Virus record (IMG/VR): IMGVR_UViG_3300010158_002025
Location: 1 to 24,403 of that record
DNA: 24,403 bases
Strand: one strand, 5' to 3'
Origin: a virus
How positions within the stretch are numbered: position 1 is the first letter of the stretch; each line of letters starts with the position of its first letter. The position numbers and the translations under genes are program-made. This document shows positions 1 to 24,403 of the stretch, piece after piece. Under the pieces are notes generated by a model. It worked only from the letters and a program-made list of their open reading frames with translations. It was not told the DNA's origin and did no database searches.

Positions 1-2
1 TT

Positions 3-1811
3 CCTGAGATTGTCGGGTTGCGTGTCCCTCAGTCCCGTGAGTTCCGCGATGCGATGACTATTCGCAATGCGGCTGAGGCTTCAACTCGTAGGCTCATGCA
101 CGCTCTTGGAGCGGCACCTGAGACGGCTCTTGCTCGCCATCCACTTTATGTTGCTGCGTTCCGCAGGGACCTTGATAAGGCTGTTCGTGAGGCCGAGTTG
201 GAGAAGGGTGGCAAGTTAAGCCTTGAAGAAGTGAACACGTTGGCTAAGTCTTCCCGCGAGGAAGCACGCCTCATTGTTAACAAGACACTGTTTACACTCA
301 CTCGTCGTACTGGTGCGAGCCAATCGTTCCGTCTGATCTCCCCGTTCTACGCGGCGTGGGAGAACGTGATGAAGCGTTGGGGATCGTTTGCTGTAAACAA
401 CACGGAAAACATTGCGTATGGTCTCATGTTGAAGCAACGGTTTATGAACAATGCGACCCTCGTTAATAATAAGACTGGCGAGCGTGGAGACCCGTACAAC
501 GATTCTGCACAAGACTTGTCCATGGTTTTCCCATGGAAGGTCGGCGGTCAGAACGTGAACATTCCAGTGGCTTCTATGGATGTGATCTTCCAAGGTCAAC
601 CGTTGAACCCCGGCATTGGTCCGTTTGTTGCGTTGCCGTTGTCAAAGATTGTGGCTGAGAGGCCAGAGGCTGAGGGCGTCCTTAACTGGGCGTTCCCTGC
701 TGGCTATCCGCGCGATGCTCTGAGTACGTGGCTGCCTGCTTCTATTAACAAGTTGCGGAGTATGCACAATCAGGATCAGGCGTACATGAACGATATGAAC
801 CGTATCGCCATGCACGAAATGATTCTGTTCCAGCAGGGCAAGCGGTCAGATTTGCCGTCTCAATCTGAGTTGACTGAGAAGACGAACCAGTTGTACTCGT
901 TGAAAACTTTGACGAACTTGTTGTCTCCAACGTCTGTCCAGTACACGAATGATGTCAACTATTACCAGCAGTTGTATCGCAAGTATCAGACGATGTACCC
1001 AGATGGTAATGATGCGGATCAGAAGTTCCTTGAGGACAATCCTGATTACTTTGTCGTCATGGAACCGTTGTCGAAGAACCAGTTTGGTGCTACTGCTACT
1101 CAGCAGTCAGTGTCTAACATTAAGAAGTACAGTGATCTTGCTGCTATTGCTTCCGCATCTGGTGATCCGAAAATGGTCGGTTGGTTGGCTAACTATGGGC
1201 AAGGGCCTTACGACCAAAAGAACTTCTCGTCGGCTTCTTACAACTGGCAGTTGACCCACTCTCCTGTACCGGGTGGGACGAACTTCCGTACACAGAAGAA
1301 CCCACAAGAGGTCATGCAGGACGCTCTGGTTAACCGTGGTTGGATTCGTTTCAATCAGGCCATGGACGAGATCACAGCCAACTATCAGGCCCGTGGTTTA
1401 AACACTGCTGATCCAGCAATCAACAAGGCCATGCTTAGTGGTGCTGTGGCGTTCTTGAACCAAGACAAGTCCAATGCTGCTTGGTATGAAGAGTTTAAAT
1501 CATCTGATCGTGCTCGCTTTGAGAAGCGTGCAGATTTCTTCCAGCAGGCTCTTGCTGACCCGGCGTTCGGTGGTGATCACAAGGACGATCAGACGATTCA
1601 AGCGATTGGCTCGTTCTTGGATCTTCGTAGCCAAATGTCTAATGCTCTTAACGATGTCAAAGCGAATGGTGGTTCTAATCGCCTTACGGCGAAGTCGAAC
1701 TATCAGATGGCTCAAGACTACTTGCAGCAGATTGTGGCGTTGAAGAACCAGAACCTTGGGTTCTCTGAATGGTATGACCGATACTTTACTAACGATCCGG
1801 TGGTGCTCTGA
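3..1811 (+). CDS. Large virion-internal protein, C-terminal part (5' end outside window)
   Basis: The frame is open from base 3, so at least 602 residues are visible and the true start probably lies left of the window; the in-frame TTG at 18 has no convincing ribosome site. The protein is soluble and mostly helical, rich in Asn, Gln and Asp, with no membrane segment. A segment near residues 110-145 (SPFYAAWENVMKRWGSFAV) resembles a stretch I associate with very large polyvalent or ejection proteins of actinobacterial phages; that family link is from memory. The stop overlaps the next start (TGATG), so translation is probably coupled with the following three genes. Its position left of scaffold and capsid, beside a hydrolase-bearing protein, suggests a protein packaged in the head and ejected with DNA. 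Portal or head-morphogenesis fusion are alternatives. No catalytic motif was recognised. Confidence 0.6.
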   Translation, partial: PEIVGLRVPQSREFRDAMTIRNAAEASTRRLMHALGAAPETALARHPLYVAAFRRDLDKAVREAELEKGGKLSLEEVNTLAKSSREEARLIVNKTLFTLTRRTGASQSFRLISPFYAAWENVMKRWGSFAVNNTENIAYGLMLKQRFMNNATLVNNKTGERGDPYNDSAQDLSMVFPWKVGGQNVNIPVASMDVIFQGQPLNPGIGPFVALPLSKIVAERPEAEGVLNWAFPAGYPRDALSTWLPASINKLRSMHNQDQAYMNDMNRIAMHEMILFQQGKRSDLPSQSELTEKTNQLYSLKTLTNLLSPTSVQYTNDVNYYQQLYRKYQTMYPDGNDADQKFLEDNPDYFVVMEPLSKNQFGATATQQSVSNIKKYSDLAAIASASGDPKMVGWLANYGQGPYDQKNFSSASYNWQLTHSPVPGGTNFRTQKNPQEVMQDALVNRGWIRFNQAMDEITANYQARGLNTADPAINKAMLSGAVAFLNQDKSNAAWYEEFKSSDRARFEKRADFFQQALADPAFGGDHKDDQTIQAIGSFLDLRSQMSNALNDVKANGGSNRLTAKSNYQMAQDYLQQIVALKNQNLGFSEWYDRYFTNDPVVL

Positions 1812-2605
1812 TGGCAGGTGGCGATGGACAGGCTAGTTCGGCAACTGAGGCCGCTGACCAACAGCAGCAAAGCCAACAACAGCAGTCATCTTTTGCGTAC
1901 AACGTTTACAACGGCTCAAGGGCTGACAACTTTTCTCCACGTAGCCGCCGAGAAGAACAACATCACTGGAACGTCCGAGATGTATTCCAGACTGGTGCGG
2001 AGCACATGGCTGCGTTTTGGGACAACTGGAACGCGAACCCTGCATGGCGCACTAAGTTGATTTCTGGGTACATCGCTTTGGGTAACACCCCTTCAGATGC
2101 CCTTGATGGTTTTAAAATGTTTAAATTTTGGGACACGTTGGGACAGGCCTCTGGAGTGGCAAGTGAGTCTGGCAAGAAGATGACTCCTATGCAGATCCTT
2201 GCGTTTATGGCTGGAAAGAGTGGGGCATTGGCTGCTCAGCAAGCCAAGGCCAGTGCACAGTCTATGGTCAAGGATGTAACCAATACGACGTACACGATTG
2301 AAGATCCTGCAACGGCTCTAGCGTTGACGCAAAGCGTTCTTACGGCTGCTCTGGGCCGTCAGGCTTCACCTGATGAGGTCAAGCGTTACACGTCGGCTAT
2401 TCAGTCTTACGACAGGGCCAATCCGATCATTGACCATATCCATCAAGACGCTAACGGCAATCAGACAAAGACTACGACTGGTGGAGTATCCTCTACGGGC
2501 GAGCAGGCTCTGATCGCTAACACTGCAAACAACAGTGCTGAGGGTCAGGCGTACCAGACCAATGGTGTGTTCGATCAGGCCATGAAGATTCTGTCGGGTC
2601 TGTAA
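1811..2605 (+). CDS. Gln-rich putative internal virion protein (264 aa)
   Basis: It starts with ATG overlapping the previous stop (TGATG) and ends in TAATG, overlapping the next start. The N-terminus (about residues 8-27) is a Gln/Ser tract (QQQQSQQQQSS), followed by a helical region. Residues about 150-200 hold a segment (TYTIEDPATALALTQSVLTA, then LGRQASPDEVKRY) typical of small helical assembly modules. There is no signal peptide, membrane helix or enzyme motif. The tight coupling with neighbours of the same size class suggests the four genes make stoichiometric parts of one structure, by analogy with the internal core proteins of podoviruses. The function is not recognisable from sequence alone. 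Confidence 0.6.
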   Translation: MAGGDGQASSATEAADQQQQSQQQQSSFAYNVYNGSRADNFSPRSRREEQHHWNVRDVFQTGAEHMAAFWDNWNANPAWRTKLISGYIALGNTPSDALDGFKMFKFWDTLGQASGVASESGKKMTPMQILAFMAGKSGALAAQQAKASAQSMVKDVTNTTYTIEDPATALALTQSVLTAALGRQASPDEVKRYTSAIQSYDRANPIIDHIHQDANGNQTKTTTGGVSSTGEQALIANTANNSAEGQAYQTNGVFDQAMKILSGL

Positions 2606-4092
2606 TGACAGCACCTAACGCTGGTGGCGGTTCCGTCCTACAGATCACCGATGATGCTCAAAAAGCACTAGACGCTGCTCGCGCCTACATTGGTATGTCG
2701 TATCAACCGAACCGGTGTTTACAGTTCATCCGTACCTGTTGGGGTGCAGCCGGGATGGGTGGTAATCCGAACACAAACATTTCGTTTGTTCCACCGGATC
2801 AAATGCACTCAGACATGATGCCCCCGTTGGGCGCTCCGGTCTGGTTCACGGGTGGTAAGAACGGTCACATTGCAATGGTCTCTAAGTATGTAGATGGCCA
2901 GCCCTACGTGATCACCACCGACTTTCCAACCATGGGCAAGATCGGCGAAGTCCCCTTGAAAGATGTCATCCACTGGTTGGGCAACATGAAGTACCGGGGT
3001 TGGTCGTCAAGCATTAACAACAAAACAATTCTCAGGGGTGCCACGCACCCCGTTGGTGATGGAGGTGTCCCAGTGGCAGGTAACTCAACGAACTCCACGT
3101 CAACGACAAGTGGTGGTGTTAGTGGCGGTGGGACTCTAGGCTTTCAGGCTGCTGACGCTTCAGATGTTTGGGATCACTTGCAGGCCGAGTTCGGTCTCAC
3201 GTCGAACCTGTTGGGCCTTGATAAGACTGATCCGAAGAAGGGGTTCACTCTCACGGAAGCCTTCACCGCTATCCGCACTGGCGGAGACTATTACGTCAAC
3301 GGTAAGAAGGTTAAGGGTACTGGTGCTGCGATCACAGACCCGATGCGTGCTGCGAACATTCTTGCTCAGACTGACTGGTTCAAAACTCACGGTGCTGATG
3401 TAACGAAGAATCTTGCAGCGGAAGCGAACGGTCTTGGAGCGTTTAAAGAGAACGTCGCTAAGAAGCAGGCTGAACTGAAGAATGCTTTTGCTTCTGCTGG
3501 TATCAAACTTGGCGACAAGGATCTGGCCAAACTTTCCCGTGATGCTTTCGTCTATGGCCTCAGTAATGAGCAGATCATGGACAGGGCTACTGCCACTAAG
3601 GGTGTTGGGTTCACGGGTGGTGGAACCATCGGTAACTCGCTCCAATACCTTGACGGTTTGGCTGAGCAGAACGGTGTGAAAATCTCTGGCGGTGATCGTC
3701 TCGCTTGGGAACGCGACCTTGCTAACGGAAACAAGACGACGCAGGATTACGAGAAGATGTTGCGTGACCATGCAGCCACTCAGTATTCAGTGTTCGCTGA
3801 TCAGATCCGTGCCGGTCAGAACCTTCGTGATTTGACTAAGCCTTACCGTGACATGACAGCACAGTTGTTAGAGGTCAACCCTGATTCTGTGACATGGAAC
3901 GATCCACTGTTTAAAGATGGGAAAGCATTCCAAACAGTTGATCCGAAAACTGGGCAGATGACGACGAAGCCGTTGTGGCAGTACCGTCAAGAAATCATGA
4001 AGGATGCTCGCTGGCAGCGCACTGATAATGCGAAGCAGCAGTACACCGATTTCGGGTCTAGTGTTTTGAAGAAGTTCGGAGTGATGTCGTAA
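2605..4092 (+). CDS. Virion-associated protein with NlpC/P60- or CHAP-like peptidoglycan hydrolase domain
   Basis: This is a 495-residue protein. Residues about 18-125 look like a papain-fold cell-wall hydrolase: a Cys in NRCLQFIRTCW (C38, possibly C45), then PPLGAPVWFTGG and GHIAMVSKY with H88, the usual Cys...His order and spacing of CHAP and NlpC/P60 domains. A Ser/Thr/Gly linker follows (about 155-178). The remainder (180-495) is helical and ends in a Lys/Asp-rich region. There is no signal peptide, so it is probably carried in the virion and opens peptidoglycan during DNA entry rather than acting as the lysis enzyme; a separate endolysin sits at 16865. It is coupled to both neighbours by TAATG overlaps. 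The fold assignment is by motif; which of the two Cys residues is catalytic is uncertain. Confidence 0.7.
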   Translation: MTAPNAGGGSVLQITDDAQKALDAARAYIGMSYQPNRCLQFIRTCWGAAGMGGNPNTNISFVPPDQMHSDMMPPLGAPVWFTGGKNGHIAMVSKYVDGQPYVITTDFPTMGKIGEVPLKDVIHWLGNMKYRGWSSSINNKTILRGATHPVGDGGVPVAGNSTNSTSTTSGGVSGGGTLGFQAADASDVWDHLQAEFGLTSNLLGLDKTDPKKGFTLTEAFTAIRTGGDYYVNGKKVKGTGAAITDPMRAANILAQTDWFKTHGADVTKNLAAEANGLGAFKENVAKKQAELKNAFASAGIKLGDKDLAKLSRDAFVYGLSNEQIMDRATATKGVGFTGGGTIGNSLQYLDGLAEQNGVKISGGDRLAWERDLANGNKTTQDYEKMLRDHAATQYSVFADQIRAGQNLRDLTKPYRDMTAQLLEVNPDSVTWNDPLFKDGKAFQTVDPKTGQMTTKPLWQYRQEIMKDARWQRTDNAKQQYTDFGSSVLKKFGVMS

Positions 4093-4934
4093 TGGCAGAC
4101 ACGGCTACTCAAACTCTTATTGACTTGTTTAGATCGTATGGTCTTGCTGATCTAGCCCCGGCGATCTTACAGATCGCAGCAGACACGACTCTTACTCAGG
4201 CTGAAGCGTTAGCGAAAGTTTACGAGACGCCCCAGTACAAGGCTCGCTTCCCAGCGATGGATCAGTACAGGAAGGATAAGACTCTTGGCATTCATAACGA
4301 GCAAGATTATATGCGTCAAGAAGAGTCTTATCTGAATGTTATGCGTGCAGCAGGTCTGCCCTCTGGGTTCTACGATTCACACGCAAACATCGGCCAGTGG
4401 ATGGCAAACAGTGTCAGCCCCGATGAGATCGCTTCCCGTGTTCGACGAGCACAGCAAGTGCTCGATACTGCTGACCCTACGTTGATTAACACGGCTAAGA
4501 ATTATTACGGTGTTGACCGTGACCACTTACTCGCACATGTTCTTGACCCGAATGCTGCTGCTCCCCTGATCGACAAGCAGATGCGTTCCGTTCAGGCTGG
4601 TGCTGCGGCTAGTCGTAACAACATGCAGTTGGATAAGGCTCAAGCCGAATCGTTGGCTACTGATCCATACGCGAGTGGACTGTTCAACAATCCTTACAAT
4701 CCGAATGCGATCAACGATGCTTTCGCTAAGGCGAACGCTATGTCCCAGCAGGACACTCGTCTCTCCGCGATTGAGGGCAAGTCGTACAACCAGAAGGACG
4801 CTATCGACGCGAACCTTCGCAACGATTTGACTAAGCAACTTGAATCTCAGAAGCGTGCTGAGCGTGAAGCCGCTCGTTTCTCTGGTAGTGCTGGGACGGC
4901 CTCTGGGTCGCTTGGTACTACCTCTGGCCTTTAG
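4092..4934 (+). CDS. Conserved-looking helical structural protein (280 aa)
   Basis: This is the last gene of the coupled four-gene block, starting inside TAATG. The N-terminal half contains the segments RFPAMDQYRKDK, NEQDYMRQEESYLNVMRAAG and LPSGFYDSHANIGQWMANSV, a pattern I have seen in actinophage structural proteins of unknown role; this is recollection, not a search. The middle (about 155-185) reads LDPNAAAPLIDKQMRSVQAG. The C-terminus is a charged coiled-coil-like stretch followed by a Gly/Ser/Thr tail. There is no enzyme motif, signal or membrane segment. It probably belongs to the internal head or ejection complex, because the operon position and coupling are shared with the hydrolase gene just before it. 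Confidence 0.6.
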   Translation: MADTATQTLIDLFRSYGLADLAPAILQIAADTTLTQAEALAKVYETPQYKARFPAMDQYRKDKTLGIHNEQDYMRQEESYLNVMRAAGLPSGFYDSHANIGQWMANSVSPDEIASRVRRAQQVLDTADPTLINTAKNYYGVDRDHLLAHVLDPNAAAPLIDKQMRSVQAGAAASRNNMQLDKAQAESLATDPYASGLFNNPYNPNAINDAFAKANAMSQQDTRLSAIEGKSYNQKDAIDANLRNDLTKQLESQKRAEREAARFSGSAGTASGSLGTTSGL

Positions 4935-5062
4935 GCCCCTTAGACACCCTCTGATCGACCGGCCCAGAGTGGGATCAAAAGACCGGTAGTAGCAGCCCAA
5001 GTTCTCTTCCCCGAGGTTCTTGGTGGGCTATGTAAACACAACACAAAGGGAGATAGCCAATC
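4935..5062. other. Intergenic leader of the scaffold-capsid unit
   Basis: This is the first sizeable gap in the late operon (128 bases). It carries two GACCGG copies (about 4958 and 4981), a weak stem between AGCCC (4994-4998) and GGGCT (5025-5029), and a TGTAAAC word at 5031-5037. GGGAG at about 5049-5053 is the ribosome site of the scaffold gene. No clear -35/-10 pair is visible. A processing site or weak terminator/promoter boundary is possible but not shown. Confidence 0.3.
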
Positions 5063-5578
5063 ATGGCTGAATACAACTGGCTCAACGACGATGACGATGA
5101 TGACAACGAAGAAACTCGTCCGTCTAATTCTGATGCGTTACGTGAAGCCCGACGTGCAGCAAAGAGTAATGCTAAAGCAGCGAAGGCTGCTTCTGATGAA
5201 CTCACTGCTTTGCGCAAGGAACTACACGAACGGAAGATCGCTGATGCCATTCGTGAAAAGGGTTTGAACCCGAAGATCGCTCGTCTAGCGAAAGACGTTC
5301 CCGCTGAGGAACTAGATGCTTTCTTAGATGATTTTGCAGATGTGTTTGGTGTCAGCGCCAGCAATGAGAACGGTTCACAGGAGAACCCTGAGACTGCCAT
5401 GGGCATGTCGTTGGACCCGAACCTTGCAGCATTGCAGCGTATCAGCGGTGGACAAGCAGCCCAGACTTCTTCGTCTACTAAGGCGGAAAACTTGGAGCAG
5501 CAAATCCTTGGAGCGACAAGCCCTGAAGAGTTGAACAGGCTTCTCTTCGGAAATGTTAACGGGCCAATGCTCCGTTAG
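5063..5578 (+). CDS. Capsid scaffolding protein
   Basis: This is a 171-residue acidic protein located directly before the capsid gene, the usual place for a scaffold. The N-terminus has an Asp run (NDDDDDDNEE), followed by a charged Ala/Lys/Arg-rich coiled coil (about 25-75, with ELTALRKELHERKIADAIRE), a segment DVPAEELDAFLDDFADVFGV near 78-97, and a short C-terminal helix SPEELNRLLFGN. This architecture (acidic start, central coiled coil, small helical C-terminus that touches capsid) is standard for phage scaffolds. GGGAG lies 9 bases before the ATG. Scaffolds guide procapsid assembly and leave before or during packaging. No protease motif is seen, so it is probably not self-cleaving. Confidence 0.8.
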   Translation: MAEYNWLNDDDDDDNEETRPSNSDALREARRAAKSNAKAAKAASDELTALRKELHERKIADAIREKGLNPKIARLAKDVPAEELDAFLDDFADVFGVSASNENGSQENPETAMGMSLDPNLAALQRISGGQAAQTSSSTKAENLEQQILGATSPEELNRLLFGNVNGPMLR

Positions 5579-5602
5579 CACTCTTTGATCCCACTCAAAA
5601 TG

Positions 5603-5612
5603 AAAGGAGGTG
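5603..5612 (+). promoter_or_regulatory. Full-length Shine-Dalgarno of the major capsid gene
   Basis: AAAGGAGGTG matches the complement of the 16S rRNA 3' end over ten bases, the best ribosome site in the window, with 10-12 bases to the ATG at 5623. It fits the need for very high capsid expression and fixes the start of the gene. Confidence 0.8.
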
Positions 5613-5622
5613 TTGATCTCTT

Positions 5623-6783
5623 ATGGCAATTACTACCGCCTCTACATCGGGTTTCCCGATTGGTTCGCTTGGTGGTGCTGGTCTCGTCGGCCCCGCTTAC
5701 GATCGCTATGTTGAGTTCGCTTTGCGTTCACAGCCACTGCTTCGTGGTCTCGCTGACAAGCGTCCAGTACAGCCCACTTCACCGGGTTCGTCTGTAGTCT
5801 TCAGCATCCATCAAGACATCGACGCGATTACGTCAGCCAACCTTACGGATGGTACTGACCTTTCCCCTGCAACCCTGAAGGGTCCAACGACGGTTACTGC
5901 TTCTCTTGCTGAGTACGGCAACGTTGTTTCGACCACTCGCCAGTTGGATGCGCTTTCGCTGTCTGACGTTGATCCTGCTGTCGCAAACATCATTGCGTTC
6001 AACATGGCTGATTCGCTGGACAAGATTGTGGCTACCAAGTTGGATGGTATTACCACCAACGTTACCAACGTTGGTGGTTTTGCAACGGCTGCTGGTATCA
6101 CTTCGGCTAACACCATGACTGGTGCAACCGTTCGTCGTGCAACCACTGGTCTCCGTGCCAACAACGCGGTTCCGCGTTGGGGTCTGCTGTTCGGTGCTTA
6201 CATTCACCCCGAGGTCGCTTACGATCTTCGTGCTGAATCAGGTACGAACAACTTTGAAGATATCCGCAAGTACAACGATGACACTGTTGGGAACATTCTC
6301 ACTGGTGTCACTGGTATTGTTCATGGCGCATACTTCATTGAGACGCCGCGTGTGACTAACGGTCTCACTGGTTCAACCCCGGCTACCCTGACTTCATCGT
6401 CTGGTACTTCGGGTACGAACGTGATCGGCTTCTCGGCCACTACGGGTGTTGGTGTCGGTATGACCGTCACTGGTACTGGTGTACCTGCAAGCACCACGGT
6501 CACTGCTGTTACTTCTACGACGATCTCCCTGTCGGCTAACTTGACGACTGGTGCTACCGGTTCGTACACGTTCACCGCGACCCGTGTTTACAACACGTAC
6601 GTTGTGGGCCAGCAGGCTCTTGCTGAGGCTACCGCTATCGAACCACACGTTGTCGTGGGTCCGGTTGTTGATGCTCTCATGCGTAACCGACCAATCGGTT
6701 GGTACGGCTTGATGGGTTGGACCTTGTACCGCCCACAGGCATCGTGGCTCATCCGTTCTACCTCTTCGGTACGTGGCGGCTGA
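5623..6783 (+). CDS. Major capsid protein, N4-gp56-like (HK97 fold) with inserted beta-sandwich
   Basis: The protein has 386 residues. The N-terminal region (GLADKRPVQPTSPGSSVVFS, then TASLAEYGNVVSTTRQLDAL and FNMADSLDKIVATKLDGI) has the pattern of the N4-gp56 group of HK97-fold capsids. The C-terminal stretch VVGPVVDALMRNRPIGWYGL then WTLYRPQASWLIRSTSS fits the end of that family. Between them, about residues 247-322 form a Thr/Ser/Gly-rich insert (TTGVGVGMTVTGTGVPAS and TTTVTAVTSTTISLSANLTT-type strands) resembling Ig-like or viral surface beta domains; it probably faces outward. The gene follows the scaffold with a perfect ribosome site and is followed by two hairpins. The capsid role is close to certain; the exact subfamily is from pattern memory. 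Confidence 0.85.
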   Translation: MAITTASTSGFPIGSLGGAGLVGPAYDRYVEFALRSQPLLRGLADKRPVQPTSPGSSVVFSIHQDIDAITSANLTDGTDLSPATLKGPTTVTASLAEYGNVVSTTRQLDALSLSDVDPAVANIIAFNMADSLDKIVATKLDGITTNVTNVGGFATAAGITSANTMTGATVRRATTGLRANNAVPRWGLLFGAYIHPEVAYDLRAESGTNNFEDIRKYNDDTVGNILTGVTGIVHGAYFIETPRVTNGLTGSTPATLTSSSGTSGTNVIGFSATTGVGVGMTVTGTGVPASTTVTAVTSTTISLSANLTTGATGSYTFTATRVYNTYVVGQQALAEATAIEPHVVVGPVVDALMRNRPIGWYGLMGWTLYRPQASWLIRSTSSVRGG

Positions 6784-6796
6784 TCCATTTGGATCA
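6781..6796 (+). other. Short hairpin overlapping the capsid stop codon
   Basis: TGATCC and GGATCA form a perfect 6-bp stem around ATTT; the first three bases are the capsid stop codon. It is directly followed by the larger hairpin at 6801-6828. Together they may protect the capsid mRNA 3' end or slow elongation. Confidence 0.4.
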
Positions 6797-6800
6797 CATG

Positions 6801-6828
6801 GTGGGGGCTGGCTTTTGCTGGCCCCCAC
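6801..6828 (+). terminator. Strong hairpin after the capsid gene
   Basis: GTGGGGGCTGGC (6801-6812) pairs with GCTGGCCCCCAC (6817-6828) around a TTTT loop: 12 pairs, two of them G-T. No T-run follows, so it may be a partial terminator of the T-less kind common in actinobacteria, or an mRNA-stabilising stem that keeps capsid transcript levels above those of downstream genes. Confidence 0.6.
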
Positions 6829-6855
6829 TAACCATCCCCTTCTTGGAGTTTAAAC

Positions 6856-6987
6856 ATGTCTTTACCTTTAACTGAAATTGGTTGGCAGGTCGTTGATCCT
6901 GACGGAAACGTTGTGGAATCAGGACCTTTGACGATTGCTCACATGACCGCTGAACTGGTCGAACAAATTAACCCTGAAGGGAACTAA
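6856..6987 (+). CDS. Small protein (43 aa) between capsid and structural genes
   Basis: A short open frame ATG...TAA gives MSLPLTEIGWQVVDPDGNVV followed by a Gly-Pro turn and an acidic helix ending NPEGN. A GGAG sits at 6845-6848, with the GTTTAAAC word filling the spacer to the ATG. The next gene starts two bases after the stop, so the pair is probably co-translated. WQVVDPDGNVVESG-type strands suggest a tiny beta unit. The function is unknown; position suggests a virion accessory or decoration peptide. It is likely real because it fills the gap exactly and has ribosome-site spacing. Confidence 0.6.
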   Translation: MSLPLTEIGWQVVDPDGNVVESGPLTIAHMTAELVEQINPEGN

Positions 6988-6989
6988 CA

Positions 6990-7421
6990 ATGGCTGCCAT
7001 TGACGCTGCTCTCGTAAGTAAGATCCTGAATGCTACGTCACCTACTGGTACTGGTGGTGTCCCCGGTACGGCTTTGACTGCGCTTACTGCTGCGGCCATG
7101 AAGGTGCGTTTAAACTCAACATTGTCTACCGCGTCAGCGGCTGGTACTGAGATCACGGGTGCGGGTTACACCGCTGGTGGTCAGTCACTTTCCGCTGCAA
7201 GCGCGGCCTCTTCAGCCGGATCGAACGTGACGTTGCCTACTACGACAGCCTTGTCGTGGACGAATGGTTCTGGTGGTCAGTGGTCAATCGTGTCTTTCGA
7301 TCTGACTGATAGCACTGGTGTGCGTACTTGGTGGGGACCTTTCAATGGTCAGCCCGTTCTTGTTGCTAACGGTAATACGTTCCAGATCGCCGTGGGTGGC
7401 ATCACCCTCCAACTTACCTAA
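6990..7421 (+). CDS. Small structural protein (143 aa)
   Basis: It begins with ATG two bases after the preceding stop; GAAGGGAAC overlapping the end of the 43-aa gene serves as ribosome site. The N-terminal 45 residues are Ala/Thr-rich and helical; the rest alternates in a beta pattern (QWSIVSFDLTDSTGVRTWWG, VLVANGNTFQIAVGGITLQL). This kind of small beta protein right after the capsid in actinophages is usually a head decoration or minor tail protein. There is no signal peptide or membrane segment. Function is inferred from position only. Confidence 0.6.
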   Translation: MAAIDAALVSKILNATSPTGTGGVPGTALTALTAAAMKVRLNSTLSTASAAGTEITGAGYTAGGQSLSAASAASSAGSNVTLPTTTALSWTNGSGGQWSIVSFDLTDSTGVRTWWGPFNGQPVLVANGNTFQIAVGGITLQLT

Positions 7422-7434
7422 GAGGGGTTAAACC

Positions 7435-7968
7435 GTGCCCGGTTACGATTCACTCGTTAATTTCCCACCCATCGCGGGTGCTGTTACTGCAACCACAACC
7501 ACGATCACGGACATCACCCCTGTTCCCGTCTACACGATTCCTGCTGGAACATTGACCGTTGGTTCTACGTATCGTGTCACCGCTTATGGTCGTTACACGA
7601 CGGGTACGACGGCCACCAACCTAACTCTTGGCGTCTATTATGGTGGTACGTCGCTGTTGCTCGCTGGCATTGCAACCACAGCAATGACGATCAGCCAGAC
7701 GAACGCTCCATGGCATTTGGAGTATCTGTTCACGGTTCGTAGCATCGGTACGGCTGGAACTGTATATGGGCATGGGTGGGTTGACCTCGGAACATCGCTG
7801 ACCGCTACGACGCACTATCCGATCCCATCTGTAACCAACGCAGCGATCTCAGTCGATACAACGGTGAATAAGACGATCAACATTGCTGCGACTCTTTCTC
7901 AGGTTACTGGTCCCGTAACGATCACATGTGATCATGTGTTGATCGAAAACCTTTCAACTTTGGCATAA
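7435..7968 (+). CDS. Small beta-sandwich structural protein (177 aa)
   Basis: The start is GTG at 7435, with AGAGGGG at 7421-7427 and a GTTAAACC spacer; no ATG start fits better. The sequence is nearly all beta strand (YTIPAGTLTVGSTYRVTAYG, HLEYLFTVRSIGTAGTVYGH, GPVTITCDHVLIENLSTL) and resembles the jelly-roll minor structural proteins of actinophage virions. The following fibre gene starts three bases after its stop. It is probably a capsid decoration or tail-base component. There are no catalytic residues. A search against virion structures would settle which. Confidence 0.6.
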   Translation: MPGYDSLVNFPPIAGAVTATTTTITDITPVPVYTIPAGTLTVGSTYRVTAYGRYTTGTTATNLTLGVYYGGTSLLLAGIATTAMTISQTNAPWHLEYLFTVRSIGTAGTVYGHGWVDLGTSLTATTHYPIPSVTNAAISVDTTVNKTINIAATLSQVTGPVTITCDHVLIENLSTLA

Positions 7969-7971
7969 GCC

Positions 7972-10779
7972 GTGCCAGCGTTTACACCCACTAGGGGTGT
8001 TCCCGTTGGGTTGAAACCACCGTTCGGTCGGCCTAATCTTCCACAACCAGCCTCTCCAGTTAAACTCGTCCAGTCTAATTCGGTTGGCTTTGACCAAGGT
8101 CCAAGTCCGACTTATTGGACTTCAATCTCGCTGCCGAAGCCGCCAACGGCGGGAAATCTGCTCGTCATTGTTGCAAGTTTGAACTACGGTTTTCCTACTC
8201 CAAGTGGTTGGACTACGGTCACAGCAAGCCAGTCAACGGTGCTTGCGAAAGTATCAGTGGGCGCTGCCGATCAGACGTTCACAGCCGTAACGGGGTATTT
8301 TACTGCTGCGCTTTCTTACGTCGAACTATCTGGCGTATCGCTTGCTGGGTTTTCTGTAGTTAACTCAGGTGCCATTAACACGTTGACTGCTCCTGCGGGT
8401 AGTGTTGTTATTTCCGTTGTTGATTATCATGATGCGGCCGCTAGCGGGGGTCAGCCTCCGTACCCCAGCGCGTATACGCCTGATGGGATGCTGTCACTTT
8501 ATAAAGGCTGTTACTACGTTAATGGCATAGATAACGACGATTCGTACATAGCATCTGCCGGTATCGCATTCCCCGACACCGCAACAACGTACTGGACTGG
8601 CGTTGGTGCCACGCGCACCTTGGCATCCACTGGCTCATGGACAGATGCTGGCCAGACTAATGGCCTGATCGCTTACTTCCCAGCGGGAACGAACAGCACA
8701 ACGGTTAACGGTACTGCAACTGCGACAGGTGCCGGTGCTGCAACTAACAGCAACATCATCGTTAACCCGTCAGCACGATCAGTCGGTGCAGGATCAACTT
8801 CTCCTACGGGACAAGTTAACTTCGCTACCAACCCAAGCCTTGAGGCTGGTACTACGGGTTGGACGTGGCAGCAACAAACCAATGGTGCTCCCGCAACTGT
8901 TAGCCAAGGTTCCACTCTTCCTGTTGATGGACAGTTCACTGCTGTAGCCAGCATCACTGGTACTCAAACTATTGCCACTAACCATGGCATGAGTATCAAC
9001 GGTGCTACTCCTGCTGGAACTATCGTTCCCGGTCTCCCGTACACGTTTAGCGTGTATGTGAAACCTTCTCGAACGAACGTGTTCTTGATGGGTGTGGACT
9101 GGGTTGGTGCGGGTGCTTCCGCTACGTCCACGGCTACGACGGCTAATGCTGGCGTATGGACTCGTCTTACTGCATCGGGTACAGCACCTGCTGGTTCGAC
9201 AAACATTAACGTCAACATTTGGACTAATACGGCTGGTGGTTCTGTCCTCTGGCAGAACCTTGACACGATCACTTACGATGCGTTCCTCGTAGAACAATCA
9301 GCATCTCTGAATGCTTACCCGATCGGGACGAAACCTGTCCAAGGAACCCTTGGTAGTACGGCTATTGGTGCTGGGTCTATCCCCACTGCGACTGGTTCTT
9401 CTGTCTCGGGTGGATCAACTGGTACAGCAACTGGTTTAGGCCAGATAACGGCTAACGCTACAACGGGTTCCACGGGTTCTAGCGTGGGTGTAGGACTTGT
9501 TACTGGTAACACGGTAACGGTAGCGACAGCGACCTCCACAGGGGCTGGAACAGCCACCTCTGGGTCTGCATCTAACAGTGCTGCAACACTCATTGGTGCT
9601 GGTCTTGTTACTGCACTATCTACAGTGTCAGCGGCTGCACCCGGTACGGGTGCTGGTGTAGCAACTGGTTTAAACAGTACGAGTGCTACAACTTCTGCGG
9701 TTGGTGCTGGTGTTGCTACCAGTGCAAGCCCACGAACGGTTGCTCCTGCTACATCGACTGGTGCTGGTGTTGCCAGCAACACGAACACTGTTACTTCTGC
9801 CACCGCTCTGGCAGTGGGTGCTGGGTCTGTCACTGCTAATACGAGCGGTTCTGCTTCTGGCACATCCACTGTCACTGGTGCAGGTACTGCTACTTCTAAC
9901 GCGGTAACCGTCGCTGGTTCCACTGCATCAGGTAGTGGTGTTGTAACGGCTGCCAGTTCGATTGTTGTTCTTGGATCTGCCACTGTTGTTGGTGCTGGCT
10001 CGGCTAGTAACTCTTCAGTCGCGTTGCGGTCTACTGCTACCAGCACTGGTGCTGGTGTGGCTACTGGACAGAACCTTAGTTCTGTTTATGGGGCTGCGAT
10101 TGTTTCGGGTCTTGGTGTAGCCACTGCGACTGGGACAACAACACAGGCTGTAGCAACTAAGTACATGTTCAGTGGGAGTCGGCAGTTCTTACAGGATCGT
10201 CTCTTCTTTAAGACTGGACCTGTCCACCAGTATTCGATCATTAAAAAGGGAACTGTTTACACGGAGAGTTCTTACCCAACGTCAGAAGATTATTCAACTG
10301 CTGACATGGTTTACCGGGGTGGGTTCACTTACGAAGTTTCCTACGATGAAGCACTCCGTTTATATGCTTCTGGTTACAGCGTGTCTGGCCTGTCTGCATT
10401 GCCAACGATAACGGGTACAGCATCTTCCAGTGGGTCTGGATCTATTTTGACCGGATCAACACTTGTTGCTTCTGGTTCTCTTACCGGGTCTGCATCTGTT
10501 TTGACCGGATCAACACTTGCTGCTTCTGGTTCTCTTACCGGATCTGGTGTCGCGGTTGCTATCGCTACCACGTCAACTCCGTCTGGCTCTTATACGTGGG
10601 GCACACCAGCAACGTGGGGCACTCCAACTACATGGGGTGGCTCATCTTCTGGTTCATCGTTTACATGGAGCAGCCCTGCTACATGGGGCACTCCATCAAC
10701 TTGGAGCAGTTCTTCGTCCAGTTCACCTTCTACATGGGCATCACCGTCTACGTGGGCATCACCAACAACATGGGGTTAA
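7972..10779 (+). CDS. Giant repeat-rich tail fibre / receptor-binding protein (935 aa)
   Basis: GTG start three bases after the previous stop. Visible modules: (1) residues about 30-245, a beta domain beginning SNSVGFDQGPSP with KPPTAGNLLVIVASL, a common phage adhesin start; (2) about 282-452, a carbohydrate-binding-like jelly roll (FATNPSLEAGTTGW, LPYTFSVYVKPS, WQNLDTITYDAFLVE); (3) about 460-723, some 14 copies of a ~19-residue GAG-x-A/V-T repeat; (4) about 729-808, a charged knob with the only basic and aromatic cluster; (5) an 18-residue repeat twice (LTGSTLxASGSLTGS); (6) a C-terminal tail with nine TW dipeptides (WGTPATWGTPTTWG type). This points to a long, flexible, surface-exposed fibre with sugar-binding ability. 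The role is inferred from architecture; no enzyme motif. Confidence 0.7.
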   Translation: MPAFTPTRGVPVGLKPPFGRPNLPQPASPVKLVQSNSVGFDQGPSPTYWTSISLPKPPTAGNLLVIVASLNYGFPTPSGWTTVTASQSTVLAKVSVGAADQTFTAVTGYFTAALSYVELSGVSLAGFSVVNSGAINTLTAPAGSVVISVVDYHDAAASGGQPPYPSAYTPDGMLSLYKGCYYVNGIDNDDSYIASAGIAFPDTATTYWTGVGATRTLASTGSWTDAGQTNGLIAYFPAGTNSTTVNGTATATGAGAATNSNIIVNPSARSVGAGSTSPTGQVNFATNPSLEAGTTGWTWQQQTNGAPATVSQGSTLPVDGQFTAVASITGTQTIATNHGMSINGATPAGTIVPGLPYTFSVYVKPSRTNVFLMGVDWVGAGASATSTATTANAGVWTRLTASGTAPAGSTNINVNIWTNTAGGSVLWQNLDTITYDAFLVEQSASLNAYPIGTKPVQGTLGSTAIGAGSIPTATGSSVSGGSTGTATGLGQITANATTGSTGSSVGVGLVTGNTVTVATATSTGAGTATSGSASNSAATLIGAGLVTALSTVSAAAPGTGAGVATGLNSTSATTSAVGAGVATSASPRTVAPATSTGAGVASNTNTVTSATALAVGAGSVTANTSGSASGTSTVTGAGTATSNAVTVAGSTASGSGVVTAASSIVVLGSATVVGAGSASNSSVALRSTATSTGAGVATGQNLSSVYGAAIVSGLGVATATGTTTQAVATKYMFSGSRQFLQDRLFFKTGPVHQYSIIKKGTVYTESSYPTSEDYSTADMVYRGGFTYEVSYDEALRLYASGYSVSGLSALPTITGTASSSGSGSILTGSTLVASGSLTGSASVLTGSTLAASGSLTGSGVAVAIATTSTPSGSYTWGTPATWGTPTTWGGSSSGSSFTWSSPATWGTPSTWSSSSSSSPSTWASPSTWASPTTWG
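9349..10140 (+). repeat. Degenerate in-gene repeat array (~19-aa GAG unit, ~14 copies)
   Basis: Protein repeats centred on GAG (variants GLG, GVG, GSG) followed by x-A/V-T and a Ser/Thr-rich stretch recur every 17-22 residues. At DNA level the shared core is GGTGCTGG plus T/G. Copies differ at many bases, so this is an old array held by selection on the protein, not a recent slippage product. It probably forms a regular beta fibre shaft. Confidence 0.75.
10445..10544 (+). repeat. Two-copy 54-bp direct repeat near the fibre C-terminus
   Basis: A unit beginning TTTTGACCGGATCAACACTT starts at 10445 and again at 10499 (period 54 bp, 18 codons), with very few differences over about 43 bases. The near identity indicates a recent duplication, unlike the older GAG array. 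It encodes LTGSTLxASGSLTGS twice. Confidence 0.8.
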
Positions 10780-10782
10780 ACA

Positions 10783-12255
10783 ATGGCTTACCAACGTGTC
10801 ACGTCAACCGACTCTTTCACCACTGGGGCAACTGCCGCGACGACAGTCATCAACGCTATCGAGGTTGGCGTAGAAGCCCTAGAGGCTGCTATTTCCCCCT
10901 CCACGACCTTTCCCAGCGCGACCACGACGGGTTACGGTTCAACATCTCTGACAGCCACAACTGCTGGTGCTCTGAGCATTGTTAACAATGCAACGTTTAC
11001 AGCCTTGGACATTACCGGTCAGGTAACGATCCCCGGTGGTGTTACGGGTGTCACGTTCACGAACTGTCGCATCACGGGTAGCGTCAATTATGGTTTGTAT
11101 GTTTCGTCTACTGCCTCGGTGACACTCCAAAACTGTGAGATTACTGGACCAACAAACAACTACAACGGTGCGGCTCTAGCCGGTGCTGGTAGTGGTGCCG
11201 TGGTAGTTAAGAACTGCAAGATTTGGGGTTACGAGGATGGCATCAAGCCATCTTCCAACTGGACAATCCAAGACAATTACATTTACGACCTTGCCAATAA
11301 CAACGTGCAAGTCCAGTCGATCTCTAACACGTCAGGCTCAACGTGGCGTTACGTGGTTGCTCCTACCGCTCTAGGTACAGCGATGCCATTCGCTGCCACG
11401 AACTCGGTTGTTGTCTCTGGTTGTACGGCAAGTGGTAACAATGGAACGTTTACAGTCACAGCAGTTGGTTCCAACTATTTTGAGGTAACAAACGCTTCTG
11501 GTGTAGCACAGGCTACGGCTGCCGGTTCTGCTGCTAACTCACACTGTGACGGCATCCAGATCCAGACTGGTGTCAGCAATGTCATCATTAACCACAATAC
11601 GATCATCGCCCCAACCACCCTGCTGGGTGTCACGTCAGCGGTCTTCGTCTCCCCTGACATTGGACCTGCCGGTCCCGGCCCTGTGACCATCCTGAACAAC
11701 TACCTGTCAGGTGGTCCGTACACGCTGATCATCGTGGATGGCAACAACGGCCAGTACCACACCTCGGGCCTATCGGTCATCAACAATACGTTTGTCAACA
11801 ACTCCATTAACGGTCCAACTCGTATCACTGAGCCAAGCCCATACTGGAACGCTTGGTACGGCAACATTTACACTGACAAGACTCCTGTCAGCCCCGGTGT
11901 CCTGACCGCATTGCAGCAAACCTCGATCAGCGGTTGGTTGTCGCCAGCATTCAACGCATCGTTTACACCTAACTGGCGTGACGGTAGGACAACGAACGTT
12001 GGTGTGCTCACCGCTGCAATCACGATTAACGCACCAACGAGCAACCCCGGTTACACCTCAACGATCCCTTCGGGTACGCAGATGACGTTCCTGCTGACGC
12101 AGGATGCAACGGGTGGTCGTGCTATTACGTGGAACGCAATTTTCTTACGCTCAACTTCTCTAGCCGCATCGGGCACAGCAAGTCAGCGTGCCTCCATCTC
12201 ATTCGCTTGGGACGGCACCAACTGGGTTGAGACCGCTGTCTCACCATGGCACTAA
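10783..12255 (+). CDS. Tailspike with right-handed beta-helix (pectate-lyase-like)
   Basis: The protein has 490 residues. The N-terminal 70 residues form a head-binding or trimerising part. Residues about 75-345 carry successive beta-helix coils ending in N-C/N-x-I motifs (NCRITG, NCEITG, NCKIWG, DNYIYD, HNTIIA, NNYLSG, NNTFVN), typical of parallel beta-helix tailspikes that bind or cut surface polysaccharide. A small inserted domain lies near 205-245. The C-terminus (about 400-490; FLLTQDATGGRAITWNA, FAWDGTNWVE) matches a capping domain common in phage fibres. A cluster of Asp/Glu on the helix (for example EDGIKP, HCDGIQ) could be catalytic. Depolymerase activity is plausible but unproven; it may only bind. 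The ATG lies four bases after the previous stop, behind GTTAAACA. Confidence 0.8.
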   Translation: MAYQRVTSTDSFTTGATAATTVINAIEVGVEALEAAISPSTTFPSATTTGYGSTSLTATTAGALSIVNNATFTALDITGQVTIPGGVTGVTFTNCRITGSVNYGLYVSSTASVTLQNCEITGPTNNYNGAALAGAGSGAVVVKNCKIWGYEDGIKPSSNWTIQDNYIYDLANNNVQVQSISNTSGSTWRYVVAPTALGTAMPFAATNSVVVSGCTASGNNGTFTVTAVGSNYFEVTNASGVAQATAAGSAANSHCDGIQIQTGVSNVIINHNTIIAPTTLLGVTSAVFVSPDIGPAGPGPVTILNNYLSGGPYTLIIVDGNNGQYHTSGLSVINNTFVNNSINGPTRITEPSPYWNAWYGNIYTDKTPVSPGVLTALQQTSISGWLSPAFNASFTPNWRDGRTTNVGVLTAAITINAPTSNPGYTSTIPSGTQMTFLLTQDATGGRAITWNAIFLRSTSLAASGTASQRASISFAWDGTNWVETAVSPWH

Positions 12256-12269
12256 GGGGTAATGTAAAC

Positions 12270-12611
12270 ATGGCGCTCGGTGATAATTGTAGAAGTGGAT
12301 GCCTCACACGCGACCATGCAACGTGGGGTGAGTGTGCTCGTCACGCTTCTCTACGTGTTGGTTGGGCAGCATCAAGTAATGGTGGCTACTCGCTACGTGG
12401 GGAGAAGTTGCATGAGGCTGAACTGAACGCTTACGCACAGGCCCGACGTGACGGTTTGCAGCCTGCTGCTACCACGCAGAAAGCAGTGAACGAAGCGTAC
12501 CGGGCTTCTGAGTTGATCGGTAAGCCTTACAACGCTGACACGATGCCACCTACTGCGGCTATCCCTAACCAGAGGACAGCGACCGTGGCCACTCAGGCAG
12601 GGATGCTATGA
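12270..12611 (+). CDS. Cys/His-rich small protein of actinophage type (113 aa)
   Basis: I prefer ATG 12270 to the in-frame ATG at 12246: the latter lies inside the previous gene, while 12270 has AAGGGG upstream and the TGTAAAC spacer seen at other starts here. The N-terminus (residues 6-24, NCRSGCLTRDHATWGECARH) has Cys-x3-Cys-x4-His-x5-Cys-x2-His, a possible zinc site. Then comes WAASSNGGYSLRG and a helical region (about 40-85). I remember similar NCxSGCxTxDHxTWGECAR proteins among structural genes of actinophages, function unknown. The stop overlaps the next start (ATGAG), which ties it to the adaptor-like protein. Confidence 0.7.
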   Translation: MALGDNCRSGCLTRDHATWGECARHASLRVGWAASSNGGYSLRGEKLHEAELNAYAQARRDGLQPAATTQKAVNEAYRASELIGKPYNADTMPPTAAIPNQRTATVATQAGML

Positions 12612-13483
12612 GTCTGAGCCTCACTGATCTGACTAATGCGATCACTCTTGAACTGTCTGGTTACACCCAGACTCAGGAGCAGGCTTCGTACACTACGGCG
12701 GCTATCACTTCTTCAGCCACGTCGATCCCTGTAGCCGATGCGTCTAACTTCTCTCACGGTGTTGTAGAGATCGAAGACGAACTGGTGTACGTGACAACGA
12801 TTGACAGGTCCAGCAACATTCTGACTGTTGCACCGTTTGGTCGTGGCTATGGTGGGACTACGGCTGTGGCTCACGCGATCAACGTGAAGGCTGTGAACTC
12901 TCCGCTGTTTCCCCGAGCGGCGATTAAACGAGCGATCAACGAAACAGTCAACGCTCTCTACCCTGACTTGTGGCAGGTGGCTAGTGCCACACAGGTCCTT
13001 ATCGCAGGACAAACCTCGTACTCGTTAACCCCAACCCCACAGGTTGGGGACATCATGGATGTCTCGTACCGGAACCCTTACTCGCTTGAGTATGCACCGA
13101 TCCGACGTTGGAAGTACGACAAGTATCAAGATCAAATCGTGATCTGGGATTCGTTACCGACCGGGTACACGGCATACATTTCTTACTCGTCTCCCCCATC
13201 AACGTTCGCTACTGATGCGTCCACAATCCTGTCCACAGGATTACCAGATTCTTGTTCTGATGTGATCCGCCTCGGTTCAATCATTCGTCTCTTGCCTTAC
13301 GTGGAGATCCCGAACTCGGCAATCATCGCCGCTGATGCTTCTTTCGCTGCTAACGCTCGCATATCTCAAACATCTGCTGCTGCCTTATCGAGGCAGTTGT
13401 ATCAACAGTTCCGTATCCGCGTTCAAGAAGAGGCTGCTCGTTTAAACCAGCAGTATCCCGTCCGTGTCCACTACACCCGCTGA
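12608..13483 (+). CDS. Putative head-tail adaptor or tail-tube protein (291 aa)
   Basis: It starts at ATG overlapping the previous stop by four bases. Residues about 28-98 form a beta module (ATSIPVADASNFSHGVVEIE, VAPFGRGYGGTTAVAH) that recurs at the start of the next gene's fibre. Residues about 100-122 (PRAAIKRAINETVNALYPDL) and the C-terminal helices (SAAALSRQLYQQFRIRVQEE) resemble the helical packing of podovirus adaptors such as tail tubular A; the central part is beta. No enzyme motif. It probably joins the portal to the tail and holds the fibre that follows. The adaptor call is based on pattern and position; a minor tail protein is the main alternative. Confidence 0.55.
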   Translation: MSLSLTDLTNAITLELSGYTQTQEQASYTTAAITSSATSIPVADASNFSHGVVEIEDELVYVTTIDRSSNILTVAPFGRGYGGTTAVAHAINVKAVNSPLFPRAAIKRAINETVNALYPDLWQVASATQVLIAGQTSYSLTPTPQVGDIMDVSYRNPYSLEYAPIRRWKYDKYQDQIVIWDSLPTGYTAYISYSSPPSTFATDASTILSTGLPDSCSDVIRLGSIIRLLPYVEIPNSAIIAADASFAANARISQTSAAALSRQLYQQFRIRVQEEAARLNQQYPVRVHYTR

Positions 13484-13490
13484 GGTTTAA

Positions 13491-15509
13491 ATGGCTGTCA
13501 CCGCTCGCAACTATTCATCTGTCGCCGTAGCGACAACCCTATCCGCTGGCATCAACTCGTCAGTTACAGCATTCAATATTGCGGCGAACACCGGTTGGCC
13601 TGCTGCCCCGTTCATCGCTGTCCTAGATCCGAACACGGTCAACGAAGAGATCGTCCTCGTTAGTGCTGCGGCAGGTACATCGTGGTCATCTGTTACCCGT
13701 GGCTATGACTCGTCGGCTGCTGTCTCGCACAATGCGGGTGGAACCGTCCAACACATGGTGGTTGGTGTTGACTTTAGGGAGGCTCAAAACCATGCAGTCT
13801 CTTCGACCTCAAACGTACATAGCCTTGGCGTTGGTTCTGTTGTTGTTGGAACGACTGATAGTCAGACCCTCACAAATAAGACGTTAACTGCGCCTACGTT
13901 GAACTCTCCAACTTTTGGCACAGCCCTACCAACCGGAACAACCATCGGGCTTGGGGGCAGCGGCACCAATTCAGGAACGCTGTACCTTGATGGTGGAACT
14001 GCATCTGGTGGAGAAGAAGGCGTAACGCTATTAAAGAACGGCACGGCCAAATGGAAAATCTACTCGCTTGATACGACACAACCGAACCTATATGTGCGCG
14101 ATATCGCTAATGGCGTGCAGGCCATCACTGTTGTCCCCGGAGCGACGCCAGTCGTTGACATGCCTTCGATTACACAGGCTGGCGTACCTGTTGTAACAAC
14201 CACGGGTACTGCAACACTAAGCAACAAGACGTTGACTTCACCGTCCATCAGTAACCCATCAGTATCTGGCACGGCTACTGGTTCATTAACGAACCTTGCT
14301 TTGACTACGCCTGCAATCTCAGGTTCTGGTGGTGCTCTGACCTTGCCAGCAGGACCGGGCACACTGTTCGCTACATCAAACTTTCAACGTAACAACTTCC
14401 TTGACAATCCTTGTTTCCTGATTAACCAGTTCGGCGGTAATCGTGGTGGTATTGGCGCTGCCCAATACAGAATGGATCGCTGGTACTACACACCCATTTC
14501 ACCCGTTGGCAACACAGGTTTTGGCGGTAGTGGATTCTCCAATGGAGCCAGCACAGCATCAGGGTCATACGCATATTGGAATACTCCCGCTACGACCCTA
14601 GGCTCGGCTACTGCTGGATCTATGTATACCGTTGAACAGCGATTCGCTTTTGGAGATATCCCGTTTGCACTATCTGGCAAGCAGGTTACATTTTCTCTTT
14701 CTGCCGCAGTTGTTACTTCGTACAAACTGAACGTTCGCTGGGTTGTTAACTACGGGACGGGTGGTAGCCCTTCGGCTACTACGACCACATCGCTCGGATC
14801 GTTAACTTTCTCCACTGGATCGACGGGCACGTTTTCGCGTCAATCAGTCACAGCGACGCTACCTAGTTTTTCGGGAACGTGGGGATCTAATTCTGATGGT
14901 TACGTGTCACTGGTTCTTGAACAGGACTACACCAACGCCACATCAATGGGTGTGAATGTGGCCGATGCCCAACTGGAACTTGGCCCAGTTGCTACTGCGT
15001 TCATACCACCAGCATTTCATGATGATCTGCGACGGTGCCAAAAGTATTACAACATCTTTTCATCATCTGGCGTCATGGCGTTTGAAGGATGGGTAAGCCA
15101 ATATGTTGCATCAGCATCAGGCGCTGTGGTCCGAGCACCCATCAACTTCCCCACCACGATGATTGGTACGCCAACACTTTCACACAACTTTGCTACTTTC
15201 ACAACAGCGGCACCCACTGCGATAACACAAGTCGCAGTGTTTGGTCCCGCTGCGGGTGGATTAAGCCAGTATTGGACCGCAGGAACATTTACTTCTCTGG
15301 CTGCCACATACGTCTCTGGTCCGAGCATTACCAACTATCAGACAATAGTTCCCCTTGGTGTGAACAAGATGCAACTCATTCTGAGTATTGCCTCACCGCA
15401 GGCAATCACCGTCTCAACTACTACTAACCCTGCCTACCCCAATGTTGGCCAAGGCGTGATGATAGTCGCCGGTGCTAACTCGTTCATCGCCTTCTCGTCA
15501 GAGCCGTAA
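13491..15509 (+). CDS. Tail fibre with NKTLTxP shaft and C-terminal receptor-binding domain (672 aa)
   Basis: Residues 15-90 match the module of the adaptor-like protein (SSVTAFNIAA, EEIVLVSA, VTRGYDSSAAVSHNAGG). A shaft follows with the classic fibre repeat DSQTLTNKTLTAPTLNSPTF (about 123-142) and LSNKTLTSPSISNPS (about 243-257). From about 298 onwards: NNFLDNPCFLINQFGG, then YRMDRWYY, a Ser/Thr-rich jelly roll, and FHDDLRRCQKYYN (about 505-517), a layout seen in many phage fibres whose C-terminal part binds host sugars. The last ~150 residues are a beta knob. GTTTAAAT overlaps the start codon. This is one of three or four candidate receptor-binding proteins in the window. Confidence 0.8.
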   Translation: MAVTARNYSSVAVATTLSAGINSSVTAFNIAANTGWPAAPFIAVLDPNTVNEEIVLVSAAAGTSWSSVTRGYDSSAAVSHNAGGTVQHMVVGVDFREAQNHAVSSTSNVHSLGVGSVVVGTTDSQTLTNKTLTAPTLNSPTFGTALPTGTTIGLGGSGTNSGTLYLDGGTASGGEEGVTLLKNGTAKWKIYSLDTTQPNLYVRDIANGVQAITVVPGATPVVDMPSITQAGVPVVTTTGTATLSNKTLTSPSISNPSVSGTATGSLTNLALTTPAISGSGGALTLPAGPGTLFATSNFQRNNFLDNPCFLINQFGGNRGGIGAAQYRMDRWYYTPISPVGNTGFGGSGFSNGASTASGSYAYWNTPATTLGSATAGSMYTVEQRFAFGDIPFALSGKQVTFSLSAAVVTSYKLNVRWVVNYGTGGSPSATTTTSLGSLTFSTGSTGTFSRQSVTATLPSFSGTWGSNSDGYVSLVLEQDYTNATSMGVNVADAQLELGPVATAFIPPAFHDDLRRCQKYYNIFSSSGVMAFEGWVSQYVASASGAVVRAPINFPTTMIGTPTLSHNFATFTTAAPTAITQVAVFGPAAGGLSQYWTAGTFTSLAATYVSGPSITNYQTIVPLGVNKMQLILSIASPQAITVSTTTNPAYPNVGQGVMIVAGANSFIAFSSEP

Positions 15510-15512
15510 GCC

Positions 15513-15788
15513 ATGTATACGACTCCAACAATAATAAATGCACTCAATGATTACGGGGGTGTACTCATTGTTCTCATTACCATCATCACGTCTTTCGCCG
15601 CTGCTGGACGCTACCTCGTTATGCGTCCACTTATGAGCGAGATTGAAAGACGCACATCACAGATTCAACCAAACGCTAACGGCGGTCAATCACTAAAAGA
15701 CCTACACGGTCGTGTGGACCGTATCGAACGCCAGTTAGACCTCGTAATCGAACACTTAATAAAGGATGAGGATGATCCCCAAGATTAA
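15513..15788 (+). CDS. Small membrane protein with coiled coil (holin-like or DUF2746-like)
   Basis: It has 91 residues. One membrane helix lies at about 14-33 (GGVLIVLITIITSFAAAGRY), followed by a basic stretch and a C-terminal amphipathic coiled coil (SLKDLHGRVDRIERQLDLVI). This form (short N-terminus out, one helix, cytoplasmic coiled coil with GxSLxDxxxRxxRIExxL) is common among actinophage small membrane proteins near lysis genes. It may be a second holin, an antiholin or a Rz-like partner. Start four bases after the fibre stop; its end overlaps the next gene. Confidence 0.65.
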   Translation: MYTTPTIINALNDYGGVLIVLITIITSFAAAGRYLVMRPLMSEIERRTSQIQPNANGGQSLKDLHGRVDRIERQLDLVIEHLIKDEDDPQD

Positions 15789-16620
15789 AGCAGTAGCGTT
15801 TACATCCGGTACTGTGCTCGGCCTCGCAATCATCGGTGCTGTCCAATCAGCCGGTGCCACAGACTCCGCTCCACTCCCCCCTGATACGAACCTTGAGACC
15901 GCTCCCGACGTGAGCGTCACCACGAACACGTCCGTGTACGTGCGGAACCCAACCTTGTCTCTTGTTACTTCCTCAGATAAGAGCGTTGTAACTGCTGGGT
16001 CAAAGATCACGTACACGTACACGTTGAAGAACACGGGCAACACGGATTACAGCAACATACGAATCACTGATGACAAATGCTCACCGATCACTGGGCCTAC
16101 TGGGAATGATGCTGACCCAAACTTGAACCAAGGAGAAGTGTGGGTTTACAAATGCAGCACGACAGTCCTCAAGGACCAAACGAACGCCGCAACGGTGAAA
16201 GCCACTCCGGTCATATCGACTGCTGCCCCGAGTGCTTCGCCTACACCATCTGTGTCTCCAAGTGCCACTACTTCTCCTACACCAACCGTGATCAAAGACG
16301 GAACTTGGGCGGGTAGTGCTCCAATCAACGTGGCCGGTGAGGGAATCCAATACCAGATCGGTCTGTCAGTTACGACTCTCGGTGGGAAGATCACGGGGAT
16401 CACTGTTCCCACGTTCACTGCTGCTGATCCGACATCGAAGTCGATTGGCAAGTTTTATGTTTCAACAACTCCCAGCATGAACAATGCTGGCAATGGGACT
16501 TTGATCGACGAGGCTGTCGGCGGGTCCATCAGCAACGTAGCCACGGTCAGTGGTGCCACGTACACCAGTGCAGGCTTCCGGTCTGCTCTCCAATCCGCTC
16601 TCTCGCTTGCTTCTGCTTAG
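15772..16620 (+). CDS. Secreted DUF11-like plus FMN-binding domain protein
   Basis: I chose ATG 15772 because AAAGGA lies six bases upstream; the ATG at 15766 is too close to it. Numbering here starts at 15766. Residues 1-32 are a signal peptide (Lys-rich start, hydrophobic FTSGTVLGLAIIGAV, likely cut after SAGA); no lipobox Cys. Residues about 58-150 form a DUF11-type beta domain (SKITYTYTLKNTGNTDYSNI) with two Cys (DKCSP, YKCST), probably a disulfide. A Ser/Thr/Pro linker covers about 152-175. Residues 177-284 match an FMN_bind domain: DGTWAG, YQIGLSVTTLGGKITGI, and SGATYTS with T265, the residue ApbE flavinylates in this family. FMN_bind proteins carry electrons outside the membrane. Such a gene inside a phage lysis cassette is unusual; host origin is likely. 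Role unknown: redox, adsorption block or host surface change. Confidence 0.8.
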   Translation: MIPKIKAVAFTSGTVLGLAIIGAVQSAGATDSAPLPPDTNLETAPDVSVTTNTSVYVRNPTLSLVTSSDKSVVTAGSKITYTYTLKNTGNTDYSNIRITDDKCSPITGPTGNDADPNLNQGEVWVYKCSTTVLKDQTNAATVKATPVISTAAPSASPTPSVSPSATTSPTPTVIKDGTWAGSAPINVAGEGIQYQIGLSVTTLGGKITGITVPTFTAADPTSKSIGKFYVSTTPSMNNAGNGTLIDEAVGGSISNVATVSGATYTSAGFRSALQSALSLASA

Positions 16621-16631
16621 GAGATGTAAAC

Positions 16632-16865
16632 ATGTCACAATTTTGGGAATCCATTCCCGCACCGATCCGAACAATCATTAACGTCGTTGTGGGTGCAGCG
16701 TTCGCCGCTGCTGTCTCATATGTGATTGGGAACATCTCAGGTGGAACGATCGACCTGAACGCTCTCGGTCAGGCTGTCCTCATTGCTGCGGGTACTGCTC
16801 TCGTCCGTGCTATTAATCCGGCTGACACTGCTTACGGTGTCGGTTCGAATCCTGAGGGCATCTGA
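16632..16865 (+). CDS. Holin
   Basis: It has 77 residues with two hydrophobic segments: about 13-34 (RTIINVVVGAAFAAAVSYVI) and about 45-62 (LGQAVLIAAGTALVRAI), then a short polar tail (ADTAYGVGSNPEG). Size, Ala-rich helices and the position directly before the endolysin (TGATG overlap) fit a phage holin that opens the membrane at the end of infection. AGGAGA and the TGTAAAC spacer lie just before the ATG. Whether the second segment fully spans the membrane is uncertain. Confidence 0.75.
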   Translation: MSQFWESIPAPIRTIINVVVGAAFAAAVSYVIGNISGGTIDLNALGQAVLIAAGTALVRAINPADTAYGVGSNPEGI

Positions 16866-17644
16866 TGCCAGCGAGTATAAACGGGTGGGCTGTCCTGAAT
16901 TGGGGAGATCCACGCCTGAAAGAGATCGTCGTACCGGGTACGAAGATTAAACTGTCTATGCGGAGTGTGGCGGCTCCTTTGTTCGCTGCGTTGGCTGCTG
17001 ACTATCACAAGACTGTTGCCCCGCTGCGCCCTAAAGAAGTGTGGTCGCATGATTACCGTCCAGCGAGGGCTAGTGCATCGTGGTCGGATCATTCGTCTGG
17101 GACTGCCATTGACTGCAATAGCGCCCATGAGGGCGCTCAGGGACCGCATGGTGGTATGAGCACTATGTCATCCGCTCAGATCGCAGCGTGTGTCGCATTG
17201 AAGAAGAAGTACAAAATCATTATTTGGGGTGGGGATAAGAGACGCGGTGGCGACTACGTTGCCAGTCGTAATTGGGACCCCATGCACTTCGCTTTGAAGC
17301 CGGGTACGAGCATCGCTCAGGTTGAAGCAGTCATCAAGGAACTCGGCATCCGTCCTGACGGGACTGTTGCCCCTGCGTTTAAACCTGTCAAGGTTCCTAC
17401 GAAGCCTTCAACGAAACCAGTCCACGTACCCACGATCCCGGTTTTCCCCGGCAAGTTCAGTGTTGGTACTAAGGGCGATCACGTTAAGGCAATCCAGAAG
17501 GGCCTAGGTCTCACACCTAGTGGCGTATTCGATCCGGCAACTGTTGTTGCTGTGAAGCGGTATCAACGTTTACACATCTCATTGTGGCCTTTTGATGGTG
17601 TTGTTGGACCGAAGACGTATAAGGCTCTTGCTCGTCCCGTCTAG
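16865..17644 (+). CDS. Endolysin: M15 peptidase with peptidoglycan-binding domain
   Basis: It has 259 residues. Residues about 10-160 are an M15-type zinc peptidase (VanY / L-alanyl-D-glutamate peptidase group): SDHSSGTAIDCN gives H76 and D83, and DPMHFAL gives D138 and H141, the metal ligands and catalytic acid of the family. A Lys/Pro-rich linker (about 171-195, KPVKVPTKPSTKPVHVPT) joins a PG_binding_1 repeat (198-256; GTKGDHVKAIQKGLGL, GVFDPATVVAVKRYQ). No signal peptide, so release depends on the holin whose stop overlaps this start. It cuts the stem peptide of the wall at lysis. The domain calls are firm; the exact bond is inferred. Confidence 0.9.
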   Translation: MPASINGWAVLNWGDPRLKEIVVPGTKIKLSMRSVAAPLFAALAADYHKTVAPLRPKEVWSHDYRPARASASWSDHSSGTAIDCNSAHEGAQGPHGGMSTMSSAQIAACVALKKKYKIIIWGGDKRRGGDYVASRNWDPMHFALKPGTSIAQVEAVIKELGIRPDGTVAPAFKPVKVPTKPSTKPVHVPTIPVFPGKFSVGTKGDHVKAIQKGLGLTPSGVFDPATVVAVKRYQRLHISLWPFDGVVGPKTYKALARPV

Positions 17645-17657
17645 GAAGGACTAGCCC

Positions 17658-19577
17658 ATGGCTGGATTTGATATTACCGAAAGGCCGGTAATCAACCTTT
17701 CTACTGTGGTTGGTTCGGCCTACTTCCCGTCAGATGCCGCATGGGATTGTTCCATTGGTGGCTTGCCTTTCATGTTTGCTACGGATCAGACTCGGACGAT
17801 GGACCGGGCCACGTCTCAGTTCCGTCGCCAACGTATCGACCAAGAACGTGACCCCGGTGAGAACTCGCTAGATCAGGGTGTGTGGCTGAGGTCTGTTGCC
17901 TCTGGTCATTATGGTGCTGGTCAGCGTGCTGTGGAATCTTTGGAAGTTGATCCGAAGGTTGCCCGGTTCCGGTTCTACCGTTCAGCGAACGTTGATGTGT
18001 GGACTGCTGGATCGTTCACTCTTGCTAAGAGTGTTTCAACGTTGCGTTCTACGTCTGCTACTTCCCAGTATTCGGTGGGTATCGGTTCCACTAATGGTGT
18101 GTTACATGTAACGGATTCCAGCCTGTCTCAGGTGACTCCATCGGGAACGGTTAACGCTGTTTCTTTGACGGCTGCGACCGGTAACATCCTGTCACTCACC
18201 ACTGATGGCACAAACTACTACGCTGCTACGGCAACCAACATTTGGAAAGGCACCTTGCCCACGGGTACGGGTGTGAAGATGTTGACTGCTGATTATGCGG
18301 CCACGTCTAGCAGGGCTTTGGTTCGCTGGGTTAAGCAACGTTTGATGACGTGTGTAAACAATTCTATTTACGAGTTGAACCCTTCATCAACCACACTGAC
18401 TTCTGCTGGAACAGGGTGGGACCACCCGAACACTGCATGGGTATGGACAGGTATCGCTGATGGCCCCGGTGCCATCTACTTCTCTGGCTACGCCAATGAT
18501 GTGTCGGCTATCTATCGGACAAGCATCACGTCTAGTGCTGGCACGGTCTCTCTAGCAGCCCCCGTGGTTATCGCTGAGATGCCCCGTGGTGAAAAGGTAC
18601 TGAATATCTACTCGTACCTTGGCAATTATCTGGCTATTGCTACCAGTTCGGGTATTAGAGTAGCGGAAATCGCTGCTGATTCGACTATTACAGTAGGCCC
18701 AATCATCGTCTACACGGCTGGTGGAGCCTACGATTTCGTAGGCGTTGACCGTTACCTGTACGCAACTGGTGGTACAGATACGACTGCTCTGGATGGGTCC
18801 AGTGCTCCCGGTATCTACCGTATTGACTTGTCTGTGGACGTTGAGAAGTATCGGTACGCTTACGCTCAAGAGGCTTACGGTTCTGGTAGCAGTGCTCCAT
18901 CTTCTGTGACCTACTCAGGGTCTCAGGTGTATTACACGGTTCCCGGTTTCGGCCTGATCGCTCAACCTCAAACAGTTGCTTATGCAACTGACGGGTGGAT
19001 TGAGTATGGACGTATCAACTATTCAACTCAAGAACTCAAAGCATGGCGGTCTATCGTTCTGCGTGCTGACGTACCCACGGGTACGACCATTGAGGTTCAT
19101 GCGTCTACGACTGGTACGGGTAACCCGTCTACGTGGGTGAACATTGGCACGTTAACTTCATCGGCTACTGATGGTGAGTTCTCACTGTCTGCCCCTGCAC
19201 CAAACCCGACGAGGGATCTGTACGTGGCTCTGCGTCTAACGGGTACTGGGTCTGCTCGGCCTACTGTAAACGCGATGAGTGTGCGTGCGTATCCTGCGCC
19301 AAAGCGTACTCGGATCGTGCAGGTTCCTTTGCTGTGCTTCGACCATGAGCGTGACCGCAATGGCATGGTTCGTGGGTATGACGGTGGAGCGTGGGACAGG
19401 TTGTCTGCTCTGGAGTCTGCGGAGGATCTTGGCTCTGTGATTACGTGGCAGGACTATACGTCTGGTGAGAACCGTGCTGCTCTTATCGAGCAGTTGTCGT
19501 TTACACGTACTACTCCCCCGTCTCGGGAGAAGGACAATGTTGGTGGTGTGTTGATGGCAACGTTGCGGTTGCTCTAG
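17658..19577 (+). CDS. Minor tail protein, probable beta-propeller (639 aa)
   Basis: AAGGA sits upstream of ATG 17658. After an N-terminal part (DRATSQFRRQRIDQERDPGE, RAVESLEVDPKVARFRFYRS) come repeating beta blades of the kind NILSLTTDGTNYYAATATNI, VLNIYSYLGNYLAIATSSGI and YDFVGVDRYLYATGGTD, about 45-60 residues apart. The C-terminal third is a beta-sandwich (IEVHASTTGTGNPSTWVNIG) and ends DNVGGVLMATLRLL. The pattern recalls actinophage minor tail proteins, and also propeller-like nozzle proteins of podoviruses. It lies after the lysis genes, as some tail genes do. Last gene before the convergent terminators. No enzyme motif is seen. Confidence 0.7.
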   Translation: MAGFDITERPVINLSTVVGSAYFPSDAAWDCSIGGLPFMFATDQTRTMDRATSQFRRQRIDQERDPGENSLDQGVWLRSVASGHYGAGQRAVESLEVDPKVARFRFYRSANVDVWTAGSFTLAKSVSTLRSTSATSQYSVGIGSTNGVLHVTDSSLSQVTPSGTVNAVSLTAATGNILSLTTDGTNYYAATATNIWKGTLPTGTGVKMLTADYAATSSRALVRWVKQRLMTCVNNSIYELNPSSTTLTSAGTGWDHPNTAWVWTGIADGPGAIYFSGYANDVSAIYRTSITSSAGTVSLAAPVVIAEMPRGEKVLNIYSYLGNYLAIATSSGIRVAEIAADSTITVGPIIVYTAGGAYDFVGVDRYLYATGGTDTTALDGSSAPGIYRIDLSVDVEKYRYAYAQEAYGSGSSAPSSVTYSGSQVYYTVPGFGLIAQPQTVAYATDGWIEYGRINYSTQELKAWRSIVLRADVPTGTTIEVHASTTGTGNPSTWVNIGTLTSSATDGEFSLSAPAPNPTRDLYVALRLTGTGSARPTVNAMSVRAYPAPKRTRIVQVPLLCFDHERDRNGMVRGYDGGAWDRLSALESAEDLGSVITWQDYTSGENRAALIEQLSFTRTTPPSREKDNVGGVLMATLRLL

Positions 19578-19579
19578 CA

Positions 19580-19619
19580 ATGCGACTTTTGGACGGTCTC
19601 TTATGCGACTTTTGGACGG
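19580..19619 (+). repeat. 17-bp direct repeat, two copies
   Basis: ATGCGACTTTTGGACGG occurs at 19580-19596 and 19603-19619, exactly identical and offset by 23 bp. It starts just after the stop of the last late gene. Function unknown; a protein-binding site is possible. Confidence 0.85.
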
Positions 19620-19753
19620 GTCATAACCGGCAGGTTCGTACTTATTAGTAGTGAATCAAGTCAGAATAGTGTGCTAAAATGTGAACATCGGCACCATTGT
19701 GCCTATTGTGTTGATATGTGCACAATCCCGAAACGGTAGCGTGAGACGGCCCG

Positions 19754-19785
19754 AAACAGGAATATCTACCCCGCTATTCCCGTTT
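19754..19785. other. Inverted repeat (11 bp, one mismatch)
   Basis: AAACAGGAATA (19754-19764) pairs with TATTCCCGTTT (19775-19785) around a 10-base loop; one A-C mismatch. No T-run follows on the plus strand apart from the GTTT end. It may be an accessory terminator stem or an operator. Confidence 0.4.
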
Positions 19786-19814
19786 AGCACCACACGCTCC
19801 ATAGAACAACGAAA

Positions 19815-19844
19815 CCCCCTCGGTGGATAAAACCACCGGGGGGG
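19815..19844 (-). terminator. Terminator of the integrase operon
   Basis: CCCCCTCGGTGG and CCACCGGGGGGG form a 12-pair stem (one G-T) with loop ATAAAA. Read on the minus strand the stem is followed by TTTCGTTGTTCT, a T-rich tract, so it ends transcription coming from the integrase and the 73-aa gene. Confidence 0.8.
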
Positions 19845-19861
19845 CCTATTCGTGTCTCTAC

Positions 19862-19880
19862 GGCCCCCTGAGGGGCCTTT
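19862..19880 (+). terminator. Terminator of the late operon
   Basis: GGCCCC (19862-19867) and GGGGCC (19872-19877) pair around CTGA, followed by TTTAAAT on the plus strand. It stops late transcription before the oppositely oriented lysogeny genes; together with the stem at 19815 it insulates both sides. Confidence 0.65.
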
Positions 19881-19917
19881 AAATGCCATTGAGCGTCTAA
19901 TGGTCGTGGTAACTGCC

Positions 19918-20139
19918 TTATGGTTGTGGGGGTAGTTCAATCTTGACGAACTCCTGTTTCCTCTTGCGTGTTTCTGGCCTGACACGGGCGAACGCTTCGT
20001 CCACAGGGACCGACGAGCGGCACCTACCGCACATGTCTACGACACCACCACGACCGTTGATGTCGATTACAACTGTGAATACGTTGTCTTCACGCTGGTC
20101 GATGTCACACACCAGCCGGTTTACAGTAGCCATTCTCAT
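19918..20139 (-). CDS. Small CxxC protein coupled to the integrase (73 aa)
   Basis: The start ATG overlaps the integrase stop (ATGA), so it is translated from the same transcript. A beta pair (VFTVVIDINGRGGVVDMCG) leads to Cys-x2-Cys (CGRC), then a Lys/Arg-rich helix (ARVRPETRKRKQEFVKIE). The N-terminal part faintly recalls Lsr2-like or small zinc-binding phage proteins, and there is another Cys (LVCDID) upstream. Excisionase/recombination directionality factor is a reasonable guess from its location and basic C-terminus, but no winged-helix is evident. Function not established. Confidence 0.55.
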   Translation of the reverse strand: MRMATVNRLVCDIDQREDNVFTVVIDINGRGGVVDMCGRCRSSVPVDEAFARVRPETRKRKQEFVKIELPPQP

Positions 20140-21155
20140 CTCGCAATCTCCACAACAGTGGCATCTTCGTGACTCAACGATGGGAACATGACGTTCCCAG
20201 ATATCATTTCATTCCTCTGCGTACGCTCAAGGCTAAGCCCAATGTAGCGTTCCGTTACCCGTGTGTCCTTGTGTCCTAACATTGAACTGACACGCATTAA
20301 CGCTCCGTCGTATCCCTGATCACGGAGAGTATCGAAGAGTGCCCGACTCCCACTTCGTCTCAATGTATGTTCGCCCTCGCCCAGAGGGTCGTAGCCCAAC
20401 ACAACCAGCGCCCTCTGAACGGATCGGTATGGGTGAGACACCTTCCGCGTCGGACGCAATGGTGCTAACTCACCTGACACTTCAATGCGATGGGTGACAG
20501 GGTTGTATCGTGTTGGGTTTGGAGCCTTTGATGGGATTAGATACCATTCGTGGCGTAAGTGTGGTGTGTTCTGGTTTGTCCTGTACCACCGGAAGTACCG
20601 TTCAAACTCAGCGGCCAACTCAAGTGATACCGGTAGCACATCTTCTTCTTGTGTCTTGTGCCTATAGATATTCAATTCGTACCGCTCAAGGTTGAGAGCA
20701 CTGATCTGCAAGGTAGCGATCTCTCCCCCTCGCAAGAACGTGTAGATCCCAAGAGCACACAGCATCCGATCCCGTGGGTGTTTACACGCATCGAGTAGTG
20801 CTGGGAACTCAGCCAATGGCAGGCGCATCTTGTCTCGCCGTGGCACGGTCAGGTTGTTCCACCCAGCCGTGGGATCGAAGTCACGGGCCATGTAGTTCTC
20901 ACGCCTACACCACTGGAAGAACGAGCGCAGGTTGCTGAGGTACAGGTTCCGTGTGCTGGCGACCCATGTGGCTCGCCGGAACAGTCGGTCTATGTGTGAT
21001 CCGGTGATGGCTGAGATGCGTACATCTCCCCACTCTTGTTGAGCAAGGTTCAACACTTGCATGTGGTTCTTGATTGTGGACTTTGATAACCCTCGGGCTG
21101 TCAGGTGTCCACGGTATTCGGCTTTCGCTTCGATCAGGTTCATTGCTCTGGGCAT
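20136..21155 (-). CDS. Tyrosine recombinase integrase
   Basis: I chose the ATG at 21155 because GAGGGAG lies just upstream on the minus strand; the ATG ten codons earlier has none. The protein has 339 residues. Residues about 5-95 are a SAM-like core-binding domain (GLSKSTIKNHMQVLNLAQQE, TRNLYLSNLRSFFQWC). The catalytic domain has R142 (FLRGGEIATL), K167 (RHKTQEE), H263-x2-R266 (EHTLRRSGSRALF), H295 (MLGHKDTRV) and Y304 (TERYIGL), a complete tyrosine-recombinase set. It should integrate the phage at an attachment site; a tRNA-like core lies about 85 bases from its start, the normal attP position. Opposite orientation to nearly all other genes marks the lysogeny module. Confidence 0.93.
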   Translation of the reverse strand: MPRAMNLIEAKAEYRGHLTARGLSKSTIKNHMQVLNLAQQEWGDVRISAITGSHIDRLFRRATWVASTRNLYLSNLRSFFQWCRRENYMARDFDPTAGWNNLTVPRRDKMRLPLAEFPALLDACKHPRDRMLCALGIYTFLRGGEIATLQISALNLERYELNIYRHKTQEEDVLPVSLELAAEFERYFRWYRTNQNTPHLRHEWYLIPSKAPNPTRYNPVTHRIEVSGELAPLRPTRKVSHPYRSVQRALVVLGYDPLGEGEHTLRRSGSRALFDTLRDQGYDGALMRVSSMLGHKDTRVTERYIGLSLERTQRNEMISGNVMFPSLSHEDATVVEIAR

Positions 21156-21208
21156 GTTCGCTCCCTCATAGGTAGATTGGAACATGACACACCTTACACT
21201 ATGACCTG

Positions 21209-21235
21209 CACAACATGCAACAAGTGCATGTTGTG
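21209..21235. other. Perfect 11-bp inverted repeat beside attP
   Basis: CACAACATGCA (21209-21219) and TGCATGTTGTG (21225-21235) with 5-base spacer ACAAG. No T-run. It lies between the integrase start and the tRNA-like core, so it is a good candidate for an arm-type, Xis or repressor binding site. Confidence 0.6.
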
Positions 21236-21266
21236 TTGGCTAGGGTTCAAGTCCCCCCCCGGACAC
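21236..21266 (+). other. Candidate attP core (tRNA-Leu 3' end-like)
   Basis: GGGTTCAAGTCC is a T-arm with loop TTCAAGT (21246-21252). The following CCCCC, CCCGGAC and A would be T-stem, acceptor strand and discriminator A73; the matching 5' acceptor would be GTCCGGG, which from memory fits actinobacterial tRNA-Leu. No D-arm or anticodon arm precedes it, and two outer T-stem positions (TA) do not pair, so it is not a whole tRNA gene. Adjacent to the integrase, it is most simply the phage half of a tRNA attachment site. The C-run (8) is notable. Confidence 0.65.
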
Positions 21267-21329
21267 GACCTGCGGGTTTGCAGGGTATTCCAAGGGATAC
21301 TCAATTTTCGCTCATCTTGATCATTTTGT

Positions 21330-21359
21330 TTGACACATAACACGGACCTATGCCAAACT
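21330..21359 (+). promoter_or_regulatory. Candidate repressor promoter
   Basis: TTGACA (21330-21335) is a perfect -35; 18 bases on, CAAACT (21354-21359) is a weak -10. TGTCAA (21362-21367) mirrors the -35 and could be part of an operator. It lies 58-63 bases before the repressor start. Low certainty because the -10 is poor. Confidence 0.35.
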
Positions 21360-21392
21360 CTTGTCAAGTAACCACACGAGAGAAGGTGTTCC

Positions 21393-21848
21393 ATGGCTCC
21401 GCCAACGCTTGTACCAGACAAGACTACCCTCCAAAGGTGGCAGCGTGAAGGACTCACCCACGCTGAGATGGTCGCACGACATGAACAAGAAACCGGGATC
21501 AGGGTTTCACGGGCAAGTATCAGTGGAGCAATGGTCCGGTATGGACTGGCCGAGAACAAACCCCGCTACCGGAACTCTTTGCCATGGCGTGTAAGAGATG
21601 AACACGGCACGCATTATGCCGCCCGTATGTTGCGACTTTATGGTCGCAAAGAACAGACCCCTGACAAGTTGAACATAGATGAATCGCAACGGCTGCGGTC
21701 ATGGTTGGACATGTTGGAACGCGAACAAGCCGTCGTTGGATATGACCCTGATTCAGATGAAGGGTTCTACTACATCGACCAAGCATTGAAAGACAATGAT
21801 GATCCAGCGCCTATTAGGCGCAGAAGGATTTACACAAATCCTCGCTAA
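21393..21848 (+). CDS. HTH immunity-repressor-like protein (151 aa)
   Basis: AGAAGG sits six bases before ATG 21393. Residues about 9-52 form a helix-turn-helix (DKTTLQRWQREGLTHAEMVA, then VSRASISGAMVRYG). After it comes LPWRVRDEHGTHYAARMLRL (about 63-82), LRSWLDMLEREQAVVGYDPD and GFYYID, an order I recall from actinophage HTH proteins annotated as repressors or DNA-binding proteins. The basic C-terminus is RRRRIYTNPR. Divergent from the integrase and just upstream of the early operon, it is well placed to repress lytic genes and maintain lysogeny. Repressor role is inferred from location; DNA-binding is supported by the HTH. Confidence 0.7.
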   Translation: MAPPTLVPDKTTLQRWQREGLTHAEMVARHEQETGIRVSRASISGAMVRYGLAENKPRYRNSLPWRVRDEHGTHYAARMLRLYGRKEQTPDKLNIDESQRLRSWLDMLEREQAVVGYDPDSDEGFYYIDQALKDNDDPAPIRRRRIYTNPR

Positions 21849-21867
21849 GCAAACGCTGAGCGTTTGC
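21849..21867 (+). other. Hairpin 1 after the repressor
   Basis: GCAAACGC and GCGTTTGC form a perfect 8-bp stem with loop TGA, overlapping the region just after the repressor stop codon. First of three tandem hairpins. Confidence 0.55.
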
Positions 21868-21870
21868 CCA

Positions 21871-21888
21871 GCACCACTCCCGTGGTGC
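21871..21888 (+). other. Hairpin 2 after the repressor
   Basis: GCACCAC and GTGGTGC form a perfect 7-bp stem with loop TCCC, three bases after hairpin 1. No T-run follows. Confidence 0.5.
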
Positions 21889-21905
21889 CTATACATCCAT
21901 CCATT

Positions 21906-21930
21906 GGCAGCCCCTCAAAGGGCTGCCTTT
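21906..21930 (+). terminator. Terminator of the repressor gene
   Basis: GGCAGCCC (21906-21913) and GGGCTGCC (21920-21927) form a perfect 8-bp GC-rich stem with loop CTCAAA, followed by TTTGTGGTTT. The best terminator of the three hairpins; it separates the repressor from the early operon. Confidence 0.75.
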
Positions 21931-21955
21931 GTGGTTTGATTCGCTACGCTCATAG

Positions 21956-21969
21956 TATAACAATATAAC
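21956..21969 (+). promoter_or_regulatory. Candidate promoter before the structured RNA / early operon
   Basis: TATAAC occurs twice (21956-21961 and 21964-21969), close to the TATAAT consensus. The expected start (about 21975) falls at the left edge of a nested inverted repeat. No good -35 is at standard distance (TTGATT at 21936 is 14 or 22 bases away), so it is tentative. Confidence 0.4.
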
Positions 21970-21978
21970 ACTGCCGAT

Positions 21979-22088
21979 GCACAAGGGCTGAGCACACCTT
22001 CGGCGTGTCGTGTTCTTGTACATACAACATTTTTGTTTAAACAATGTCAAGAACATAAAGTTTTTATTGAGCAGCCCTTGCGCTTTTT
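21979..22088 (+). ncRNA. Putative structured RNA (nested inverted repeats ending in T5)
   Basis: The outer arms are GCACAAGGGCTG (21979-21990) and CAGCCCTTGCGC (22072-22083), 11 of 12 paired, followed by TTTTT (22084-22088). Inside, TGTTCTTG (22011-22018) pairs with CAAGAACA (22048-22055), and ACATT (22027-22031) with AATGT (22043-22047), leaving a loop with GTTTAAAC. ACAC-CTTCGG-C-GTGT at 21993-22007 makes a small UUCG-type stem. TATAAC boxes lie just upstream. No open reading frame of quality covers it. Could be a small RNA, a leader/attenuator of the early operon, or a DNA element such as an origin. No known RNA family recognised. Confidence 0.4.
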
Positions 22089-22113
22089 CAGAGGCACATG
22101 TAACTTTAACCAT

Positions 22114-22389
22114 ATGAGCACACACACCAACGCAGTACAAGTGGCTGAAAGGCCCGGTATTACTGCCCATCTGGATGATGAACACATCATCATATTTGCC
22201 GATGCACAAGCAGAATGGACTATTGAGGATTGGGCCATTGTTGCAATGGCAACCATGGGGATGCGATGGAACACCTACCCAGTACGCCACCTACTTCACG
22301 ATTCAGGTGACGAGTGCTGGATTTTTTGTTTGCCTGTTAACAAACCAACACACTATGTCACAGGGGGTGAAGATGACCACGCTAACTGA
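22114..22389 (+). CDS. Small acidic early protein (91 aa)
   Basis: ATG 22114 is chosen over the TTG at 22033, which lies inside the inverted-repeat region. Upstream there is no clear ribosome site at usual spacing (GAGG is 19 bases away), so initiation may be weak or leaderless. Segments: ITAHLDDEHIIIFADAQ, then EWTIEDWAIVAMATMG, and WIFCLPV near the C-terminus; net acidic. No known family. Its last 17 bases overlap the Cas4-like gene, indicating coupled translation in the early operon. Confidence 0.55.
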   Translation: MSTHTNAVQVAERPGITAHLDDEHIIIFADAQAEWTIEDWAIVAMATMGMRWNTYPVRHLLHDSGDECWIFCLPVNKPTHYVTGGEDDHAN

Positions 22390-23257
22390 ACTAACCGGAA
22401 AGCCATACCTTTCCTATTCCAGCCTCAACACGTACTTGAGTTGTGGTGAAAAGTACCGTCTTACCAAGATCGAATCAATACCTCAGAAGCCAGCATTTTG
22501 GTTAGCCGGGGGAACAGCAGTTCACACAGGCACAGAGGTTTATGACCTTTGCCTAACAGTAGATGGACTGTCGCACGAAGAAGCAGTAAAGGGTGCCATC
22601 AACGGGTTTACACACAAGTTCAATACTGAACTTGCACAACACCCAGACGAAGAATGGTCAGTGGGAGGACGTGCCACTAAAGCAAACCCTGACCGTGAGA
22701 ACGAAGCATGGTGGCGAGAGAACGGCCCCTTGCAGGTAGAGAACTATGCGCTATGGCGTCAAGCCAACCCACAGTTCAGCATCTGGGTAGGACCACACGG
22801 ACCTGCCATTGAATACCCGTTCACCACATCGTTCGCTGGTGATGACACACCATCCCACGGGTTCATCGACCGGATCTTTGAAGATCAGGTAGGCAACCTC
22901 ACCGTCGTAGACATCAAGTCAGGGACACGCCAGCCAGCAGACGTAACACAGTTGGCCGTGTACGCCACAGCAATCGAACACACCACAGGTATCCGACCAC
23001 AGTTTGGCTCGTACTACATGACCCGTACCGCATACCTCACAGCGCCCATGGATTTAAACAGGTGGAACGCTGACATGCTCGGCCCATGGTTCCGCATCGC
23101 TAAGGAAGGGATCGAAGCAGGACGCTTCCTCCCCCGCCTATCCATGGACTGTGGATTCTGTTCAGTCCAATCTTTTTGTTACGCAAAGAACCCAGACATT
23201 TCTATCCCCACCAATATCAACCTAAGTCAAACCATCTCAGGAGGACACAATGGCTAG
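22373..23257 (+). CDS. Cas4/RecB-type Fe-S exonuclease (PD-(D/E)XK)
   Basis: I chose ATG 22373 because AGGGGG lies seven to eight bases upstream; longer in-frame starts run through the previous gene. The protein has 294 residues. Core motifs: H51 in GTAVHTG, D166 in HGFIDRIF, D180-I-K182 in VVDIKSG and QLAVY (193-197), the order of RecB-like nucleases. C24 plus C260-x2-C263-x5-C269 (DCGFCSVQSFC) is the one-plus-three Cys arrangement that holds a 4Fe-4S cluster in Cas4 and AddB. In actinophages such a gene is usually called Cas4-family exonuclease and works in replication or recombination; here no CRISPR array is present. The stop overlaps the next gene by eight bases. Confidence 0.88.
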   Translation: MTTLTELTGKPYLSYSSLNTYLSCGEKYRLTKIESIPQKPAFWLAGGTAVHTGTEVYDLCLTVDGLSHEEAVKGAINGFTHKFNTELAQHPDEEWSVGGRATKANPDRENEAWWRENGPLQVENYALWRQANPQFSIWVGPHGPAIEYPFTTSFAGDDTPSHGFIDRIFEDQVGNLTVVDIKSGTRQPADVTQLAVYATAIEHTTGIRPQFGSYYMTRTAYLTAPMDLNRWNADMLGPWFRIAKEGIEAGRFLPRLSMDCGFCSVQSFCYAKNPDISIPTNINLSQTISGGHNG

Positions 23258-23726
23258 TGAAACCACCAAGATTCAGGTCAACTTCAAGACGGGACCGGGC
23301 CATGACGCAGCACTCATTAACGTGTACGCAGATAACGGGGATGACCTGCTTGTGCAACTCGATGCTCTCACCGAGAACGTCGCCCACATCCTTGCTGTCA
23401 AGCAACTGTTACAGGCTGGAGGACACGTTGAGCAGACGATCGCCCTCGCTCCAAGCCAGCCAGAGCAGCCCTCCGCAACTCCCCCGTCCGTCGTGGTACA
23501 TGGGAGCCAGCCGGGAACAGTAGAAACGTTGAACGATAGGTACGGCAACCGCTTTACCTACGGTTTAAACGATGCACCATCCCTGCCTGACGGTCGCGGT
23601 AAGTACGTCCGTAAGGACTGGACTAGTCAGCAGGGCAAGGCACTCAAGGCATGGGTGGACCCCGCTAAGGGACCGAAGCCCTTCGCTAAGGGTGAGCAAG
23701 AAGCAGAAATCGTATGGATTCGCTAG
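23250..23726 (+). CDS. Early protein of unknown function, possibly ssDNA-binding (158 aa)
   Basis: CAGGAGG gives a strong ribosome site for ATG 23250, which overlaps the nuclease stop. Residues about 5-58 form an alpha/beta unit (KIQVNFKTGPGHDAALINVY, LLVQLDALTENVAHILAVKQ). A Pro/Ser/Gln linker covers about 68-92. The C-terminal 60 residues are basic and aromatic (RYGNRFTYGLNDAP, GKYVRKDWTSQQGKALKAWV). The order resembles two-part proteins next to Cas4-like genes in actinophages, some of which have a zinc C-terminus; here the Cys residues are missing. A nucleic-acid-binding partner of the nuclease and ATPase is the best guess. Confidence 0.6.
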   Translation: MASETTKIQVNFKTGPGHDAALINVYADNGDDLLVQLDALTENVAHILAVKQLLQAGGHVEQTIALAPSQPEQPSATPPSVVVHGSQPGTVETLNDRYGNRFTYGLNDAPSLPDGRGKYVRKDWTSQQGKALKAWVDPAKGPKPFAKGEQEAEIVWIR

Positions 23727-24403
23727 ATGAGAACGCTCTCCCGACTCCCAGAAGAGAAGGGCGGGGCATCCATACCGGACGTGTTCGGGAGCCTAGCGGC
23801 ATACCAAGCACACATTCGTCGCGGGGAAGTGACGATGATTGCAGCACCGCCGGGGGCAGGGAAGAGCGCACTAGCCCTGTCTCTGGCGCTGCGAGCGCAG
23901 TGTCCAACGTTGTACTTTTCCGCCGACTCTCACGCACGGACCATGAGGTTACGGACCCTCGCGGCCCTGACGGAGACGCCGCAGCATGAGGTTGCACGTT
24001 GGATGGAGACACGTCCTGAGTGGGTGACAGACACGCTCTCTTACGCGAACCATATTAAGTGGAACTTTGATTCATCACCGGGCCTGCAAGACATCGAAGA
24101 AGAGATCGCTGTTTACAGGGAAGTGATGGGTGATGAGCCACACCTCATCGTCATAGACAACCTGATCGACGTAGCGTTTATAGATGGTGACGAGTACCAG
24201 AGCCTGCGTTCCCTGCTACGGGAATTGAAAGGTTATGCAAGAGATACAGGGGCTGCGCTCTTAGCCCTGCACCACACCAGTGAAAGCACAGAAATGAATC
24301 CGTGCCCACCACGTAAAGCAATCCACGGCAAAGTCAACCAGACCCCAGCCATGATTCTTACGCTCGGTGTGACACCGGGACATATGCCAGTGGCTGTAGT
24401 CAA
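23727..24403 (+). CDS. RecA/DnaB-like P-loop ATPase (3' end outside window)
   Basis: The ATG directly follows the previous stop. 225 codons are visible and the gene runs off the right edge. Walker A is APPGAGKSA (about 40-48), then LYFSADSHARTMRLR, Walker B HLIVIDN (about 139-145) and a LLALHHTSE segment (about 178-186), in the order of RecA/DnaB hexameric ATPases. KAIHGKVNQTPAMILTL follows where DnaB-type proteins have their DNA-contact loops. Actinophage counterparts are called DnaB-like helicase or RecA-like recombinase. The missing C-terminus prevents a choice between them. It forms an early DNA-metabolism unit with the nuclease and the 158-aa protein. Confidence 0.8.
   Translation, partial: MRTLSRLPEEKGGASIPDVFGSLAAYQAHIRRGEVTMIAAPPGAGKSALALSLALRAQCPTLYFSADSHARTMRLRTLAALTETPQHEVARWMETRPEWVTDTLSYANHIKWNFDSSPGLQDIEEEIAVYREVMGDEPHLIVIDNLIDVAFIDGDEYQSLRSLLRELKGYARDTGAALLALHHTSESTEMNPCPPRKAIHGKVNQTPAMILTLGVTPGHMPVAVV

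Follow-up and report, generated by a model that had tools for sequence, protein, structure and literature searches.

The known redox genes of phages work for the most part within the cell or in photosynthesis. Among described bacterial systems, the actinobacterial MsrQ-like system combines a PF01794 reductase with an NAD domain, an FMN_bind protein, and ApbE; according to the available text of PMC8238504, this cluster type is broadly conserved in Actinobacteria and some of its clusters are linked to iron reduction. FMN_bind domains also occur in NqrC and RnfG, which are subunits of cation-pumping complexes, and in SaFMN3 of Streptomyces azureus, whose source protein is described as a covalent flavoprotein in the available text of PMC10339131. 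The acceptor motif of ApbE substrates is [S/T]GA[S/T], which in its canonical form includes an Asp (D-x-x-[S/T]-G-A-[S/T]). In the available text of the review PMC12052999 this Asp is called strictly conserved, and its replacement by Ala in one enzyme is said to have had minor effects only. The phage protein described below is proposed to be an exported single-flavin electron carrier with which a phage equips its probably actinobacterial host, a reading to which a probability of roughly 60% is given.

The window, that is, the whole stretch of DNA analysed, is a 24,403-nt IMG/VR record. On its plus strand, an ORF running from the ATG at 15772 to the TAG at 16620, with a second in-frame ATG at 15766, encodes a protein of 282 aa, here called the shuttle for short. 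Its assignment as a gene for an exported DUF7507-FMN_bind flavoprotein (15772-16620) is based on the ORF itself, on Pfam and NCBIfam profiles, and on homologues in other phages. A reading made earlier without database searches (the sequence-only reading) had placed the gene at these coordinates and a flavin-accepting Thr at codon 16558-16560; both were confirmed by the ORF and the sequence. A chance match is excluded, since the profile scores are joined by near full-length homologues in other phages.

The N-terminal 29 residues (15772-15858) form a probable export signal, cleavable at SAGA/TDS, as judged from the hydrophobic segment and a by-eye alignment of five phage homologues, in which a signal-like N-terminus with an Ala-containing end is followed by a conserved SxPxPxD. 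The hydropathy script found a single hydrophobic segment, residues 5-25. The first Cys of the protein is residue 103, and therefore it has no lipobox, a feature of PplA-like lipoprotein shuttles; the earlier proposal of an exported, non-lipidated protein agrees with these observations. Residues 59-158 (15946-16245) form an Ig-like domain with two invariant Cys, which matches DUF7507 (PF24346) with 37 bits against a cut-off of 27 and the NCBIfam DUF11-type repeat TIGR01451 with 28.1 against 24. As an assignment to a DUF11-type domain the sequence-only reading was right, but DUF11 itself (PF01345) remained below its cut-off (17.3 vs 24.6). A Ser/Thr/Pro-rich linker follows at residues 149-174 (16216-16293), overlapping the end of the Pfam DUF7507 match. 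The predicted FMN_bind domain (PF04205) occupies residues 195-278 (16354-16605) and was borne out by the profile, with 29.7 bits against a cut-off of 22 for the protein and 33.2 bits when scored from the DNA at 16354-16605.

The putative flavinylation motif, SGATYTS (16549-16569), contains the predicted acceptor Thr263 at 16558-16560. SGAT is present in all five aligned phage homologues, in which the longer SGATYT is invariant, and SGAS is found in the FMN_bind protein of another contig (G688). The motif had been called complete; SGATYTS is indeed there, but the canonical Asp is missing: each of the five phage proteins in the alignment has an Ala at this position, three residues ahead of the Ser. 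In seven bacterial relatives with GATYTS or GATFTS the residue there is D, D, Q, Q, H, N, and V, so that the Asp is not universal among them either. The change from Asp to Ala is nevertheless the main molecular caution for flavinylation.

The closest solved relative is PDB 8p2a, SaFMN3 domain 2, which was matched by the FMN_bind domain in phmmer (E 5.5e-4) and by a profile of nine rows, two from phages and seven from bacteria (alignment A3), with an E of 8.6e-25. Based on the same nine rows, a model of the domain shows three strands and three helices; its mean pLDDT of 59 indicates modest quality, and the whole-protein prediction from a single sequence was unusable (pLDDT 33.6). The top Foldseek matches of the domain model in the PDB were 8p2a and 3o6u (probabilities 0.90 and 0.85, E 0.07, the best being 0.067). 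The model, though weak, agrees with the NqrC-like fold expected from sequence.

Two further contigs of 32,627 bp (G001) and 44,389 bp (G002) are 99.9% identical to the window and encode the shuttle with 99% protein identity. Both ends of G002 are joined by the window and likewise by G001, through an almost exact overlap of 152 bases, and therefore the genome of the window phage is probably closed at about 44.2 kb; no exact terminal repeat was found in G002. The window differs from G002 at 20 positions, of which 14 lie in scored CDSs and 6 outside the scored list, and two of the 14 change an amino acid, both in the shuttle gene (S182N, I253T). There are 22 differences from G001, with the same two changes and an A614V in the protein at 7972-10779. 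These within-species counts are too few for any conclusion.

Outside the window species, homologues are carried by a 70-kb genome and by a low-GC group of 48-95-kb contigs. The former (G687; 70,410 bp with exact 123-base terminal repeats) is probably a siphovirus, since a 2047-aa frame is taken to be its tape measure, and its homologue shares 45% identity and the same domain layout with the window protein. The low-GC homologues have the same layout in G689 (50,127 bp, 48% identity), G690 (48,134 bp, 49%), and G693 (78,922 bp, 48% over residues 26-280). In G692 (95,487 bp) the gene is cut by the contig end and comprises only residues 26-191, and this accounts for the missing FMN_bind match. G688 (38,424 bp) encodes a shorter exported FMN_bind protein without a DUF7507 match; a short, export-like, S/T/P-rich protein stands directly before it (L117:2614-3111). 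FMN_bind scores were above the cut-off of 22 in G687 (24.8 bits), G689 (30.6), and G688 (25.2), and DUF7507 scores lay above the cut-off of 27 in G689 (28.6) and just below it in G687 (26.2). The gene, whose absence from related phages would have pointed to an assembly artefact, is present both in two contigs of the same species and in different phages.

At E 1e-4, the proteins common to G687 and the window are the shuttle (45%), the endolysin (33%), and one small protein (59%), together with partial matches of the 490-aa protein at 10783-12255. Since the two share so few proteins, the shuttle gene has either moved between phages that otherwise differ or been kept in them. The small protein, at 6990-7421 of the window, has the highest identity among the full-length proteins shared with G687. 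Directly upstream of the shuttle gene in G687 lies a gene for an export-like, Rpf/transglycosylase-like protein (43845-44378; L094:6749-7282), with a Pfam score of 15.4 bits against a cut-off of 27. A papain-like peptidase is encoded directly downstream of the shuttle in G687, G689, G690, and G693 (L094:8272-9111 in G687; L118:8444-9331; G690 11526-12455; G693 73185-74033), assigned to phrog_16701 in the two scanned and by sequence in the others, and it may act together with the shuttle.

The Ig half and the FMN half are equally conserved, both with a mean pairwise identity of 64%. In five phage proteins, 33 of the 90 DUF7507 columns and 41 of the 108 FMN columns are invariant, and Cys103 and Cys128 are invariant in the five aligned homologues. 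Purifying selection acts on the shuttle in the three pairs tested among G689, G690, and G693, with dN/dS values of 0.130, 0.118, and 0.144 (Nei-Gojobori method, own script). A tree built from 17 FMN domains unites the five full-length proteins from phages (93/95) and sets G688 apart, most other forks being weak; an insert in the FMN domain is common to the five phage proteins and missing from the bacterial rows.

The sequence-only reading had judged such a gene to be out of the ordinary for a phage, and this impression was reinforced by the phage databases. PHROGs version 4 holds no family for the window protein, at E 0.1, or for the three homologues scanned, the best match of the nine A3 rows being at E 0.035, in two rows. 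Neither the window protein nor the G689 homologue has a match in 50,697 phage records. Viral-contig scans with alignments A1 and A2 found only the window species, and it was scans with bacterial-type rows (A4, A6) that found the other phages; the homologue counts given here are lower bounds because homologues are easily missed by such scans. Two bacterial FMN_bind queries (E 1) matched five and eight records of the phage collection. In each case one record was that of a Lactobacillus phage and contained a fumarate reductase, and the rest were unannotated contigs from faeces titled 'Bacteriophage sp.'; these were judged to be host DNA and set aside.

In the low-GC group, the shuttle is accompanied by a ferric-reductase-like protein. 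A 435-aa protein encoded in G689, 4.1 kb upstream of the shuttle on the same strand, matches Ferric_reduct (67.6 bits), FAD_binding_8 (28.9), and NAD_binding_1 (29.7), all over cut-off, and the same holds for all three copies scanned out of the five (G689, G692, G693). A single-protein scan of viral contigs placed this reductase in at least five contigs, with 72-100% identity. Three of five reductase contigs have FMN_bind by profile (G689, G690, G693); of the other two, G692 breaks off within the shuttle gene, after its first part, and G691 is a fragment of 11 kb. The reductase gene lies 1.8-4.3 kb upstream of the shuttle frame in G689, G690, G692, and G693. His79, His93, His157, and His170 are invariant in five phage and three bacterial reductases, and so is a further His, His263 of the sequence HPYSLS. 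With spacings of 14 and 13 residues, the paired His residues have the arrangement of bis-heme ferric reductases. The phage reductase shares 38% identity with an Acidimicrobiaceae protein, has only eight partial matches in the phage collection, and gave no PHROG match in the two copies scanned. A tblastn search with two reductases (E 0.1) found none in the window species, G687, or G688. The earlier idea of an altered host surface redox chemistry is much strengthened by these genes, as related phages encode a reductase that matches the shuttle.

The low-GC contigs are phages, probably with actinobacterial hosts, because G692 also encodes a portal, a head protease, a virion protein, DnaB, and a ribonucleotide reductase and G689 carries a WhiB gene. 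In G692, G689, and G690 a gene for a ferritin-like (Dps-type) protein is situated some 3.5 kb away from the reductase gene; the G692 copy is at 85697-86146 (L141:5697-6146; PF00210, 54.9 bits), and the other two were identified from their sequence alone. This gene suggests an iron or oxidative-stress theme.

No ApbE (PF02424) was detected by Pfam in any of five records (G000, G001, G002, G687, and OX376640). For G688-G693 weaker tests gave the same outcome: our own two-row profile, one row of which has an untrimmed N-terminal part and which is weaker than the Pfam test, matched none of 633 frames of nine records, and tblastn returned nothing at E 0.1. The nearest match at E 1 was 26% over 89 aa (E 0.70) in G001 and G002. 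Since these tests revealed no phage ApbE, the flavin would have to be attached by a host enzyme. In bacteria the corresponding genes occur side by side: the whole order reductase - FMN_bind - ApbE is present in two MAGs (L010/G003 and L014/G005), reductase and FMN_bind occur in L015, and FMN_bind is followed by ApbE in G004. A sample of 396 genomes from the G003 phylum contained FMN_bind in 125; judged by motif, many of the top loci look RnfG-like. Our own family profile matched 53 of the 396, with one half or the other among the matches listed, apart from two weak exceptions that run from the Ig half to the start of the FMN half (43-216 and 67-207). A separate search gave matches in 33 of 297 genomes; a single weak one, located in a frame of 3759 aa, extends over 21-263. 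Among the matches listed, there would appear to be no clear bacterial copy of the DUF7507-FMN_bind fusion.

The window phage is judged to be temperate because it carries a tyrosine integrase gene on the minus strand (20136-21185; phrog_1, E 1.4e-32) and an attP-like site. The latter, at 21243-21266 and adjacent to the integrase gene, is likely the attP core; it resembles the 3' end of actinobacterial tRNA-Leu genes, with one base different per match. When one mismatch is allowed, a 23-base pattern taken from it is matched by 35 of 396 genomes of the G003 phylum; none of them has it exactly, and the reversed control gave no match. Of eight matched loci fetched, five were scanned with ARAGORN, and all five were named tRNA-Leu; the 24-base core aligned with the tRNA in three of them, the other two being reversed. 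A perfect 10-base inverted repeat with a 5-base loop (21210-21234) just before the core might act as a terminator or bind a recombination protein. The resemblance of the core to tRNA-Leu 3' ends points to an actinobacterium as the host, which would probably belong to the phylum-level group of G003. Proteins with 29-31% identity to the one at 17658-19577 (phrog_11667) occur in 29 Streptomyces phage records, and the identity reaches about 33% in records OX376640 and OX376641. The first of these two is matched to phage LanE43-AprE7, which was isolated on 'Ca. Planktophila' strain LanE-43 according to the available text of PMC10202952.

From what is observed, namely the domain architecture, its conservation across phages, the selection in three pairs, and the histidines and cofactor domains of the reductase, we infer flavinylation, electron flow, an acceptor, and a benefit to the phage along the following lines. 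The shuttle chain would be exported and then cut by signal peptidase. The DUF7507 Ig-like domain and the S/T/P linker may serve as a spacer that carries FMN_bind into or beyond the cell wall, and host ApbE would attach FMN to Thr263. The bound flavin could then be reduced by an MsrQ-like, ferric-reductase-like membrane protein, in which electrons would pass from NAD(P)H to FAD and on to two hemes. The window phage, and presumably also G687, would draw on a reductase of the host, and the low-GC phages encode their own, upstream of the shuttle and on its strand. Finally, the flavin would pass its electrons to an extracytosolic acceptor, most plausibly Fe(III), because of the ferritin-like gene of three contigs and the link to iron reduction in the literature. 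In its widest form, this scheme suggests that a trans-envelope chain for electron export is encoded by phages whose hosts are probably actinobacteria. Made up of an NAD(P)H-FAD-bis-heme reductase and a host-flavinylated, Ig-spaced shuttle, the chain would divert reducing power of the host to extracytosolic acceptors, for example Fe(III), in infection or lysogeny; the window phage would have a minimal version that uses host reductase and ApbE. The odds on this wider scheme are about even.

The equal conservation of the two halves also bears on another reading, in which the protein is a cell-surface factor working via its Ig-like domain, for adhesion or for superinfection exclusion in lysogens, and FMN_bind is a structural or regulatory add-on. 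Such a surface factor would suit a temperate phage, and the matches of the Ig half in actinobacterial genomes are mostly in large frames of several hundred to more than 4000 aa. An add-on is, however, hard to reconcile with a Thr and an SGATYT motif that are invariant in five homologues and with an FMN half as conserved as the Ig half; in addition, the shuttle is linked with a reductase in the low-GC phages, and the FMN_bind protein of the G688 phage has no DUF7507 match. The surface-factor reading is therefore considered unlikely. The possibility that the contigs carry a misplaced bacterial gene through mis-assembly or mis-binning arises because IMG/VR contigs are metagenomic and G002 lacks an exact terminal repeat; it is nearly negligible, given three near-identical contigs of which two bridge the ends of the third, the exact terminal repeats of G687, the portal, protease, virion protein, and replication genes of G692, and sampled bacterial genomes that, among the matches listed, match one half or the other, bar weak, partly overlapping matches.

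The genes around the shuttle in the window, all on the plus strand, raise two other readings. A small membrane/coiled-coil protein (15513-15788; phrog_1009, E 5.6e-4) overlaps the shuttle gene by 17 bases. A putative holin with one hydrophobic segment (16632-16865) starts 11 bases after it, and is called so by position, no holin profile having been matched in Pfam or PHROGs; it is followed by an endolysin with M15 peptidase and PG_binding_1 domains (16865-17644; Pfam and PHROG profiles). With such neighbours the flavoprotein could serve in the timing of lysis or in envelope energetics, acting on the proton motive force or the quinone pool and thereby helping to trigger the holin. The sequence-only reading had set the gene within the lysis cassette, and this does not hold in general: in G687 some 10 kb separate the gene from that of the endolysin, which is on the opposite strand, and in G690 the distance is some 7 kb. 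Moreover, ToriToki and LanE43-AprE7 share the 17658-19577-type protein with lysis genes adjoining it (annotated holin; by sequence), and neither whole record (the latter OX376640) has FMN_bind. The lysis-cassette placement is particular to the window phage, and a role in lysis timing is quite improbable. A virion-surface flavoprotein, another of the earlier ideas, is more doubtful still: in the window phage the gene does have late genes around it, with large virion-looking ones close by, but all five proteins of the alignment have the hydrophobic, export-like N-terminus, four of them as judged by eye, and in G687 the gene is on the strand opposite to the head/tail region, most genes of which were judged by size and order. 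The single-flavin carrier remains the preferred reading.

In the literature searched, the terms FMN-binding or flavinylation with phage gave no report of phage-borne flavinylation, which is limited evidence as few subscription papers were covered. In the same literature, phage-encoded ApbE led to nothing beyond a proteome study of E. coli, phage-encoded extracellular electron transfer to nothing on the subject, and ferric reductase with auxiliary metabolic genes only to the giant-virus review PMC9270025. The word 'phage' is not mentioned in the main texts of PMC8238504, PMC12052999, PMC11334425, and PMC10339131, nor 'FMN' or 'flavin' in the available text of the freshwater phage study PMC6802176. 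All of the components are known already, and it is their combination in phages that appears to be new. The shuttle represents a phage gene family without a match in PHROGs version 4, and may link phages to iron redox chemistry. If the proposed reading is true, the outer face of the cell envelope joins the metabolic sites taken over by phages.

Compared with the described systems, the phage shuttle resembles the actinobacterial MsrQ-like system (PMC8238504, available text) in its FMN_bind protein, its export signal, and its S/T-rich linker, and the low-GC phages match the reductase architecture of that system too. It differs in being phage-encoded, in its extra DUF7507 domain, in the insert in its FMN domain, in the Ala for Asp of its motif, and in the absence of a detected ApbE. 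Ferric reductases borne by viruses are already reported in the giant-virus review, whose available text mentions no flavinylated shuttle beside them, and giant viruses infect eukaryotes. The best viral structural match, with a probability of 1.00 and 30% identity, is A0A6J5KPU6 in BFVD, an 'FMN-binding' protein by name from an uncultured Caudovirales phage; it has 171 aa and therefore probably lacks an Ig-like domain, unlike the 282-aa protein. NqrC and RnfG have the FMN_bind fold, which is predicted for the shuttle, and share its [S/T]GAT acceptor motif, with weaker matches to the A3 profile; they are subunits of cation-pumping complexes, and no Nqr or Rnf partner genes were noticed among the phage frames listed. 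SaFMN3, which contains the closest solved FMN_bind domain (8p2a) and has the SGATYTS motif in common with the phage protein, is described in the available text of PMC10339131 with three flavin sites and a predicted membrane sequence, whereas the phage protein combines one site with an Ig-like domain.
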